Part shown: positions 1-64,000 of the stretch, one piece after another
How positions within the stretch are numbered: the stretch's first letter is position 1
How the letters are laid out: each line of letters starts with the position of its first letter
Assembly (NCBI GenBank): GCA_030680795.1
Contig: JAUXUL010000027.1
Coordinates: 1 to 64,000 of the forward strand
Length of the DNA: 64,000 nt
Direction: 5' to 3'
Source: Anaerolineales bacterium
GTDB lineage: Bacteria; Chloroflexota; Anaerolineae; Anaerolineales; Villigracilaceae
Program-made: the position numbers and the translations under genes
Notes under the pieces: model-generated
Database searches by the model: none
Seen by the model: the letters and a program-made list of their open reading frames with translations, nothing else
Told to the model about the DNA's origin: nothing

Positions 1-2
1 AT

Positions 3-353
3 CTTACCACCGGTCAAATTGCAAATCCGCATGTGGTGATTTGTGTTCCCGAGTCACTTGGCTGGCCTGACGGCATGACCTCCGACACGGATGGCTATTT
101 GTGGATCGCAATGTGGGGCGGGGCGCAGGTGACAAAGTGGATTCCGAATTCAGGCAAATTGCTGGAGCAGGTTTCCATCCCTGCCTTGAATACATCCTCC
201 TGTGTTTTTGGCGGCAGGGATATGAACGAGTTGTACGTCACATCTGCGCGCGTGGGGATGAACGCAGGAGACTTAAAAAAATATCCATTTTCAGGCGGGT
301 TGTTTAAAGTGATTACAAATGTAGTGGGAATGACGACATTCGAGTTTGGATGA
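3..353 (+). CDS. SMP-30/gluconolactonase-like protein, C-terminal part
   Basis: The frame is open from the first bases and stops at TGA 351-353, so the 5' end lies outside the window. The peptide contains GWPDGMTSDTDGYLWIAMWG, which matches the metal-binding core of SMP-30/gluconolactonase beta-propellers: an Asp-Gly followed by a second Asp and a LW(I/V)AxWGG strand. It ends with the usual ELYVTSA strand and a Gly-rich last blade. Family members hydrolyse sugar lactones in the cytoplasm. The specific lactone cannot be read here because the N-terminal half is missing. Confidence 0.72.
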   Translation, partial: LTTGQIANPHVVICVPESLGWPDGMTSDTDGYLWIAMWGGAQVTKWIPNSGKLLEQVSIPALNTSSCVFGGRDMNELYVTSARVGMNAGDLKKYPFSGGLFKVITNVVGMTTFEFG

Positions 354-664
354 AAAATAGCAAACCCTAAAGGTCTTTCTGGCAAACCAGAAGGCAGCTT
401 GCATATTGTTTTATTGAAATACTTGTTCAATATGCAAAGAAGACATTTAAGGTTTTTGCCAGAGATTCTTAGTGTGTTTTTGCATACGAATAATTTTTTC
501 AGAAAGAATAAAAAAACGCCAATCACGGCGGTGGAGGCCACATGGGGCAGACTGCCCCATGATTGAATTTTCCGAGACGTTTTCCCCTATAAAATTATTC
601 CCAATAGGCGCGCTCGGCCGCATTGTAAAGAAGTTCAACGAGTCGCTTCCTTTTGCTTTTATTA
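354..664. other. Non-coding gap with small hairpins
   Basis: No convincing gene lies in this 311-bp gap between two convergent genes. It holds three inverted repeats: TTCTGG-caaa-CCAGAA at 377-392, GCATATTG at 401-408 with CAATATGC at 428-435, and a perfect 10-bp palindrome at 541-561. The first could be a terminator stem for the upstream gene, but it has no T-run. Confidence 0.5.
541..561. repeat. Perfect 10-bp inverted repeat
   Basis: CATGGGGCAG and CTGCCCCATG are separated by a single A. The symmetry is exact. It is not followed by a T-run on either strand, so a role as a rho-independent terminator is not supported. It may be one of the short palindromic repeats seen elsewhere in the window. 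Confidence 0.5.
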
Positions 665-1465
665 TTATGGAGTAACCACTGTAAGTTGATCAATGGACAC
701 GGAAAGTTGAACCAGAGTTGAATATACCCAGGCGGTTTGGCCGGGCTGATCCGGGATTTCCACCAGAATCCACAGGTTATCTGCTGTTTTTCCGAGGGCC
801 ATTGTAGTTATTTGAACTGCAAGAATTCCCACCTCAGGAGCATTCAAATCCGGCGCGTTTCGCAGATTAACACCGCTTGGGCCAGGGTTGGTGGCCATCG
901 CCACCGACGGGGTGGCGGTTTCCGTCTCGGTGGGAGCACTCTCTCCGCCCTCCTGGGTCGGCGCAGGGTTCACCGCTCCAGGGGTGGCGCTGGCAGGTGC
1001 GACGACGGTCATGCCCAGCACATACGCCATCTCGATGATGTACTGGTCGTGCTGCTGGCGCGCCAGGGCGATGCCCTGATTCACGGCCGCTTGATCGGCG
1101 CCCCCCAGGAAAGCCATCAAGGTCTGGATGACGGTGTTCATGTGCGTCAGTTGGGCTTGTTTGAGCGCCGAAAGACAGGCCGGCACTTGCAAATCTTCGG
1201 CCTGGCGGCGGATGCGCTGCAGCTCGGAGATGGCCGGTAGCAGGTTCTCACGCGGAGCGTTGGAGGCCAGCGCCGAGGCGTCGTCGAAGGCCCGCATCAC
1301 GGAATGGACGCCCTGAATTACCGCCGGCAGGTATTCCGGCGAACACAGGTCCGGCGTGGCACCGGGAGAGGCGGTAGGTGTCGGTGCAGCCTGGCCGCGG
1401 CCGCAGGCCACCAGCAGAAAAGTTAGGGTTAGAAATACAGACAGCAGGGTAAATGGTTTCGACAT
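665..1465 (-). CDS. Secreted lipoprotein with C-terminal SH3-like domain (copy 1)
   Basis: The start at 1465 is chosen because it begins a clean lipoprotein signal peptide (MSKPFTLLSVFLTLTFLLVACG, written here as its hydrophobic core TLLSVFLTLTFLLVAC with lipobox Cys). A longer frame to 1540 would only add residues encoded by dispersed repeats (the PEPVEG-type motif). After the lipobox comes a Thr/Pro-rich linker, a helical region (about residues 45-150) and a C-terminal bacterial SH3-like domain containing VNLRNAPDLNAPEVGIL and WVYSTLVQ. Such domains usually bind cell-wall or surface ligands outside the membrane. The next gene (1546-2352) is a paralogue with the same layout, so this is a tandem duplication. 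Function unknown. Confidence 0.75.
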   Translation of the reverse strand: MSKPFTLLSVFLTLTFLLVACGRGQAAPTPTASPGATPDLCSPEYLPAVIQGVHSVMRAFDDASALASNAPRENLLPAISELQRIRRQAEDLQVPACLSALKQAQLTHMNTVIQTLMAFLGGADQAAVNQGIALARQQHDQYIIEMAYVLGMTVVAPASATPGAVNPAPTQEGGESAPTETETATPSVAMATNPGPSGVNLRNAPDLNAPEVGILAVQITTMALGKTADNLWILVEIPDQPGQTAWVYSTLVQLSVSIDQLTVVTP

Positions 1466-1489
1466 GCTCAACCTGGCAGGTTTCGACAG

Positions 1490-1507
1490 CCCTTCGACAG
1501 GCTCAGG
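1490..1507. repeat. Dispersed repeat A (CCTTCGACAGGCTCAGG type)
   Basis: This 17-18 bp motif recurs at 34298-34316 (inside thiN), 50966-50983 (inside a TIR gene fragment) and, degenerate, at 17894-17906. It is flanked here by two copies of AACCTGGCAGGTTTCG (1470-1485 and about 1518-1533), themselves palindromic. It lies just upstream of the chosen lipoprotein start and explains the spurious N-terminal extension. Confidence 0.7.
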
Positions 1508-1545
1508 ATAACAGCCCAACCTGGCAGGTTTCGGCTTCATGATGA

Positions 1546-2352
1546 TTAGGGCGTGGCAACGATGACCGGCAGCCCGCCCGGTCCGCTCACCTGTAACAGG
1601 GCCGCGTAGACCCAGGCGATCTGGCTCTGCTGCCCGGGGATTTCGATCATGATCCAGAAGCCGTCAGCCGAGTAGCCCAGCGCCAGCGCCGACTGGCCCA
1701 CTTCCAGCGCCCCCAGTTTCTGCGCCTCCAGCGAGGGCGCGGCCAGCATGTCCACCACTACCGGTCCCGGGTTGGTGACGATCGGTACTGCCGAGGTAGC
1801 GGTGGCCGTCGCGCCCGCCTCGGTCGAGGCTGGCGTGCCCAGCAGGAGCGTGGGGGTCGGAATGGCCACTATGGTCGTGCCCAGCAAGCGCGATACCTCC
1901 AGCATGTACTGATTGTGCAGTTGGCGCGACAGCGCCAGGCCCTGGTTGATGGGTTCGCTATCGGCGCCGCCCATGAAGGCCAGCATGGTCTGGATAACGG
2001 TGTTCATCTGCACCAGCTGCAGATCTTTGAGCGGCGCCAGGCAAGCCGGCGCATGGTGGTCTTCGGCCTCGCGGCGGATGCGCTGCAACTCGGAGACGGC
2101 CGACGATATTTGATCCCGGCTGGTGCTGATGGCCACGGCGTAGGCGTCGTCGAACTCGCGCATCAGGCGGTGCATGGAGCGGACCTCGACCGCCCGATTC
2201 TCCGGGGCGCAGGGGTCGGGCGTGACCGTAACGGTAGCAGTCGGGATGGCTGTCGGGCTGAGCGTGGCGCTGGGCGCAGCGTCCGGGGCGATCGCACTGC
2301 AGGCCGAGAGCAGCAAGAGCAGGGTTGGAAAGATGGAATGTATTGTTTTCAT
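1546..2352 (-). CDS. Secreted lipoprotein with C-terminal SH3-like domain (copy 2)
   Basis: A 268-residue paralogue of the neighbouring gene at 665-1465. The N-terminus is a lipoprotein signal (FPTLLLLLSAC), followed by a Thr/Ala/Pro-rich linker, a helical region that shares the stretches SELQRIRR, EAEDHHAPACL and MNTVIQTMLAFMGGAD with its paralogue, and a degenerate SH3-like end (FWIMIEIPGQ, IAWVYAALLQ). Two conserved Cys bracket the helical region in both copies and may form a disulfide. The copies differ most in the linker. Probably surface-anchored. No enzymatic motif is seen. Confidence 0.75.
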   Translation of the reverse strand: MKTIHSIFPTLLLLLSACSAIAPDAAPSATLSPTAIPTATVTVTPDPCAPENRAVEVRSMHRLMREFDDAYAVAISTSRDQISSAVSELQRIRREAEDHHAPACLAPLKDLQLVQMNTVIQTMLAFMGGADSEPINQGLALSRQLHNQYMLEVSRLLGTTIVAIPTPTLLLGTPASTEAGATATATSAVPIVTNPGPVVVDMLAAPSLEAQKLGALEVGQSALALGYSADGFWIMIEIPGQQSQIAWVYAALLQVSGPGGLPVIVATP

Positions 2353-2369
2353 GATTTTGTTTTGTATGA

Positions 2370-2398
2370 AATAGGGACGGCTGCCAGCCGTCCCTATT
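2370..2398. terminator. Perfect 14-bp palindrome between two minus-strand genes
   Basis: The arms AATAGGGACGGCTG and CAGCCGTCCCTATT are separated by one C. On the minus strand the structure follows the beta-helix gene (stop at 2419) and precedes the lipoprotein gene. The T content after it is weak (TTTCAT), so it is either a terminator or another palindromic repeat. Confidence 0.5.
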
Positions 2399-2418
2399 CA
2401 AGTGATTCAAGCCGGGTC

Positions 2419-3987
2419 TTACCCGGACACCAGCACGTACACGCCAGGCTGGGTAACTGTAAAGACAACCTGTCCATCCACGACGGTGGAGGGGATTATC
2501 ACCCACTGCGTGCCGTCCCAGAACAGGATGGTGAAGGGGGGCACCGCATCTTCGGGGATGTCGAAGGAGACCTGACCGTTGCCTACCGTTATGACACTTA
2601 TGCCTGCCACAAAAGTCTTGCCCTCGGGGAGCGCGCCTGGCAGTTCAGCGAGCGTCAACGGCGTAGTTTCGGCGATGATGGTCGTAGGCGCGAGGGGCGG
2701 AAGAATGGGTGTCGTACCTCCACCGCCACCACCGTCACCTGTGGGAGGCGCGGGAGGCGCCGCAAATGGATCGCTGGTCAGGAACGGGTTGAAATTCACA
2801 TTGCTAGAGACCGTGTCGCAGCCTGCGGTGCCAGGTCCGGTCGCGCAACCCCACCAGTTGCTGGTGGCGTTTACTTGTTCGCTAAGATAATTTGCAACTC
2901 CCGGTGTGTTTCCGGTAATGCTATTCTCATTGATGTATATCGTGCCCGGATGACCAGCCTCCAAATAAATACCCCCATACGTCTTGTTATTTACAATTGT
3001 ATTTCCCGTGATCGATATATTCATAGGTCCATATGGGCCATTGAGTTGCTGGTTGGACCAGTCGTATGTCCAAGGGGTGTCCCCTTGAAATGCATCACCA
3101 TAAGAGGAAATGTAAAACCCATCCGCATTGTTTTGCACAACATTGTCTTCAATAACGATATTCCGCGCGCTATCTATCCAGATGCCATCGTTGTCACCGT
3201 CGTGAATATAGTTATTCCGCACTATGAGTGTGCCGGGAGTCCCAGTAATAGATTGAAGGACCAATGACGAGGATGCCGCGTTCTCGATCTCATTGCCTTC
3301 AATTAGCAGACCGGAATAGTCCAAGTGTGTCGTTAATTTTGGAGACGAATATTTAAAAGCCTCTGCCTCGTATCCGACATAAATGCCGAATCCCCAGTAC
3401 CCGGGCTGGATGTTGGATATTTTGCTGTTGGTGATGTGAACATTCTGCAGACCGCCAGGGACACTGGCTTCGTAGCCGACAATAATCCCATCCTGCGTGA
3501 AATTAGTTACATCAATATTATTGAACGTGACATTGCCGGACTTGATTTTCACCCCGGTTGTCCACGTTGACACGAGTCCCGTGCCATCAAGCACGGCGCC
3601 ATCGGCGCCGGTCACGGTCAGCGGCTTGGATATGTTGATCTGCTCGTTATACGTCCCCTCCGCCACATTGACAGTACCTCCACTAGTGGCCAGAGTAATG
3701 CCATCTTGGATACTGGCCCCGGCATTCACATTGACCACCGAGGCGAAAATATTGCCCGACCCTGACACATTCGCACCGCTGTTGAGAGTGAAACTGGTGG
3801 TGTAGGCGCCTGCGCCTAACCCAAGTAGTGTGACCTGTTTAGCAATGGTTACGTTTTCAGTGTACGTTCCTGCTTCGACATTTATGGTTTCCCCCGCAAT
3901 AGCGAAATCGATGGCCGCCTGTATCGGAGTGGTTGAAACCGTACAGGTATTAGTTGCATCAACAGGCTGGCCAGTACAATCTGTCAA
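2419..3987 (-). CDS. Right-handed beta-helix protein, N-terminus missing
   Basis: The 522-residue frame contains repeated beta-helix coils (AGETINVEAGTYTENVTI, GGTVNVAEGTYNEQINI, then a parallel beta-helix with NxI(T)xN turns such as ITGNTIVNNKTYGGIY and an NWWG motif near residue 380). A Pro/Gly linker with six Gly in a row follows, then a C-terminal beta domain with FDIPEDA and WVIIPSTVVDGQVVFTV. Proteins of this type are exported and bind or cleave polysaccharide. No signal peptide is present: the frame starts abruptly at a TTG in a mature-like sequence (LTDCTGQPVDATNTCTV) exactly where the oppositely oriented kinase also becomes recognisable. I infer 5' truncation by a rearrangement or an assembly join. 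Confidence 0.7.
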   Translation of the reverse strand: MTDCTGQPVDATNTCTVSTTPIQAAIDFAIAGETINVEAGTYTENVTIAKQVTLLGLGAGAYTTSFTLNSGANVSGSGNIFASVVNVNAGASIQDGITLATSGGTVNVAEGTYNEQINISKPLTVTGADGAVLDGTGLVSTWTTGVKIKSGNVTFNNIDVTNFTQDGIIVGYEASVPGGLQNVHITNSKISNIQPGYWGFGIYVGYEAEAFKYSSPKLTTHLDYSGLLIEGNEIENAASSSLVLQSITGTPGTLIVRNNYIHDGDNDGIWIDSARNIVIEDNVVQNNADGFYISSYGDAFQGDTPWTYDWSNQQLNGPYGPMNISITGNTIVNNKTYGGIYLEAGHPGTIYINENSITGNTPGVANYLSEQVNATSNWWGCATGPGTAGCDTVSSNVNFNPFLTSDPFAAPPAPPTGDGGGGGGTTPILPPLAPTTIIAETTPLTLAELPGALPEGKTFVAGISVITVGNGQVSFDIPEDAVPPFTILFWDGTQWVIIPSTVVDGQVVFTVTQPGVYVLVSG

Positions 3988-5471
3988 GAAGCGGTGGTCG
4001 GGTCGTAGCGAGTCACACTGTAGCCCATGGTATGGACATGCCCAAACCCGGTATTTTTGAACATGATGCGGATCTCATCTGGTGGCATGACTTCGTGGAG
4101 ATTGTTCGAAATCTTCTGGTAAAATCCGGCATTGAACCGCGACAGGTATTAGCCATCGGCACCAGCGCCATCGGTTCCTGCGTTCTGCCTATCGATAAAG
4201 AAGGCAACGCATTAAGGCCAGGAATACTTTATGGCATTGATACTCGTGCTTCTGAAGAAATCGAACTCCTCGAACGCGAATTAGGTAAAGACACGATCTT
4301 TAAGAGATCAGGGTCACACCTCAGTTCTCAAGCTTCGGGCCCAAAGATATTGTGGATTCGGAATCACGAACCAGAAATATATGAGAAAACCTGCTGGTTT
4401 CTGACCAGTGAAGCCTATCTGGTATATAAGCTCACTGGCCAGGCTTCGATCGACATCTATACAGCGGATGGTTATGCACCCTTGCGCGACGTTCGCCAAA
4501 GAAAATGGCTTTCAGAAGTTGCTGCCCTGGTTACGCCGCTGGAACGTTTGCCGCAGGCGTATTGGAGTCATGAAATCGTTGGGGAAGTATCGGAGAAAGC
4601 AGCGAAAGAAACCGGTCTTGCCCAGGGTACACCTGTTGTAGCCGGCACTACGGATGCCGCCGCAGAGGCAATCAGCGCAGGTGTGGCAAATATAGGGGAT
4701 ATGATGTTGATGTTCGGCAGCAGTATTTTTTTCATTATGAAAACTGCGGAACTGATCCAGACCCGGAATTTCTGGAGTGCCAATTTCCTGGAAGAGGGTG
4801 CCTACACTTTTTTAGGCGGAATGTCGACCTCGGGCAGTCTGACCACCTGGTTTCGCAATCAATTTGCTCAGCAAGAAGTAGAAATCGAAAGACAAGGCGG
4901 TCAAAACGCCTATGCTGCTCTGGCAGAACTTGCCGCCGCTTCGATTCCAGGCTCGCATGGTCTGGTGGCATTACCATATTTTGAGGGTGAGCGAACGCCA
5001 ATCCACGATCCTCTGGCAAAAGGTATGTGGTTTGGTCTGAGTCTTAAACACACAAAGGGCGATCTCTACCGCTCTTTTCTTGAAGCGGTGGCTTTTGGGA
5101 TTCGCCACAATCTTGAAGTCATGCAGTCGGAGGGTGTTCAGCCTGGCAGGATTCTTGCAGTGGGCGGCGGCACCAAGAATTCACTCTGGATGCAAATCGT
5201 GGCAGATGTTTGCCAAGTCGAGCTAGCCATTCCTGAACAGCAGATCGGTGCCAGCTACGGTGACGCCTTCCTGGCTGCCACAGGGATTGGCTTATTCAAA
5301 GATCTTTCTCAGATAAAGCAGTGGGTCCGGATAAAAGAAATTGTTCGGCCGAATCCGGAAATCTACAATGCGTATGAGGTCAATTATCGGATTTACCGCG
5401 ATTTATATAAAAGTACAAAACAGATCATGCATGAACTTACTAAATCCTTAATGGATAATCCAAATCCATAA
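3954..5471 (+). CDS. FGGY-family carbohydrate kinase, 5'-truncated
   Basis: The homologous part begins around base 3996. It shows the family pattern: MDMPKPGIFEHDADLIWWHD, AIGTSAIGSCVLPIDKEGN, the substrate Asp region LYGIDTRA, a strong GTTDAAAEA loop (residue ~225) and the adenosine-site motif ILAVGGGTKNSLWMQIVADV near residue 400. FGGY kinases phosphorylate pentoses, pentitols or glycerol-like substrates with ATP. Full members have about 500 residues and begin with a GIDxGTT loop. That loop is absent here, and the first ~14 codons are antisense to the beta-helix gene, so the protein as read should be inactive. It is followed after 16 bp by a BtpA-family gene, a common partner in sugar operons. 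Confidence 0.75.
   Translation: MHQQAGQYNLSRSGGRVVASHTVAHGMDMPKPGIFEHDADLIWWHDFVEIVRNLLVKSGIEPRQVLAIGTSAIGSCVLPIDKEGNALRPGILYGIDTRASEEIELLERELGKDTIFKRSGSHLSSQASGPKILWIRNHEPEIYEKTCWFLTSEAYLVYKLTGQASIDIYTADGYAPLRDVRQRKWLSEVAALVTPLERLPQAYWSHEIVGEVSEKAAKETGLAQGTPVVAGTTDAAAEAISAGVANIGDMMLMFGSSIFFIMKTAELIQTRNFWSANFLEEGAYTFLGGMSTSGSLTTWFRNQFAQQEVEIERQGGQNAYAALAELAAASIPGSHGLVALPYFEGERTPIHDPLAKGMWFGLSLKHTKGDLYRSFLEAVAFGIRHNLEVMQSEGVQPGRILAVGGGTKNSLWMQIVADVCQVELAIPEQQIGASYGDAFLAATGIGLFKDLSQIKQWVRIKEIVRPNPEIYNAYEVNYRIYRDLYKSTKQIMHELTKSLMDNPNP
3985..4000. other. Probable chimeric junction truncating two genes
   Basis: Left of this point the minus strand encodes the beta-helix protein without its signal peptide. 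Right of it the plus strand encodes an FGGY kinase from its second strand onward (GRVVASHTVAHGMDMPKPG), without the usual first ~15-20 residues carrying the GIDxGTT phosphate-binding loop. The two 5' ends meet head to head within about 15 bp, with no intergenic region. Confidence 0.6.
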
Positions 5472-5487
5472 ATCTGACGAGGTAAAA

Positions 5488-6300
5488 ATGAAAACCTGGA
5501 TAGAAGATATTTTTTATGTCAAAAAACCCATTATCGCGATGTGCCACCTTGGGGCATTGCCTGGAGATCCATATTACATCAAAAAGGAAGGGCTAAAAGA
5601 GATAATAGAATGGGCTCGTAAAGATTTGATGGCTTTACAAAATGGCGGAGTGGATGCCGTGATGTTTTCCAATGAATTCAGTATGCCTTACCTGACCAAG
5701 GTTCACACCGTTACTGTGGCGGGCATGGCACGCATCATTGGGGAACTGATGCCGGAAATCAGGATTCCGTTTGGGGTAAACGTACTCTGGGATCCATCAG
5801 CATCCCTGGATTTGGCTGTAGTAACAGGTGCAAGTTTCGTACGCGAGATTTTTTCTGGTGTGTATGCAAGCGATTTCGGCTTATGGAATCCGGATTGTGG
5901 CGAAATTGTCCGTCACCAGCATGTCATCGGTGCAGACGCTGTAAAATTGCTGTTCAATATTGTCCCTGAAGCAGCTCGCTATCTTGCGGACCGCGATATC
6001 GTTGAAATCGCTAAATCTACCGTATTTAATCATCGACCAGATGGGCTTTGTGTTTCGGGATTAACTGCAGGAACGCAAACAGACCTGAGTGTTCTCAGCA
6101 AAGTCAAGGAAGCCGTTCCCGACACCCCGGTCTTTGCCAATACTGGAGTTCGACCGGAAAATGTTGTAGAGCAGCTTTCAATTGCCGACGGAGCCATCAT
6201 CGGAACAACATTCAAGTATGATGGAAAGTTCGAAAATCATGTCGACGGAGAGCGCGTGAGAGAATTCATGGGGAAGATAAAAACTTCGTTTCGGCCTTAG
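5488..6300 (+). CDS. BtpA/SgcQ-family TIM-barrel protein
   Basis: A complete 270-residue protein. The N-terminal KKPIIAMCHLGALPGDPYY, the central VMFSNEFSMPYLTKV, GVNVLWDPSASLDLA and the C-terminal ANTGVRPENVVEQL with DGAIIGTTFK are signatures of the BtpA/SgcQ family, whose members have a (beta/alpha)8 fold and are often found with sugar kinases and sugar permeases. The chemistry is not established. The AGGTAAAA just before the ATG is a plausible ribosome site. Its 3' end overlaps the convergent lipoprotein gene by 35 bp. Likely co-transcribed with the truncated kinase, originally as part of a carbohydrate operon. Confidence 0.85.
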   Translation: MKTWIEDIFYVKKPIIAMCHLGALPGDPYYIKKEGLKEIIEWARKDLMALQNGGVDAVMFSNEFSMPYLTKVHTVTVAGMARIIGELMPEIRIPFGVNVLWDPSASLDLAVVTGASFVREIFSGVYASDFGLWNPDCGEIVRHQHVIGADAVKLLFNIVPEAARYLADRDIVEIAKSTVFNHRPDGLCVSGLTAGTQTDLSVLSKVKEAVPDTPVFANTGVRPENVVEQLSIADGAIIGTTFKYDGKFENHVDGERVREFMGKIKTSFRP

Positions 6301-7249
6301 GCGGAATAAACTTGCACGATTTGTATTTGTATACAATCGTTGGGGTCCACCCATAGGTAAATGGGGCGTGAATCACGCCGTACAAAGGCAAATTGAACTT
6401 GCCGGATGCGTCAAGTAAGTCCAAGTCGGGAGAGATTGCGAGCATCAACAGGGTGTTTCTTTCAAGCTCTTGAATGGTAATCGTCCCATTGCGATCTGAG
6501 TCGAAGGCGGGCAGGAGGGACTTTGCCGCAGACTCATCTGTTTTGATAATTTTATTGAGTCCGTCAGTAAGAGCCGGAAGAAGCTTGCCGCGGAATTCGT
6601 CAACAGTCACACCGCCGCCCAGTCTGCCGTTGGCACAGCCCTTCGCGCTGAAGTCGGCTTCGAGGCGTACGCCGATCAAATCCACATCGACCTGCCCTCC
6701 CAATAGAACCATCTGGACTCGTGTCGAGCCCGGGCCACCTGTGAAGTGACCGTTCGTAAGTGTGCCGACAATCAGCGAGTTGGTAGGCGCAGCAGGATCG
6801 AGTGTGAACTTATCAGAGCCGTCGAAACTGGGTGCTGACTTGGTCTTTTGTCCCTGGAAGATTGACCACGACACACTCGGGTCGTTCAGGGGATCGTTTG
6901 CCTTTACGACGTGAAGCGAGACAAGTTGGCCGGTATTAACTGCTTGATCGAGAGCTGATTGCAATTCAATGCCTTGGGCCGCAGACGCGAGCAGAGTAAA
7001 CAGATCACCGAACATGTTGTCGGGACGCTGTTGCAAATCCCCGTCCACGTTCAGTGCGAACGCCTGTGTCTGCGCCTGCGTTGTCGGTATCAGAAGTTTG
7101 TTGGTGACGAATTGATATTGTATGCCCGTTGCAGGCAGGGCTTCAACGGTCTGTGTTGGCACGGGTGCTGGTTTTAATACTCCGCAGGACGCCAGTATCA
7201 ATAAAAGCACTCCGGCGCTTGTAGCAACAAAAACATATTTCATTTTCAT
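6266..7249 (-). CDS. Lipoprotein with one EF-hand calcium site
   Basis: The 327-residue product starts with a lipoprotein signal (VLLLILASC as lipobox) and a Pro/Thr linker. Near residues 248-259 it carries a canonical EF-hand loop, DSDRNGTITIQE, with acidic or amide side chains at positions 1, 3, 5 and 12 and Gly at 6. The region before it (residues ~90-230) is beta-rich with many Gly and is not one I can place. It is probably exported and calcium-binding. The gene is convergent with the BtpA gene and overlaps its last 35 bp. Confidence 0.7.
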   Translation of the reverse strand: MKMKYVFVATSAGVLLLILASCGVLKPAPVPTQTVEALPATGIQYQFVTNKLLIPTTQAQTQAFALNVDGDLQQRPDNMFGDLFTLLASAAQGIELQSALDQAVNTGQLVSLHVVKANDPLNDPSVSWSIFQGQKTKSAPSFDGSDKFTLDPAAPTNSLIVGTLTNGHFTGGPGSTRVQMVLLGGQVDVDLIGVRLEADFSAKGCANGRLGGGVTVDEFRGKLLPALTDGLNKIIKTDESAAKSLLPAFDSDRNGTITIQELERNTLLMLAISPDLDLLDASGKFNLPLYGVIHAPFTYGWTPTIVYKYKSCKFIPPKAETKFLSSP

Positions 7250-7283
7250 GATTGATCTCCTCTTTACTTATCATATACAAAAC

Positions 7284-7340
7284 ACTCCCCAGCCACATCC
7301 ATCAGCCGGGGAGAACCCTCTTCCGCCACTTGGGGGAGAC
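7284..7340. repeat. Dispersed repeat B (CCCCAGCCACATCC type), copy 1
   Basis: The core CCCCAGCCACATCC, then GCCGGGGAG and CCGCCAxTTGGGGGA, is shared with 7755-7810 and partly with 17761-17794. Read on the minus strand it adds a tail ending ADGCGWG to neighbouring open frames, which should not be taken as protein. Confidence 0.6.
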
Positions 7341-7374
7341 CCTGTTACCGTCACCACTTCCACCCGATGGAATC

Positions 7375-7570
7375 TCATTGACGTTTTTCGTCTGGCGTTT
7401 CTTTTTTCTGCTGTTTGAGTCGGGAATAATAAACGCTTAAGTAAGCGCCAAAGAGAAAGATGAGTCCGCTCAGATAGCCCAAGCCGCCCATCATCATGCC
7501 GCCTCCAAGATAGGAGCAAAAGGACGACGATGCCGATAATTCCAACGACCAACCAGTTACCTTTTTGCAT
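7375..7570 (-). pseudogene. Small two-segment membrane protein with a frameshift
   Basis: From the ATG at 7570 the frame reads MQKGNWLVVGIIGIVVLLLL and then becomes Arg-rich and continues into repeat B. One base later the other frame reads YLGGGMMMGGLGYLSGLIF, LFGAYLSVYYSRLKQQKKE and a stop at 7375-7377. Together they give a sensible ~65-residue protein: an N-terminal membrane helix, a Gly/Met turn, a second helix and a charged tail. The frames join at about 7510-7520. Either the gene is broken or the assembly carries a one-base error. Confidence 0.6.
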
Positions 7571-7889
7571 TTTATATCTCCATTTATTTAGTAAGTATCT
7601 GTCCCCGTGCAGGCAGTTTTTCCAATCATACAGCTGCGCTAACGACTTCCATCTTCAAACTTCAAATTCAGCAGTAATAGACGAAGGACTGAACGATTGT
7701 CTGTCAGAGCGTCAACTAAATACATGTGAATCATAAAACCATAGCACAACAATCTCACTCCAGCCGCACCCATCGGCCGGGGAGTGTTGAGCTCCGCCAA
7801 TTGGGGGAAGTTCCAATAGGCAGAATTGCTTATCGAAATAAACAAGATGGCCGGTCCAAAAGACAGGCCATTTGCGTGAAGAGGAGAGA
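7571..7889. other. Non-coding gap holding repeat B copy 2
   Basis: This stretch shows no protein-like frame apart from tails that translate repeat B. Nothing resembling a tRNA or terminator was seen. Confidence 0.4.
7755..7810. repeat. Dispersed repeat B, copy 2
   Basis: Contains CCAGCCGCACCCATCGGCC, then GGGGAG and CCGCCAATTGGGGGAAG, matching copy 1 at 7284-7340 with a few changes. The arms GCCGGGGAG and CTCCGCC-like parts allow a hairpin. Confidence 0.6.
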
Positions 7890-8057
7890 TTAGTGATGGT
7901 GAACGTGTTCGTCGGCTTTGCCAAGATATTTTTCAGGGTTCTCGTCAAAAGCCTTCTTGCAACCGAGCGAGCAGAAATAATAGGTCTGCCCGTTGTGTTC
8001 GGACTTGCCAGCGGCGGTCGCGGGGTCAATGTCCATGCCGCAGACGGGATAGATTAG
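7890..8057 (-). CDS. YHS-domain protein, start disrupted
   Basis: The minus strand encodes YPVCGMDIDPATAAGKSE, then QTYYFCSLGCKKAFDENPEKYL and a His-rich tail ending HVHHH. The pattern VCGMDxD...YYFC...GCKxxFxxxPxxY is the YHS domain, a small metal-binding module found in copper transporters and heavy-metal proteins. Residues C6, C29 and C33 (counted from 8057) are the likely ligands. There is no good start: a TGA lies directly upstream in frame, and the first ATG (8036) falls after the first Cys. The 5' end seems to have been lost where a remnant of another gene begins (see 8050-8112). Confidence 0.65.
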   Translation of the reverse strand, partial: LIYPVCGMDIDPATAAGKSEHNGQTYYFCSLGCKKAFDENPEKYLGKADEHVHHH

Positions 8058-8112
8058 TCAACACACCGGGGTTTTCGCCGCGGTACCAACCAAGAATCTC
8101 ACGAAAGTTTAC
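8050..8112 (-). pseudogene. Possible remnant of a class I fructose-bisphosphate aldolase start
   Basis: Right after the glucan synthase stop the minus strand reads FREILGWYRGENPGVLTNL. This resembles the first residues of DhnA-type class I aldolases (xEILxWYxxxNPGxxTNL), but only about 20 codons exist before the frame runs into the YHS sequence in a shifted frame. I see no start codon in this frame. The match is short and made from memory, so it is a suggestion only. Confidence 0.3.
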
Positions 8113-11100
8113 TCCTTCATTGTTTGTCCAAGAAAAACCTGCACTTCGTGTTGCACGCCGTCCTTTGACAGGGGAATATGCTTTTCGGTCAAAGCCTTTC
8201 CATCCAGCAAGACGCGTTGAACGCCTTGATTAACGCCTTCCGGGTTCTCTACACTGATCAGGTAGCGGGTTGTACCAAATTGGTAGGTAAGTTTATAACT
8301 GGGCCAATCCTTGGGAATACAAGGATCGATCTTTAGGTTATTTCCCGCCCGCGAGACGCCCAATATGGCTTCCATGCCCAGGCGATACATCCAACCTGCC
8401 GAACCTGTGTACCAGGTCCAACCACCATTTCCGTTATGCGGGGAGACGCTATAGATATCGGCGGCGAGACTGTAAGGCTCAGTTTTGTAGAGTGCCGTTT
8501 TTTCAAGCGTATTCGAATGATAAATAGGGTTCAGCAAACGATAAAGCGCTTGAGCGCGATCCCCCTGACCAAGCGAGGCGTACGCCCAGACACTCCAGAT
8601 GGCAGCGTGCGTGTATTGTCCGCCATTTTCTCGAATACCGGGCAAATAGCCTTTGATGTAGCCTGGGTCATGAAGCGTTTTATCAAAGGGGGGCGATAAC
8701 AGCATAATCAACTGGTCAGCCTGATTAATTAATAATTTATTGACAGACTCCATCGCCTGGTGTGCCCGGGCGGGATCGGCGGCTCCCGATAAAACGGCCC
8801 AGGATTGCGCAATGGAATCGATCTGACATTCGTCATTGGTACTCGATCCCAATAAAGAACCATCATCGTAGAAGGCGCGCAGATACCAGTTTCCATCCCA
8901 GGCATGGGCTTCAAGCGCCCAAGATAGTCGTTCAGCCTGCTGGTGGTAAGGTTCGGGATCATCCTTCATTAACTCACATAGCGCAGCAAAACGCATCAGT
9001 GTGGCATGCAGGAACCAACCCAACCAGACACTCTCACCGCGCCCTTCAATCCCAACCCGGTTCATCCCGTCATTCCAATCGCCAGCGCCCATCAGGGGTA
9101 AACCGTGAATGCCGGCTGTCGAGCCCTTTTCCAGTGCGCGGCGACAATGTTCATATAACGTGTACACCTCGGTCGTCGCTTCGTATTGACTGTAACGGTC
9201 GGCTTCCTGCGGCTTGAGAGGCTCCGCTTTCAGGAATGGGATTTTCTCCGTCAGGATGGATTGATCACCGGTGGCGGTGACATAGTCGGCAGTAACAAAA
9301 GGAAGCCATAGCAGGTCATCCGAAAAGCGCGTGCGCACACCCCGCCCCGAAGGCGGATTCCACCAGTGCAGCACGTCACCCGCTTCGAATTGATGCTGCG
9401 CGGCATTGATAATTTGTTCGCGCGTCAGGTCTGGTCTGGCATGCAGTAAAGCCAGGACATCCTGGAGTTGATCGCGGAACCCAAAAGCTCCGCTGGATTG
9501 ATACAGTGCCGTACGCCCCCACAAACGGCAAGCAAGCGTTTGATAGAGCAGCCAACGATTGAGCATCAGGTCCATGCCTGCATCAGGTGTCTGTACCGTA
9601 ATCGTACCCAGTATTTCGTCCCACAAATTATGGACAGCCTGCCATGCCGACTCAACCTTCACTTGGGACTGATACTCACCGATCAACTCCAGGCTTTCCT
9701 CCCGATTGGAACTCTCGCCCAACAGGAAATAAACCTCCTCAACCTGACCGGGTGCCAGATCAACGTGCAGTTGGATCGCGGCGCACGGGTCCAGTCCGGC
9801 GTGCACCGCGCTGGCCAACCCAATCCGCCCGAGCGCCGCCGGTGCGCGCAGGCTTCCCATGCGTCCCAAAAATTCCGCGCGGTCGGTGGTCACGCCATGC
9901 GGTTTTTTATTGGATGCGAGAAATGCCACGCGTTCACCGAACTCACTATTGAAGCGGTTGCTGGCGAGCAAAGCATGTTTATCGGGGTTGAACTCCGGCA
10001 TGATATGGGCTTGATGCGTATCGCGTGTGGTGCCGAGCACCCATTCGGCGTAGTAAGTGACGGTAATTCGCCGCGGCCGCTCCCATAGATTTTGCAGGCG
10101 CAGGTGCACGATTTTTACCGGTGCATCGGGCGCGGCAAACAGGCGCAGGTTATGGTTCAAGCCATGACTCTGGCTCTCAAAGACGGAGTAGCCCGCCCCA
10201 TGACGAATCACATGCGCCGTTTCTGCCCCGGCGGGCATGGGTGTAGGTGACCAGACCAGCCCGGTTTCCTCATCGCGCAGGTAGAGCGCTTCGCCCGGCA
10301 TATCGGTGACCGGGTCGTTGCGCCAGGGGGTCAGGCGATTCTCGCCGCTGTTCTCTGCCCATGTACAACTACCTCCAGCTTCGGAGACCAGAAAACCAAA
10401 CTGCGGATTGGCAATAACGTTAACCCACGGGTGCGGTGTGTGTTGACCTGACTTGAGATGGATGATGTATTCTTTGCCGTCGTGACTGAATCCGCCGAGA
10501 CCGTTGTCTATTTGCAGATCATCTGGAAGGGGCAGCGAATTTATCGGTTCGGGATCAATCGTCGGGGAGAGTGAAGCGGTGAATTTTGGGGGTCGGGTTG
10601 GCTGGGTGGTTAGTCGCTGGGCGTGTTCAGCCAGCGTCCCGCTCTTTTCATCCAAAATAACTCCTGCCGCAGTTTCAAACAGAATTTTGTCGGCAGGCTG
10701 AAGTTGGTCAGTGCGGAGTACGAAAATTCCGTCGCGCTGATTTAGCGAGGCGTCCGCGCCCATGCGTCGGATAAGGCGTTGGATGGCGTTATGCAGATCA
10801 AGAGCATAGCCTGTATCCTGATCGTTCAGGATGACCAGGTTGACAGTAACATGACGACTGCGCCAGTAGGTAAAGGCTTGCAGGGCTTCGCGCAGTAAAG
10901 GCGATTCGCTGTCGCGGACGCGCACCAGCAAAATGGGATAGTCGCCAGAGATGCCGAACGCCCACAAGCCGGACTGTCCCTTTTCATTTTGCGCCAGGAT
11001 GTGCGGCGCGGCGCGCAATGTCCCTACCGGATAGAGCAGGGCTGATAAAAGGCGCTGAAAGTTTTCGACATCGTAGGCGTTCAATCCCATTTCAACCAAT

Positions 11101-14100
11101 TCTCTTTCGATGGGGGCGCGGGCTTCGCCGAAGGCGTGGCCGATTTCGTGCGGAAACTGGTAATGCGTCATACGCTCCAACGCTTCACTGCGCGATGACG
11201 CGGCGGCTGTCAGGAACGTGACGCGAGTGCGGGTGTGCGGCTTCAGGTCTATTTCCTGCGCCAGCGAAAAAATTGGGTCGAGCGTTCCGCCAGTAGCGCC
11301 GGCAAGGCGGCTGTTAACACGAGCGCCTGCGCCGCGCAATGCCAGCGGGGCGCGGGAAGTTTGTGACCTGCCCAGAAATTGGGCGCGGTCGCTTTCGTGG
11401 GCGCCGGTCACTTTGCGCCCGTCTTTGATGACCAACGCATGGATCAGCACGACAGGTTTTTCGTCCGCAGAACGCGGACGGCGCTGGAAAAGGAGCGCAT
11501 TTTCTTTAGGGAGATATTCGCTCTCGATAAAAAGTTTGTTGAAGGCCGGATGCTGCCGGTCAGCGGCTTGAGTTGCCAGCACGACTTCGCCATAACTGGT
11601 CAATTTCAGCCGTCGGGGTAGATTGCTGTCGTTCAGGATAGTCACCCGCCGGATTTCGACGCCATCCTTACCGACGATAATTTCGGTGCGCAGGGAAATG
11701 CCATTGTCCCAGCGCCGAAACTCGACCTTGTGCGGATAAAACAACACTTCCTGCTGTTCGGGCGCACAGCCGATAGGCTGGCAGGTGGCAGACCAGAGCG
11801 CTCCGCTATCGAGGTCTTGCACATAAATCCACGTGCCCCACTGATCTAGAGTGGTATCGGCATGCCAGCGCGTCAACGCAAATTCGCGCCATTGGCTGTA
11901 TCCGCCGCCGGCGTTGGTGATCAGCACGCTGGTATCGCCCTGTGAAAGCACATGCGCCTGCGGAATGGGACTATCCACTGACACACGCCACGGCTCACTG
12001 TTGACCAGCCGCACGCCTTCGGGCAAGTCCACTGGCTCATCGAGATGGGGATATTCAATTGGCGGGTTTTGCGGAATCTTTTCCTGAAGCAAAAGCTCCA
12101 CGCTCTGGATATGCTCGTCGGCGTGGAAACGTTTCACCATCACATCATCCAACAGATAGTTACAAGCCGCCATCAGGATCATGCCCTGATGATGCGCCAT
12201 GTAGGATTGAACGATGGCGTGTGTCTGTCCTTCTGGCAGGCGCGTTTTGGTGTAATCGAGCGACTCGTAAAAACCAAAACGTCCGAGCATGTTCAATTGC
12301 TCCAGATGCGCCATATTTTCCAACACGGCTTGGGGCTGTAACGAAAGCCCCATCAGCGACGCATAGGGAGCGATGACCAAATCATCGTGCAGCTCGCGTT
12401 TGTAGCCCAAGTGCGGCACACCAAAAGCCCGGTACTGGTAGTTCAGATTAAGATCGAAGGCATAGTAGCCTGATTCCGAGATGCCCCAGGGCACTTGCTG
12501 CTCCCGTCCATAATTCACCTGCGCTTCAAGTGCGGCGTAGCAACTATCCGAGAGAAACGTCCCGGCGTAGTTTTTGGTAAACAGGGCCGACATGAGATAT
12601 TCGAACATGGTGCCGTTCCATGAGAGCAGTACCTGCTTGCCGTCCACCTTCGTCACCGGCCGCCCCAGATGCTGCCAGTGACTTTGCGGCACATCGCCTT
12701 TGGCAATCGCGACCAGGCTGGCAATCCGGGCTTCGGATGCCAGCAAGTCGTAGTAACTCGGGTCGAGCCTTTCGGTGCTGGCGTTGTAACCGATGTGGAA
12801 GACCTGGCGGCGCTCATTGAACAAAAAGCGAAAATCCATGCCGGTCACAGCAGCGTGCGCCTGCTCGGCCAGGTCTCGAAAACCGATCAGCAGGGAGGTT
12901 ACCGTTGTGTGAGCCAACGATAAATCGTCATCCAATTTTTGACACCACTCACGCGCAACTTCATCTTGCCCCGTGCCGGAACCGGGACTATTTCGCTGTT
13001 GCGCCTTGAAATCATCCAATGCAATTTGGATGCGGTCATACAACGCTGACGCATCTCCAAGTGTGGGCAGTTCAGCGGGCAGGCTTGCGCGAAACTCCTG
13101 TCCGGCGGGCGTTTGCATAAACGGCGCATCCAGCCGGCTAAGCCAGGGGGCGAACAAATCCAGGCTGCGCTGCATATCTTGCAGGTGGTGGTGCATCAAG
13201 TTGAGATAGAGCTGGAGTTCGGTCAGGGACTCGGGATGGAGGTTGGGATGACTCTCGAGCAATTCCATCAGACGATGGGATACCCTTTCCCAACCTTCGC
13301 CTGAGAGCCAGGCAAGAGTCATTGTCCATGCCTCGGGCTGGTTCTGGATGGCGCTGACGCGTTCGTAAATGCTGGTCAATTCCACATCAAAAGGTTCGAT
13401 GGAGGCGTTCGGGTTGTTTTTTTCCAGCGCTTGCAACGTTTCTGCCAGAATATCCAGGATGACGAGCAACCCCTGCCACTGCTTGTCGCCCAGCACTGGA
13501 GCATCCGTCAGTGCAAGACAGCCATGTTTGAGTGCAATCAGGCAGGCCGCCAGGTTGCCGCTATCCACCGTGGAAATGTAGCGGGGCGGGAGCGCTGCTA
13601 GCGTCTGTGAGTCGTACCAGTTCAGCAGGTGTCCGCGGTAATGTTCCAGCCTGTCCAAGCTCTCAAAGGTTGAGCGCAAACGGACTGCCAGTTCGGACAG
13701 GCCCAAATAGCCCAGATCATAAGCCGACAACGTGGAGACCAGGAACAGGCCGATATTGGTCGGCGTGGTGTAGTGGGCCACATTACCGCGCGGCGACTCT
13801 TGAAAATGGTCGGGGGGCAGCCAGTGGTCATCGGGTCCGGCGAACTGCTCGAAAAATGCCCAGGTGCGCCGCGCCAGGCGGCGGATTTGCCTGCGCTGAG
13901 TCTCCGAGAGCGGTGTAGTGGTGTGTGTCACGGGCTGGCTGATCGCGTAGGCGATTTGTGGAGCGATAAGCCAGGCAACCAGCAAGGGCAGCGCCACCCA
14001 TATCGCGGTCGGGTTGAAAATTGCGGTAGAGACCCCCAGAAGTATGGTGAAAATCAAAGGAGCAGCCATCTCGCCCCAGGTTTCGTAATGCGTGTTCAAT

Positions 14101-16727
14101 CCAAACGAGCGCGCCGCATTCGCCGCAGTTGTCCATTGCAGCAGGTTTTTGCGCGCAATCAGCAGACGGGTCAGCGTTGTGCCGATTGCCCCCAGCATAA
14201 GCAGCGCTTCGTATGGCAAAAAAAGAACAGCAAGCGCCCAGCGGGTGAGCGGGAGCCGGATCGGTTCGAAAAGTTGTTTGAGTGTCAGCCGCCTGAGATT
14301 ACGTTTCCCTTGCTGGACAGTTTGTACTGCGATGGGCAGGGCGGAAGGCAGCAGCACCAGCACAGTCCAGACCAGGGGCGAGCCGGGCAGGAACAGCCAG
14401 CCTGCGGCGAGCAGTGCCAACAACGTGGGCGGCAACAGGCTGCGCCGCAGGTTGTCGAAAATTTTCCAGATATTGATGACCGATAAACGGTTGGGAGCCG
14501 ACCCATTTTTAGTGCGGACGATGGGGAACAACCACGGCAGTAACTGCCAATCGCCACGGATCCAGCGGCGCAGGCGGCGGGCGTAAACCAGATAGTGCGA
14601 TGGATATTCTTCGTACAGGACGATGTCTGTGACCAGCGCCGCGCGTCCATAAATCCCTTCAAACAGGTCGTGGCTGAGCAGGGTATTCTGGCGCACCTGA
14701 CCTGCCAGGCTGCGCTCGAAAGCCGCGACATCATAAATCCCTTTGCCAACGTAACTACCTTCGCCAAATAAATCCTGATACACATCCGACACAGCAAAAG
14801 AGTACAGGTCAAACCCGGCGTTTCCGGCAAAGATCTGCGAAAAGAGGGAACGGTTCGCGCTGGTCGGCTTGATGGACACGCGCGGTTGCAGTACGGTATA
14901 ACCAGCGATAACCGAGCGTCCGTCTGGGGCAAATTCGGCATGGTTAAGTGGATGCGCCAGGGTGGCGATCAGACGGTTGGCGCTCCCCTGCGGCAAGGAG
15001 GTATCTGCATCCAACGTAATAACATATTTGACACCGGATAGAATGCTCGCATCCCCAACCTGGGTTGTGTAGGCTGTTTCACCCAGACCGAGCAGCAGGC
15101 GATTGAAATCCGCCAGTTTGCCGCGCTTGCGCTCCCAGCCCATCCAGACTCCTTCAGACGGATTCCACTGGCGCTGACGGTGGAATAAATAAAAGGGCAG
15201 CGCCTGCGCGTACTTTTGATTGAGATTTTCAACACCAGCACTTGCCAGCGCAAGCAGTTGTTCGTCTTCCGGCATACGCTCTAATGAAGCATCACCAAAA
15301 TCGGTCAGCAGGGCATAGGTCAGTTGTGGGTCAGGATTGGAGAGATAATAGAGTTCCAACTCTTGCAGGAGATGGTTGAGTTCGCCGGTGCTTTCCAGCA
15401 AGGTTGGGATAACCACCATCGTGCGGTTACCTGCCGGGATGCCCTCGGAAAAATCCATGCGCGGCAGGCTTTGGGGTCGAATTTCATGTGTAACATTCCA
15501 ATTAACCAGATTGATTGAGGCCTCGAGTGCAAGTGCGAACACAAGCAGGCCGACGATGATTAATTGGATTAATGACCCGCCTGCAGCGTATGTATAATAA
15601 AGCAGACCCAGGACAATTAGCAGGGAGAAGAGACTGATACTCCCAAGATAAGTTAAAGTAGGATGTGCGAGCAGCCAACGCCGCAGGCCCGACTTCAATC
15701 CTGGCCGGTAATTGACACTTTTTTCTAGCAGTGAACGGCCCGACCCGATCAGGAAAAAACCAACGTGTGATCTTCGGTCGGGGCTGTGTTTGGCGGCCTG
15801 TGATTTGTCCTGCGCATCGTGTGTTAATTCAATTGCAGTTTGCGCGATGGATTCCTCACTTTGGATTGAATGATGCGCCAGTTCTTCTATAACACTTCGA
15901 TAGGTATTCCGTGTGTCAAAATCCATGCCCGCATAGATACCCGCTGGATCATCGTGTAGAATCTTTTCTACACGACTGATTTGCTCGAAGAATGTTTTCC
16001 AGTCCGTCGCGGAGAGCAGGCGCAGGCTGAGAAAACAGTTGGCGACCATGGTCTCGTTTGCAACCTCTGGGGAAGGCAGCTCACTCGGAGTTTCGATTAG
16101 AGTTTTGGGTGCGTCCAATCCAGTCAATTCAGATGTGGCAAAAACAAGCCGCTCCAAAATCCCGATGCGCAGCATGATCGGCAGCGCCCAAAGTTCCCCG
16201 ATCGTGAGGGGCGTGACCTGTTGATAGTCCTCCGAAAAAATGGCGGTTTGCGTCAGGTCAATCTGACTCTGGCTATAGTCAACCCATGCGCGTGCCAGCG
16301 CAAAAATTCGGGTGTGTCCCGATTCCAGTTTGGGTAACTCATTGAGAAAACTGGCTGGCAGGTCTTCTTCGATTTGGCGCAGGGTCTGTTTGACGATGTA
16401 AAAATTATCCAGCATCCATTCGCCTGCGCGAGAAACTGGCGCGTCATTGGCTGGCACAGACTTGAAGATTGCATTGGCATTACGCAACGCCAATTCCCAG
16501 ATTTTCAGATGATTCAACAGGTCAGTTTTTTGTGCCACAACAAAAGAACGTCCCGAAGGTTTTCTTGGTGGATTTTGATTGTTTTTCAAACCTTCGGGAC
16601 GGTTGTTGAATTTTAAGTGAGATGTTTCTATCTTGTGCGTTTTTGCCAATTCGTACGCAAATTCTCTCAGGCGGCTATCGGCGTCTTGATTGGCTGGTTC
16701 AGAAATAACCTTTGGGGCAATTTGCAT
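8109..16727 (-). CDS. ndvB: Cyclic beta-1,2-glucan synthase (GT84 + GH94 type)
   Basis: At 2872 residues it matches the size of NdvB/ChvB/Cgs proteins. Order of parts: a helical N-terminal region; two membrane segments (about 355-415); a glycosyltransferase core with YVITLDADTSLPQGSANRL near residue 570 (DxD), LLSHDLFEGIYGRAALVTD and RRLRRWIRGDWQLLPWLFP (QxxRW-like); further membrane segments (about 770-1000); a glycoamylase-like domain with SGYYAFDLNLNYQYRAFGVP and YMAHHQGMILMA; and two C-terminal glycoside phosphorylase-like repeats, the last holding GAGDWNDGMNRVGIEGRGES (about residue 2550, catalytic Asp). In proteobacteria such enzymes polymerise UDP-glucose, trim chain length and cyclise the product, which acts as an osmolyte or surface glycan. 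It starts 3 bp after the double UspA gene, suggesting one stress-linked transcript. Confidence 0.9.
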   Translation of the reverse strand: MQIAPKVISEPANQDADSRLREFAYELAKTHKIETSHLKFNNRPEGLKNNQNPPRKPSGRSFVVAQKTDLLNHLKIWELALRNANAIFKSVPANDAPVSRAGEWMLDNFYIVKQTLRQIEEDLPASFLNELPKLESGHTRIFALARAWVDYSQSQIDLTQTAIFSEDYQQVTPLTIGELWALPIMLRIGILERLVFATSELTGLDAPKTLIETPSELPSPEVANETMVANCFLSLRLLSATDWKTFFEQISRVEKILHDDPAGIYAGMDFDTRNTYRSVIEELAHHSIQSEESIAQTAIELTHDAQDKSQAAKHSPDRRSHVGFFLIGSGRSLLEKSVNYRPGLKSGLRRWLLAHPTLTYLGSISLFSLLIVLGLLYYTYAAGGSLIQLIIVGLLVFALALEASINLVNWNVTHEIRPQSLPRMDFSEGIPAGNRTMVVIPTLLESTGELNHLLQELELYYLSNPDPQLTYALLTDFGDASLERMPEDEQLLALASAGVENLNQKYAQALPFYLFHRQRQWNPSEGVWMGWERKRGKLADFNRLLLGLGETAYTTQVGDASILSGVKYVITLDADTSLPQGSANRLIATLAHPLNHAEFAPDGRSVIAGYTVLQPRVSIKPTSANRSLFSQIFAGNAGFDLYSFAVSDVYQDLFGEGSYVGKGIYDVAAFERSLAGQVRQNTLLSHDLFEGIYGRAALVTDIVLYEEYPSHYLVYARRLRRWIRGDWQLLPWLFPIVRTKNGSAPNRLSVINIWKIFDNLRRSLLPPTLLALLAAGWLFLPGSPLVWTVLVLLPSALPIAVQTVQQGKRNLRRLTLKQLFEPIRLPLTRWALAVLFLPYEALLMLGAIGTTLTRLLIARKNLLQWTTAANAARSFGLNTHYETWGEMAAPLIFTILLGVSTAIFNPTAIWVALPLLVAWLIAPQIAYAISQPVTHTTTPLSETQRRQIRRLARRTWAFFEQFAGPDDHWLPPDHFQESPRGNVAHYTTPTNIGLFLVSTLSAYDLGYLGLSELAVRLRSTFESLDRLEHYRGHLLNWYDSQTLAALPPRYISTVDSGNLAACLIALKHGCLALTDAPVLGDKQWQGLLVILDILAETLQALEKNNPNASIEPFDVELTSIYERVSAIQNQPEAWTMTLAWLSGEGWERVSHRLMELLESHPNLHPESLTELQLYLNLMHHHLQDMQRSLDLFAPWLSRLDAPFMQTPAGQEFRASLPAELPTLGDASALYDRIQIALDDFKAQQRNSPGSGTGQDEVAREWCQKLDDDLSLAHTTVTSLLIGFRDLAEQAHAAVTGMDFRFLFNERRQVFHIGYNASTERLDPSYYDLLASEARIASLVAIAKGDVPQSHWQHLGRPVTKVDGKQVLLSWNGTMFEYLMSALFTKNYAGTFLSDSCYAALEAQVNYGREQQVPWGISESGYYAFDLNLNYQYRAFGVPHLGYKRELHDDLVIAPYASLMGLSLQPQAVLENMAHLEQLNMLGRFGFYESLDYTKTRLPEGQTHAIVQSYMAHHQGMILMAACNYLLDDVMVKRFHADEHIQSVELLLQEKIPQNPPIEYPHLDEPVDLPEGVRLVNSEPWRVSVDSPIPQAHVLSQGDTSVLITNAGGGYSQWREFALTRWHADTTLDQWGTWIYVQDLDSGALWSATCQPIGCAPEQQEVLFYPHKVEFRRWDNGISLRTEIIVGKDGVEIRRVTILNDSNLPRRLKLTSYGEVVLATQAADRQHPAFNKLFIESEYLPKENALLFQRRPRSADEKPVVLIHALVIKDGRKVTGAHESDRAQFLGRSQTSRAPLALRGAGARVNSRLAGATGGTLDPIFSLAQEIDLKPHTRTRVTFLTAAASSRSEALERMTHYQFPHEIGHAFGEARAPIERELVEMGLNAYDVENFQRLLSALLYPVGTLRAAPHILAQNEKGQSGLWAFGISGDYPILLVRVRDSESPLLREALQAFTYWRSRHVTVNLVILNDQDTGYALDLHNAIQRLIRRMGADASLNQRDGIFVLRTDQLQPADKILFETAAGVILDEKSGTLAEHAQRLTTQPTRPPKFTASLSPTIDPEPINSLPLPDDLQIDNGLGGFSHDGKEYIIHLKSGQHTPHPWVNVIANPQFGFLVSEAGGSCTWAENSGENRLTPWRNDPVTDMPGEALYLRDEETGLVWSPTPMPAGAETAHVIRHGAGYSVFESQSHGLNHNLRLFAAPDAPVKIVHLRLQNLWERPRRITVTYYAEWVLGTTRDTHQAHIMPEFNPDKHALLASNRFNSEFGERVAFLASNKKPHGVTTDRAEFLGRMGSLRAPAALGRIGLASAVHAGLDPCAAIQLHVDLAPGQVEEVYFLLGESSNREESLELIGEYQSQVKVESAWQAVHNLWDEILGTITVQTPDAGMDLMLNRWLLYQTLACRLWGRTALYQSSGAFGFRDQLQDVLALLHARPDLTREQIINAAQHQFEAGDVLHWWNPPSGRGVRTRFSDDLLWLPFVTADYVTATGDQSILTEKIPFLKAEPLKPQEADRYSQYEATTEVYTLYEHCRRALEKGSTAGIHGLPLMGAGDWNDGMNRVGIEGRGESVWLGWFLHATLMRFAALCELMKDDPEPYHQQAERLSWALEAHAWDGNWYLRAFYDDGSLLGSSTNDECQIDSIAQSWAVLSGAADPARAHQAMESVNKLLINQADQLIMLLSPPFDKTLHDPGYIKGYLPGIRENGGQYTHAAIWSVWAYASLGQGDRAQALYRLLNPIYHSNTLEKTALYKTEPYSLAADIYSVSPHNGNGGWTWYTGSAGWMYRLGMEAILGVSRAGNNLKIDPCIPKDWPSYKLTYQFGTTRYLISVENPEGVNQGVQRVLLDGKALTEKHIPLSKDGVQHEVQVFLGQTMKE

Positions 16728-16729
16728 AA

Positions 16730-17689
16730 TTAACGCTCTGCGCGTAGTTCAGGAGAGATTAGATCTTGTTTGGCTGGCAGGTCCTGCACGATCAGCAGGG
16801 ATACTTTTCCATAGAAGATGAAATTGTTGACCATACTGCCATACGGCCATTGGCGAATCCCCGAATACCCATGCGCGCTGAGCGCGACCAGTCCAATACG
16901 TTCCTGCTCCGCCAGTTGATGCAGCGCTACGGCGGCATTGTCACTGGTGATGAGATGAGTTTGAACAGCAATGCCTTCCAGAACCGAACGTGATTTCACC
17001 TGTTCAAGATAACGCCCGGCTTCCTCGAGGTTACGCGCGACAATCTGGTTGGATAAATCAATATCTTCACGCGCCGGGGGCATTTGACGCGCCATTTCCG
17101 GGGTTTGCACAACCTGTACAAGATGAATCTGAGACTTATGAAATTGAGCCAATTGAGTAATGATCGGCAAAATATTTTCCGCCCGCTGGGAACCATCCAA
17201 CGGTACGAGTATGCGTTGATAAGCAAGGGGTTCTATTAATTCACCAGAGTAGTCCCCATATTTATGCGCCCGAACAATCAGCAGCGAGGTCAGCGCGCTC
17301 AAGATAATTTTTTGTGTAATGCTGCTGATGCCCCATTGAGTCAAGCCATTCCGTCCGTGGCTGCTCAATACAATTAATTTCATCCCCTGATTTTGGGCGT
17401 ATTCCGTAATTCCTTCCGCTACCAACCCTTCCAGGACTGCCGTCCGTACCTGAAGTCCTGATTCTTGAAAGCGCGCCTTTGTCTTTTCGAGATGGAGCGC
17501 GGCCTGGGTTTTATTGATTTGCCAGTTTAATAGATCAAATAATTGTGTTAAGGCACCCGCCTGGTTTTTATCCAGGACGTGCAACAGGATGATTCTTGCA
17601 TTGAAAGCCTGGCCTATAGCGGCTACGTGAGGCAAGACACATTCGGCAAGCAGAGAACCATCTAATGGTACGAGAATGGGGTCGAACAT
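16730..17689 (-). CDS. Tandem universal stress protein (two UspA domains)
   Basis: The start at 17689 is preferred: AAAGGA precedes the ATG and the protein then begins MFDPILVPLDGSLLAECVLP. A longer frame to 17932 only reads repeat sequence. Domain 1 (about 1-145) and domain 2 (about 158-300) each start with ILVPLDGS and end with the nucleotide-binding pattern: LIVLSSHGRNGLTQWGISSI and LVALSAHGYSGIRQWPYGSM. The GxxG(9x)G(S/T) motif of ATP-binding UspA proteins is only partly kept, so ATP binding is uncertain. It lies 2 bp upstream of the glucan synthase gene and is likely its operon partner in stress or osmotic response. Confidence 0.85.
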   Translation of the reverse strand: MFDPILVPLDGSLLAECVLPHVAAIGQAFNARIILLHVLDKNQAGALTQLFDLLNWQINKTQAALHLEKTKARFQESGLQVRTAVLEGLVAEGITEYAQNQGMKLIVLSSHGRNGLTQWGISSITQKIILSALTSLLIVRAHKYGDYSGELIEPLAYQRILVPLDGSQRAENILPIITQLAQFHKSQIHLVQVVQTPEMARQMPPAREDIDLSNQIVARNLEEAGRYLEQVKSRSVLEGIAVQTHLITSDNAAVALHQLAEQERIGLVALSAHGYSGIRQWPYGSMVNNFIFYGKVSLLIVQDLPAKQDLISPELRAER

Positions 17690-17760
17690 GGTTAATCCTT
17701 TCAATTCTTTGACAGCGGGCAAATAATATAGATACCAGCACTTTAATAGTATAACAAACA

Positions 17761-17794
17761 TTCCCCAGCCACATCCGCCGCTTGGCGGAGATTT
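17761..17794. repeat. Dispersed repeat B, copy 3 (partial)
   Basis: CCCCAGCCACATCCGCCG followed by CTTGGCGGAG shares the core of the copies at 7284 and 7755 but lacks the middle GCCGGGGAG arm. It lies in the 426-bp gap between the UspA gene and dnaE, which otherwise holds only repeat C. Confidence 0.5.
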
Positions 17795-17856
17795 CATTAA
17801 GTAGAATTGCCTATACCTTGCACGGTCACAAATTGCGGTTTTCTGTTGCCTGTTTC

Positions 17857-17988
17857 GCGGGGCTGAAGCCGCTTGCTCAGTGCATGAAAACGATTTCGAC
17901 AGGCTCAATCCACCGCCTTCGGGCTGGCGCAACCAATCGGTTAAAACCGATTTTCACGAACTGTGGCAGGACTTCAGTCCGCCGAATC
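17857..17988. repeat. Dispersed repeat C copy with repeat A nested inside
   Basis: The outer sequence matches the palindromic repeats at 62795-62900 and 63367-63472: GGGGCTGAAGCCGC, the GCCTTCGGGCTGG hairpin, the CGGTT-AAACCG hairpin, TTTTCACGAACTG and GTCCGCCGA. Between the first and second parts this copy has about 25 extra bases including TTTCGACAGGCTCA (17894-17906), which is repeat A. No transposase is near this copy. Confidence 0.6.
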
Positions 17989-18115
17989 CTGTTTTGCAAA
18001 AGCGCAATTTGTGCCCACGTTCAGTTCAGTATAGAGAGAAACGAAGGGGATTTCCATCCATGTCGCTTAGTGTAGCAGCCTGAAATATAGGCGCAGACCG
18101 TTTACAATCAAGCCG

Positions 18116-21100
18116 ATGTACATTCACCTCACAACTCACTCCGCCTATTCCCTGCAGGAGGCACTACTAACCCCAACCGACCTGGTACAAGCTGCGCAGG
18201 TCAATGGCATGTATGCAATTGGCCTCACCGATCACAATCTACTAACAGGGGCGATCGAGTTTGCCACGGCATGTAAAGAAGCCGGCATCCAACCCATTAT
18301 CGGTTTGGAGATTGATCTGGATTTCGGTCCACTCCACCTTCTGGCTACCGGTCTCGAAGGCTGGTCCAATCTTTGCCGGCTGAGTAGTACTCTTGCACTT
18401 CGAGACAATCCTGAAGCCCCCTGTGCTCTTGATTTATTGTCTTCCCATTCAAAAGACCTAATTGCATTAACCAGCGATCCGAAATCACTCAAAGAAATTT
18501 ATCCAGATCGGTTATATGTTGCCCTGCATGATCCATCCAAAGCCGCTTCTCTCTCAGACCTAGCACGTCAACTTGTCCTGCCCACTGTGGTAACTCATCC
18601 GTTGTATTACCTCAGCCCTGAACAAGCTGCTTTGCAAAGGACTCTCACGGCCATTCGCCTGAATCAAACTGTTGGCAACTTGCCCGATAAAGTCCTCGCT
18701 CCACCAAACGCCCATTTTTTGAGTTCGCATGAAATGGAATCGCGCTTCAAGGATTATCCTGAAGCACTGGCTGCTACACTGGAAATCGCAGAACGCTGCA
18801 AGTTTGATCTGCCGATTGGCAGGTCTCAAATGCCCACTGTTTCCCTGCCCAATGGAGTTACTGCGGCACAACATTTGCGAAATAAAGCCACAGAAGGTGC
18901 AAAGAATGTATATGGCGAGATCACCCCTGTCATCCAGGCTCGCCTGGATCATGAGTTGGAAGTCATCGCCAGGATGGGCTTTGAACCGATCTTCCTGATC
19001 GTTGAAGACATCATGGATTTTGCCAGGCAGAGCGGAGTTCCATTCTCATCGCGCGGTTCAGCAGCCTCCTCTCTTGTCGCGCACTGTTTGGGCATCACCA
19101 GTCCGGATCCGTTGCGATTAAATTTATATTTCGAACGCTTCCTGAATCCAGCCCGCAGCACGCCTCCCGATATTGACACCGACCTATGTTCGCGCCGCAG
19201 GGACTCGGTCATCCAACATGTTTTCGACACATACGGGACAGACCGCGTTGCCATGGTGGGGACAATCAACCGCTTCCGGCCGCGTTCGGCGCTGGGTGAT
19301 GTGGCCAAAGCGCATGGACTTGAACCATCGAAGGTCCGCGAACTCGCCAACCAGTTGCCGCATGCTTTCTGGGCTCGCTTCGAAGAATCCGAAGAAGGAA
19401 AAGCCCCGCCCTCCCCATTTGCGGAATTACGTGCTGCCTATCCAGCGCAGTCCTATCAGACCATTTTCGATGAAGCCGAAGCCATCCTGAAACTGCCCCG
19501 TCATCTCTCGATGCATCCGGGTGGTGTGATCGTCGCCCCGGGAGCACTGACGGACCTTGTGCCTGTCATGCGCTCGGGCGGGAAAGGCGTCATCATCACC
19601 CAACTGGATTTGGAATCGGTGGAGGCATTGGGACTGGTGAAGATCGATCTGCTGGGCATCCGCGGCCTGACCGTCCTGGGGGATGTGGCGGAATTCATTC
19701 AGGAGAGCCAACCGGATCAATATCCGACTCCGCTGGCTGTTTTGGATTCCACTCCATCCGATGATCCTGCGACGGCACAACGCATTGAGAAGGGTGAAAC
19801 GATCGGCTGCTTCCAGATCGAAAGCCCGGGCATGCGTGCCACCCTGCGCGAGATCCATGCGCGCAGTGAAGACGATATCATGGCCGCGTTGGCATTGTAT
19901 CGACCAGGTCCGCTCAGCGGCGGGCTCAAGGATGCCTTTGTGCGCCGCTTCAAAGGCGAAGAGCAGGTTAAACACCTTCATCCCACCCTTGCGCCATTAT
20001 TGGATGAAACCTTTGGTGTGATCTTGTATCAGGAGCAGGTGCTGCGTATCGCGCATGAATTAGCAGGTTTCAGTCTGGCAGAAGCGGACTTGTTGCGTCG
20101 AGCGATGAGTCATTTCGATCCCGGCAAGCGCATGCAGGAATTGGAACGCAAGTTTGTACAGGAAGCCCAATTAAAAAGCGGCGTGCCAACTGAAACCGGT
20201 GAAAGGATCTGGGAGATGATGGCAGCCTTTGCCGGCTATGGGTTTCCCAAGGCACATGCGGCCTCCTATGCCAGGGTGGCCTGGCGCTCTGCCTGGTGCA
20301 AATCCCATTTCCCGGCTGAGTTCATGGCGGCAGTGCTGGCCAATTGGGGCGGCTACTACAGCCAGCGTGTTTATCTCAACGAAGCGCGAAGAATAGGATT
20401 GAAGGTTCGACCTCCACACGTGAATTATTCCTCGCATAATTTTTCCGTGAGAAAACTTGAAGGGACAGATGAACGCGCGCTCTTCATGGGATTGGATCAG
20501 GTAAAGGAATTAACCCGCCAGACGATCCAACGTATCATTCAGTTTGCGCCTTTTACTTCCCTGGAAGATTTTTTGACGCGCGTTGATCCGCGTACTCAGG
20601 AAGCCGAAAATCTCGCGCGGGTTGGCGCTTTGGAGGGCTTGGGAAAAATCCCCTCGATACTCAGGCGATTGCAAAATGGAGGCTGGCAACAAAACCAGAT
20701 GAGTCTATTTGAATGGACTGATTCTGGCGAGGAAGATTGGACACTGGGACAAAAAGTAAACGCGCAGTTGGAAATTCTGGGCGCCAGCCTGGATGCTCAT
20801 CCGCTTGAATTAGTATCAGAGAAAATTGTGCAAGCTGGAGCGATCTCGACCTTGGAAGCGGCGGAAAGAATCGGGCGCAGGGTGACTGTTGCCGGTGCAA
20901 GGCAGACCTCTCATCGCAGCCGCACAGCCAAAGGGGATTCGATGCTGTTCCTAACCCTGGAAGACCTAAACGGAACATTGGATGCAATCCTGTTTCCGGC
21001 TGTTTATCGCATTGCCAAACCTATGATTGATTCAAACAAGCCACTCTTGGTTACCGGCGTGATGGAGATGGATGCTGAACGCGGGGAACCATTTTTGAGG

Positions 21101-21127
21101 GCAGAGAAGGTTGTATCGGTGGGATAA
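18116..21127 (+). CDS. dnaE: DNA polymerase III alpha subunit, short (error-prone DnaE-like) form
   Basis: A C-family DNA polymerase of 1003 residues. The N-terminal PHP domain has THSAYSLQEALLTP and GLTDHNLLTG. The palm has SSRGSAASSLVAHCLGIT and the catalytic Asp pair in PPDIDTDLCSRRRD (about residues 350-357), with the third Asp in KIDLLGIRGL. YRPGPLSGG, FGVILYQEQVLRIA and GYGFPKAHAASYA are typical finger motifs. A C-terminal OB-fold part (VTVAGARQTSHRS) closes the protein. Replicative DnaE has about 1150 residues. The shorter length and missing tau/beta-binding tail fit the DnaE2/ImuC lesion-bypass group or a second DnaE. No imuA/imuB or lexA gene is adjacent. Confidence 0.85.
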   Translation: MYIHLTTHSAYSLQEALLTPTDLVQAAQVNGMYAIGLTDHNLLTGAIEFATACKEAGIQPIIGLEIDLDFGPLHLLATGLEGWSNLCRLSSTLALRDNPEAPCALDLLSSHSKDLIALTSDPKSLKEIYPDRLYVALHDPSKAASLSDLARQLVLPTVVTHPLYYLSPEQAALQRTLTAIRLNQTVGNLPDKVLAPPNAHFLSSHEMESRFKDYPEALAATLEIAERCKFDLPIGRSQMPTVSLPNGVTAAQHLRNKATEGAKNVYGEITPVIQARLDHELEVIARMGFEPIFLIVEDIMDFARQSGVPFSSRGSAASSLVAHCLGITSPDPLRLNLYFERFLNPARSTPPDIDTDLCSRRRDSVIQHVFDTYGTDRVAMVGTINRFRPRSALGDVAKAHGLEPSKVRELANQLPHAFWARFEESEEGKAPPSPFAELRAAYPAQSYQTIFDEAEAILKLPRHLSMHPGGVIVAPGALTDLVPVMRSGGKGVIITQLDLESVEALGLVKIDLLGIRGLTVLGDVAEFIQESQPDQYPTPLAVLDSTPSDDPATAQRIEKGETIGCFQIESPGMRATLREIHARSEDDIMAALALYRPGPLSGGLKDAFVRRFKGEEQVKHLHPTLAPLLDETFGVILYQEQVLRIAHELAGFSLAEADLLRRAMSHFDPGKRMQELERKFVQEAQLKSGVPTETGERIWEMMAAFAGYGFPKAHAASYARVAWRSAWCKSHFPAEFMAAVLANWGGYYSQRVYLNEARRIGLKVRPPHVNYSSHNFSVRKLEGTDERALFMGLDQVKELTRQTIQRIIQFAPFTSLEDFLTRVDPRTQEAENLARVGALEGLGKIPSILRRLQNGGWQQNQMSLFEWTDSGEEDWTLGQKVNAQLEILGASLDAHPLELVSEKIVQAGAISTLEAAERIGRRVTVAGARQTSHRSRTAKGDSMLFLTLEDLNGTLDAILFPAVYRIAKPMIDSNKPLLVTGVMEMDAERGEPFLRAEKVVSVG

Positions 21128-21645
21128 ATTAAAATTTTTCTTGCGGTTATTAAGACTCAGGCATGCTGGTATTCCAGATTTGGATTGAGCACCCAAAGGC
21201 CAATCCTTCAACGGCAGACTGATCGAGATAACGACCCCTTAATCCAAAGCTGGCAGATAACCCGCTCAAGCCCTCCCTCCAGGCAATGCCTTCATCGCCT
21301 GGTAAAACAAATTCCAGTCTTGGTGCAAATGGTAACCCTCTCAGTGATTAAGTACCCTCGGTGTTATGTGAGAGAGAAAATTGCGTAAAATGTTTTGAAG
21401 ACATACACAAGCTAGACTTGCCTGCCGTGTCCGTGAGCCTTGTCCATTCCGCGCGGTGCTAATCATCTGAATTCCTTAACATCCTATATGCTAGGGTTCG
21501 CTTGAATCGGATTGAAATTTGCTAGATTTACAGTGCATACTTATTATTAGGTAAAGATAACGACTATTATCACGAGGTGAGTAAAAACGATCTTTGACAG
21601 TAAGGGGTCAGGTATACTTGTATGAAATATTGATCAACCCCATCC
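21128..21645. other. 518-bp gap without a gene
   Basis: No protein-like frame, tRNA fold or obvious repeat was found. A TTGACA at 21594-21599 lies upstream of hsdR, but no -10 box sits at normal spacing (TATACT follows after 13 bp, TATGAA after 21 bp), so the hsdR promoter is not resolved. Confidence 0.4.
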
Positions 21646-24012
21646 ATGACACTCAACGAATCAGACACCCGTTCAAAATTAATTGACCCTGTCCTGCATG
21701 ATCGCGGCTGGACGGAAGATTTAGTTCGCCGTGAAGAGACTGCGGGCGCGGTGGAAATTACAGATAACCGCGCGCGCCGCCGTGCGCATGGTCGTGTGGA
21801 TTACACCTTGCGCGTGAAAGTAACTCGTGATTCGCAGCCCGTTGCAATTGCGCTGATCGAAGCCAAAGCGGAAAACCTGCCGCCTGACCACGGACTTGAA
21901 CAAGCCAAGGCATATTCCATAAGCAAAAGATTGAATGTGCCATTTGTGTTTTCGACGAATGGTCATTTGTTTGTGATGTACGAAGTTTTTGGCGGCACAA
22001 CCAGCAAGCCGCGCAAACTGCAAGAGTTCCCAAGACCAGAAGAATTACGAGCCGCGTACGAAAAAGGCATGGGCTTTACGCTTGATTCAGAAATTGCCAA
22101 GCCTTTGCTGACACGTTATTCAGGCGGCGAAGCGACGCGGCGTTATTATCAGGACGCGGCTATTCGCGCCGTTTTTGAGAAAATCGCCAAGGATGACAAT
22201 CGCGCCTTGCTTTCATTGGCAACTGGCGCGGGCAAGACCTTCATTGCCGTACATTTATTGAAGCGCATTGCTGACGCGGGTCAATTGAGACGCGCATTAT
22301 TTATCTGTGACCGTGACGAATTACGGGCGCAGGGATTGGGCGCGTTCCAAAATGTTTTTGGAGCGGATGCGGCAGCGGTGATTGGCGGCAACCCGCAGAA
22401 GAACGCGCGCATTTTGATCGCGACCTATCAAACACTGGATGTGGATAGCGAAGAAGCCGATGCAAACTTCCTGAAAAAGAATTACCCAGAAAATTATTTC
22501 AGTCACATCATCATTGACGAATGCCATCGTTCGGCATGGGGCAAATGGAGCGAGGTTCTTAAGCGGAACCCTGCCGCAGTGCAGGTGGGACTGACAGCAA
22601 CGCCGCGCCAGCTAAAGGGGATTGATTGGGGCGATTTCCCAGACGACGATAAAGTCACAGCGGATAACATCCAATATTTTGGCGAACCCGTCTACGAGTA
22701 CGATATGTCGCAAGGCATGGACGATGGCTATCTGGCGGCGTGTGAAATTATCCAGCGCGATATTTTTCTGGATGAAAAGAAAAAGAGTGAACGCGAAACA
22801 GGCGTGGAGCAGGGCGACCTGAAAGATAAAACGTTGACCGACCCGCTGACGGGCGAAGCAGTGGATTACAAAAGATTGAGCAAGAAATACAGCGCCGCCA
22901 GTTTTGAAGACCGCCTGCAAATGCCCGACCGTGTGGGTGCCATGTGCGAGGATTTATTCGACCTTTTCCTGCGCACAGGCGGACCCGAACAAAAGACGAT
23001 CATCTTTTGCGCGCGCGATAGTCATGCAGATAAAGTATCCACTGCCTTGAATAATCTTTATGCCAAATGGTGCAAGGAAAATGAAGTGAAACAATTACAG
23101 CCGTACGCCTTCAAATGCACCGCGGCTTCTTCGGGCAATGACCAACTCGCCGATTTGCGCGGCGCGTCCCGCAGTCATTTCATCGCCACCACAGTGGATT
23201 TACTGAGCACAGGCGTGGATGTGCCTGTCATCCAGAACATCGTCTTTTTCAAATACGTGCAATCGCCGATTGCCTTTTACCAAATGCTCGGACGCGGCAC
23301 GCGCCTGCACCCGCCCAGCGGCAAGTTGATGTTCCACGTCTACGATTACACGGATGCGACACGCTTGTTTGGTCATGAGTTTCTCACACGCTTCCGTGAA
23401 CAACGTGAACCTTTCAATTATGGTCCCATGCCCAAACCCTTCACACCGCCAGTGCAAGTGGAAGGCTTTGACGTGACCATTACCGAAGCAGGCAAATCCA
23501 TTTTGACGATGATCGATGGCAAAGCCATGCCTGTCACCGTCGAAGAATATAAGGAAAACTTGTCAGCGCAACTCGTGACTCAAGCCCCTACGCTCGATGC
23601 TTTCCGCAGCCTATGGATTGATCCTTCGGCGCGGCATGACCTGCTTGAAAAACTGCCAGATGGCGTGCGCTCGGCGCTGCTGGTTCGTGCGCTGGATAAC
23701 ATGGATGCCTTCGACCTGTATGACGTGCTCGCCGAACTTGGTTATGGATTAAACCCCCGCACCCGTCTTGACCGTGCGGCTGCTTTCACCTACAAACATT
23801 CGGCGTGGCTGAATGGGATGCCCACCCAAAGTGCTGAGACTTTGCGCGCACTGGCGTTGCAATTCGGGCGCGCAGGCACAGACGGTTTGGAAAACCCGCA
23901 CATCTTTGAAACGCCCGAAGTGAACAAAGCAGGCGGATTGATCGCCTTGCGCGCCTTCGGTCAACCTGCCGAGATTTTGCGCGAGACCAAGACACGGATA
24001 TTTGCTGCATGA
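21646..24012 (+). CDS. hsdR: Type I restriction enzyme, R subunit (EcoEI-like)
   Basis: 788 residues, the size of EcoEI-type HsdR. The N-terminal nuclease domain contains VDYTLRVK and the PD-ExK-like end IALIEAKAE (about residue 70). The SF2 translocase has Walker A LATGAGKT (about 189), the DECH box IIIDECHRS (about 288), SAT-equivalent LTATPRQL, and a motif VI QMLGRGTRL. HsdR cleaves DNA after ATP-driven translocation when the site lacks methylation. Its stop overlaps the hsdS start by 4 bp (ATGA), showing translational coupling. All motifs are intact. Confidence 0.93.
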   Translation: MTLNESDTRSKLIDPVLHDRGWTEDLVRREETAGAVEITDNRARRRAHGRVDYTLRVKVTRDSQPVAIALIEAKAENLPPDHGLEQAKAYSISKRLNVPFVFSTNGHLFVMYEVFGGTTSKPRKLQEFPRPEELRAAYEKGMGFTLDSEIAKPLLTRYSGGEATRRYYQDAAIRAVFEKIAKDDNRALLSLATGAGKTFIAVHLLKRIADAGQLRRALFICDRDELRAQGLGAFQNVFGADAAAVIGGNPQKNARILIATYQTLDVDSEEADANFLKKNYPENYFSHIIIDECHRSAWGKWSEVLKRNPAAVQVGLTATPRQLKGIDWGDFPDDDKVTADNIQYFGEPVYEYDMSQGMDDGYLAACEIIQRDIFLDEKKKSERETGVEQGDLKDKTLTDPLTGEAVDYKRLSKKYSAASFEDRLQMPDRVGAMCEDLFDLFLRTGGPEQKTIIFCARDSHADKVSTALNNLYAKWCKENEVKQLQPYAFKCTAASSGNDQLADLRGASRSHFIATTVDLLSTGVDVPVIQNIVFFKYVQSPIAFYQMLGRGTRLHPPSGKLMFHVYDYTDATRLFGHEFLTRFREQREPFNYGPMPKPFTPPVQVEGFDVTITEAGKSILTMIDGKAMPVTVEEYKENLSAQLVTQAPTLDAFRSLWIDPSARHDLLEKLPDGVRSALLVRALDNMDAFDLYDVLAELGYGLNPRTRLDRAAAFTYKHSAWLNGMPTQSAETLRALALQFGRAGTDGLENPHIFETPEVNKAGGLIALRAFGQPAEILRETKTRIFAA

Positions 24013-25172
24013 CAATCACAAAACGAACTTTACCAAAAAGCTGGCATTGGGCAAAACTAGAAGATGTTTGTGCTCTTGTTGGTAATAGCATTAATCCGCA
24101 ATCAAATAAGGAAGAAATATTCGCTCATTACAGCATTCCTTCGTTTGACGATGGAAGAAAGCCCGTTATCGAAAATGGCAATAATATTCTTAGCAATAAA
24201 GTTGTTTTTGATAATGGGGTAGTTCTGTTTTCTAAACTTAACCCACGCATAAGTAGAGTTTGGTATGTGAATGACGAGCAAGCCTACAAGCGAATATGTT
24301 CTACTGAATTTTTGCCGTTAGCACCAAATCTAGATCAGTTAGATCCTATGTTTCTAACTTGGATATTACAAGAGGCGAATCTGATAACAGCTCTTCGAGC
24401 AAAGACTGCTGCTGCAACAAAAAGTCGAGAACGCTTGAAACCAAATATTGTCCTAAGCACACAAATCCCACTTCCTCCATTAGATGAGCAAAAACGTATT
24501 GCTGCCCGTCTTAATGAGCAAATGAGCATTATCACTCTGGCGCGTCAGGCAATCGACGATCAATTTAGTTTATTAACCAGTCTTGTCAATTCCTATTTTC
24601 GAGAATCTTTGCAAAGAATAACCACGAAAATGCACCTGTCCGATTGCATGGTTGAAGTCAAAAAAGGTGTTGGGGAAACTTGGGCGCAATATCCTGTCCT
24701 CGGCGCAACTCGTGCAGGGGTTGCACCTGCCAAAGAAAAAGTTGGCAAACAACCACAGCGCTATAAATTGGTGGAACCTGGAACCATCTTCTATAATCCC
24801 ATGCGTATTATGATCGGCTCCATTGCCATGCTGGATGATGGCGACGAGTCAGGGATCACTAGTCCCGATTACGTTGTGCTCAAAGGCAAAGAAGGAATTC
24901 TTCATGCGCGCTGGTTTTATTATTGGTTCCGCTCGCCGTATGGAGAAAACTTTATCAAATCCCTTGCACGCGGCGCAGTCCGTGAGCGTATGTTGTTCAA
25001 CCGCCTTGATAAAGGTGAAATTGAATTACCTGATTGGGATACCCAGGTAAAGATCGCTGAGAAATTAAAGGAGATCAAGACTTTCAAACAAGCCCTTGAA
25101 TCTCAACTCGCCGAAATCAACGAGCTGCCGTCCGCGCTGTTACGTCAAGCGTTTGCGGGTGAATTATCGTAA
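24009..25172 (+). CDS. hsdS: Type I restriction-modification specificity subunit
   Basis: 387 residues with two target-recognition halves, each closed by the conserved helical region: PLPPLDEQKRIAARLNEQM (about 155-175) and LPDWDTQVKIAEKLKEIK (about 338-355), with a C-terminal LPSALLRQAFAGELS. HsdS reads the bipartite DNA site for both methylation and cleavage. The 4-bp overlap with hsdR and the palindromic element plus transposase gene directly downstream are notable, because hsdM normally follows without interruption. The recognition sequence cannot be deduced. Confidence 0.9.
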   Translation: MTITKRTLPKSWHWAKLEDVCALVGNSINPQSNKEEIFAHYSIPSFDDGRKPVIENGNNILSNKVVFDNGVVLFSKLNPRISRVWYVNDEQAYKRICSTEFLPLAPNLDQLDPMFLTWILQEANLITALRAKTAAATKSRERLKPNIVLSTQIPLPPLDEQKRIAARLNEQMSIITLARQAIDDQFSLLTSLVNSYFRESLQRITTKMHLSDCMVEVKKGVGETWAQYPVLGATRAGVAPAKEKVGKQPQRYKLVEPGTIFYNPMRIMIGSIAMLDDGDESGITSPDYVVLKGKEGILHARWFYYWFRSPYGENFIKSLARGAVRERMLFNRLDKGEIELPDWDTQVKIAEKLKEIKTFKQALESQLAEINELPSALLRQAFAGELS

Positions 25173-25181
25173 TTGTGCAAC

Positions 25182-25276
25182 GTAGGGGCGGGTCTCTTTT
25201 GCGGGCAAGACACCTTTCCCAACCGTGACGAATTTCGGGCAGCGTGCCATTGCCAACACGAAAGACCCGCCCCTAC
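25182..25276. repeat. REP-like inverted repeat upstream of a transposase gene
   Basis: GTAGGGGCGGGTCT at 25182-25195 is exactly complementary to AGACCCGCCCCTAC at 25263-25276, with about 67 bp between them. A single related arm occurs at 30834 (GTAGGGGCGCCCC). The element begins 10 bp after the hsdS stop and ends 28 bp before the REP-type transposase gene. Confidence 0.65.
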
Positions 25277-25303
25277 AATGACATGCAAATGCGGAATTGA
25301 TTT

Positions 25304-25795
25304 ATGAAATTTGACCCCAAAATCCACCACCGCCGTTCCATTCGTTTGCAAGGATATGATTATTCACAGGCAGGCGCATATTACGTCACCATTGTTGCAT
25401 GGAGACGGGAACATGTATTTGGCGAGGTCGTCAACGCCGAAATGCAATTGAATAAATTTGGACAAATTGTCAATCAAGCGTGGTACGATTTACCCAAGCA
25501 TTATCCGCATGTTGAATTGGATACGTTTTGTATCATGCCCAACCATGTCCATGCAATTATTGTGTTAAACGACAATCCCGCCATCAAACGCCACCCGTTG
25601 TCTGAAGTTGTGCGCGCATTCAAATCCTTTTCGGCACGGCGAATCAATTCATTGCGAAACACACAAGGCATTCCCGTCTGGCAACGCAATTATTACGAGC
25701 ATATCATCCGCAACCACGAAGATTATCTTTCCAAATCCAATTACATTCTGGATAACCCCCTCAATTGGGAAAACGATGACGAAAATAAACGGTAA
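25304..25795 (+). CDS. REP-associated tyrosine transposase (Y1, HUH family)
   Basis: 163 residues with the order typical of TnpA-REP proteins: the N-terminal RRSIRLQGYDYSQAGAYYVT, the HUH metal motif in FCIMPNHVHAII (about residues 75-86), VVRAFKSFSARRIN, and the catalytic Tyr region NYYEHIIRNHEDYLSKSNYI followed by NPLNWEND. Such single-copy enzymes act on palindromic REP sequences as single-strand DNA transposases and are often domesticated. The gene is inserted between hsdS and hsdM, and its last 20 bp overlap the hsdM start, so it may have taken over the coupling of hsdM translation. Confidence 0.88.
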   Translation: MKFDPKIHHRRSIRLQGYDYSQAGAYYVTIVAWRREHVFGEVVNAEMQLNKFGQIVNQAWYDLPKHYPHVELDTFCIMPNHVHAIIVLNDNPAIKRHPLSEVVRAFKSFSARRINSLRNTQGIPVWQRNYYEHIIRNHEDYLSKSNYILDNPLNWENDDENKR

Positions 25796-27320
25796 AACAA
25801 AAAACGGTTCAACAAACGGCTCGCGTAAATTCTCTTCGCAAGCATCTCTTGATTCATACGTCTGGAGCATTTGCGATATCCTGCGCCGCTCCAATTGTGC
25901 GGGCGCTTTGCAATACGTTCCTGAATTGACATGGATTTTATTTCTGCGCATTCTGAATGACACCGAAACCCAAGAAGCCGAACGCGCAGAGGCGGTTGGC
26001 GCCAAATACAGGCACTCACTCAAAGCGCCCTATCGCTGGCAGGATTGGGCTGACCCAGAAGGCAAGAAACGCATTGAATTGCAGAATGGCGCATTGGGCG
26101 CATTCTTTGGTTTTGTGAACGGCGAATTGTTGCCGTATCTCAAAGGCTTGCGCGATAAGCCAAATGCCAATTCACGCCAGAAGGTCATCAGCGAAATCCT
26201 TTCGAGCATCGAGCGCGTGCGTGTGGATACCGAAAAGAATTTTCTGGATGTGCTGGATAAAGTCCATGAAATCCACCATGAGAATATTGATACCACGCAC
26301 ATCTTTGCTTTGTCACAGGTATACGAAGGCTTGCTCCTGAAAATGGGTGAGAAGGGTAATGATGGAGGTCAATTCTTCACGCCGCGTGAAGTCATCCGTG
26401 CCATGATCCGCACCATTGAGCCGAAACTTGGCAAGACCATCTACGATCCCTGCTGTGGGACGGGCGGCTTCCTTGCTCAATCTTATGAATATCTCGATGA
26501 CAAACTGAAATCAAAAGACGCAACGCCAGATCAAATCGAAACGCTCAAAACCCGCACTTTCTACGGGCGTGAAAAAGAGAACCTGATCTACCCAATTGCC
26601 CTGTCAAACCTTGTATTGCATGGTATTGACGAACCGCGCCTTTGGCATGGCAATACGCTTACAGGTCAGGAAACGTATGGCGGCTTATTTCAGGAATCCC
26701 CATCCCTATTTGATTACATCTTAACCAATCCGCCTTTCGGCGGCAAGGAAGGCATGGAAGCACAAACGCGCTTCGCCTATAAAACCCGCGCCACACAGAT
26801 TTTGTTTCTGCAGCATGTGATTGATAGCCTCAGATCTGGTGGTAGATGCGGCATTGTCCTTGATGAAGGCGTATTATTCCGCACCAATGAAACCGCCTTT
26901 ATGCAAACCAAACGTAAATTATTGGATGATTGTGATGTGTGGGCAATTGTCAGTTTGCCTGGGGGTGTGTTCACAGCGGCAGGCGCAGGCGTGAAAACCA
27001 ATCTGCTATTCTTTACCAAAGGTAACCCCACCGAAAAGATTTGGTATTACGATTTATCCGATATCAAGGTTGGCAAGAAAACCCCATTTACCGCCAAGCA
27101 CTTTGAAGACTTTTTCAAGTTCCTGCCCACTCGTGCCGATTCCGAAAGAAGCTGGACGGTCACACGCGAAGAGATTGAAGCCAAGAATTTTGACTTGAAA
27201 GCTGTTAATCCGAATGCAAAAGTGGATGAAGATACCCGCACGCCAAATGAATTGCTTGATTTTATTGAGGCAAAGGGGAAAGAAGTGCAGGAAGCCTTGA
27301 TGAAATTGCGACGTATTTAA
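25776..27320 (+). CDS. hsdM: Type I restriction-modification methyltransferase subunit
   Basis: The start at 25776 begins MTKINGKTKNGSTNGSRKF. A longer frame from 25608 would overlap the transposase gene and lacks family residues. The N-terminal helical domain (about 25-170) is followed by KGNDGGQFFTPREVIRAM and the SAM-binding motif YDPCCGTGGFLAQS (about residue 223), then the catalytic N6-adenine motif LTNPPFGGKEG (about 318). HsdM with HsdS methylates adenine at the target site and protects the chromosome. It is separated from hsdS by about 600 bp carrying a palindromic repeat and a REP-type transposase. Confidence 0.93.
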   Translation: MTKINGKTKNGSTNGSRKFSSQASLDSYVWSICDILRRSNCAGALQYVPELTWILFLRILNDTETQEAERAEAVGAKYRHSLKAPYRWQDWADPEGKKRIELQNGALGAFFGFVNGELLPYLKGLRDKPNANSRQKVISEILSSIERVRVDTEKNFLDVLDKVHEIHHENIDTTHIFALSQVYEGLLLKMGEKGNDGGQFFTPREVIRAMIRTIEPKLGKTIYDPCCGTGGFLAQSYEYLDDKLKSKDATPDQIETLKTRTFYGREKENLIYPIALSNLVLHGIDEPRLWHGNTLTGQETYGGLFQESPSLFDYILTNPPFGGKEGMEAQTRFAYKTRATQILFLQHVIDSLRSGGRCGIVLDEGVLFRTNETAFMQTKRKLLDDCDVWAIVSLPGGVFTAAGAGVKTNLLFFTKGNPTEKIWYYDLSDIKVGKKTPFTAKHFEDFFKFLPTRADSERSWTVTREEIEAKNFDLKAVNPNAKVDEDTRTPNELLDFIEAKGKEVQEALMKLRRI

Positions 27321-27498
27321 TCCCATAATCTCTTACTGAGAGTCTCCTCTAGAGCAAACCACACCCTTTTACCCACTTTTTAGTTATTTCTAAATCGCCA
27401 TAGTGAAAAACTGCACGCCCAGGTATACATTGCCGATGGCAATTCAAAGATCGCTAGAAAATTTCCTTGTGATACACTATGAATAAAAAGTGATTCTT

Positions 27499-28464
27499 AT
27501 GCACTCTGCCACTGCTCAAGCATTTTCGAATATTGCCTTTATTAAATACTGGGGCAACCGTGATAACGCCCTGCGCCTCCCATCCAACGGTTCCATCTCG
27601 ATGAACCTCGATGGACTCTTTACGCGCACAACGGTTACTTTCAATTTGTCGCAACGTGATTCACTGGTTATCAACGAACGGGCAGTGACAGGCAAGGGAC
27701 TTGAGCGCGTCTCAACCATGCTTGATCTTGTGCGCGGGATGGCAAATATCAGTGAATGCGCTGAAGTGACCAGCACCAATAATTTTCCTGCCGGGACGGG
27801 GATCGCCTCCTCTGCCGCTGCATTTGCGGCACTCGCGCTCGCTTCCTCCAACGCCGCAGGCTTGACTCTGTCCGAAGCGGGGTTATCGCGGCTGGCACGG
27901 CGCGGATCGGGTTCAGCATCGCGCTCCATCCCCAGTGGATTTGTCGAATGGAAGATGGGCACTGGCGACGATGATTGTGTTGCGGTTTCGATTGCGCCTC
28001 CCGAACATTGGAATCTGGCAGATTGCGTCGCAATAGTGAGTGCCTCGCATAAAAAGACAGGCTCGACCGAAGGTCACGCCCTCGCAGGCACCAGTCCCTT
28101 GCAAAACGCTCGCGTCGCAGATACAGCACGCAGGCTGGATATTTGCCGCAGTGCGATTCTTAAAAAAGATTTTGAAGCACTCGCAAATATCATCGAACAT
28201 GATTCAGACATGATGCACTCCGTCATGATGACCTCCAATCCGCCGCTGATGTATTGGCAAGCCGGGACCGTCGGCATTTTCCATGCAGTCCGCGAGTGGC
28301 GCGCCAGTGGCTCCCCTGTTGCTTACACGGTAGATGCCGGGGCGAATGTGCATGTCATTTGTTTGGCGGAACATGCCAAAGAAACAGAAAAGCGTTTGCG
28401 GGAATTACCCGGGGTGAGTGATGTTCTGGTTGCGAGGGTGGGCGGCGCGGCGCGGATGGTTTGA
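27499..28464 (+). CDS. mvaD: Mevalonate-pathway decarboxylase (MDD or phosphomevalonate decarboxylase)
   Basis: 321 residues from the ATG at 27499 (a GTG at 27490 is also possible). GHMP-kinase fold: SNIAFIKYWGNRD at the start, the ATP-binding loop FPAGTGIASSAAAFAALA (about residues 96-113), RRGSGSASRSIPSGFVEW and YTVDAGANVHVICL with the conserved Asp-Ala-Gly near the end. MDD converts mevalonate 5-diphosphate to isopentenyl diphosphate with ATP. Some Chloroflexota use a close homologue that decarboxylates phosphomevalonate instead, giving isopentenyl phosphate, so the substrate is not certain from sequence alone. No other mevalonate gene is in the window. Confidence 0.85.
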   Translation: MHSATAQAFSNIAFIKYWGNRDNALRLPSNGSISMNLDGLFTRTTVTFNLSQRDSLVINERAVTGKGLERVSTMLDLVRGMANISECAEVTSTNNFPAGTGIASSAAAFAALALASSNAAGLTLSEAGLSRLARRGSGSASRSIPSGFVEWKMGTGDDDCVAVSIAPPEHWNLADCVAIVSASHKKTGSTEGHALAGTSPLQNARVADTARRLDICRSAILKKDFEALANIIEHDSDMMHSVMMTSNPPLMYWQAGTVGIFHAVREWRASGSPVAYTVDAGANVHVICLAEHAKETEKRLRELPGVSDVLVARVGGAARMV

Positions 28465-28600
28465 TTTTGAGTTTGCTTTGCGAAGCACCCTTTAGGGTAT
28501 GCGGGCTTCGTAGGACTAGCAAGGGGATTCTTGCGGACTCTCCTCCTCCCGAGAAATCAGGCAGTATAATTCCGGCATTCTTTTTATCTGGAGTAACCCC

Positions 28601-29617
28601 GTGCGTGTTAAAAATTTTCTCTTCGCGATCCTGGTCAGCGCCATTTTAAGCGCCTGTGCAGGCTCTTCCACAGAAATCCCGGCCCCCACCGTTGTACCGA
28701 CTCATACGCCGCCGCCAACAGCCACCCTGATCCCAACAGCATCCACACCGTTGGCGATTCTCGTCCTGCCGGAAGACATGGACAAAGTTTCATTTGACTT
28801 GTATCAAAAAACCGTCTACGATCTGGCGCAACAATCTGGTTATCGTTTTCAGGTACGCAACCTGCTGACACCCGAAGATCTTGCTGACCCAACTTTAAAA
28901 GTAGTGATTGCCTTGCCGCCTGACCCGGGAGTTGCCTCACTGGCGCCTGCTGCGCCCACTGTTCAATTCCTTGCAGTTAATATTCCAAACCTTTCAGCCG
29001 GCGCAAATGTCAGCATCCTTGCCGCGGATACACAGGTGGAATTGCCCGCTTTCCTGGCCGGTTACACAGCCGCCATGATCACAGAGGAATATCATATCGG
29101 CATGTTGATTCCGCAGGGCGATGTGAATGCACAACGCGCCTATGCCGCCTATCAAAATGGAATGAGATATTACTGCGGTTTATGCCGAACATTTTTCTTC
29201 ACACCGATCACCTATCCAACTTTTCTTGAAATTCCCGCAGATGAAGATCCGGGCAGGTACGGCGGTTATGCCAACCTGCTTATCAATGACTATGATGTAG
29301 ACACCCTTTACATTTACCCAACCCTCGCAAATCCAGAATTTCTCGCCTATGTTGGCACAACCGGCGTACTCCTATTCGGGACATCCATGCCAGAGCCTCG
29401 CCCGGGCGGCTGGGTCATGACCATTAGCCCAGATACGGTCAAGGCCATACAGACTGCCTGGCCCAACTTGATCGCCGGGCAAGGCGGCATTAACGTTCAA
29501 TCCCCGCTCGGAATTGCGGATGTGGATCCAAGCCTTCTCCCCGCTGGAAAACTCCGCCTCGTTCAGGAAACCCTGGATGGCTTACTGGCGGGTCGAATAT
29601 TAACAAGTAACCCATAA
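28601..29617 (+). CDS. Lipoprotein with a periplasmic-binding-protein-like domain
   Basis: Starts at GTG 28601 after CTGGAG. TATAAT at 28565-28570 is a possible -10 box. The lipoprotein signal ends ILSACAGSS and is followed by a Pro/Thr linker. The body shows LAILVLPEDMDKVSFDLYQK, VQFLAVNIPNLSAGANVSIL and FLAGYTAAMITEEYHIGML, a pattern like BMP/PnrA-type substrate-binding proteins (FLAGxxA). About 338 residues, a little short of typical members. No permease or ATPase gene is adjacent, so it may be a stand-alone sensor or an orphan binding protein. Confidence 0.6.
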   Translation: MRVKNFLFAILVSAILSACAGSSTEIPAPTVVPTHTPPPTATLIPTASTPLAILVLPEDMDKVSFDLYQKTVYDLAQQSGYRFQVRNLLTPEDLADPTLKVVIALPPDPGVASLAPAAPTVQFLAVNIPNLSAGANVSILAADTQVELPAFLAGYTAAMITEEYHIGMLIPQGDVNAQRAYAAYQNGMRYYCGLCRTFFFTPITYPTFLEIPADEDPGRYGGYANLLINDYDVDTLYIYPTLANPEFLAYVGTTGVLLFGTSMPEPRPGGWVMTISPDTVKAIQTAWPNLIAGQGGINVQSPLGIADVDPSLLPAGKLRLVQETLDGLLAGRILTSNP

Positions 29618-29660
29618 CAAGAAAATAACGACCAGCAGCATGCCCGTCGTTTTATTCAAA
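29600..29660 (+). terminator. Weak terminator-like hairpin after the lipoprotein gene
   Basis: ACGAC (about 29629-29633) can pair with GTCGT (about 29646-29650), followed by TTTATTC. The stem is short, so the call is tentative. Confidence 0.3.
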
Positions 29661-29783
29661 CAGGTCACTCGAAGAGGACAGAAACCACGAACCAGAACCC
29701 AGGGCAGATTGTGCGTGAGGAATGTTCCATTCCTGCCGAACCAATCAAGCCAGCGACTTGAATCATTGGATGGAGATCAATCA

Positions 29784-30800
29784 ATGACAAATGTGCAAAC
29801 GCAAGCACCGCTTCTGGACTCAAACCCTGCGACTACGCTCAGGCTGGGACTCAGTCTGCGCGCCGCTCAATGGGCAGATCTCAACTCTGTGGCAAAACTC
29901 ATCTACGCTGTCTGCGAAGCGGATGGTGATACAACGGTTGCGGTTACGCCACAGGAATTAAAACATGAATGGCAAAGCGATGGTTTTAATCCTGAAACGG
30001 ATGCCTTCCTGGTTGAAACCAAAGATGGAGGTTTGGTTGGCTATGAAGAATTCTTCAATAAAAAAGATCATGTTCACTTGAATACGGATGGCTATGTTCA
30101 TCCTGAATTCAAAGGACTTGGTATTGGCACAACTTTGCTTCAACGCGTAGAGCAGCGCGCGCGAGAGGAAGTGAAACTCGCTGAGCCAGACTTGCGTGTC
30201 TTCATCCGCAGCACCATGGATGGCAAGGACGATGATGGCAGGAGTCTTCATACAGCCCTGGGTTATTCACCTGTTCGGTTTCATTGGCGCATGGAAATAA
30301 AACTAGAGGCTGCACCGCCTGCGCCTGTCTGGCCCGAAGGCATTGAATTGCGCCCTTTTGCGAAAGATGATCATGCCGTAGCGGCCTGGCAGGCGGATAA
30401 CGAAGCCTTTCGCGAGCACTGGGGAAGCCATAATTCAACAATTGAAGAATGGTCTCACAGAAAATTTGGCAAGCCTGATTTTGATCCAACTTTATGGATG
30501 ATGGCCTGGGATGGGGATCAAATTGCCGGGTTTTCCCAGAACCGCTTTCGCATGGGCATTGGCTGGGTCGGCAGTTTGGGGGTCCGCCACCCCTGGCGCA
30601 AAAAGGGACTTGGATTGGCTTTGCTCCAGCATTCCTTCGGGGAATTTTACAGGCGTGGGATGAAAATCATCGGCTTGGGTGTGGATGCATCCAACCCTAC
30701 AGGCGCAACCCATCTATACCTGCGTGCGGGCATGTACGTGGCCAGCGAATTCGTCACCTTTGAGAAGGAACTGCGCCCGGGCAGGGATTTGGCGGAATAG
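29784..30800 (+). CDS. Double-domain GNAT acetyltransferase
   Basis: The start at 29784 follows TGGAGATCA and begins MTNVQTQAPLLDSN. A longer frame from 29640 is not protein-like. Two GNAT domains are fused. The first (about 20-175) has the acetyl-CoA loop EFKGLGIGTTLLQRVE, the second (about 185-335) has WRKKGLGLALLQHSF and ends GATHLYLRAGMYVA. The layout is like mycothiol synthase-type fusions, but no thiol-pathway gene is near. The acceptor is unknown. Confidence 0.75.
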   Translation: MTNVQTQAPLLDSNPATTLRLGLSLRAAQWADLNSVAKLIYAVCEADGDTTVAVTPQELKHEWQSDGFNPETDAFLVETKDGGLVGYEEFFNKKDHVHLNTDGYVHPEFKGLGIGTTLLQRVEQRAREEVKLAEPDLRVFIRSTMDGKDDDGRSLHTALGYSPVRFHWRMEIKLEAAPPAPVWPEGIELRPFAKDDHAVAAWQADNEAFREHWGSHNSTIEEWSHRKFGKPDFDPTLWMMAWDGDQIAGFSQNRFRMGIGWVGSLGVRHPWRKKGLGLALLQHSFGEFYRRGMKIIGLGVDASNPTGATHLYLRAGMYVASEFVTFEKELRPGRDLAE

Positions 30801-30988
30801 ATAACTCGCCTCATGCATTTTCTATTGTAGATACCGTAGGGGCGCCCCGCCCAGCGAAAGCAGAATCTCTTGATAGACCATGAAGGAATTGCATAGGTGA
30901 CTGAACATCCCAAAAAGCCGATTCGCATGGGGAGTGAAATCAGTGTAGAATCAAAACATACCAGCAACATCATGAAAGGATACCAACT

Positions 30989-31396
30989 ATGAACCTGCGT
31001 TGTATCTATTGCCAGACCCCGTTCACGATCAGCCGCTCCGAAATGCTTGGTGCCATCGTCAATATGAACGAAAAGAACCAGAATCACTACGATGCCCACT
31101 GCCCGCGCTGCCGCCGTGCGAATTCCATCTCGCGCCAGAGAATGGAATTATTCTTCCCAAACTGGCGTGAAGCCGCCAAGAAGCAAGCCGCTGTACCTGT
31201 CGCGCCGCCTGGGCCCGCCTCTACTTCGCTTAAGACGAAACCCGTCCACAAGGCAAAGAAGGCAGTCGCCAGCAAAGTTCCTGCCAAAAACTCCCCTGCC
31301 AAATCATCAACGGCAGCGAAAAAGCCTGTTGCCAAGAAAACAACCTCTGTCAAACCAACAGCTAAAAAGGCTCCCCCAAAGACCAAAAAGAAGTAA
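30989..31396 (+). CDS. Zinc-ribbon protein with histone-H1-like tail
   Basis: The first ~55 residues hold two Cys pairs, LRCIYCQTPF (C5, C8) and HCPRCRRAN (C38, C41), spaced like a zinc ribbon. From about residue 60 the sequence is almost only Lys, Ala, Pro, Ser, Thr and Val, with repeated AKK/PAKxS/KKPxAKK units as in eukaryotic H1 tails and bacterial H1-like proteins. It should bind nucleic acid through the basic tail. A ribosome site AAAGGA lies before the ATG. A strong terminator follows, so it is probably monocistronic. Confidence 0.7.
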   Translation: MNLRCIYCQTPFTISRSEMLGAIVNMNEKNQNHYDAHCPRCRRANSISRQRMELFFPNWREAAKKQAAVPVAPPGPASTSLKTKPVHKAKKAVASKVPAKNSPAKSSTAAKKPVAKKTTSVKPTAKKAPPKTKKK

Positions 31397-31412
31397 TAAA
31401 TTTATTGAATGT

Positions 31413-31457
31413 AATACAAAGCCGAAAAGACCATCATCTTTGAGGCTTTGTATTTTT
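31413..31457 (+). terminator. Rho-independent terminator
   Basis: AATACAAAGCC (31413-31423) pairs exactly with GGCTTTGTATT (31444-31454), followed by TTT. It closes the zinc-ribbon gene and precedes the HAD gene. Confidence 0.75.
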
Positions 31458-31470
31458 ATGGGATAAGAGT

Positions 31471-32076
31471 ATGAGTATGCGCGCAGTTTTTTTTGATTTT
31501 GGCGGCGTCATCCAGCGCACCGAATACCAGGCCCCGCGCCAGCATTTGGGTGACCGTTTCGGCATGGACTATGAGGAGATGGACAAGCTCGTCTTTGCAA
31601 GCCAATCTGCACGTCAGGCCTCTGTGGGTGAGATCACAGAAGATGCGCATTGGTCGGATGTGTTGAAACGGCTCAAACGCCCTGCCTCTGAATTGCAAAT
31701 GATTAAGGATGAATTCTTCGGCGGAGATGTGATTGACCGTGATCTGGTTAACTTCATTCGTTCCCTGCGCGGAAAAATTCACACGGGTTTGATCTCCAAT
31801 GCATGGAGTGGAATGCGCGCTTTTCTCGAAAAGGAAAAATTCATCGAACTCTTTGATACGGTAATCATTTCTGCTGAAGCCGGTATGATGAAGCCCGATA
31901 CAGGAATCTATCAAATTGCATTGGAGCAAGCCGGGGTTAAGGCAGAGCAAGCGGTGTTCGTTGATGATATCCAGGCGAATATTGATGCTTCTGAGAAGAT
32001 CGGCATGAAAGGTATTTTATTCAAGGATTCGCAGGAAGCATTGAGCCGCTTGAAGCAGTTATTGAAGATGGAGTAA
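31471..32076 (+). CDS. HAD-superfamily hydrolase
   Basis: 201 residues with the four HAD motifs: AVFFDFGGV (nucleophile Asp; the usual second Asp is Gly, as in several HAD-IA members), GLISNAWS (Thr/Ser motif II), MMKPDTGIY (Lys motif III) and AVFVDDIQANI (motif IV Asp pair). The small helical cap places it in the epoxide hydrolase-like/YihX branch of HAD-IA phosphatases. Substrate unknown. No functional link to neighbours is apparent. Confidence 0.85.
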   Translation: MSMRAVFFDFGGVIQRTEYQAPRQHLGDRFGMDYEEMDKLVFASQSARQASVGEITEDAHWSDVLKRLKRPASELQMIKDEFFGGDVIDRDLVNFIRSLRGKIHTGLISNAWSGMRAFLEKEKFIELFDTVIISAEAGMMKPDTGIYQIALEQAGVKAEQAVFVDDIQANIDASEKIGMKGILFKDSQEALSRLKQLLKME

Positions 32077-32251
32077 TTCATTGGAAGCGTCTGTTGGAAG
32101 GGCGAGGATGTTCCTCGTAAACAGAGCCAGCTCCCAGTCTGTGGAAGAGGCGGGTGGTATGGAAAATGGTCATGCTGCAGGGTAGATAAGTCAAATTTAT
32201 AGCGGATGGGGTCGCTTTTCATCTTTCAAGCAAGAGGGTTGGGAAGTTTAA

Positions 32252-32281
32252 TTGACGCAATCTGAATTTTGCATGTATAAT
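32252..32281 (+). promoter_or_regulatory. Sigma-70-type promoter for the DUF4388-GTPase pair
   Basis: TTGACG at 32252-32257 and TATAAT at 32276-32281 are separated by 18 bp, 39 bp before the chosen start codon. Confidence 0.7.
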
Positions 32282-32319
32282 TTTCCAGCCTATCCCTTAT
32301 GAGGGTAAGTAGAGGACCC

Positions 32320-33126
32320 ATGGCTCTGCGTGGAAATTTACGAGACTTTACAATTACACAGCTTCTCAATCTGATCAACTTGGCCAGCAAGACTGGGACT
32401 TTGGTTGTGGATGGGGCGTCGGAACAGGCCTCTATATCATTTCGCGAGGGAAAACTGGCTTATGCACGGATTGGCAAGGAGGACGGAAGCCTGGCTTCTG
32501 TTCTTCATAAGGCAAATAAGATCAATGTCAATCAATACCGTGCGATTGCAGACCGGGCAGGCCAGATGACCGATAAGGAGTTGGGCCTGCTTCTTATTAA
32601 CGCTGGTTATGTAACCCGGGAAGATATTCTGTTGATTTTGCAGGGATATTTCACTGAGGTGGTACGCAGGTTGTTTACGTGGGTCGAGGGGATATTTCGT
32701 TTCGAGAATGGGATGCTTCCTCCGGGAGACAGAATTAATACAAGGCTTGATCTTGAGAATATTATTATTGAAGGTTCGCGCCAGTTGCGCGAGCTTGATC
32801 AATTGCAGGATGAGATCCCCAGCCTGGATATGGCGCTCAAGTTTACAGAACGCCCGCTGACCAATGTTAATTTGAGCGTGGATGAATGGAAAGTGGTCAA
32901 GTTCGTGGGCCCGAAGAATACGATGCGCCAGATCGCGGGCACGAATAAGTTGACCGAAATTGAGATCCGTAGAATTGTATACAGTCTTTTGCAGGCTGGT
33001 TTGGTTAAATTGGTACGTCCCGTTGGTGCGCCTGTTCAACAGAACCCAAAGATGTTCCCAACGCAGGACAAAGAAAAACAGAAATCATTGATCAACAAAC
33101 TGATCGCCCGCATACGCACGATGTAA
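32320..33126 (+). CDS. DUF4388 (PATAN-like) protein
   Basis: The start at 32320 (MALRGNLRDFTITQLLNLIN) follows AGAGGA and fits the family. An upstream ATG at 32299 adds seven residues. Residues 1-100 are the DUF4388 domain (LASKTGTLVVDGASEQASISFREGKLAYA). The rest is a helical and winged-helix-like region (LTEIEIRRIVYSLLQAGLVKL). DUF4388 proteins are signalling adaptors in Chloroflexota, Deltaproteobacteria and cyanobacteria. The Ras-like GTPase gene follows by 28 bp, so this protein is probably its effector or regulator. Confidence 0.85.
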   Translation: MALRGNLRDFTITQLLNLINLASKTGTLVVDGASEQASISFREGKLAYARIGKEDGSLASVLHKANKINVNQYRAIADRAGQMTDKELGLLLINAGYVTREDILLILQGYFTEVVRRLFTWVEGIFRFENGMLPPGDRINTRLDLENIIIEGSRQLRELDQLQDEIPSLDMALKFTERPLTNVNLSVDEWKVVKFVGPKNTMRQIAGTNKLTEIEIRRIVYSLLQAGLVKLVRPVGAPVQQNPKMFPTQDKEKQKSLINKLIARIRTM

Positions 33127-33154
33127 TGCAAAATAGGTCGGAAGGATAAGAACT

Positions 33155-33694
33155 ATGCAAACGGTCAAAATGGTGGTGACAGGTCCATTCAACGCCGGCA
33201 AGACACAGTTTATTCAGTCCGTCAGCGAAATTGATGTTGTCGCCACGGAACGCAAGATCTCTTCAGACGAAGAACGCTCTGTTAAATATGCAACCACGGT
33301 GGCCATGGATTTCGGCCGCATCACGGTGGATCAAGATCTGGTGCTGTACCTGTTTGGCACGCCTGGCCAAAAGCGTTTCGATTTCATGTGGGAGATTCTT
33401 TCTGAGGGCATGTTGGGTTTTGTTGTTATGGTAGACAGCACCCGTCCTGAGACTTTTCGCGAGGCACGCTCGATCCTCGAAACCTTCCGGGCCTATGCTC
33501 CCACACCTTTTGTGGTTGCCGCGAATAAGCAGGATATGGAAGATGCATGGGAACTTGAAGATGTGCGTCACGCCCTGCGTCTTGATAAGGAAACAAAGCT
33601 TTTGTCGTGCATTGCCACAAACCGTGATACGGTGAAAACAGTATTACTTGGGTTGTTAGATAACATCTTAAAAGAAATGGAATCCGGGAAATAG
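33155..33694 (+). CDS. Small Ras-like GTPase
   Basis: 179 residues. G1 is GPFNAGKT (10-17), G3 is GTPGQ (68-72) with Pro-Gly-Gln in place of the usual Ala/Gly-Gln, and G4 is NKQD (124-127). A Ser/Cys-Ile-Ala stretch near 150 (LLSCIATN) may serve as G5. The protein lacks a lipid-anchor tail. Such bacterial GTPases, encoded next to DUF4388 or roadblock proteins, control polarity, motility or stress responses in the cytoplasm. GGAAGGATAAG provides the ribosome site. Confidence 0.88.
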   Translation: MQTVKMVVTGPFNAGKTQFIQSVSEIDVVATERKISSDEERSVKYATTVAMDFGRITVDQDLVLYLFGTPGQKRFDFMWEILSEGMLGFVVMVDSTRPETFREARSILETFRAYAPTPFVVAANKQDMEDAWELEDVRHALRLDKETKLLSCIATNRDTVKTVLLGLLDNILKEMESGK

Positions 33695-33852
33695 GAGCGG
33701 GTTTATTTTGAAGGTATAGGCCATTACCCAAAGATAGATAACCTCATCCAGTTTAACTGCCTAATGACTGACTTCCTTCGGCTGGCCTCCGGAGTAAGCC
33801 CACGCGAGCTATATATGAAGGAAGAGGGGAAACACGGAGTGAGATGGTCCAG

Positions 33853-33880
33853 AACGAGATGTCATCTCGTTCAATTTTTA
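33853..33880 (+). terminator. Terminator of the GTPase operon
   Basis: AACGAGATG and CATCTCGTT are exact complements around one T, followed by CAATTTTTA. Confidence 0.6.
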
Positions 33881-33882
33881 TA

Positions 33883-33911
33883 TTGACATTCCCACATCTG
33901 AGTCATATACT
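33883..33911 (+). promoter_or_regulatory. Sigma-70-type promoter of the thiamine operon
   Basis: TTGACA at 33883-33888 and TATACT at 33906-33911 with a 17-bp spacer. Transcription would begin near 33918, just before the TPP riboswitch. Confidence 0.8.
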
Positions 33912-33929
33912 CGTTAAACAACACAATTA

Positions 33930-34066
33930 AACGGGGAGCCTGCCCATCCGAAGGACACACCGCACTGGGTTACGACGCAAGTATCGGGACGAGGTGACAG
34001 GCTGAGAGGAGCGTATTTCGCTCGACCCGCATTACCTGATCTGGTTAATACCAGCGGAGGGACTCT
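33930..34066 (+). promoter_or_regulatory. TPP riboswitch (THI element)
   Basis: The conserved THI-box parts are all present in order: GGGGAGCC near the start, GGCTGAGAGGA, GACCCGCATTACCTGATCTG and GTTAATACCAGCGGAGGGA at the end. A long stem is inserted between the first two. The element lies after a good promoter and before a terminator and thiN, followed by a thiamine transporter. When thiamine pyrophosphate binds, the operon should be switched off. Confidence 0.93.
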
Positions 34067-34084
34067 TGATTTAATCACAGCCAT

Positions 34085-34106
34085 CCTCCGCCTTCGGAGG
34101 TTTTTT
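34085..34106 (+). terminator. Riboswitch-controlled terminator that covers the thiN ribosome site
   Basis: CCTCCG (34085-34090) pairs with CGGAGG (34095-34100) around CCTT, followed by six T. The right arm contains GGAGG, which is also the only ribosome-binding site for thiN, and the TTG start at 34105 falls inside the T-run. Confidence 0.85.
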
Positions 34107-34773
34107 GTTTGTAAAACGCGTCATCATCTTCGCCAATGGCGACCTGCCTAATTCGGAAAAAGCCCGCGCCCTCTTGCATGATGACGACTTCATCATCGCT
34201 GCGGACGGCGGCACACGTCACGTCTTCGCGTTGGGACGAAACCCGGACATCATCATCGGCGACCTCGATTCTTTACCTGCCAACTTAGAACCTTCAACCC
34301 TTCGACAGGCTCAGGGCGACACAATCAACGGCGAAATCATTCAATTTCCAAAAGACAAAAACGAAACCGATCTCGAACTCGCCATTCAACACGCGCTGAC
34401 CTTAAATCCTGAACAGATCATCGTCCTTGCTGCCCTTGGCGGGCGCCTCGACCAAACCCTCGCCAACATCGCCCTCATCAGCAACGCGCAACACGCAACA
34501 CGCAACATGAAACTTGACGACGGAATCGAAGAAGTTATCTTCTGCCGCGCACAAACCCAAGTCAACGGCAAACGCGGCGACACCGTCTCGCTAATTCCCT
34601 GGCAAGGCGAAGTCACAGGGATTGTCACAATAGGTCTCAAATGGCCTTTACAAAACGAAATTTTATATCCACACAAAACACGCGGCATCAGCAATGAAAT
34701 GCTGAATGACGCAGCAACGATCCAAATAAAATCTGGACTACTGCTCGTCATTCATCGCCGTATTGATAAATAA
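34105..34773 (+). CDS. thiN: Thiamine pyrophosphokinase
   Basis: 222 residues from a TTG start within the terminator T-run. The reading from there is VKRVIIFANGDLPNSEKARAL, then FIIAADGGTRHVFALG and DIIIGDLDSL (ATP and substrate Asp residues), FPKDKNETDLELAIQHAL and VLAALGGRLDQTLANI, all family marks. The C-terminal half carries the B1-binding region ending LLLVIHRR. The enzyme makes thiamine pyrophosphate from thiamine and ATP. Two in-frame repeat insertions are visible: LRQAQGD (repeat A, 34298-34316) and an ACGCAACACGCAAC-like stretch (34481-34509). Both fall in loops between strands, so activity may be kept. Confidence 0.9.
   Translation: MFVKRVIIFANGDLPNSEKARALLHDDDFIIAADGGTRHVFALGRNPDIIIGDLDSLPANLEPSTLRQAQGDTINGEIIQFPKDKNETDLELAIQHALTLNPEQIIVLAALGGRLDQTLANIALISNAQHATRNMKLDDGIEEVIFCRAQTQVNGKRGDTVSLIPWQGEVTGIVTIGLKWPLQNEILYPHKTRGISNEMLNDAATIQIKSGLLLVIHRRIDK
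34298..34316. repeat. Repeat A inserted in frame in thiN
   Basis: CCCTTCGACAGGCTCAGGG matches the copies at 1490 and 50966. It encodes STLRQAQGD within thiN, in the loop between the DLDSL motif and the FPKDKNETD motif. Confidence 0.75.
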
Positions 34774-34812
34774 GGTGACTGTCACCTGTTACCACTATAC
34801 TGGAGTCTAAAA

Positions 34813-35847
34813 ATGAAACCCACTTTTTACCTATTACTTTTTACTTTACTTCTTGCTTCTTGCGCACCAACACCAACAAAACCCCAAACCATCACCATCC
34901 TCACCCACGACTCTTTTGCCATAAGCGAAGATGTTATTATAGCCTTTGAAATTGCCAACAACGCAAAAGTTGTCTTCCTCCAAAGCGGTGACGCGGGTGC
35001 GGTCTTGAATCAAGCCATCCTCACCAAAAACGCCCCGCTCGCGGATGTCCTCTTCGGCGTGGACAACACCTTCCTCTCACGTGCATTGGATGCCGATATT
35101 TTTGAAGTCTATCAATCGCCTGTGTTGATTGATGTTTCCCCTGAATATATTTTAGATGAGACATATCACGCCCTGCCCGTGGACTATGGCGATGTCTGCA
35201 TCAACTACGATAAAAATTATTTCACTGAAAATAATTTATCCGTTCCGCAAACCTTTGAAGATTTAGCAAAGCCAGAATACAAAGGCTTGTTGGTTGTGGA
35301 AAACCCCGCCACGTCATCCCCTGGACTGGCCTTCCTGCTCGCCACCCGCGCGCACTTTGGTGACGGCTATCTCGATTATTGGCAAAGCCTGAAAGAAAAT
35401 GGTGTCGTCTTTGTGGATGGCTGGGAAACCGCCTACTACACAAACTTCTCCGCCTCCTCTGGCAAGGGGCCACAGCCAATGGTCCTCTCCTACGCCTCCA
35501 GCCCCGCCGCGGAAGTGTTCTTTGCCTCCACGCCGTTGACAGAATCGCCTACCGCCTCCATCGTAGCTTCGGACATGTGCTTCCGCCAGATCGAATTCGT
35601 TGGCATTCTGAAGAACACGCCAAACCCAGCCCTCGCTCAAAAATTTGTTGACTTTATGTTAAGCCAGTCATTCCAGGAAGACATGCCGCTTAATATGTTT
35701 GTCTATCCAGTAAATAAAAACGCACAGCTGCCCGAAGTCTTTGTCAAATACGCGCAGGTTACAGAAAATCCCGCTGGGCTTTCCTATGCAGAAATCGCAG
35801 CGAATCGCGACGCATGGATCGAAGCCTGGACCGAGGCGATGAAGTAG
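34813..35847 (+). CDS. thiB: Thiamine ABC transporter, substrate-binding lipoprotein
   Basis: 344 residues with a lipoprotein signal (LLLASCAPT), then ITILTHDSFAISEDVIIAFE and VVFLQSGDAGAVLNQAIL, VLFGVDNTFLSRALDADIFE, LPVDYGDVCINYDKNYF and YASSPAAEVF. These match TbpA/ThiB-type binding proteins of the Fe(III)/thiamine family. It sits behind thiN under the TPP riboswitch and before the permease and ATPase genes, which makes thiamine the likely ligand. Confidence 0.9.
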   Translation: MKPTFYLLLFTLLLASCAPTPTKPQTITILTHDSFAISEDVIIAFEIANNAKVVFLQSGDAGAVLNQAILTKNAPLADVLFGVDNTFLSRALDADIFEVYQSPVLIDVSPEYILDETYHALPVDYGDVCINYDKNYFTENNLSVPQTFEDLAKPEYKGLLVVENPATSSPGLAFLLATRAHFGDGYLDYWQSLKENGVVFVDGWETAYYTNFSASSGKGPQPMVLSYASSPAAEVFFASTPLTESPTASIVASDMCFRQIEFVGILKNTPNPALAQKFVDFMLSQSFQEDMPLNMFVYPVNKNAQLPEVFVKYAQVTENPAGLSYAEIAANRDAWIEAWTEAMK

Positions 35848-35863
35848 GTAGTTAATTCTCCAA

Positions 35864-35928
35864 CGCAAAGACGCGAAGGCGAAAAGAAAATATCTTGGCG
35901 TCTTTGCGCCTTCGCGTAAAATTTTTGA
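35864..35928. repeat. Palindromic intergenic repeat (CGCAAAGACGCGAAGGCG type)
   Basis: AACGCAAAGACGCGAAGGCG at the left and CGTCTTTGCGCCTTCGCGT at the right can fold into a long imperfect hairpin between thiB and thiP. The transport operon would be transcribed through it. Confidence 0.6.
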
Positions 35929-35944
35929 GCAAGGGATATCACGA

Positions 35945-37675
35945 ATGATTGCTTTCATCAACCACACATTCACACAAGCGCGGAGAAAGTTAAATCTCCG
36001 CATCTCTGTGTTGTCATGGCGAATCGTTCTCTGGCTCGCACCGATTCTCTTTCTACTTGCATTTTTCTTCCTACCTCTTTCTAAAATCCTATCTTTTGCT
36101 TTTAATACCTCCGCCCTCAGCAAAGCGAACTTTCAACTTATACTACCCACAGTCAGTTTCACTTTTTATCAAGCGGGGCTCTCCACAATATTAACTTTCA
36201 TCCTCGGCATTCCATCAGCGATCCTATTCTCCCGTTTCAACTTTCGCGGCAAATCATTACTCCGTGCATTGACCGCCGTCCCTTTCATGCTTCCCACAGT
36301 CGTCGTCGCATCAAGTTTCAACGCATTATTGGGAACTCACGGCTGGCTTTCTTTCCTCGCTTCGGCTTTGCTCAGGGCAGGCTTTCCTCTTCCCTCTGAA
36401 TTCACTACTTCAAAAACTTTTTACTTTTTACTGATCTTGCTTGCCCACATCTTCTACAACACCACCATCGTCATTCGCATTGTCGGCAACGCCCTCTCGC
36501 GTCTCGACCCCAAACTGGAAGGAGCCGCCCGCTCCCTCGGCGCGGACTCGCTGCGGGTGTGGCGGCACATCACCCTGCCGCTCCTGCGTCCATCCCTGCT
36601 CGCCGCCGCATTGCTCGTCTTCATGTTTGACTTTACCAGTTTCGGCGTCATTCTTTTATTAGGCGGCTCGAACTTCTCCACCCTCGAAGTTGAAATTTAT
36701 CTGCGCGTGCTAAAACTTCCAAACCTGCCTCTCGCCGCATTGCTTTCCATCATCCAACTTATTTTCACGCTTATCTTTTCCATTCTTTACACGCGTATCA
36801 TCAATCAAGTGACTACCCAAACCGCACCGCGCTTCTCCACCTCGCGTCCCCCAAAAACCATCCGCAAACGCGCCTTCGTCTTTACTTTTTACTTATTACT
36901 ACTTACCTTCTTCCTTCTCCCTCTCGCCTCTCTCCCCATCCGCTCCCTCACCCGCCTCGAAGCAGATCGCGGACAACGTGACGAAGTTCAATACGGACTC
37001 ACAACCGATTACTACAAAGAACTTTTCATCAATCGGCGCGGATCATTATTTTATGTCCCGCCAATTCAAGCCGCACGAAATTCACTTGGATACGCTGGCA
37101 TAACGGTTTTACTTTCGCTTGCGCTTGGTTATCCCGCCGCGTACGCGCTCGCCAAACCGACCCGCCTCGAAAAATTTCTTGACCCTCTTATTATGCTTCC
37201 CCTCGGCGCATCTGCGGTGATGCTTGGGCTTGGATTTATTCTCTCGTTTGGTCGCGCTCTTGCTTCGCCATTTTTCGTCCCCATCGCGCATACACTTGTC
37301 GCGCTTCCATTTGTGATTCGAACTTTGCAGCCCGCGCTTGCATCCATTCCCAAGCGACTGCGTCAAGCCGCGGCAACTTTAGGCGCGTCGCCTTTTCGCG
37401 TTTGGCAGACGGTTGACTTTCCCATTCTTTCGCGCACCACGCTTAGCGCCGCAACCTTTGCATTCACGGTTTCGCTCGGCGAGTTTGGCGCGACCCTTCT
37501 GCTCACGCGTCCCGAGTATCCAACCATCCCGATTGCCATTCAACGTTTTCTTTCCCAGCCTGGCGGTCTCAATTTTGGTCAGGCGATGGCGATGGCGACT
37601 CTGCTGATGCTGCTCACCACGCTTGCAATTTTGATTATCGAAAAACTGCGCCTGCCCAATTCGGGAGAATTCTAA
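35945..37675 (+). CDS. thiP: Thiamine ABC transporter, fused double permease
   Basis: 576 residues with about twelve membrane segments and two permease domains. The EAA-type loops are LDPKLEGAARSLGADSLRVW (about residue 190) and IPKRLRQAAATLGASPFRVW (about 475), both with the conserved Gly. The fusion of two BPD domains is normal for ThiP and FbpB-type transporters. It is preceded by a palindromic repeat and followed after 1 bp by thiQ, so the two are translationally linked. Confidence 0.9.
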   Translation: MIAFINHTFTQARRKLNLRISVLSWRIVLWLAPILFLLAFFFLPLSKILSFAFNTSALSKANFQLILPTVSFTFYQAGLSTILTFILGIPSAILFSRFNFRGKSLLRALTAVPFMLPTVVVASSFNALLGTHGWLSFLASALLRAGFPLPSEFTTSKTFYFLLILLAHIFYNTTIVIRIVGNALSRLDPKLEGAARSLGADSLRVWRHITLPLLRPSLLAAALLVFMFDFTSFGVILLLGGSNFSTLEVEIYLRVLKLPNLPLAALLSIIQLIFTLIFSILYTRIINQVTTQTAPRFSTSRPPKTIRKRAFVFTFYLLLLTFFLLPLASLPIRSLTRLEADRGQRDEVQYGLTTDYYKELFINRRGSLFYVPPIQAARNSLGYAGITVLLSLALGYPAAYALAKPTRLEKFLDPLIMLPLGASAVMLGLGFILSFGRALASPFFVPIAHTLVALPFVIRTLQPALASIPKRLRQAAATLGASPFRVWQTVDFPILSRTTLSAATFAFTVSLGEFGATLLLTRPEYPTIPIAIQRFLSQPGGLNFGQAMAMATLLMLLTTLAILIIEKLRLPNSGEF

Positions 37676-37676
37676 A

Positions 37677-38720
37677 ATGCTCGAAATTCGAAACATCTTC
37701 AAAACATACGATAACAAACCACTCCTGCGCGGCATTTCATTTTCCGTTTCAAAAGGCGAGACTGTTTGTCTGCTTGGCGCATCGGGCAGCGGAAAATCAA
37801 CACTTTTGCGGATGATTGCTGGACTGGAGTTTCCTGAAAGTGGACAGTTCCTGTTTAACAAGATCGACCTCGCTCAGACTCCGCCTCACGCCCGCGACTT
37901 TGGCTTGGTCTTTCAAGACTATGGGCTTTTTCCTCACCTGAACATTTTTGACAACGTGGCGTTTGGTTTGAAAATGCGAAACGTTCCTCTCGCAAAGATA
38001 AATGCACGAGTCGCTGAGATGATGGATTTGGTCAACTTACAAGGATTTGAAAAACGTAAAGTGACTGACCTCTCAGGCGGTGAACAGCAACGTGTAGCGC
38101 TCGCCCGCGCCCTTGCCCCCCAGCCGCGCCTTTTGATGTTCGATGAACCCCTCGGCGCATTGGATAAATCGTTGAAGGAGGATTTATTGCAGGAACTACG
38201 CAGCATTTTACATAAGACAAAAATCCCCGCCATCTATGTCACACACGACCAGGACGAAGCCTTCACCATCGCAGACCACATCCTGCTCCTGCATGACGGC
38301 GAAATTATCCGCGACGGCGCGCCCGATGAAGTTTGGCAGAATCCAAATTCTGCGTATGCGGCGCGGATACTTGGCGTGGGCAATGTCATCGAAGGCGTGG
38401 TTAATTCAGCGAATAAAGTCAAAACAGAATACGGCACATTTCCTTTGAATTGCAAACACAAACATTCAAAAAGTGAAAAAGTCTCGTTGCTGCTGCAACA
38501 GTCCCCCTCTCCTTTTAGGAGAGGGGCTAGAGGTGAGGTCGAGATAAAACTCAAAGTGGAGGATGTGCTATTTAAGCGGGATCAGTTTCAGGTTAAGTCA
38601 AGAGGCGATGCCCTGAGCGGCGAAGCTTTATCGAAGGGCGGGCTTGTCATCCATCTGAAAGATGCGCCGAAAGTCGGTCAAATGATTCGCGTGTGGGTTA
38701 AGGTAGAATGTCTTGCATGA
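37677..38720 (+). CDS. thiQ: Thiamine ABC transporter, ATP-binding protein
   Basis: 347 residues. Walker A GASGSGKST, Q-loop LVFQDYGLF, signature LSGGEQQRVALARALAP, Walker B LLMFDEPLGALD and switch His in YVTHDQDEAF are all intact. The C-terminal ~110 residues form a TOBE-like part. A palindromic repeat (38502-38538) is inserted in frame there and encodes SPSPFRRGARGEV between KVSLLLQQ and IKLKVEDVLF. The ATGA overlap with the next gene shows coupling. Confidence 0.9.
   Translation: MLEIRNIFKTYDNKPLLRGISFSVSKGETVCLLGASGSGKSTLLRMIAGLEFPESGQFLFNKIDLAQTPPHARDFGLVFQDYGLFPHLNIFDNVAFGLKMRNVPLAKINARVAEMMDLVNLQGFEKRKVTDLSGGEQQRVALARALAPQPRLLMFDEPLGALDKSLKEDLLQELRSILHKTKIPAIYVTHDQDEAFTIADHILLLHDGEIIRDGAPDEVWQNPNSAYAARILGVGNVIEGVVNSANKVKTEYGTFPLNCKHKHSKSEKVSLLLQQSPSPFRRGARGEVEIKLKVEDVLFKRDQFQVKSRGDALSGEALSKGGLVIHLKDAPKVGQMIRVWVKVECLA
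38502..38538. repeat. Palindromic repeat F inside thiQ
   Basis: CCCCCTCTCC, a short loop, GGAGAGGGGCTAGAGGTGAGG. The same sequence with a different loop is at 54820-54858 inside the hydroxyproline epimerase gene, but read in a different frame. Both keep the host frame open. Confidence 0.75.
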
Positions 38721-39163
38721 AAGTCTTGAAGAAAAATCTGGCAGGTGAAGTGACCTGGCAGTATGAAGGCAGTTTATTGCGCCGCGATGAAAACTCGGTA
38801 ACGGTTGAAGCATTATTCAACCGCGATGACTTGCCTTTTATGGATATTGTTTTGAAACAAAACGACCGTTTTGTTGAAACGTTTTACAACGACAAATGGT
38901 ATAACGTTTTCGAAATTTACGACCGTGATGATGGAACGTTGAAGGGTTGGTATTGTAATCTCACAATGCCAGCCGATATTGAAGATGGCGTTGTATCTTA
39001 CGTTGACCTGGCTTTGGATCTGTGGGTGAGCGTGGATGGCAGGCAGACTGTTTTGGATGAAGGTGAGCTGGCGGAATTAAATTTAAGCGAAGAGTTTAAG
39101 AAGGAAATATTCACGGGCTTGCATGAATTACAGGCAAGGTTCAACAAAAAATCCTCCGTTTGA
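38717..39163 (+). CDS. DUF402 protein
   Basis: 148 residues from ATG 38717, which overlaps the thiQ stop as ATGA. The stretch WYNVFEIYDRDDGTLKGWYC followed by NLTMPADIEDGVVSYVDLAL is the DUF402 core. Members include nucleoside phosphatases with two metals bound by Asp and Glu residues such as those in YDRDDG and DLALD. Last gene of the thiamine operon, so it might act on a nucleotide or thiamine phosphate, but this is only a guess. Confidence 0.8.
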   Translation: MKVLKKNLAGEVTWQYEGSLLRRDENSVTVEALFNRDDLPFMDIVLKQNDRFVETFYNDKWYNVFEIYDRDDGTLKGWYCNLTMPADIEDGVVSYVDLALDLWVSVDGRQTVLDEGELAELNLSEEFKKEIFTGLHELQARFNKKSSV

Positions 39164-39177
39164 ACGGAGGATTTTTT
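39146..39177 (+). terminator. Terminator of the thiamine operon
   Basis: AATCCTCCGTT and AACGGAGGATT pair fully around TG, followed by TTTTTG. It overlaps the last codons of the DUF402 gene. Confidence 0.9.
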
Positions 39178-39190
39178 GTAGTGATTGAGA

Positions 39191-39367
39191 TTAAATCATT
39201 TGCAGGGCAAGGCTGAGCAGAGCGTCGCCATTGTTCCACAACCACCAGCCGCTAATTGCGGCGAAGCAACAACAGCAGAGCAGAACAGCAACAGTAATGC
39301 CAATGATAAGTCCTTGCTTGCTTTTTTTTGGTTCTTCACCGGGGGTGCCAGGCATTTCATCAGACAT
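39191..39367 (-). CDS. 58-residue single-pass membrane protein
   Basis: The ATG at 39367 has GGAGA seven bases upstream. The product is a short acidic and lysine-rich N-terminus (MSDEMPGTPGEEPKKSKQ), a membrane helix (LIIGITVAVLL) that runs into four Cys in a row and FAAISGWWLW, then a short tail. It follows the DUF4126 gene by 32 bp on the same strand, probably as one operon. No known family. Confidence 0.65.
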   Translation of the reverse strand: MSDEMPGTPGEEPKKSKQGLIIGITVAVLLCCCCFAAISGWWLWNNGDALLSLALQMI

Positions 39368-39399
39368 GATCTTTTCTCCTTATTATTTTATATATTATA

Positions 39400-39972
39400 T
39401 CAGGCAGTTTGCACCTTGTCTGTGCGGCGCCAGAGCCACCAAAGTACCAGTGCAAGCAGGATGATCAGGATCGTTCCCATGATGATCGGGATCATGATCG
39501 CCAGCACAGAGGCGATAAATGAGACAATGTCTTCTGCAATGGAGACGGGTAAGTTGCCTGCGCCTGCCGTGGCTGCTGTGACCGCCGGACGGACCGCTGC
39601 CGCCTTGACTGCGTGTACACTGCCTGCCATAAGCAGACCGGCCGCCAGCGCAAGCACGGGATTAATATCCGTCACAACCTTTGCACTGGCCGCGAAGGCA
39701 ATCGCTCCCGCCGCGGGGCGGACGACGGTTTGGATGATATCGTTGATGTGATTGACCGCGGGGACTTTATCAGCAATCATTTCGATGATGACCAACACGC
39801 CGAGCAGGATCAGTATCCACGGGTTGGCGATCAAGTCATAGGGTTGGCTGAGGGTGAGGGTCTTGGGGAAGTAATGCGCGATCACTCCCACAACAAGAAG
39901 CGGGATATAGGCGTTGAGTCCTGCGCTCGCCGAAAGACCGAATGCAGAAAACACACCGAGTAATAGTTCCAT
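39400..39972 (-). CDS. DUF4126 membrane protein
   Basis: 190 residues, mostly hydrophobic, with about five membrane segments. The start LLGVFSAFGLSASAGLNAYI and the later GLLMAGSVHAVKAAAVRPAV are typical of DUF4126. Function unknown; probably in the inner membrane. AAAAGGAGATAAAA before the ATG is a good ribosome site. Confidence 0.85.
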   Translation of the reverse strand: MELLLGVFSAFGLSASAGLNAYIPLLVVGVIAHYFPKTLTLSQPYDLIANPWILILLGVLVIIEMIADKVPAVNHINDIIQTVVRPAAGAIAFAASAKVVTDINPVLALAAGLLMAGSVHAVKAAAVRPAVTAATAGAGNLPVSIAEDIVSFIASVLAIMIPIIMGTILIILLALVLWWLWRRTDKVQTA

Positions 39973-39997
39973 TTTTATCTCCTTTTGTTATTGCTTC

Positions 39998-40093
39998 GTC
40001 ATTACGAGAAGGGTGTTTTCCCCGACGAAGCAATCTCCGTCATTGTGTAAGGGATTGCTTCGGGCAAAGAACCAGAGCGCCCTCGCAATGACG
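39998..40093. repeat. Dispersed repeat D (CGTCATTGCGAG...GCAATGACG), copy 1
   Basis: The outer arms CGTCATTACGAG and CCTCGCAATGACG are nearly complementary, and the inner arms GAAGCAATCTCC and GGGATTGCTTC form a second stem. The copy at 45545-45621 has the same plan. An extra GGGTGTTTTCCCC hairpin follows the left arm here. Confidence 0.7.
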
Positions 40094-40101
40094 GGTATTA
40101 T

Positions 40102-40944
40102 TTATCCCGACAATCCAGGAAACCCGCTCCATGTGCCGGTCAATTGCAGGCGCAGCAGGTCAATGCTGAGGATCATGAGTATGGCCAAAGTGAAACCTGA
40201 AAGGAACGGAAGCCAAAGCTGGCATGGGTAATCGAAGAGGTTGTCCTGTCGCATGATGATAATCCATAAAATGGCAAAGACGATCACGAGCAAAGATAAT
40301 GTGCCAAGCGCGCTGAGATATGCAATGGGATAAAGAACGATGGGACTGTCTGTGAGAATAAGCAGATTAATAAAAGCAACCAACCCGACGAGTATGCCGA
40401 AGGATTTCCATTCAAGTGCCGGGCGCTCATCCAATTCACGCCATAGGGTTTGATTGACAATGGGATACAGGGCTGCCGCGAGCGCAATCCCCATGCCACT
40501 GCCCGTGAAGAGACGCAATATATTATTTGGAACATAAAGATTGGGGATCTGATCTAATCCGCCTTGTGAGGTTTGTTTGAGCAGATATAGATAGGAATTA
40601 CTGCCGTCAATGCCAAAGGCCAGGAAGAATAAAACAAGGACTGCAATGATTCCACGTGAGGGAAGTTTACTGCGCTTACCGCTCATGAAAATTTGAAAAA
40701 TAAGCGCAAAGCCCGCCGTGTAGAATTCTCCTGTGCAGCGTGCACATAGCGGAAGTTGACGGTCGCCGATCTGGAAGGAACGCGCGTCAATGCGGTGACA
40801 GACAGCGTAACCAATTGCGTCAAATTTCCCGAGCGCGCCTTCAGGTGAAATATACATCCACGACGCAAAAGCAAGAATAGCCGCAACAGGTACGAACCAG
40901 CGCAGGATGTTCTGTAATTTTTGTCTGATTGGTTGAGTTTCCAT
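40102..40944 (-). CDS. DUF2085 membrane protein
   Basis: About 280 residues. After one membrane segment comes CHRIDARSFQIGDRQLPLCA, followed by RCTG: the DUF2085 signature with three conserved Cys and a His, and then five or six more membrane segments. The start at 40944 (METQPIRQK) is favoured over two upstream Met codons, but there is no clear ribosome site. Function unknown. Confidence 0.8.
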   Translation of the reverse strand: METQPIRQKLQNILRWFVPVAAILAFASWMYISPEGALGKFDAIGYAVCHRIDARSFQIGDRQLPLCARCTGEFYTAGFALIFQIFMSGKRSKLPSRGIIAVLVLFFLAFGIDGSNSYLYLLKQTSQGGLDQIPNLYVPNNILRLFTGSGMGIALAAALYPIVNQTLWRELDERPALEWKSFGILVGLVAFINLLILTDSPIVLYPIAYLSALGTLSLLVIVFAILWIIIMRQDNLFDYPCQLWLPFLSGFTLAILMILSIDLLRLQLTGTWSGFPGLSG

Positions 40945-41037
40945 TCTGTTCATTATATGGGCAATGATATGGGATGGCAAGAAAGATGTTAACTTTGCGG
41001 TATGATATATAAATATTCAGTTAAGGAGAATTGTCTA

Positions 41038-42120
41038 ATGAAGAAGGTTGGAATTCTCACAGGCGGCGGCGATGCGCCAGGATTGAATGCGGTCATCCGT
41101 GCGGCAGTGAAGACGGCGATCAGTGTGTATGGCTGTGAAGTTTTTGGTATCAAGAATGGATATGATGGCTTCCTTGATGAAGATGGGATCGTTCCATTAG
41201 GCATGGAAGAAGTGCGCGGAATTTTGCCGCGCGGCGGGACAATTCTCGGCACGGCAAATCGTGGGAATCCTTATGCGCGGAAATTGATCCGCGATGGCAA
41301 GGAAGTGACGATTGACGTTTCAGATGAGATCGTAAAGGGGATAAGGAAACTAAAGTTGGATGCCCTGCTCGTTTTGGGTGGTGACGGCACCTTGCATATT
41401 GCACATGAACTTGCAGAAAAAGGTGTGCCCGTGATCGGCGTCCCTAAAACAATTGACAATGATATCGGCGGCACAGAAGTCACCTTCGGGTTTGATACCG
41501 CGCTCAACATTGCTACTGAAGCATTAGACCGTCTGCATACTACAGCCGAGTCACATCACCGCGCCATGGTGCTTGAACTCATGGGGCGTGATGCGGGCTT
41601 TATTGCCTTGCAAGCGGGCATCTCTGGCGGGGCGGATGTGATCCTGATCCCTGAAATCCCATTTAAGTTTGAATGTATTATGGCTAAAATCCGTGAGCGT
41701 GCTGAGAAGGGGCGCGAATTCAGCATCCTCGCAGTGTCTGAGGGAGCAAAACCATTTGGCGGAACACAGACCTTTTCTCGCAAGGGCGATGAAATCTATG
41801 TGCCGCGGCTGGGCGGGATCGGACAGATGGTTGCGGAATATATTGAGATGCAAGGCTTCGAGTCACGCGTGACCGTTCTGGGGCATCTGCAACGAGGAGG
41901 AACGCCTACCTCGTTTGATCGCTCGCTGGCTACTCGTTATGGCGCGGCGGCTGTCCGTCTTGCGGCGCGCGGCGGGTTTGATCGCATGGTTGCATTGGAA
42001 TGCGGCAAGATCACAGATATATCCCTGGCAGAAGCAACTGCCGTTCCCAAACGTGTGAAGTTAGATAATGATGCTGTCATCACTGCTCGAAATGTTGGTA
42101 TTTCATTTGGGGATGAGTGA
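41038..42120 (+). CDS. pfkA: 6-phosphofructokinase, group III type
   Basis: 360 residues from ATG 41038, preceded by AAGGAG. Motifs: GILTGGGDAPGLN, LVLGGDGTLHIAHEL (115-119 GGDGT), PKTIDNDIGGTE (136-142), MGRDAGFIA and LGHLQRGGTPTSFDR. Gly in GGDGT points to ATP, while Lys in PKTIDND is the residue found in pyrophosphate-dependent enzymes. This combination and the length are typical of the mixed group III enzymes of Actinobacteria and others. It catalyses the committing step of glycolysis. Confidence 0.92.
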   Translation: MKKVGILTGGGDAPGLNAVIRAAVKTAISVYGCEVFGIKNGYDGFLDEDGIVPLGMEEVRGILPRGGTILGTANRGNPYARKLIRDGKEVTIDVSDEIVKGIRKLKLDALLVLGGDGTLHIAHELAEKGVPVIGVPKTIDNDIGGTEVTFGFDTALNIATEALDRLHTTAESHHRAMVLELMGRDAGFIALQAGISGGADVILIPEIPFKFECIMAKIRERAEKGREFSILAVSEGAKPFGGTQTFSRKGDEIYVPRLGGIGQMVAEYIEMQGFESRVTVLGHLQRGGTPTSFDRSLATRYGAAAVRLAARGGFDRMVALECGKITDISLAEATAVPKRVKLDNDAVITARNVGISFGDE

Positions 42121-42147
42121 GACACAACTGAAAATCCTAAAATAAAA

Positions 42148-42184
42148 AGAAGGTTGAGGCATGAAACCTCAACCTTCAAACTTT
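42148..42184. terminator. Bidirectional terminator between pfkA and the aminopeptidase gene
   Basis: AAGGTTGAGG (42150-42159) pairs with CCTCAACCTT (42167-42176). A-rich sequence lies to the left and CAAACTTTT to the right, suiting both convergent genes. Confidence 0.75.
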
Positions 42185-42202
42185 TAAACCTGCCAACTAT
42201 TT

Positions 42203-43333
42203 CTATTTCTCAAAAACGAATTGCCCGTTCTTATAGAACAATTCACCATCTACAAGGATTTCAGAATCCTTGCGCATGTCGCAGATCATATCCCAGTGGA
42301 TCGCACTCTTGTTTTTTGAACCAGTTTCGGGGTAGCCTGCTCCGAGCGCCATATGGAAGGAGCCGCCGATCTTTTCGTCAAATAGGATGTTGCCTGTAAA
42401 CTGTTGGATATCAAAATTCGTGCCGATGGCAAACTCACCGAGATGGCGTGAGCCCGCGTCACTCTCAAGCGTCTTGAGCAGGAAGTCCTGATTTTTTTCA
42501 GCTTTTGCAGCATCCACGCGCCCGTTGGAGAAAGTCAACTCTGCGCCTTCCACACTTGTGCCGCCATAGTTGGCGGGATAGGTGAACTTCACCCAACCAT
42601 TGACCGAGTCTTCGACGGGACCCGTAAAAATTTCACCATCGGGCATATTGTATATACCGAATGAGTTCATGAATGTGCGCCCCTTCACCGAAAGCGTCAG
42701 GTCTACATTGGGTCCGCGCAGAATTACCTGACTCTTGCCCATCATAAAGTCCACCGCAGATTGTTGTTTGCTTTCCATGCTCTTCCAAAAAGCGATCGGG
42801 TCATCCTCATTGATATGTATCGCGCCGAATACGAAATCTTCATATTCCTTCAGACTCATGTTGGCGTCCTGGGCATAAGCCTCAGTTGGGAAGAGGGTTG
42901 TTACCCATTTGAACGAACCATCCGCTCCACGGCGGAATTGTGCTTGCGTGATGGATGAAATTGCCTTGCTGCGGCGCTGGAGTTTTTCCGGATCAATATT
43001 CGTGGTGCCGCGTGTATTCGTCGCAGAGTGAATGCGGATGCGCCCTTCGAACTGATCATACGCCAGTTTGTAAAAAGTTGGCACAAAATCCAATTGTATG
43101 TCTTTGGCGTAGGTCAGATACATCTCATCCTGACTGAACGGCATCATGCCAGGCAGTGCCATCATCAAATGTGGATACCCGCCCTTTTCCAAAATCTGGA
43201 TATATAGTTCACGTAAGAGCGGTTCGGCGGCAGTTGTGCCTTCGAGCAGGATGCGGTCAGCGGGGAGGACGCGCGCAGAATGTTCGACTAGAACTTTTGC
43301 AAATTTTGAAACACGAGAATCAGCCACTGCCAT
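42203..43333 (-). CDS. M29-family aminopeptidase (thermophilic metalloprotease type)
   Basis: 376 residues. The M29 pattern is seen in MPDGEIFTGPVEDSVNG (metal-binding Glu residues), GASVEGAELTF-like TSVEGAELTFSNGRV, GSRHLGEFAIGTN and SAIHWDMICDM (His and Asp ligands). Members remove N-terminal residues from peptides using Co or Zn and work in the cytoplasm. AAGGAGATGG before the ATG is a strong ribosome site. Confidence 0.9.
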   Translation of the reverse strand: MAVADSRVSKFAKVLVEHSARVLPADRILLEGTTAAEPLLRELYIQILEKGGYPHLMMALPGMMPFSQDEMYLTYAKDIQLDFVPTFYKLAYDQFEGRIRIHSATNTRGTTNIDPEKLQRRSKAISSITQAQFRRGADGSFKWVTTLFPTEAYAQDANMSLKEYEDFVFGAIHINEDDPIAFWKSMESKQQSAVDFMMGKSQVILRGPNVDLTLSVKGRTFMNSFGIYNMPDGEIFTGPVEDSVNGWVKFTYPANYGGTSVEGAELTFSNGRVDAAKAEKNQDFLLKTLESDAGSRHLGEFAIGTNFDIQQFTGNILFDEKIGGSFHMALGAGYPETGSKNKSAIHWDMICDMRKDSEILVDGELFYKNGQFVFEK

Positions 43334-43498
43334 CTCCTTAAAGAAATAAGTGAGAAAATTATATCATCAGCCATCTTTCAGGCTTTTTGTTTTATTGAAT
43401 TGTAACTTTTGTCATGTGTATTTTTTATGATAAATGGATATGATAGGTAATAATTAGTGTTTTACTTGTAAAAGGTTATGCGGCAGCAAGGAGCAGAT

Positions 43499-44764
43499 AT
43501 GACAATCTCTACAAAATCTACAACAGCCTGGGCGGAAGTGGACGAAAATGGGCGCCTCATTCTTCCGCCCGAAGTTGCCCAGCAATATGGGCTGAATCCT
43601 GGCTCAAAGGTCCGCCTGGACGAAGGCACTAACTTTGTGCGTATGCATCGCCCTGTGACCCACCTCACCAAAGTTTATATTGAGCCAACCGTCGCCTGTA
43701 ACCTGGATTGCATCACCTGCTTCCGCAACGCGTGGGAACAACCCATTGGGCGCATGACCGAGGAGACATTTGAAAGCATCCTCAACGGTTTGAAGCAAAT
43801 GGATCCCATTCCAAGTGTGTATTTCGGCGGCATCGGCGAGCCGCTTTTTCATCAAAAAACCATCGAATGGATTCAGCGCGTAAAAGAGTTGGGAGTTAAA
43901 GTAGAACTCATTACCAACGGAACCATTCTCACCGAGAAAAAATCCCGCGAACTCATTGACGCAAGGCTCGATGTTCTCTGGGTTTCGCTTGATGGAGCCA
44001 CTCCCGAAGGTTTTGGCGATGTGCGCCTGGGAGCGGAACTTCCTCTTATCCTTGAAAACCTGCGCCGTCTTTTCAAAATGCGCGGCGGCGGGCACTTCCC
44101 AAAACCTGAGATCGGTGTTGCATTTGTTGCCATGAAGCGCAACATCAACGACCTGCCTAAGATCATCAAAATGGGACATACCTTCGGTGCAAAATATTAT
44201 TCCGTGAGCAACGTGCAGCCCGCTACACCCGAAATGCAGGAAGACCGTCTTTACACACGCACCATGCGTAATATTGCCTACATGCCATCGCCCATGCTCC
44301 CCAAGCTCAGTCTCCCAAAAATGGACTTCAACGAAGAGACACAAGCTGCACTCATCGAAACCTTCAACAGTGGATGTAATGTCAGCTTTGCGGGCAACAA
44401 TTGGGGTGGAGCGAACGATGTCTGCAACTTTGTCGAAAGCGGCACACTCTCCATCGCGTGGACGGGGGATGTCAGTCCCTGCTGGCCGCTGATGCACACG
44501 CACACAAGTTACCTGCATGGCAAACCGAAACTTTCCAAGAAGCATGTGATCGGAAGCATTAGAGAAAAAACCATCGAAGAGTTGTGGCTCGACCCTGCCT
44601 ACGTCAGTTATCGCGAGCGTTTGCAAAACTTTGTCTTCGCACCATGTACCTTCTGCGGCGGCTGTGACCTCTCCGAAACCAACGAAGAGGATTGCCTCGG
44701 CAATACCGATTTCCCTGTGTGCGGCGGTTGCCTTTGGGCGCAGGGGATTATTCAATGCCCATAA
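43499..44764 (+). CDS. Radical SAM maturase for tungsten oxidoreductase
   Basis: 421 residues from ATG 43499 after AAGGAG. Residues 10-50 form an AbrB-like swapped-hairpin piece (VDENGRLILPPEVAQQYGLN). The radical SAM cluster motif is ACNLDCITCFRN (C67, C71, C74), with GGIGEPLFH and LITNG nearby. The C-terminal SPASM-like region is Cys-rich (CTFCGGCDLS, CGGCLWAQGIIQC) and should hold extra Fe-S clusters. The family is a known companion of tungsten aldehyde ferredoxin oxidoreductases. Here it precedes two ubiquitin-like genes and faces the AOR gene, so it most likely acts on the tungsten cofactor or on one of those proteins. Confidence 0.88.
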   Translation: MTISTKSTTAWAEVDENGRLILPPEVAQQYGLNPGSKVRLDEGTNFVRMHRPVTHLTKVYIEPTVACNLDCITCFRNAWEQPIGRMTEETFESILNGLKQMDPIPSVYFGGIGEPLFHQKTIEWIQRVKELGVKVELITNGTILTEKKSRELIDARLDVLWVSLDGATPEGFGDVRLGAELPLILENLRRLFKMRGGGHFPKPEIGVAFVAMKRNINDLPKIIKMGHTFGAKYYSVSNVQPATPEMQEDRLYTRTMRNIAYMPSPMLPKLSLPKMDFNEETQAALIETFNSGCNVSFAGNNWGGANDVCNFVESGTLSIAWTGDVSPCWPLMHTHTSYLHGKPKLSKKHVIGSIREKTIEELWLDPAYVSYRERLQNFVFAPCTFCGGCDLSETNEEDCLGNTDFPVCGGCLWAQGIIQCP

Positions 44765-44774
44765 ACTACATCTT

Positions 44775-44862
44775 GTCATCCTGAGCGGAGCGAAGGATCT
44801 CTCATCCCAAATGTACGAGACTCTTTGGTCGCAAAGAACGTTCCCTCCGAGTGACATGGCAT
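44775..44862. repeat. Dispersed repeat G (CATCCTGAGCGGAGCGAAGG type)
   Basis: The sequence CATCCTGAGCGGAGCGAAGG, then ATCTC, a spacer and CCCTCCGAGTGACATGG forms an imperfect inverted repeat in the gap between the maturase and the first ubiquitin-like gene. Only one copy is in the window, so the repeat status rests on its palindromic form and on memory of similar sequences. Confidence 0.45.
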
Positions 44863-44927
44863 TATTGAGATAAGTTCTACATGTAATAACCACCCTGCAT
44901 TTGGTATACTCTCGTTGGGAGAGAAAA

Positions 44928-45257
44928 ATGCAGATCCGCTTTTATGCCAACATGCGGACAGTAGTGGGACAGGAAATTTTTGAAGTCGCCGAGTTGAACG
45001 GCGATAAAACCTTGCGTAGTTTGTTAAACGTTCTCATTGAGCATTTCCCCGATGTTCATCCCTATTTATTTAACTCAACCAATGATCTTTTGCCGGACCT
45101 GCCGATCTTTGTCAACGGACGCAACCCGCGTCTCGATAAAATTGGCATGGATATGCCGCTTGGATCAGATGACATAATCAGTATGTTTTCCCCCATTTCC
45201 AGCGGGAAAATGAATGTTGAAGTCATGCGCGCTCCCGCTTTTAATGAAAGGAGATAA
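44928..45257 (+). CDS. MoaD/ThiS-like ubiquitin-fold protein without a terminal Gly-Gly
   Basis: 109 residues from ATG 44928 (a longer frame from 44901 is less likely; GGGAGAGAAAA is the ribosome site). The beta-grasp fold shows in IRFYANMRTVVGQEIFEV, LRSLLNVLIEHFP, LPIFVNGRNPRLD and DDIISMFSPIS. Active MoaD/ThiS proteins end in Gly-Gly after FPPVxGG. This one reads FSPISSGK and continues for a further ~17 residues (ending ERR). It may need trimming, or it may be a structural partner. It lies 3 bp before the second copy. Confidence 0.8.
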   Translation: MQIRFYANMRTVVGQEIFEVAELNGDKTLRSLLNVLIEHFPDVHPYLFNSTNDLLPDLPIFVNGRNPRLDKIGMDMPLGSDDIISMFSPISSGKMNVEVMRAPAFNERR

Positions 45258-45260
45258 ACC

Positions 45261-45539
45261 ATGAAAGTGAATTTCTTTGCGACCTTGCGCGATATTGCTG
45301 GCGGAAAGACCGTAGAGTTCGATGTAGGTCACGACATTACGGCAAAAGAGTTACTTGACGCAATCATTAATAGATTTCCCCCGATGAAAAAAGAATTGCT
45401 TAATCAAAATGGGAAAATGTACGGGCATATCCACTTTTTTATCAATGGGCGCGATGTGCAATTTATGGAAGATGAATTTCAAACGAAGATCATGCAGGAG
45501 GATACGGTCAATATGTTCCCTGCGGTTGGTGGCGGATAG
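45261..45539 (+). CDS. MoaD/ThiS-like sulfur-carrier protein with Gly-Gly tail
   Basis: 92 residues: VNFFATLRDIAGGKTVEFDV, AKELLDAIINRFPP, HIHFFINGRDVQFM and TVNMFPAVGGG. The C-terminal Gly-Gly-Gly is the functional tail used for thiocarboxylation in molybdopterin or tungstopterin synthesis. It is directly coupled to the preceding ubiquitin-like gene. Together with the radical SAM maturase and AOR it forms a tungsten-enzyme cluster. Confidence 0.88.
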   Translation: MKVNFFATLRDIAGGKTVEFDVGHDITAKELLDAIINRFPPMKKELLNQNGKMYGHIHFFINGRDVQFMEDEFQTKIMQEDTVNMFPAVGGG

Positions 45540-45544
45540 CTTTA

Positions 45545-45621
45545 TGTCATTGCGACGAAGCAATCTCCGAATTGAGATGGGGATTGCTTCGGGCGGAAAG
45601 GCACCGCCCTCGCAATGACAT
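45545..45621. repeat. Dispersed repeat D, copy 2
   Basis: ATGTCATTGCGACGAAGCAA through CCTCGCAATGACAT, with the inner GAAGCAATCTCC/GGGATTGCTTC stem, as in the copy at 39998-40093. Confidence 0.7.
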
Positions 45622-45631
45622 CATTAAAATG

Positions 45632-45661
45632 AGCAGGGCGACATTCGTCACCCTGCTTTTT
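45632..45661 (+). terminator. Terminator of the ubiquitin-like gene pair
   Basis: AGCAGGGCGAC pairs with GTCACCCTGCT around ATT, with one G-T or mismatch, followed by TTTTTC. Confidence 0.8.
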
Positions 45662-45720
45662 CTATCGGGAAGACTCTGTTTGAGGAAGCAGAATCAGGTT
45701 TCAGTTAAGTTTGAAGCGAG

Positions 45721-47547
45721 TTAGATGATCTCCAACTCTTTGAGTTTGGATTCCGGCACAACACCGTTGACCCATCCGCGCTTGTCGTAGTATTCCACGA
45801 GCATGTCATCGAGTTCGCAGACGTGACCTTTGCTGCCGCCCATCGTGGAGGCTTCGGTGGTGAAGCGTTTCGGGAGTTGGTCGCTGCCTTCGCGGAAGCC
45901 GTTGAGATTGTTGATGTGGCGTTCGAGGTTGTAAACGCGCTCGCCGACTTTGAGCAGGTGGCCTGCATCAGACTTGACACCTGTCATCGCTTCATACTGC
46001 GCTGCGAATGAATCCAGCGACTCTGCAAAGGTGGCGAATTTGCAGACATCCAAACAATCGGTGACGGCGTGAACATTTTGGAAGATGAAATTCATTTCGC
46101 CTTTGCCCTTCCACGCGAGCGGATCGGCTACGGTGGATGGCCCAAGCACATTGCCGACGACTTCAGCGGCGGGTGTATAACCGCGCAGGTGGCAGGCGCC
46201 GCGATTGCTGGTGGCATAGCCAAGGCCCATGCCCTTGATACCACGCGGGTCGTAAGCGGGAATGCCCTGACCTTTGCATGTCATCGCCAGTTCAGGATGC
46301 CCAAAGTGAGCGGCGGTTGCATTCGCGCCATCCGCCATGACATTACCGATGCCTTCGCGCCTGGCAATCTTGCCTGTCACTTCAACCATCTTGGCACCGT
46401 CGCCCCAGGCGAGTTTGCCATCGCCATTGGTATAGCCCCGTTGGGAGGCTTCCATGTATATGGAAAGTGGATGACCGGTCTCAATCGCGTCTAGGCCCAT
46501 ATCGTTGCAGGTGTCAATCATCTTCGCAACAACGCGGACATCGTCGTTGCCGCAGTTTGCACCAAGAGACCAGGCAGGTTCATATTCCAGGGATTCCATG
46601 TGCAAGCCTTTGTAGGGACCGTCTTTGATTTCCACTTCCTTCTTGCATGCAACAGGGCAGGCGTGACAGGTGGGGTTATTAACCAGAATATTGTCGTTGA
46701 CATATTCGCCGCTGATCTTCTCTGCGCCTTCAAATGCAGTGAACTGGCTGTTTTTGGAGGGCAAGCCGCCGATGACGTTGGTCATGTTCATTAACACATT
46801 CGTGCCGTAAACCGAGAGACCACCCTTGCGTGGGGAGGTGACCACACGCTCGTCCATGATCTCAGCCAATGCCTTGGTGTGCGCGGCTTTCCATTTATCG
46901 CGGTCCGCCGCTTTGACGATCTTCTTCTTAGCCTTGACGACGATGGCCTTCAGGTTCTTGCTTCCGCCCACACAGCCTGTACCGCCGCGGCCACTGGCGC
47001 GATCATCCTCGTTTATCCAACATGCGAATTTGACAAGATTTTCGCCGGCAGTGCCAATCGTGATCACGGTTAAATCTTTTTCACCATATTTCTCTTGGAA
47101 ATGTTTGATAGTATCGTGAACGCCTTTTCCCCATACTTCCGAAGCATCGAGCAATTCCAATTTGTCATCATGGATGTAGGCGTATGTCGGCTTCGCGGCT
47201 TTGCCTTTGAAGACCAAGCCGTCAAAGCCAGCCCAGCGCAAGCGGGCGGCCGACCAGCCTCCATGGTGAGAATCAGTTACGGTCCCAGTCAGAGGCGATT
47301 TTGTCACGACTGCCATGCGACCGCTCAAGTTCGCTTCAGAGCCAGTCAGCGGGCCGTTCATAAAGCACAGAATGTTATCAGGGGAGAGCGCATCCACCTT
47401 TGGGCCGTTATCAAAAACGAACTTCACACCTAAGCCGCGTCCGCCGATATACTTGCGGGCATCATCTTCGGGCACTGGTTTGAATTCTACATTGCCAGCA
47501 GTCAGGTCAACCCAGGCAATTCGATTTGCATATCCACCGAGTTTCAT
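45721..47547 (-). CDS. aor: Tungsten aldehyde:ferredoxin oxidoreductase
   Basis: 608 residues from ATG 47547 behind AAAGGAG. A longer frame to 47628 is not family-like. N-terminal MKLGGYANRIAWVDL, RKYIGGRGLGVKFVFD (cofactor domain), GRMAVVTKSPLTGTVTDSHH, GRGGTGCVGGSKNLKA. Cluster ligands are NPTCHACPVACKK plus a later Cys in DCLDVCKFA. DPRGIKGMGLGYATSNRGAC is the second pterin-binding motif. The enzyme oxidises aldehydes to acids and reduces ferredoxin, using a bis-pterin tungsten site and a 4Fe-4S cluster in the cytoplasm. A tungstate transporter is encoded at 58.7-61.1 kb. Confidence 0.93.
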   Translation of the reverse strand: MKLGGYANRIAWVDLTAGNVEFKPVPEDDARKYIGGRGLGVKFVFDNGPKVDALSPDNILCFMNGPLTGSEANLSGRMAVVTKSPLTGTVTDSHHGGWSAARLRWAGFDGLVFKGKAAKPTYAYIHDDKLELLDASEVWGKGVHDTIKHFQEKYGEKDLTVITIGTAGENLVKFACWINEDDRASGRGGTGCVGGSKNLKAIVVKAKKKIVKAADRDKWKAAHTKALAEIMDERVVTSPRKGGLSVYGTNVLMNMTNVIGGLPSKNSQFTAFEGAEKISGEYVNDNILVNNPTCHACPVACKKEVEIKDGPYKGLHMESLEYEPAWSLGANCGNDDVRVVAKMIDTCNDMGLDAIETGHPLSIYMEASQRGYTNGDGKLAWGDGAKMVEVTGKIARREGIGNVMADGANATAAHFGHPELAMTCKGQGIPAYDPRGIKGMGLGYATSNRGACHLRGYTPAAEVVGNVLGPSTVADPLAWKGKGEMNFIFQNVHAVTDCLDVCKFATFAESLDSFAAQYEAMTGVKSDAGHLLKVGERVYNLERHINNLNGFREGSDQLPKRFTTEASTMGGSKGHVCELDDMLVEYYDKRGWVNGVVPESKLKELEII

Positions 47548-47612
47548 TATTGCATCTCCTTTGTATGTTTGGAAATACCAAAATAACAGCCTGCGCTGTT
47601 TTCGTATAATCC

Positions 47613-47641
47613 AGAATAGCATTTTCAAAAATGAAAGTCAA
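47613..47641 (-). promoter_or_regulatory. Sigma-70-type promoter of aor with a palindrome in the spacer
   Basis: On the minus strand TTGACT (47641-47636) and TATTCT (47618-47613) are 17 bp apart. The spacer contains CATTTTTGAAAATG, nearly symmetric, which could be a repressor site. Confidence 0.7.
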
Positions 47642-47662
47642 TAATTAAGTTTTCCCTTAACC

Positions 47663-47693
47663 GTAGAGGTGACATATGTCATGTCGCCTCTAC
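47663..47693. repeat. 13-bp inverted repeat upstream of aor
   Basis: GTAGAGGTGACAT and ATGTCGCCTCTAC pair with one mismatch around ATGTC. No T-run follows. It lies between the divergent aor and dehydrogenase genes and could be regulatory or another palindromic repeat. Confidence 0.5.
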
Positions 47694-47861
47694 TGAAAAA
47701 CTTTCGGAGTTTTCTAACTGATATGCGTTATACTTTCCAAATTGAAAACTTGTGCTGAGTGTGTCGAAGCATCCAAAATCTTCGAGTGTACGCCCTCTAA
47801 AAGCATGCGGGCTATGTTTCGACAAGGCTCAACAACCACTCGACCACCAATTTAAATCAAA

Positions 47862-50009
47862 ATGAAACAGCTCCTCCAACACATAAAAAACGGAAAAACC
47901 ATAGTCGAAGATGTGCCCATTCCGACCCCGCGCGAAGGCATGGCGCTTGTCAAAGTTGCCGCATCGCTTGTATCTGCTGGTACTGAGCGCATGGTGGTTG
48001 AGTTTGCAGAAAAGAGTTTGGTTGGCAAAGCGCGTTCACGCCCTGATCTCGTCAAGCAGGTTCTTGATAAAGCCAAACACGAAGGTCTCATGCCCACCAT
48101 GCAAACCGCATTCAATCGCCTCGATCAACCCATGGCGCTTGGCTATTCATCCGCTGGCACGATCGCTGCGCTTGGTAAGAACATGCAGGGCTTCAAGGTC
48201 GGTCAACGTGTGGCTTGCGCGGGCGGGGGATATGCCGTCCATGCCGAATACAATGTGGTGCCCCGTAATCTTTTAACTCCGCTTCCAATAAATGTTGATT
48301 TTGAATCCGCCGCCTTCACTACCCTCGGCGCGATTGCACTTCACGGATTCCGACTCGCTGAACCTCAGCTTGGTGAAAATGTTGCTGTGATTGGTTTAGG
48401 TCTTTTAGGATTATTGACGATTCAGTTGGCGTCTGCGGCGGGATGTAGCGTCCTCGGCATTGACCTCGACCCGAAGAGGATCAAGCTCGCCTCTTCTCTT
48501 GGGCTGGAAGCTGTTTCCCGCAAAAATGCAGAATCAGCATCCCAAGTATTTACCGCCAAGCGCGGCTTCGACACGGTCATCATCTGCGCGGACACTTCCT
48601 CCAACGACCCGATCGAACTCGCTGGCGTCATCGCCCGTGACCGCGCACGAGTCGTCGCCACAGGCGCGGTGGGACTTAACATCCCGCGCAAGATCTACTA
48701 CGAAAAAGAACTCTCCTTCATCAATTCGCGTTCCTATGGTCCAGGCCGCTATGACTCGACCTACGAAGAAAATGGAGTTGACTACCCCATCGGCTACATC
48801 CGCTGGACAGAGGGGAGGAACTTCCAATCTGTTGTGGATTTGATGGCAGCAGGTAAACTAAAAGTCCAACCGCTAATTTCACATCGCTTCCCAATTGAAG
48901 ACGCGGCCGCGGCGTATGAAGTGATTACGGGGAAGAAGAAAGAAGCGTTTCTTGGGGTGTTGTTGACATATTCAGAAGAAAAGAAGAAAGAAGAAAGAAA
49001 GATTATCATTCCGTCCTCCGTCCTTCGCCCTCAGTCCTCGGTCAAGTTGGGTGTTCTCGGCGCTGGTCTTTACGCCAACGCAACTCTGCTTCCCGTCATC
49101 AAAAACAACAAAGACTTTGAATTGATCGGAATCGCCTCCTCTGGCGGACTCCACGCCCAGCACTCAGGCAAAAAATTCGGCTTCAAATACGCCACTTCTT
49201 CCGAAGATGAAATCATCAACGACCCCGACATCAATACCGTCGCCATCCTCACACGACATGACTCTCATGCCGACCTGGTTGTGAAAGTTCTGAAAGCAGG
49301 AAAGCATGTCTTCGTCGAAAAACCCCTGGCTATCAACGTAAAACAACTGGAGCAAATCGACAAATTACTAATTACCAATCTCCAATCTCTAATTACTGTT
49401 GGCTTCAACCGCCGTTTTTCCCCTCCCGCTCAATCTCTCAAATCTCAAATCTCTAATCTCCACGAACCGAAATACATCCATTACCGCGTTAACGCAGGCT
49501 ACCTGCCCTTCAACCACTGGACTCAAGACCCGCACCTCGGCGGCGGACGGATCATCGGCGAAGCCTGCCACTTCATTGACCTGATCACCTTCCTCGTCGG
49601 CGCACCTCCCGTCTCTGTGACCGCACACGCGCTGCCCGATGGTGGCAAATACCGCGAAGACAACCTCTCCATGACCTTCACCTTCCCCGACGGCTCAATT
49701 GGAGTTGTGGATTATCTCGCCAACGGAGATAAATCTCATCCCAAAGAACGGCTCGAACTATTCTGCGAAGGCATGATCGCGGTCTTGGATGATTATATTT
49801 CTTTGACCACAGTGAAGGATGGAAAGAAGAAAGAAGAAAGAATGGCACAGGACAAAGGCTGGAAGAACGAAATGACGGCCTTCGCCAAAGCCATCCGCGA
49901 AGGGATCGAACCGCCCATTCCCTATGAGCACCTTATCGGTGTGACTAAGTCCACGTTCGCGGCTGTCGAGTCGATTCGGAAAGGCGGGGAACCACACTCC
50001 TGTGTTTGA
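47862..50009 (+). CDS. Fused zinc-type alcohol dehydrogenase and Gfo/Idh/MocA oxidoreductase
   Basis: 715 residues. The N-terminal half (1-365) is a medium-chain dehydrogenase: VPIPTPREGMALVKV, MALGYSSAGTIAALG, and the nucleotide loop VAVIGLGLLGLLTIQLA. The C-terminal half (about 390-710) is a Gfo/Idh/MocA protein: KLGVLGAGLYANATLLP, TRHDSHADLVVKVLKAG, HVFVEKPLAI and GGGRIIGEACHFIDL. Such fusions occur in surface-polysaccharide loci. The linker (about 371-394) is Lys/Glu- and Ser/Pro-rich and is encoded by short repeats. Two more repeat-derived stretches lie near residues 500-535 and 653-660. Substrate unknown. Confidence 0.85.
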   Translation: MKQLLQHIKNGKTIVEDVPIPTPREGMALVKVAASLVSAGTERMVVEFAEKSLVGKARSRPDLVKQVLDKAKHEGLMPTMQTAFNRLDQPMALGYSSAGTIAALGKNMQGFKVGQRVACAGGGYAVHAEYNVVPRNLLTPLPINVDFESAAFTTLGAIALHGFRLAEPQLGENVAVIGLGLLGLLTIQLASAAGCSVLGIDLDPKRIKLASSLGLEAVSRKNAESASQVFTAKRGFDTVIICADTSSNDPIELAGVIARDRARVVATGAVGLNIPRKIYYEKELSFINSRSYGPGRYDSTYEENGVDYPIGYIRWTEGRNFQSVVDLMAAGKLKVQPLISHRFPIEDAAAAYEVITGKKKEAFLGVLLTYSEEKKKEERKIIIPSSVLRPQSSVKLGVLGAGLYANATLLPVIKNNKDFELIGIASSGGLHAQHSGKKFGFKYATSSEDEIINDPDINTVAILTRHDSHADLVVKVLKAGKHVFVEKPLAINVKQLEQIDKLLITNLQSLITVGFNRRFSPPAQSLKSQISNLHEPKYIHYRVNAGYLPFNHWTQDPHLGGGRIIGEACHFIDLITFLVGAPPVSVTAHALPDGGKYREDNLSMTFTFPDGSIGVVDYLANGDKSHPKERLELFCEGMIAVLDDYISLTTVKDGKKKEERMAQDKGWKNEMTAFAKAIREGIEPPIPYEHLIGVTKSTFAAVESIRKGGEPHSCV
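48975..49044. repeat. Simple-sequence insert forming the inter-domain linker
   Basis: A GAAGAAA-type purine run is followed by CCGTCCTCCGTCCTTCG-like pyrimidine repeats. A second GAAAGAAGAAAGAAGAAAG run lies at 49821-49843, and AATCTCCAATCTCT-like repeats at 49375-49396 and 49429-49461, all inside the same gene and in frame. Confidence 0.6.
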
Positions 50010-50044
50010 TTTTCGCGGAAAATCTGATATACTGAAAATCAGAT
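50006..50044 (+). promoter_or_regulatory. Promoter and likely operator of the AbrB-PIN module
   Basis: TTGATT (50006-50011) and TATACT (50028-50033) are 16 bp apart. ATCTGAT (50022-50028) and ATCAGAT (50038-50044) form an inverted repeat across the -10 box, a good place for autorepression by the antitoxin. Confidence 0.65.
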
Positions 50045-50064
50045 AGTTGGACAAAGGAGCGAAA

Positions 50065-50334
50065 ATGAACAACACCTTTAAAGTTCAAGTTGTGCGGCGC
50101 GGATTAATTACCCTGCCGAAAGAATTGCGTGACCAAAGCCACATCAATGAAGGCGATACTTTAACCTTGATTGATCTTGGCGATGGCGTGGTTGTGATGA
50201 GTCCGCGCCATTCACGGGTGGATGGAATTGCGGATAAACTAGCGAAAGAATGGCAGGACTCTGGCGAGACGCTTGAATCCATGCTGACAACCTTGAGGGA
50301 AGTGCGCGCCGAATATGACTCGAAAAAATCTTAA
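50065..50334 (+). CDS. AbrB-type antitoxin
   Basis: 89 residues from ATG 50065, preceded by AAAGGAG. FKVQVVRRGLITLPKELRDQ and EGDTLTLIDLGDGVVVMSP are the swapped-hairpin AbrB/SpoVT DNA-binding fold. The C-terminal helical part (ADKLAKEWQDSGETLESML) would wrap the toxin. Its end overlaps the PIN gene by 20 bp, the usual coupling of toxin-antitoxin pairs. It probably represses its own promoter through the inverted repeat at 50022-50044. Confidence 0.88.
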   Translation: MNNTFKVQVVRRGLITLPKELRDQSHINEGDTLTLIDLGDGVVVMSPRHSRVDGIADKLAKEWQDSGETLESMLTTLREVRAEYDSKKS

Positions 50335-50767
50335 GATTTTTCTCGATACCAGCGTGTTGTTTTCCGCTGTCCTTTCGCAAACTGGCGGGGCGCGGAAATT
50401 TTTTCATTTAGCGGAGGCAGGACTGTTGCAATTGATCGTTGGACCAACTGTCCTGCGTGAAGCAGACGAAGTCGTCCGTCGCAAATCGCCTGCATCTTTG
50501 CCGCTGCTCGCGCAATTACTTGAAGCAGGACAAGTGGAAACATGCTCTGCACCCACGCTGAAACAAATTGAATCTGCCCGAAGCCTGGTTGCATACATTC
50601 CCGATGCGCGCGTGCTGGCGGAAGCCATCCGCGCCGAAGTGGACTGGTTTGTAACACACGACAAAGAACATTTCCTCAAAGCCAAAATGGGAATTAACCT
50701 TTCCTTTGAAATTGGAACCCCTGGTGATTTGCTCCAAAGTTTCAAAGATGATTTTTATCTTCCCTGA
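50315..50767 (+). CDS. PIN-domain toxin (VapC-like)
   Basis: 150 residues. KIFLDTSVLFSAVLS carries the first acidic residue, GPTVLREADEVVRRK the second, and DARVLAEAIRAEVDWFVTHD the third and fourth, giving the four-acid Mg site of a PIN ribonuclease. With the AbrB-type gene upstream it makes a complete toxin-antitoxin module. Confidence 0.88.
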   Translation: MTRKNLKIFLDTSVLFSAVLSQTGGARKFFHLAEAGLLQLIVGPTVLREADEVVRRKSPASLPLLAQLLEAGQVETCSAPTLKQIESARSLVAYIPDARVLAEAIRAEVDWFVTHDKEHFLKAKMGINLSFEIGTPGDLLQSFKDDFYLP

Positions 50768-50782
50768 TTTGAAGTACCATCT

Positions 50783-50831
50783 GGTGGTCGAGTAGCCCCG
50801 CATGTTTTTCGCGGGGCGTATCGAGACCACC
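50783..50831. repeat. Dispersed repeat E (GGTGGTCGAGTAG...ATCGAGACCACC), copy 1
   Basis: The outer arms GGTGGTCGA and TCGAGACCACC pair, and an inner CCCCGC...GCGGGG stem completes a REP-like hairpin. An inverted second copy follows within 25 bp, a paired arrangement as in BIMEs. Confidence 0.7.
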
Positions 50832-50855
50832 GATGAATGCAAAACTCTCCATCAT

Positions 50856-50907
50856 TTGTTGGTCTCGATACGGGTGAGAAACCCGCTCGCCCTACTCGAC
50901 CAACAGT
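50856..50907. repeat. Dispersed repeat E, copy 2 (inverted)
   Basis: TTGGTCTCGATACGGGTGAG through CTCGCCCTACTCGACCAA, opposite in orientation to copy 1 and related to the copy at 62355-62411. Confidence 0.7.
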
Positions 50908-50935
50908 GCATACCTTATAATCACGGGGAAACCCA

Positions 50936-51120
50936 ATGACAACCAACCGTCCCCACCGCGTCTTCCCTTCGACAAGCTCAGGACACCGCCTCTGCCATAT
51001 ATCCCCTTTAGGGGGCTCCAGCAATGACAAACCCGCCGCGCGAAGCGGACGAGCTATACCAAAAACTGCGCGCCGAACCGTGGATTCAACCCTGGCTGGA
51101 CGAAAAAGAACACCCTGCAC
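50936..51120 (+). pseudogene. Fragment 1 of a TIR gene start, interrupted by small repeats
   Basis: Compared with the intact TIR gene at 52561, this copy starts at ATG 50936 and matches through about codon 42 (NDKP, then QKLRAEPWIQPWLDEKE in shifted frames). Two inserts break it. The first, after GTCTTCC, includes repeat A (50966-50983). The second, after CTCTGCCA, is the palindromic ATATCCCCTTTAGGGGGC (about 50998-51016). Together they destroy the frame. After CACCCTGCAC (51120) the match ends and the DUF4258/DUF2283 module begins with its own box TATGCTAAAAT. Confidence 0.75.
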
Positions 51121-51144
51121 GTTGTATGCTAAAATAACTTCGCC

Positions 51145-51393
51145 ATGACCGATTACACTTTCTCCAAACACGCCCTTGATATGATGGAGGAACGCAATAT
51201 TTTGGAAAATTGGGTTCGGCGCGCGTTGAACGAATCAGACAATACATTTACAGGCGATGACGGCAATTTACATTTCTCCAAAGCGATTGCAGAAAGAGAA
51301 GATCGCGTTTTACATGTGGTAGTCAATTCTGCCGTTTCCCCAAAGCGGATCGTCACCCTGTTTTTTGACCGCAGATTAAGGAGCAAGAAATGA
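51145..51393 (+). CDS. DUF4258 protein (probable toxin)
   Basis: 82 residues: FSKHALDMMEERNILENWV, a helix that often starts DUF4258, then LHFSKAIAERED and VLHVVVNSAVSPKRIVTLFF, similar to RelE-like small toxins. Its stop overlaps the DUF2283 start by 4 bp (ATGA). DUF4258-DUF2283 pairs are found as putative toxin-antitoxin modules. The target is unknown. Confidence 0.8.
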   Translation: MTDYTFSKHALDMMEERNILENWVRRALNESDNTFTGDDGNLHFSKAIAEREDRVLHVVVNSAVSPKRIVTLFFDRRLRSKK

Positions 51394-51590
51394 AACTAAA
51401 AGTTGACAAGGAAAACGACGCACTTTATTTGCGCCTTGATGATAGTGAAATTTTCGAATCCGAAGAAGTTCAGCCTGGCGTGATTTTGGATTTCGACAAA
51501 AACAACCGCGTGGTCGGCATTGAAATTCTCGCTCTCAGCACACGCGTCAAGCCTGACATGCTGAAAATCGTCCAATTGGAAACCGTCTAA
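51390..51590 (+). CDS. DUF2283 protein (probable antitoxin)
   Basis: 66 residues with the DUF2283 pattern: KVDKENDALYLRLDDSEIFE, VQPGVILDFDKNNRVVGIEI. It is directly coupled to the DUF4258 gene. A short GC-rich stem and TTTTT after the stop (about 51601-51628) may terminate the module. Confidence 0.82.
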   Translation: MKLKVDKENDALYLRLDDSEIFESEEVQPGVILDFDKNNRVVGIEILALSTRVKPDMLKIVQLETV

Positions 51591-51671
51591 CAATTCAACC
51601 CTCGCTTCTTATGCGGGGATTTTTCATCACTTCGACCTCGCTTTCCCATTCATCCTTCCTAATTCATCCTT

Positions 51672-51830
51672 ATGACCAACCGCCCTCTCCGCGTCTTCCT
51701 CTGCCACTCCAGCAATGACAAACCCGCTGCCCTAAAAGGGGACGAGTTGTACCAAAAACTGCGCGCCGAGACATGGATTCAACTCTGGCTGGACGAAGAA
51801 GAACTCTACCCAGGGCAGGAAAAGGTATAA
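51672..51830 (+). pseudogene. Fragment 2 of a TIR gene start (52 codons)
   Basis: The frame MTNRPLRVFLCHSSNDKP, then DELYQKLRAETWIQLWLDEE and LYPGQEKV ends at a stop right where homology to the gene at 52561 stops. It has about 9 extra bases containing CCCTAAAAGGGG relative to the intact copy (after AACCC). The TATAAT formed at the stop (51826-51831) can act as -10 box for the DUF433/DUF5615 module that follows. Preceded by an ATTCATCCTT repeat also found before the intact copy. Confidence 0.78.
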
Positions 51831-51855
51831 TCGCCATTGACAAGTTGAGGCGAAA

Positions 51856-52182
51856 ATGAGCATCCAAAGTATCGAACCCCAGATTTCCCGTTTGAGCCGC
51901 GCTGAAAAAGCAGAACTCTTGCAGCGCCTTGCGCGGGAGGTAGGCAACGCCTGGGCGGGAATCGAAAATACAGCGGGCGTTTCTGGCGGCGAGGCTTGCA
52001 TTGTCCGCACCCGCATTCCTGTATGGACATTGGAAAACTATCGCCGCCTCGGTTGGACAGAAGCCGCGATTCTCGAAAACTTCCCATCCCTGCGCGCGGC
52101 GGACTTGGTCAACGCGTGGGCGTATGCCGACGCGCATCCAGAGGAAGTGGATAAAGCCATTCGCAAAAATCAAGAGGGATAA
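51856..52182 (+). CDS. DUF433 antitoxin
   Basis: 108 residues. The N-terminal helical part (SRLSRAEKAELLQRLAREVG) is followed by the DUF433 winged helix: GGEACIVRTRIPVWTLENYR and GWTEAAILENFPSLRAADLV. DUF433 proteins partner with DUF5615 toxins. The two genes overlap by 1 bp. GAGG lies 8 bp before the ATG. Confidence 0.87.
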   Translation: MSIQSIEPQISRLSRAEKAELLQRLAREVGNAWAGIENTAGVSGGEACIVRTRIPVWTLENYRRLGWTEAAILENFPSLRAADLVNAWAYADAHPEEVDKAIRKNQEG

Positions 52183-52517
52183 TGGCATCTTTCTACACTA
52201 ACGAAAACTTCCCGATAAAGGTTGCCCAATATCTGCGCCAAATGGGACATGATGTGCTTACCTCTCATGAAGCGGGAAAAGCCAATCAACGTATTCCCGA
52301 TGAAGAAGTGCTGGCGTTTGCCGCAGAATCGGGGCGCATTTTATTGACCCTCAACCGCTGGGATTTCATCATCCTGCACACAAAGTCAACTCAACATGCA
52401 GGGATTATGGTTTGCACACAAAACCCCGACTTGCTCCAACAAGCTGAACAGATTGATAAGGCTGTTACCGAAGCGGGAAATCTGAAAGGAATTTTGATCA
52501 GGGTGAATCGCAAATAA
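52182..52517 (+). CDS. DUF5615 PIN-like toxin
   Basis: 111 residues: FYTNENFPIKVAQYLRQMGH, DEEVLAFAAESGRILLTLN and RWDFIILH match the Mut7-C/PIN-like DUF5615 family, with acidic residues at Glu8 and Asp/Glu near 46 and Asp near 66 as possible metal ligands. The first Asp of the classical PIN site is replaced by Asn-Glu-Asn. It forms a module with the DUF433 gene. Confidence 0.85.
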   Translation: MASFYTNENFPIKVAQYLRQMGHDVLTSHEAGKANQRIPDEEVLAFAAESGRILLTLNRWDFIILHTKSTQHAGIMVCTQNPDLLQQAEQIDKAVTEAGNLKGILIRVNRK

Positions 52518-52560
52518 ATTTACCCGCCAATTCATCCTTTCTCATTCATCCTTCATCCTT

Positions 52561-53469
52561 ATGAATAGACCTCTCCGCGTCTTCCTCTGCCACTCCAGCA
52601 ATGACAAACCCTCCGTGCGCGAGTTGTATCAAAAACTGCGCAACGAAGCATGGATTCAACCCTGGTTGGACGAAGAAGAACTCTACCCAGGGCAGGATTG
52701 GAACATGGAGATCGAAAAAGCCGTTGAAGCCGCCGACGCGATCATCGTTTGCTTGACCAAAAATTCAATCAACAAAGAAGGCTATGTTCAACATGAATTA
52801 AGAATTGTGTTGGACTATGCCGATTACAAACCCGAGGGTACTTTATATATTATGCCCGTGCGTTTGGAAGAGTGTGAACCACCGCGCCGCTTGCGTGCAT
52901 GGCAGTATGCCGATTATTTTGAAGGTCAACATGAAAAGGCATTTCAAAGATTGTTGATAAGTTTGAAAAAACGCGCAGATTCGCTGGGCATACCATTGCC
53001 TTCTTCAAAAGTGGTAGTAAGTAAAAAGAAAGAAGTAACGCTTCCCAGGTTCTATCGCCGCGAAATCCATCTTGAATACAAGATAAATGCTGACGCAAAG
53101 GTAATAAATAATTATTTACTTCAACACTATACAAGTATTTCCCATGAGGTAAATTTTGATAAGTTGACCCTTTGTGTAGACGAAATTGAAGCATTTAATC
53201 CTACTGAGCATGATGTTTTTCAATACGGATTTATCGTAAAGGGACACTGCTCCAATGCAGTTCATGGATTTTTCTCTGTTGGTGAAGCAAGAATGACAGC
53301 AGACCCAAAACTGGAGTCAGTACCTGAGCTATTTGTTATTACTATTAGTCAAGGGCAAAAAGACGTCTCAATATTAAGTTTTGATACTGATGTTAAACAC
53401 GCTCATATGTTTACCACAGGACTCGTGAGGATGTTGAGCAAGGCGTTTTCTATTCGTAATATTTCATAA
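52561..53469 (+). CDS. TIR-domain protein with unknown C-terminal domain
   Basis: 302 residues. The TIR domain (1-145) has LRVFLCHSSNDKPSVRELYQ, WLDEEELYPGQDWNMEIEKA, ADAIIVCLTKNSINKEGYVQ and HELRIVLDYA, where Glu79 is the likely catalytic NADase residue. A basic linker (about 145-165, KVVVSKKKEVTLP) joins an unassigned domain (170-302) with VDEIEAFNPTEHDVFQYGFI and a hydrophobic end (TTGLVRMLSKAFSI). TIR proteins with sensor domains usually act in antiphage defence by depleting NAD. The gene is the only intact one of three copies of this 5' region. Confidence 0.85.
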   Translation: MNRPLRVFLCHSSNDKPSVRELYQKLRNEAWIQPWLDEEELYPGQDWNMEIEKAVEAADAIIVCLTKNSINKEGYVQHELRIVLDYADYKPEGTLYIMPVRLEECEPPRRLRAWQYADYFEGQHEKAFQRLLISLKKRADSLGIPLPSSKVVVSKKKEVTLPRFYRREIHLEYKINADAKVINNYLLQHYTSISHEVNFDKLTLCVDEIEAFNPTEHDVFQYGFIVKGHCSNAVHGFFSVGEARMTADPKLESVPELFVITISQGQKDVSILSFDTDVKHAHMFTTGLVRMLSKAFSIRNIS

Positions 53470-53545
53470 ACACTATTCCCTTGCTCACTTCCACTGGGGG
53501 AAGTAAACTAACCTGTAACCTTCAAACCTTCCAACTGGAGCCCCC

Positions 53546-54415
53546 ATGCACCTCAAAGGAATCTACGCCCCCATCGTCACCCCCTTCAACGCAGACGAAA
53601 GCATCAATTACCCCGTCCTCGAACAACTGATCGAATACCTGATCGCCAACAAGATCGCGGGACTCGTCCCAGGCGGCACGACGGGAGAAGTCTACGCCTT
53701 CACCGAAGCCGAACGGCTGGAGGTTTTCAAATTCGTCAAAGAGAAAGTGGACGGGCGGGTGACGCTCATTGCAGGCACGAACTCTGGCGCCACGCGCGAC
53801 GTGATCCGCTATTCGCTCGCCGCCGAAGGGATGGGCTACGACGCGCTCATGGTGGCTGTCCCACCGTATTCACGTCCGGACCAGCGGGAACTGCTCGCGC
53901 ATTATTCCGCCATCGCAGAAGCCGTCAAAATTCCCATCGTCCTCTACAACTTCCCCTGGCGCGCGGGCACCGAAGTCAGTTACGAAGTAATGGACAGTCT
54001 GGCAAAATACGATCACATCATCGGCATCAAAGAAGCCTCCAGCGACATGTCCCGCGTCTACGAGTTCCGCCTGCGTTACGGCGACCGCTATCAAATGATC
54101 TGCGGCAGCGACGACCAGGCGCTCGACTACTTCCTGTGGGGCACCACCAGTTGGATTGGCGGCGCCGCGTCGTGTGCGCCCCTCCAGCATCATCGCGTGC
54201 TCGAAGCCGCACTCGCAAACGACTTCGTGGTAGCCCGCAAGCACATGGAGGTACTCCTGCCCCTGCTCCGAAACATGGAAAGCAGCGGCTACACCCAAAA
54301 GGTCAAAGTCGGCTGTGAACTGCTGGGAATCCCCGTCGGAAATCCGCGCCAGCCGCTTCTACCACTGCTTGATGAAGATCGAAAAGAATTCGAACGCATC
54401 TTCAAAAGCATTTGA
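53546..54415 (+). CDS. DapA-family deaminase of hydroxyproline degradation
   Basis: 289 residues. DapA fold: [48 protein letters not shown] (Tyr) and [15 protein letters not shown] (Schiff-base Lys about residue 162). Next to a hydroxyproline 2-epimerase and a D-amino acid oxidase-type gene, it is likely the 1-pyrroline-4-hydroxy-2-carboxylate deaminase, which makes 2-oxoglutarate semialdehyde. An ordinary dihydrodipicolinate synthase or another aldolase is less likely from context. GGAG precedes the start. Confidence 0.8.
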
Positions 54416-54440
54416 CATTCATCTTTCATCCTTTCTTGAC

Positions 54441-55412
54441 ATGAAACGAATCCCCTTTTTAGATTCCCACACTGGCGGCGAACCCACCCGCCTGATAGAA
54501 ACGCCTCCCTTCGACCTCGGAACTGGTTCCGTTGCTGACAAATTATCCAGGCTGAAAAAAGACCACGACGACTTCCGCACCACGGTCCTCAACGAACCTC
54601 GCGGCTCAGATGTGCTCGTCGGCGCATTGCTCGTCGAACCAGCTGACCCAACCTGTCAGTTCGGAGTCGTCTTCTTCAACAACGTCGGCTACCTCGGCAT
54701 GTGCGGACACGGTACCATCGGTCTCATCGCATCACTGGCGTATCTGGGAAAAGTCCAACCAGGTGTGATTCGGGTGGAAACTCCTGTTGGGGTTGTCGAA
54801 GCAACTCTCCATCCGCTTAATCCCCCTCTCCCTGCGGGAGAGGAACTAGGGGTGAGGGTTTATCCAAATCGAGTCTCGGTTAAAAATATCCCCGCCTATC
54901 GTCATCTGACTCACATCCCTGTCACCGTAGATGGCAAAACCGTCCACGGTGACGTGGCGTGGGGCGGCAACTGGTTCTTCCTGTGCCACGATCACGGTAT
55001 GGATGTGAACATGGGCAACCTTGAAGCGCTGACCGAGTTCGCGTGGCGCGTACGCGAGCAGTTGACCGCGAACGGAATCACAGGTGCGAATGGCGCGGAG
55101 ATTGACCACGTCGAGTTATTCGCCTCCACACCCGACGCCGACAGCAAAAGTTTTGTCCTCTGCCCTGGCAACGCCTACGACCGCTCGCCATGTGGAACAG
55201 GCACCAGCGCAAAACTCGCCTGCTTATACGCTGATGGAAAATTAAGTGTGGGTCAAATATGGAAACAGCAAAGCGTCGTCGGCAGTATCTTCGAAGGCAG
55301 TGTGCAAGTGGACGGTGAAAATATTATCCCAACCATCACAGGCGAAGCATGGGTCATGGCAGAAGGTGTAATTCTGGTGGATGAACGAGATCCATTCGCA
55401 AACGGTATTTGA
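54441..55412 (+). CDS. 4-hydroxyproline 2-epimerase (proline racemase family)
   Basis: 323 residues from ATG 54441 (the longer frame from 54315 overlaps the previous gene). Both catalytic Cys are present: [15 protein letters not shown] and [16 protein letters not shown]. The start [16 protein letters not shown] is typical. It interconverts trans-4-hydroxy-L-proline and cis-4-hydroxy-D-proline without cofactor. Repeat F (54820-54858) is inserted in frame and encodes [14 protein letters not shown] between TLHPL and YPNRVSV, a loop between strands. Confidence 0.87.
54820..54858. repeat. Palindromic repeat F inside the epimerase gene
   Basis: CCCCCTCTCC, loop CTGC, GGGAGAGG, then AACTAGGGGTGAGG. 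It is the same element as in thiQ (38502-38538), read one frame over. Length and arms are conserved, only the loop differs. Confidence 0.75.
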
Positions 55413-55413
55413 T

Positions 55414-55463
55414 CTTTGACCTTCGACCTTTGACTCATAACCGTCGAAGGTCGAAGGTCAAAA
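55414..55463. repeat. Inverted repeat between epimerase and oxidoreductase genes
   Basis: TTTGACCTTCGACCTTTGAC and its near complement GTCGAAGGTCGAAGGTCAAA are separated by about 9 bp. The arms match with one or two gaps. Probably another small palindromic element rather than a terminator, since the operon continues. Confidence 0.5.
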
Positions 55464-55479
55464 GTCTTGTGGAGACTCA

Positions 55480-56730
55480 ATGAATTCAAAACATGATGTA
55501 TTGATCATCGGCGGAGGACCCGTTGGATTAAGCTGCGCCTATTACCTTTTGAAATCTGGAAGAAAAGTAACCATCCTCGACGCAAAAGAAATCGGCAAAG
55601 GAAGCGGCTCGGGCAACGCAGGACATATCGTGCCGAGTCACATCATCCCGTTAGCCGCGCCTGGGGTGGTGACATCCGCACTCAAATGGATGCTCGACCC
55701 CGCGCACAGTCCTTTTGGTCTGAAGATCCGCCTTGACCCAAAATATATCTGGTGGTTGATCCAGTTTTCCGCGGCATGCAATGAAGCGAACGTCCAGCGC
55801 GCGCTGAAGCCGATGGAGAGTCTCGGTCAATTGAGCGCGGATAATTTTGCGAAAGTCATTGCCGAAGAAAAATTCGAATGTCATTATCGGCAGACGGGTT
55901 TCCTGAATTTATATAAAAATCAAAACGCCTTCGACGAAGGTCGGCACGAAGCGAAGTTCATGCAAAAACACGGCATCCCTGTGGAGGTGTACGACAAATC
56001 CAGAGTGGGTGAGGTTGAGCCAGCTGTGCGGGATGATGTCCTCGGCGGTGTGCATTTCACGGGCGACGCGCATCTCAACCCCTCCCTCTTCCTTCAATTG
56101 CTGGGCGAACGCCTGCGCGCGATGGGTGCGGAGGTGTTCGAGAATACGCCCGTCACGGGGTTTGAATCAGCGGAGGGAAAAATCAGGGTTGTAAAAACAA
56201 GCGTCGGCGAGTTTGAAGCGGAGCAGGTCATCCTTGCGGCGGGTGCGTGGTCTCCCATCGTCGCGCGTGATCTGCGGCTAAACATCCCCGTCCAGCCTGC
56301 GCGCGGATACAGCCTCACCGCGTCTGCCATCAAACACATGCCGCGCCAGGCGCTCATCCTTGGGGACCGCCGCGTGGCAGTTTCTCCATTTGGGGATCTT
56401 CTGCGGGTCACGGGTCGCCTCGAAGTGGGTGAGTTCAGCACAACACCCAACCCGCGCTGGATTCAACGGCTGGAAAATTTTGCCCGCGAATATATTCAAC
56501 TGGATGAAATACTGGACATCAAGGAAACCTGGGCTGGCTTGCGCCCCGTGACGCCCGACGGAATACCGATCATCGGATACTCACCAAACCACACAAATTT
56601 GATCCTTGCCACAGGTCACGCGATGCTAGGATTGTCGCTCGGACCTGGCACAGGTCAGGTCGTGGCGGAGTTGGTCAATGGAAAAGAGACGGCGTTTGAT
56701 TTACGTCCTCTGCGGGTGGAGAGGTACTAG
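55480..56730 (+). CDS. FAD-dependent D-amino acid dehydrogenase (D-hydroxyproline type)
   Basis: 416 residues. FAD-binding VLIIGGGPVGLSCAYYLLKS at the start, GSGSGNAGHIVPSHIIPLA (DadA-like), PRQALILGDRRVAVSPFGDL and WAGLRPVTPDGIPIIGYSPN near the end. DadA family. Behind the hydroxyproline epimerase it most likely oxidises cis-4-hydroxy-D-proline to 1-pyrroline-4-hydroxy-2-carboxylate, the substrate of the DapA-like enzyme encoded two genes upstream. GTGGAGAC precedes the ATG. Confidence 0.85.
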   Translation: MNSKHDVLIIGGGPVGLSCAYYLLKSGRKVTILDAKEIGKGSGSGNAGHIVPSHIIPLAAPGVVTSALKWMLDPAHSPFGLKIRLDPKYIWWLIQFSAACNEANVQRALKPMESLGQLSADNFAKVIAEEKFECHYRQTGFLNLYKNQNAFDEGRHEAKFMQKHGIPVEVYDKSRVGEVEPAVRDDVLGGVHFTGDAHLNPSLFLQLLGERLRAMGAEVFENTPVTGFESAEGKIRVVKTSVGEFEAEQVILAAGAWSPIVARDLRLNIPVQPARGYSLTASAIKHMPRQALILGDRRVAVSPFGDLLRVTGRLEVGEFSTTPNPRWIQRLENFAREYIQLDEILDIKETWAGLRPVTPDGIPIIGYSPNHTNLILATGHAMLGLSLGPGTGQVVAELVNGKETAFDLRPLRVERY

Positions 56731-56793
56731 CAGAAAGTATCAGGGTGGGTGCATAATTGCAGTGCAAAAGATTAGTGCAAAGGAGGGTGTTTT

Positions 56794-57078
56794 ATGCGCG
56801 TTGTAAAAGAGAGATTAAATTTATACATTACAAAATCCCTAATGGATGACTTGCGTCACGCCATCCCTGCTCGTGAACGTACCCGCTTTGTAGAGGAGAT
56901 TTTGGCGCGCGAATTGCGCCGCCGAAAATTGCTTGAAGTCATTAAGTCATCTTATGGCGCCTGGAAAGATGAAAATCATCAGGATATGATGACAGGCGAA
57001 GAAATTGACCGTTGGATTGAAGAACAACGCACATTAGGCGCGCGTGATTTGTCTAAGGAATGGGGACAAAATGAGTGA
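56794..57078 (+). CDS. VapB-like antitoxin
   Basis: 94 residues. The first part RLNLYITKSLMDDLRHAIPA with RTRFVEEILARELRRRKL looks like a ribbon-helix-helix DNA-binding domain. The rest is acidic and helical (DRWIEEQRTLGARDLSKEWG), suited to block a PIN toxin. Three GTGCA(A/T)A repeats upstream (56747-56784) may form its operator. It overlaps the next gene by 8 bp. AAAGGAGG precedes the ATG. Confidence 0.75.
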   Translation: MRVVKERLNLYITKSLMDDLRHAIPARERTRFVEEILARELRRRKLLEVIKSSYGAWKDENHQDMMTGEEIDRWIEEQRTLGARDLSKEWGQNE

Positions 57079-57553
57079 CCATCTTTTTGACACCAATATA
57101 TTAATTCGCTATTTGCTGAAGACATCGGGTTATCGTGATTTGTTGCAAACAATAGGCTCAAAGGGCTAGACTTATTTTTCTGTGATGACGCGCCTTGAAA
57201 TCGTGCGGGGTATGCAGGAACGCGAGCGCAAGGAAACATTTGACTTGCTCGACTCTCTTGAAACGATACCCATGACCATCGAAGTTGCGGATATCGCTGG
57301 AGAGTTAATTCGTTCCTGGCGCGCTCACGGAATAAGCCTGGGAGATACAGACGCAATTATTACCTGCACGGCTTTAAACCAGGAACTTGCCTTTGTGACA
57401 ACCAGTGCCAAACATTTTCCCATGCCTGATTTGGTTGTGTATAAGGCTGATGAAAACGGCAAGTTAACCTTGCGGGAATCACCACTGATAACTGATTACC
57501 TACCTCCCTTTGACCCCTTCCCTCCTCTTCATTTTCATCACAGTCTTCGTTGA
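57071..57553 (+). pseudogene. PIN-domain toxin with an in-frame TAG
   Basis: The frame starts MSDHLFDTNILIRYLLKTSG (first PIN Asp) and meets TAG at 57167-57169 after LLQTIGSKG. It then continues in the same frame: TYFSVMTRLEIVRGMQERER, GISLGDTDAIITCTALNQEL and FVTTSAKHFP, giving the remaining PIN acids. No frameshift is needed. The reading frame runs on past the usual PIN end and into the MFS gene. Loss of function by one nonsense mutation is the simplest reading. Confidence 0.78.
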
Positions 57554-58685
57554 CTTACTTGGCTACGGTATCATGCTGCCGTTGCTGTCTTTCTTCGTGC
57601 AGGCACAGGGTGGCGGCGCGGTGATTGCGGTCGCGTTGAGTTCGTTGTATGCCTCCGCGCAATTGTTTGCAGGGCCTGTGCTTGGCGCGCTCTCTGATCG
57701 CTTCGGGCGCAGACCTGTTTTATTAATATGTCTGCTTGGTACCTCGTTGGGATACCACATGCTCGGGTTGGCGGATTCGCTTCCTCTGATCTATCTAGCC
57801 GTGTTCATAAACGGATTAACAGGCGCGAACCTCACCACTGCTTATGCTTATATCGCAGATGTAACCACTTCCGAGAATCGCGCGCGCAGTATGGGCATGG
57901 TCGGTGCGGCGTTTGGGTTGGGATTAATGGCTGGGCCAGCATTGGGCGGATTATTAAGCAGATACGGGTTATCCGTTCCCGCCTTTACGGCTTCTGCGAT
58001 TGCGTTGAGCAATGTCATCTTCGGTTTTTTTGTCTAGCCAGAATCACTTCCACCTGAAAAACGCGAGATCAAACCTGTTTCACAGATGTTCAATTGGGGA
58101 AAACAAATTATCAGTCTCTTGCGACAGGCGAACATCCAATAATTCTTAGCCGCACTCTTTCTGCTTAACCTCGCCTTCGCGGGCTTGCAGTCCAACTTCC
58201 CACTTTATTCCAACTACCGCTTTCATTGGACGCCATCTCAGAACAGCATCTTTTATCCTTATGTTGGCATTTGTGCGGTCTTCATTCAAGGATTTTTATT
58301 CGGAAAACTTCAACCGCGCTTTGGTGAACGCCGTCTCGTACATTTCGGTCTGACACTGATGGCAATTGGTTTGGCAGGTATGGCTCTTGCCAGTCAGTCC
58401 TGGATGTTATATCCCGCCGTGACCATCATTGCGCTTGGCACAGGCACAAGCATTCCATCATTGACTGCGCTGGTTTCGTTGCGCGTCTCTGAAAGCGGGC
58501 AGGGGCGTTTGATGGGCGGCACGCAAACTCTGCTTAGCCTCACCAATATCATTGGGCCCGCGCTGGCAGGCATTTCATTTGAAGTTATCGCCTTTCGCGC
58601 GCCGTATTGGCTGGGGAGCCTGCTTTCTGTTTTTGCTTTAACCGTTGCACATTCGGTGTTACGAGGAGGGCGAAGTCTTGATTGA
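57510..58685 (+). pseudogene. MFS transporter (TetA-like) with two in-frame stops
   Basis: The frame opens as FIFITVFVDLLGYGIMLPLL and LFAGPVLGALSDRFGRRPVL (motif A), with about 12 membrane segments over 391 codons. It is cut by TAG at 58035-58037 (after VIFGFFV, before PESLPPEKREIKP) and TAA at 58140-58142 (after RQANIQ, before FLAALFLLNL). Both are in the same frame and no indel is present. The family normally reads FVLPESL at the first site. The gene most likely no longer makes a transporter. Confidence 0.82.
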
Positions 58686-58690
58686 ATCTG

Positions 58691-59401
58691 TTAGAACTCT
58701 TTCAAAAAATCCCTCACACTTTTATCTGCTGGCTTCGCTTTAATATTCTTCGGCGTGCCCACCTGTCTTATTTCCCCGCCGATCACAACCGCCACGCGGT
58801 CGCCCATTTGCGCGGCTTCTTTTAAGTTATGTGTCACAATAATGGTTGTGCGATGATCGTGCGCTAAAAGTTTTGACAAGTCTCTCAACAATTGTGTGCG
58901 AGTCGGGGGATCAACAGCCGAGAACGGTTCATCCATTAACAGCAATTCTGGATCAAGGACAAATGCCCGCGCCAGACTCACTCTCTGCGCCTCGCCGCCT
59001 GACAACTGGCCTGCTCGCCGTCCGAGTAAATGACCCACGCCCATGGCCTTTGCCCACCTATTGACTTGCATATTAATTACGTCTTTATTTGCTTTGCGGA
59101 ATTTTAAGCCAAGCGCAATGTTATTCCGAACGGACATATCCATCAGCAGAGGGTCTTGAAAGACAAAGGCGATCTTTCTTCGATATTCAATGTCGTCCCA
59201 CTCTTTGAGAAGTTTTCCGTGGAATGTGATCTCGCCGCGCACAGGCTTGAGCAAATGCGCCAGCGCCAGCAGAAGAGTGCTTTTCCCCGCACCATTTGGA
59301 CCGACGACAGCCAGAGTTTCTCCTGGTTTGATTTCGAGCGCTGCGATCTTTAATGCATCATTTCCATTGCGTTGGATGAGGAGGTCTTTGATCGAAATCA
59401 T
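58691..59401 (-). CDS. tupC: Tungstate ABC transporter, ATP-binding protein
   Basis: 236 residues with VVGPNGAGKSTLLLALAHLL (Walker A), FVFQDPLLMD (Q-loop), LSGGEAQRVSLARAFVLD (signature), LLLMDEPFSAVD (Walker B) and IVTHNLKEAA. It overlaps the permease gene by 4 bp. The assignment to tungstate rests on the neighbouring TupA-like binding protein and on the AOR gene in the same window. Confidence 0.88.
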   Translation of the reverse strand: MISIKDLLIQRNGNDALKIAALEIKPGETLAVVGPNGAGKSTLLLALAHLLKPVRGEITFHGKLLKEWDDIEYRRKIAFVFQDPLLMDMSVRNNIALGLKFRKANKDVINMQVNRWAKAMGVGHLLGRRAGQLSGGEAQRVSLARAFVLDPELLLMDEPFSAVDPPTRTQLLRDLSKLLAHDHRTTIIVTHNLKEAAQMGDRVAVVIGGEIRQVGTPKNIKAKPADKSVRDFLKEF

Positions 59402-60039
59402 TTTTTGACCCCTCTTTGTTGAATGGTCGTCAGCCCAAGATTGATCAGATAAGTCAAGATGAGCAATAAAGCAGAGAGCGCGAGCGCGTTGTCAAATTCA
59501 CCTTTGGATGTTTCAAGGACAATGGCAGTGGTCAATACACGCGTCTGCCCCCGAATGTTCCCGCCCACCATCATGGATGCGCCTACTTCTGAAATGACAG
59601 AACCGAAGCCAGCCATCAGAGCCGCTAAAAGTGGCAGTCGTGCCTCACGCCACAGATACCAGACCATCTGTAGGCGTGAAGCGCCGAGTCCCAGTAATTG
59701 CTGTTGAAGCCGTGCATCCAATGATTCCAGCGCGGCAGCAGTGAGCCCCGTCACCACGGGCGCGGCGATGACCGTTTGTGCGATGACAATTGCCCAGGGC
59801 GTGTAGATCAGCCGTAAATCGCCGAGAGGTCCGCTTCGCCATAAAGACATGGCGACTACCAGACCCACCACCACGGGCGGCAACGCCATGCCTGTGTTGA
59901 TGATGCTTAAGATAAATGAGCGCCCGCGAAAATTGCCAAGCGCGAGCCAACTGCCGAGCGGCAAACCGATCAATAGGCTGATGAGGGTTGCAATAGTTGA
60001 GACTTGTAAGGAGAGAACCGTGATCTGGAAAATTTCCAT
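59398..60039 (-). CDS. tupB: Tungstate ABC transporter, permease
   Basis: 213 residues with five or six membrane segments and the EAA-type loop LQQQLLGLGASRLQMVWYLW. The end FGSVISEVGASMMVGGNIRG with VLTTAIVLETSKGEFDNALA is characteristic of TupB. The gene lies between the ATPase and the binding-protein genes. A short repeat of GTAAACAAGTAAACA type fills the 108-bp gap before tupA. Confidence 0.88.
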   Translation of the reverse strand: MEIFQITVLSLQVSTIATLISLLIGLPLGSWLALGNFRGRSFILSIINTGMALPPVVVGLVVAMSLWRSGPLGDLRLIYTPWAIVIAQTVIAAPVVTGLTAAALESLDARLQQQLLGLGASRLQMVWYLWREARLPLLAALMAGFGSVISEVGASMMVGGNIRGQTRVLTTAIVLETSKGEFDNALALSALLLILTYLINLGLTTIQQRGVKK

Positions 60040-60147
60040 GTTATGAAGTATACAGGGGAAAAAGTAAACAAGTAAACATCTCCAAAAGAAAAGTGCTCAT
60101 GCAAGCGTTGGCCTACTTGTGTACTTGTTTACTTGTGTATGTTTAAC

Positions 60148-61062
60148 CTACTGTGCATCTGGGAAAAACAACGGCTGGCCATATTCCTTCACGCCAAATT
60201 CAGCGATGACATTTTGAATTTCGGGTGTGGTCATAAATTTATAAAAAGCGAGCGCGCCATCGTAATTTATATTCGGCCATTTATGGGGGTTGACCGTGAT
60301 GACATGATATGGATTTTGCAACGGTGGGTCGCCTTCCAGAATAATGACCAGGTCAAGATTATTTTGTTGAGCAAGAAAGGTTCCGCGATCTGTGATCGTG
60401 TATGCATCCTTCTCTGATGCAATCGTCAATGTTGCGCCCATGCCCTGCCCAGATTCAAGATACCAGGCTTGTCCTTTCGGATCGAGCTCGGCTTTGACCC
60501 AAATATCCAATTCTTTCTTATGAGTGCCAGAGTCATCGCCGCGTGATATAAAAAGCGAGCCGGAGTGATAGATCATCTTTAAGGCATCAATCGCAGAAGC
60601 AGTTCCCTTAATTTGCACAGGATCTGATTCAGTCCCAACGATAATAAAGTCATTATGCATCACGGGCGCGCGGTCCTTGCCAAAACCTGCCTGCATAAAT
60701 GCTTCTTCGGATTTCGGCGCGTGGACAAGCAATACATCTGCATTGCCTTCTTCGCCCATCCTCAAGGCCTGACCTGTCCCCACCGCCACTGTCTGGACCG
60801 TGTAGCCTGTCTCTGCCTCGAAGAGCGGAACCAACACATCCAGTAGACCTGAATCCTGTGTGGATGTGGTTGTGGCGAGTATGATATTTGAATTCGCAGG
60901 GGCAGCAGCAGGAACTTTGGTCAGTGACTCAGTTGCGGGTGCATCTGTCCTTTTTGGGGATGATACAGCGGAAGGTTGATTGGCAACAAGCTTTGCAGAG
61001 GAGTTGCATGCCGCGACCAAAAGGCTCAAAATAAAAAGTAAGACAAAAAGAGATTTATTCAT
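60148..61062 (-). CDS. tupA: Tungstate-binding lipoprotein
   Basis: 304 residues with a lipoprotein signal (LLVAACNSS) and a Thr/Pro linker. ILATTTSTQDSGLLDVLVPL is the oxyanion-binding motif of TupA/WtpA-like proteins, followed by VAVGTGQALRMGEEGNADVL, DFIIVGTESDP, ISRGDDSGTHKKELDIW and GMGATLTIASEKDAYTITDR. It captures tungstate outside the membrane and hands it to the permease. Confidence 0.9.
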   Translation of the reverse strand: MNKSLFVLLFILSLLVAACNSSAKLVANQPSAVSSPKRTDAPATESLTKVPAAAPANSNIILATTTSTQDSGLLDVLVPLFEAETGYTVQTVAVGTGQALRMGEEGNADVLLVHAPKSEEAFMQAGFGKDRAPVMHNDFIIVGTESDPVQIKGTASAIDALKMIYHSGSLFISRGDDSGTHKKELDIWVKAELDPKGQAWYLESGQGMGATLTIASEKDAYTITDRGTFLAQQNNLDLVIILEGDPPLQNPYHVITVNPHKWPNINYDGALAFYKFMTTPEIQNVIAEFGVKEYGQPLFFPDAQ

Positions 61063-61070
61063 TTTCTTTC

Positions 61071-62045
61071 CTATAGTTGAATTTGCTTGCCACTGTGCAC
61101 AGTGCCGTAGCCAGTTAAGGAATTTAACGAACTACGAAAATCCGCAGTCTGGATGTAATCCAGCAATGGATTAAGTTGCTTTTCCTGCTCGCACGGCAGG
61201 ATCAGGTCATAGCGTTCTTCAAAGAGCGGAATGAAATCGAGTCCATATTGGCGAGCGGCGGCTTGCAAACCGAGGGATACATCCGATTTGCCTGATTCAA
61301 TTAAGAAAGCGGCTTCGCTGTGAGTCTTCACGGTTTTTTCATATCCGCTGATCTTTTCAGCAGGGATTTTTCGCTTGCGTAATTCCGCATCCAGCCATAA
61401 GCGTGTGCCTGAGCCTGCATTGCGATTCACAAAACGAATATTCGAATGTACAAGATCGGCGATCTTCTTAACGCCTTTGGGATTGCCTGTTGAAAGCATC
61501 AACCCCTGCGTGCGGTGGGCAAGCGTAATGATTTCCATATTTCGATCTGGGAATAAATGCTTTACAAAAGGCGTGTTGTATTCACCGTTTTCATCCAGCA
61601 AATGCGCGCCTGAAATCTGACACAGCCCCTGGCGAAGATTGACAAGGCCATCCAGGGAGCCGACGGACATATTTAATAACATGACATACTTTGCAAGATG
61701 CTCTGCAATTCCTTCCATGGCAATATCATGGCTGCCTGAAAAAATAATGGCCGGCTGTTTGGTTTTGGGAATGATAATTTCCTGTAAAAAAAGCGCATCG
61801 GCTTTGGCGCGATAGAATTTTTCCGTCACTTTGCCTGTCTTGCGGATTTCGCTGACTTCGATCAGTTCTGCAGATTCAAGCGCAAGGATGTGATGGCGTA
61901 TCCACGCGGGAGACTGCTTCAAGGTCCGCGCGAGATGCGTCAGGGTGGCGGGGGAGGCCATCAACAGCCGCAGAATGTTCATGCGGCGGGAGTCTGCCAG
62001 GAGCTTGATCTTTTCAAAGGATTGAATGGATTGAACAGTTTTCAT
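61071..62045 (-). CDS. HTH regulator with an oxyanion-binding-like domain
   Basis: 324 residues. The N-terminal 90 residues are an ArsR-like winged helix (RRMNILRLLMASPATLTHLA, SPAWIRHHILALESAELIEV). The rest is a PBP-like domain as in molybdate/tungstate-sensing regulators: IIFSGSHDIAMEGIAEHLAK, RFVNRNAGSGTRLWLDAELR and GKSDVSLGLQAAARQYGLDF. It is the first gene of the tup operon, 8 bp before tupA, and should sense tungstate or molybdate and control the operon. A symmetric site overlaps its own -10 box. Confidence 0.85.
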   Translation of the reverse strand: MKTVQSIQSFEKIKLLADSRRMNILRLLMASPATLTHLARTLKQSPAWIRHHILALESAELIEVSEIRKTGKVTEKFYRAKADALFLQEIIIPKTKQPAIIFSGSHDIAMEGIAEHLAKYVMLLNMSVGSLDGLVNLRQGLCQISGAHLLDENGEYNTPFVKHLFPDRNMEIITLAHRTQGLMLSTGNPKGVKKIADLVHSNIRFVNRNAGSGTRLWLDAELRKRKIPAEKISGYEKTVKTHSEAAFLIESGKSDVSLGLQAAARQYGLDFIPLFEERYDLILPCEQEKQLNPLLDYIQTADFRSSLNSLTGYGTVHSGKQIQL

Positions 62046-62068
62046 GGGCGTTCTCTGATAAGGAAAAA

Positions 62069-62107
62069 CTTAACTGTGAGTTTAAGATAAAAACCTTTAT
62101 AAGTCAA
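62069..62107 (-). promoter_or_regulatory. Promoter of the tup operon with an overlapping symmetric site
   Basis: On the minus strand TTGACT (62107-62102) and TAAACT (62084-62079) are 17 bp apart. CTTAAACTCACAGTTAAG (62086-62069) is nearly palindromic and covers the -10 box, a fitting operator for the HTH regulator. Confidence 0.7.
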
Positions 62108-62120
62108 GCGGAATTTTTAT

Positions 62121-62149
62121 TTGACATGCCCCATTCGCTATGTTATAAA
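62121..62149 (+). promoter_or_regulatory. Strong sigma-70-type promoter before the SAM riboswitch
   Basis: TTGACA (62121-62126) and TATAAA (62144-62149) with a 17-bp spacer. It diverges from the tup operon promoter. Confidence 0.8.
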
Positions 62150-62172
62150 ACAGGAACGATTTTGTGATCTGT

Positions 62173-62284
62173 ACTCATCCAGAGAGGTGGAGGGAACGGC
62201 CCTGTGAAGCCTCGGCAACCGTTTAAGCGGTGCCAACTCCGTCGTAGGAAAACCGTAAAGGTTATCCCTGCGGAAGATGGGAGT
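62173..62284 (+). promoter_or_regulatory. SAM-I riboswitch (S-box)
   Basis: All core parts are present in order: ACTCATCCAGAGAGGTGGAG, GGAACGGCCCTGTGAAGCC, CGGCAACCG, GGTGCCAACTCC and GGAAGATGGGAGT closing stem P1. A terminator follows at 62300-62328. When SAM is high, transcription should stop. No methionine or SAM gene follows: the next gene is a YdeI-like fragment. Confidence 0.92.
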
Positions 62285-62299
62285 TGCGTGTGTTGAAGG

Positions 62300-62328
62300 A
62301 CGCCTCTCTTTCTGGAGAGGCGTTTTTG
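62300..62328 (+). terminator. Riboswitch terminator
   Basis: ACGCCTCTC pairs with GAGAGGCGT around TTTCTG, followed by TTTTGTT. It is the expression platform of the SAM riboswitch. Confidence 0.88.
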
Positions 62329-62354
62329 TTGCATATGCTTATGTCTTTGCGAGG

Positions 62355-62411
62355 GCTGGTGGTTGAGTAGGGCAAGCGCTTTATTCGCCCGTATCGAGAC
62401 CCAGCCACCAC
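62355..62411. repeat. Dispersed repeat E, copy 3
   Basis: CTGGTGGTTGAGTAGGGCAA through GCCCGTATCGAGACCCAGCC, then ACCAC, related to the two copies at 50783-50907. It separates the SAM riboswitch from the YdeI-like gene. Confidence 0.65.
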
Positions 62412-62429
62412 AATGACGAAAGGAATATT

Positions 62430-62771
62430 ATGCAAATCGGCGAAACAATTTACGTAACGACTCGCGAAGAATTCCGCGAGTGGCTGGAAAAAAATCACAA
62501 GACCTGCAAAGAGATATGGTTGATTCAGTACAAGAAATTCACGCAAAAACCATCCATCCCTTATGTGGATGCGGTGGAAGAAGCCATCTGCTTTGGCTGG
62601 ATTGACGGCTTCGAAAAAGGCATGGATGACCAGCGCTTTGCCAAACGCTTTACGCCGCGCAGGCAGAAATCTCTTTGGACAGACACGAATATTGAGCGCG
62701 CGCGCAGAATGATCGAAGAAGGCAAGATGACCGAGGCGGGGCGGGCGATGTTGCCGAAGGGTGTGAAGTGA
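62430..62771 (+). CDS. YdeI/OmpD-associated family protein, shortened
   Basis: 113 residues. TREEFREWLEKNHKTCKEIW, PYVDAVEEAICFGWIDG, QRFAKRFTPRRQKSLWTDTN and RRMIEEGKMTEAGRAML are family marks of YdeI-like proteins. Full members have about 180-200 residues and continue past this point with a helical DUF1801-like end. Here the stop falls 24 bp before palindromic repeat C, so the 3' end was probably lost when the repeat and transposase gene arrived. AAAGGAA precedes the ATG. Confidence 0.7.
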   Translation: MQIGETIYVTTREEFREWLEKNHKTCKEIWLIQYKKFTQKPSIPYVDAVEEAICFGWIDGFEKGMDDQRFAKRFTPRRQKSLWTDTNIERARRMIEEGKMTEAGRAMLPKGVK

Positions 62772-62794
62772 GTGAAATGAGTTTATGCAATGAA

Positions 62795-62900
62795 CGAGGG
62801 GCTAAAGCCGCCTGCTCATTTCATTGAAGCCCTTCGGGCTGACAAGCGAGTCGGTTTCAACCGACTTTCACGAACTGAGGCTGGGATTTATCCCGACGGA
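62795..62900. repeat. Palindromic repeat C, copy upstream of a transposase gene
   Basis: GGGGCTAAAGCCGCC, GAAGCCCTTCGGGCTGACAA, GAGTCGGTTTCAACCGACTT and TCACGAACTGAGGCTGGG form successive short hairpins. The same ~105-bp sequence follows the transposase gene at 63367-63472. A third, degenerate copy is at 17857. Confidence 0.8.
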
Positions 62901-62918
62901 CACAGAAAGGAAACCACC

Positions 62919-63332
62919 ATGACCTACTGGCGACTCCATTATCACCTCATCTGGGCAACACATGACCGCGAACCCAGCCTCACGCCCGAACGCGAGAAAA
63001 TGTTTTACGGCGTGCTTTACAACAAAGGTAAAGAACTCGGATTGATAATCCACGCCGCTGGTAATATTGAAGACCATGCTCATGTTGTTGCATCCATTCC
63101 ACCAAAACTCGCGGTTGCAGATTGTGTTCGTCATCTCAAGGGCGCAAGCGCATACGCCATTAATCACATGGACGGTAGCGATGGCAAATTCAAATGGCAA
63201 GGCGGATACGGTGCGTTGAGCGTTAGCGAGCGTTCATTGGAAACGGTGATGGAATATGCCGCAAGACAGAAGGAACATCACCGCGATAATAAATTGATTG
63301 CGGTGTATGAGAGAATTGATGAGGAAGAATGA
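62919..63332 (+). CDS. REP-type tyrosine transposase (Y1, HUH) flanked by repeat C
   Basis: 137 residues from ATG 62919 after AAAGGAAA. A longer frame from 62790 only reads repeat C. The N-terminal YWRLHYHLIWATHDREPSLT is followed by the HUH motif in NIEDHAHVVASIPPKLAVAD and the Tyr helix TVMEYAARQKEHHRDNKLIA. It is of the IS200/TnpA-like class that nicks and joins single-strand DNA. With identical-type palindromes on both sides it has the layout of a REP-RAYT unit. Confidence 0.87.
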   Translation: MTYWRLHYHLIWATHDREPSLTPEREKMFYGVLYNKGKELGLIIHAAGNIEDHAHVVASIPPKLAVADCVRHLKGASAYAINHMDGSDGKFKWQGGYGALSVSERSLETVMEYAARQKEHHRDNKLIAVYERIDEEE

Positions 63333-63366
63333 ATGAGACAGCGAGGTTTTGTGCGATTTGGGTTGA

Positions 63367-63472
63367 GCGGGGCTGAAGCCGCCTCCTCAGCACATGGAAG
63401 CCCTGCGGGCTAATCACGCGAGTCCGCTTTAGCGGACTTTCACGCACTGAGGCAGGGATTTATCCCGCCGAT
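63367..63472. repeat. Palindromic repeat C, copy downstream of a transposase gene
   Basis: GGGGCTGAAGCCGCC, GAAGCCCTGCGGGCTAATCA, GAGTCCGCTTTAGCGGACTT and TCACGCACTGAGGCAGGG repeat the plan of the upstream copy. The second stem has changed in both arms (CGGTT/AACCG to CCGCT/AGCGG), so pairing has been kept by paired substitutions. Confidence 0.8.
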
Positions 63473-63564
63473 TCCCCCGTGCGGACACAACCCCGCCGAA
63501 TCCCCGCGCTGGAAGATGTGCAAGGATTGGAAATCTGACCTCTCGTAATGTAGAATGAAGCATA

Positions 63565-64000
63565 ATGCATACTAACCCTGATTGGAAAGAATACGAGAAT
63601 CTCGTTTGTGAAGCAATGAAACAAGAAAACCCCGATTTGAAAATCGAACGCGATATCAAATTACATGGTCATATTTCAGAAACAAAAAGACAAATTGACA
63701 TTGCGGCAAAAGGCAGAATCGCAGGTCATAATGTGTTTGTTGTTATAGACTGCAAAAAATATTCAAGTAAATTAGATGTGAATGATGTCGGAAGTTTTAT
63801 AACATTTTTGAACGATGTTGGCGCAGATATAGGTATCCTTGTAACACAGAAAGGTTTTTCGGAGAGCGCCAAAAACCTAGCAAAAAAGAGTCGTGTTAAA
63901 CTTGAAATTAAAACACTCGAAGAATTGCGCGAATATAAAATCACTTTTGACTATTGTGAAGAATGCGACCGTGGAGAAGATCATTTTCCAGGCGTTATAC
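63565..64000 (+). CDS. Mrr-like restriction endonuclease, 3' end outside the window
   Basis: From ATG 63565 the frame is open to the window edge (145 codons). YENLVCEAMKQENPDLKIER, HISETKRQIDIAAKG and FVVIDCKKYSSKLDVNDVGS give the PD-(D/E)xK pattern: Asp in RQIDIA and Asp-x-Lys in IDCKK, followed by VGADIGILVTQKGFSESAKN, as in Mrr/NERD-type nucleases. A Cys pair (YCEEC) begins a further domain at the edge. Such enzymes restrict modified or foreign DNA. Confidence 0.72.
   Translation, partial: MHTNPDWKEYENLVCEAMKQENPDLKIERDIKLHGHISETKRQIDIAAKGRIAGHNVFVVIDCKKYSSKLDVNDVGSFITFLNDVGADIGILVTQKGFSESAKNLAKKSRVKLEIKTLEELREYKITFDYCEECDRGEDHFPGVI

Follow-up and report, generated by a model that had tools for sequence, protein, structure and literature searches.

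The RAYT (REP-associated tyrosine transposase, TnpA-REP) gene examined here is one of many RAYT entries into type I restriction-modification (R-M) operons, and its position reflects a recurring partnership or lodging, not an accident. The entries are found co-oriented with the hsd genes, a fair share of them run into the gene that follows and their catalytic residues are kept; no such pattern near hsdM is seen for DDE and IS200/IS605 transposases in the same genomes. This recurrence, which spans five or six phyla, is co-oriented whenever RAYT and hsd genes lie within 3 kb and involves different junctions of the operons, was missed by the original prediction. We think it probable that the locus holds a REPtron, a RAYT of subclass 2.4 together with its double-foot REP, which has settled co-oriented between hsdS and hsdM of an intact-looking type I operon, and that such operons are a favoured lodging that offers read-through and coupling. 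The persistence of RAYTs as 'domesticated' transposases is a standing question, for which the association with R-M genes across phyla provides a concrete setting: either R-M operons shelter RAYTs, or RAYT nucleases have a part in immunity. With it, a nuclease derived from a transposase joins the genes embedded in R-M operons.

The operon and its inserted gene

The window, by which we mean the whole stretch analysed (bases 1-64000 of contig 8 of a 3.45-Mb genome in 54 contigs), carries the operon on its forward (+) strand. The gene hsdR (21646-24012) encodes a type I restriction subunit of 788 residues with the Pfam families ResIII and EcoEI_R_C, and overlaps by 4 bp hsdS (24009-25172), whose 387-residue specificity subunit matches PF01420 in two stretches. 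A palindrome (25182-25276), the RAYT gene (25304-25795, 163 residues) and hsdM (25776-27320), which encodes an N6-adenine methyltransferase of 514 residues (PF02384, PF12161), follow in the order originally proposed. The ATG of hsdM at 25776 lies inside the RAYT gene, whose stop codon (25793-25795) falls within hsdM; homologues of hsdM begin at about the same place, so that the predicted 20-bp overlap of the two genes (25776-25795) stands.

All three genes of a type I system, hsdR, hsdM and hsdS, are present as reading frames without stops. HsdR retains the sequences GAGKT, DECH, TATP, EAK and GRGTR, and HsdM retains DPCCGTGGFL and NPPF, which we take to be the diagnostic motifs of these subunits; the score of HsdR against NF046051 is 432.7 bits, under the cut-off of 550. 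Compared with the orthologues in another genome, G038, HsdR is 70-72% and HsdM 82% identical, with dN/dS values of about 0.10 for hsdR and about 0.05 for hsdM at a dS near saturation, while HsdS shows 26% identity and the dN/dS comparison is limited to the other two genes. Judged from its genes alone, the R-M system looks intact, as had been predicted, and the insertion of RAYT and palindrome appears to be tolerated. The further expectation that the insertion would part methylase from nuclease expression did not hold up. A search between hsdS and hsdM turned up no terminator-like site, by which the palindrome is also rejected as a terminator, and a promoter-like match at 25250-25279 does not stand out from chance, 12 such matches being found in the region against 7.8 ± 2.4 expected. 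The overlap is likely to make hsdM translation depend on the upstream reading frame.

The palindrome has arms of 27 nt (25182-25208 and 25250-25276) that are 81% complementary, with GTAG at one end and CTAC at the other, and as single-stranded DNA it folds with -25.1 kcal/mol, compared with a mean of -14.1 for shuffled sequences (z -4.0). Palindromes carrying GTAGGGGCG occur head-to-tail within 150 nt 12 times in the genome, where 0.03 such cases are expected from the tag counts. Among the nearest RAYTs, L044 has the same 12-base stem within its gene and L172 nearly the same one. Across 120 RAYTs, GTAG palindromes were found upstream of the gene in 24 cases, downstream in 19 and inside it in 84, compared with 4 of 453 control windows, and where a locus has palindromes in both positions, the stems inside and beside the gene often agree (L069, L121, L177). 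From these features, the palindrome is a probable REP of the window RAYT. The inner palindromes (for example in L069, L121, L177 and L140) lie in nearly the same position behind the HUH motif. They are present in 16 of 26 hsd-labelled genes versus 68 of 94 others, as counted with the first set of labels (see below).

The protein itself matches PF01797 with 30.4 bits (cut-off 23) and comes half a bit under the cut-off of 80 for the RAYT model NF047646, with 79.5 bits, or 78.0 bits in the genome search. Its score against the IS200/IS605 model NF033573 is 23.9 bits, far under the cut-off of 55. His81 and His83 of the HxH motif and Tyr147 are invariant across 30 aligned RAYTs, and Tyr147 pairs, in an alignment counted by hand, with residue 115 of E. 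coli TnpA-REP (4er8). In PMC8266576, Y115F is the catalytic mutant. An AlphaFold model of the RAYT has a mean pLDDT of 93.1, and its best match in the PDB is again 4er8 (TMq 0.63, E 5.8e-8).

The account of subclass 2.4 (RAYT group 4) in PMC6006769 describes double-foot REPs together with in-frame REP insertions, the inner REP being predominant in the subclass and not universal. Like these proteins, the window RAYT has an HUH motif with a single tyrosine and a double-foot REP of the GTAG...CTAC type beside its gene; unlike many of its relatives, which carry such a palindrome within the gene in line with that description, it has no in-frame inner REP. The assignment to subclass 2.4 fits, on the basis of the REP type and of the inner REPs of relatives. 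The arrangement also resembles the GTAG REPs and REPtrons outlined in PMC3733652, in that a GTAG-foot palindrome adjoins a tyrosine transposase gene. Elsewhere in the window there is a second Y1 transposase (62920-63332, + strand), a true IS200 type that scores 77.5 bits against a cut-off of 55 and is flanked by apparently related repeats.

Recurrence beside type I genes

A scan of about 85,000 species genomes gave 575 confirmed relatives, of which the best 79 were picked by similarity to the window RAYT and are not a random sample. The locus set excludes copies of the window itself (L004, L006, L007, L014, L123), and each distinct RAYT domain sequence enters it a single time, which reduced 140 domains to 127. 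Fifteen loci among the best 79 of the 575 have a co-oriented type I hsd gene no more than 700 bp away, at various junctions. One locus (L045) repeats the R-S-RAYT-M order of the window, whereas others have the order R-RAYT-S (L093, L121), R-RAYT-M (L100, L114), RAYT-S-R (L073, L111) or M-RAYT-S-R (L051, L080, both with another ORF between hsdM and the RAYT), and six (L055, L059, L060, L076, L083, L098) give partial views. By their record titles, the 15 loci belong to Anaerolineae or Anaerolineales; Nitrospira, Nitrospirae and Thermodesulfovibrionales; Azoarcus and other Proteobacteria; Desulfuromonadales, Geobacteraceae and another delta-type bacterium; Leptospiraceae; and Latescibacterota. 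We take these to represent five or six phyla, according to the placement of the delta-type bacteria. In a separate sample from the window's own order, 4 of 26 loci (L015, L022, L037, L043) have a type I hsd gene placed in this way.

The embedded position is co-oriented, between hsd genes, and recurrent. None of 31 hsd-near RAYT domains, a count that still includes L054 and L104, has the opposite orientation within 3 kb; at a further locus, L075, an hsdR on the opposite strand lies 3.3 kb from the RAYT. Those two loci were later discarded as hsd neighbours and excluded from the final hsd counts, the upstream helicase of L104 being RecG and the methylase of L054 being of the Eco57I/MmeI type. 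The counts of catalytic residues, joints, operon direction, inner palindromes and supported branches keep the earlier labels, in which L104 stands as hsd and L161 as other.

Methylase_S is the commonest Pfam family among RAYT neighbours on both sides. It accounts for 7 of 67 downstream neighbours, beside 5 with N6_Mtase and 3 with HSDR_N, and for 6 of 67 upstream neighbours, beside 3 with N6_Mtase and 3 with EcoEI_R_C, in counts that take in the window's own hsdM and hsdS. RAYTs also adjoin metabolic genes, among them those for ThiC, MTHFR/homocysteine methyltransferase, a SpoU methylase and glycyl-tRNA synthetase. Plasmids and phages were rejected as vehicles, RAYTs being found in 7 of 72,556 plasmid records and 1 of 50,697 phage records.

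The association is also seen when it is approached from hsdM. Among 61 genomes of the order, with 39 HsdM_N places, a RAYT match lies within 5 kb of at least 9 of the 39, all on the same strand, where 0.40 are expected (P 6e-10 for the nine, 1e-8 for eight without the window); such proximity counts were read from the match tables by eye, and the expectations were computed genome by genome from match counts and rounded genome sizes. Since NF047646 at E 0.001 takes in some IS200 genes, the expectation is raised. The places concerned are G000:C8, G008:C2, G011:C1, G016:C2, G017:C6, G019:C79, G023:C186, G031:C132 and G057:C226. At seven of the nine loci (L158 and L160-L165) the RAYT near hsd genes was confirmed by a separate RAYT model; this model missed the RAYT of G011, whose match is partial (profile positions 97-146), and found that of G031, which is weak by NF047646 (3.9e-4). 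A sample of 101 genomes from the phylum gave a RAYT match within 5 kb, on the same strand, in at least 7 of 82 HsdM_N places (G000:C8, G011:C1, G071:C1, G087:C41, G087:C45, G217:C45 and G256:C62), with 0.52 expected; two of these seven are shared with the order sample, and G256 has a fragmentary hsdM match.

Other transposases of the same 61 genomes behave differently. DDE_Tnp_1, with 116 places of which 25 are in one genome, falls within 5 kb of none of the 39 hsdM places. The same is true of IS200/IS605 transposases at E 1e-12 (0 of 39), a small control in that their 52 places would give about 3 at the RAYT's rate.

Many entries and the fit at the junctions

A tree of the RAYTs, reduced from 127 to 120 rows by leaving out short or weak domains and including 26 hsd-linked genes, shows these genes scattered, implying many entries. 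The hsd label changes 23 times on the tree, compared with 23.9 times when shuffled (175 of 500 shuffles are as low), and on well supported branches alone at least 9 changes are unavoidable under the earlier labels. An hsd-specific clade was accordingly rejected. A close relative of the window RAYT with an R-M setting, L015, lies between hsdM and hsdS, and its HsdM is only 25% identical to that of the window. For the related pair L162 and L163, both with the order M-S-RAYT-R, dS is 0.40 for the RAYT (dN/dS 0.23) versus 1.10 for hsdM and 1.35 for hsdR, which suggests that the RAYT is younger than the operon or has been exchanged. An attempt to date the window RAYT by comparison with L172, its nearest relative, gave no result, dS being saturated at 4.6.

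The catalytic residues His, His and Tyr are kept in 26, 25 (with one gap) and 26 of 26 hsd-labelled rows, and seven RAYT pairs that were compared have dN/dS of about 0.12 to 0.25. Two RAYTs (L037, L160) overlap both neighbours by 4 bp, and five more (L015, L022, L076, L093, L100) have one 4-bp joint each. Overlap at the downstream joint is found for 7 of 16 hsd-near versus 12 of 53 other RAYTs, a rough comparison in which starts are those of the longest open frame. Both neighbours are co-directional with the RAYT in 54 of 93 rows, these being what is left of 110 after removal of 11 at contig edges and 6 with no matching ORF. RAYTs in general sit in operons, and the 20-bp overlap in the window is one such case.

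What occupies this junction in related operons? The original prediction had proposed a comparison with relatives that lack the transposase. The nearest operon, the orthologous one of G038, has other genes at the junction, and no exact empty site for the window insertion was found, so that the ends of this insertion are presumed. Between hsdS and hsdM of G038 lie six ORFs and four scars derived from the hsdS end, two of which are joined in frame, at the same point, to the hsdM start. Among 201 genomes of the order, one showed scars of this type, the window's own match being its hsdM start, and the window junction has no such scar. In two further genomes, G067 and G095, hsdM is directly preceded by other genes, and in G065 (L153, 5500-7080) a RAYT 43% identical to that of the window overlaps by 14 bp an hsdM that is split into two frames and cut short. 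From the contents of these four junctions, the hsdS/hsdM junction accepts foreign genes in this R-M lineage. The G065 locus is seen as a decayed relative of the window arrangement.

Lodging, partnership or cargo

Why should type I operons hold RAYTs so often? PMC3733652 takes RAYT expression to depend probably on read-through from upstream. On the reading we favour, a REPtron lodged in the operon, the RAYT would have no promoter of its own and would be expressed by read-through, and ribosomes ending the RAYT frame would re-start on hsdM, so that methylase synthesis stays coupled. Type I operons may be preferred in that a small, co-oriented gene without a terminator could be tolerated between coupled genes, in that these operons spread horizontally, and in that a loss of the insert which also harmed hsdM or hsdS would leave the host open to attack by its own nuclease. 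We infer these steps, and the reasons for the preference, from the arrangement of the genes.

Several other readings compete with this lodging of a REPtron. The RAYT might be a working accessory of the R-M system, an HUH nuclease acting on the single-stranded DNA or hairpins of invaders, or one that nicks near the palindrome and thereby leads to hsdS recombination, as a counterpart of PrrC and TgvAB. The strong enrichment of RAYTs near type I genes, the 4-bp overlaps with both neighbours in L037 and L160, the kept catalytic residues and the purifying selection all speak for such a role, as does the defensive role that genes embedded in type I operons can have (PMC11411939, PMC12707154). We regard it as unlikely nonetheless, for the hsd-linked RAYTs are scattered and form no dedicated clade, RAYTs of the same set adjoin ThiC, SpoU methylase, MTHFR and glycyl-tRNA synthetase genes, 30 of the 39 hsdM places of the order have no RAYT within 5 kb among the matches listed, and the RAYT drew no hit from the PADLOC models at E 0.001. 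The wider form of this idea, in which subclass-2.4 RAYTs have been recruited repeatedly as functional R-M parts, their nuclease acting beside HsdRMS on incoming DNA or driving the exchange of hsdS or cargo at hsd junctions, seems to us similarly doubtful.

Alternatively, the junction between hsdS and hsdM could be a general cargo slot, filled by homologous exchange through conserved hsdS ends and hsdM starts, so that recombination and not its own transposition brought the RAYT. The G038 operon, with its six other ORFs, four hsdS-end scars and two fusions to the hsdM start, is what such a slot might look like, and the other genes directly before hsdM in G067 and G095, together with the low dS of the RAYT relative to hsdM and hsdR in L162 and L163, point the same way. 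Against this, the window junction lacks a scar, the scar was found in a single one of 201 genomes of the order, and RAYTs are found also at the M/S, S/R, R/S and R/M junctions, so that we consider a slot of this kind quite improbable as the explanation. A single chance insertion into a decaying R-M system, for which the broken hsdM behind the RAYT of G065 would be a model, is the least credible, and indeed very improbable, in view of the recurrence of the RAYT-hsd arrangement; decay of the window system is disfavoured because its motifs are intact and the dN/dS of hsdR and hsdM is low.

Genes embedded in hsd operons are known, and Payne and colleagues have reportedly dealt with genes embedded in defence clusters more generally. 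Examples are rlo/mlo of Campylobacter, cited in PMC5183652, prrC in a section of PMC12707154 and tgvAB in one of PMC11411939, all of them, like the window RAYT, extra genes between hsd genes. These are, however, linked ORFs of other kinds, an anticodon nuclease and a type IV restriction pair respectively, whereas the window has an HUH nuclease with its own REP. Neither of the two RAYT papers takes up this setting: the words 'restriction' and 'hsd' do not occur in the main text of PMC6006769, where operon setting is not treated, and 'restriction', 'hsd' and 'operon' each occur 0 times in that of PMC3733652, where type I R-M operons go unmentioned. In the open-licence literature, judged by titles, counts and abstract openings, we came across no paper that describes RAYTs inside type I operons, and as a recurrent embedded gene there they are unreported in the literature searched.

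Finally, the G038 junction (L179; G038:C15:48500-68000), whose six ORFs and four scars lie at 12602-19245 in reversed coordinates, looks like a serial capture of cargo genes. In its two fusions, about 40 codons of the hsdM start are combined with about 20 codons of the hsdS end, apparently joined at a short shared sequence, and the other two scars consist of the hsdS end alone.
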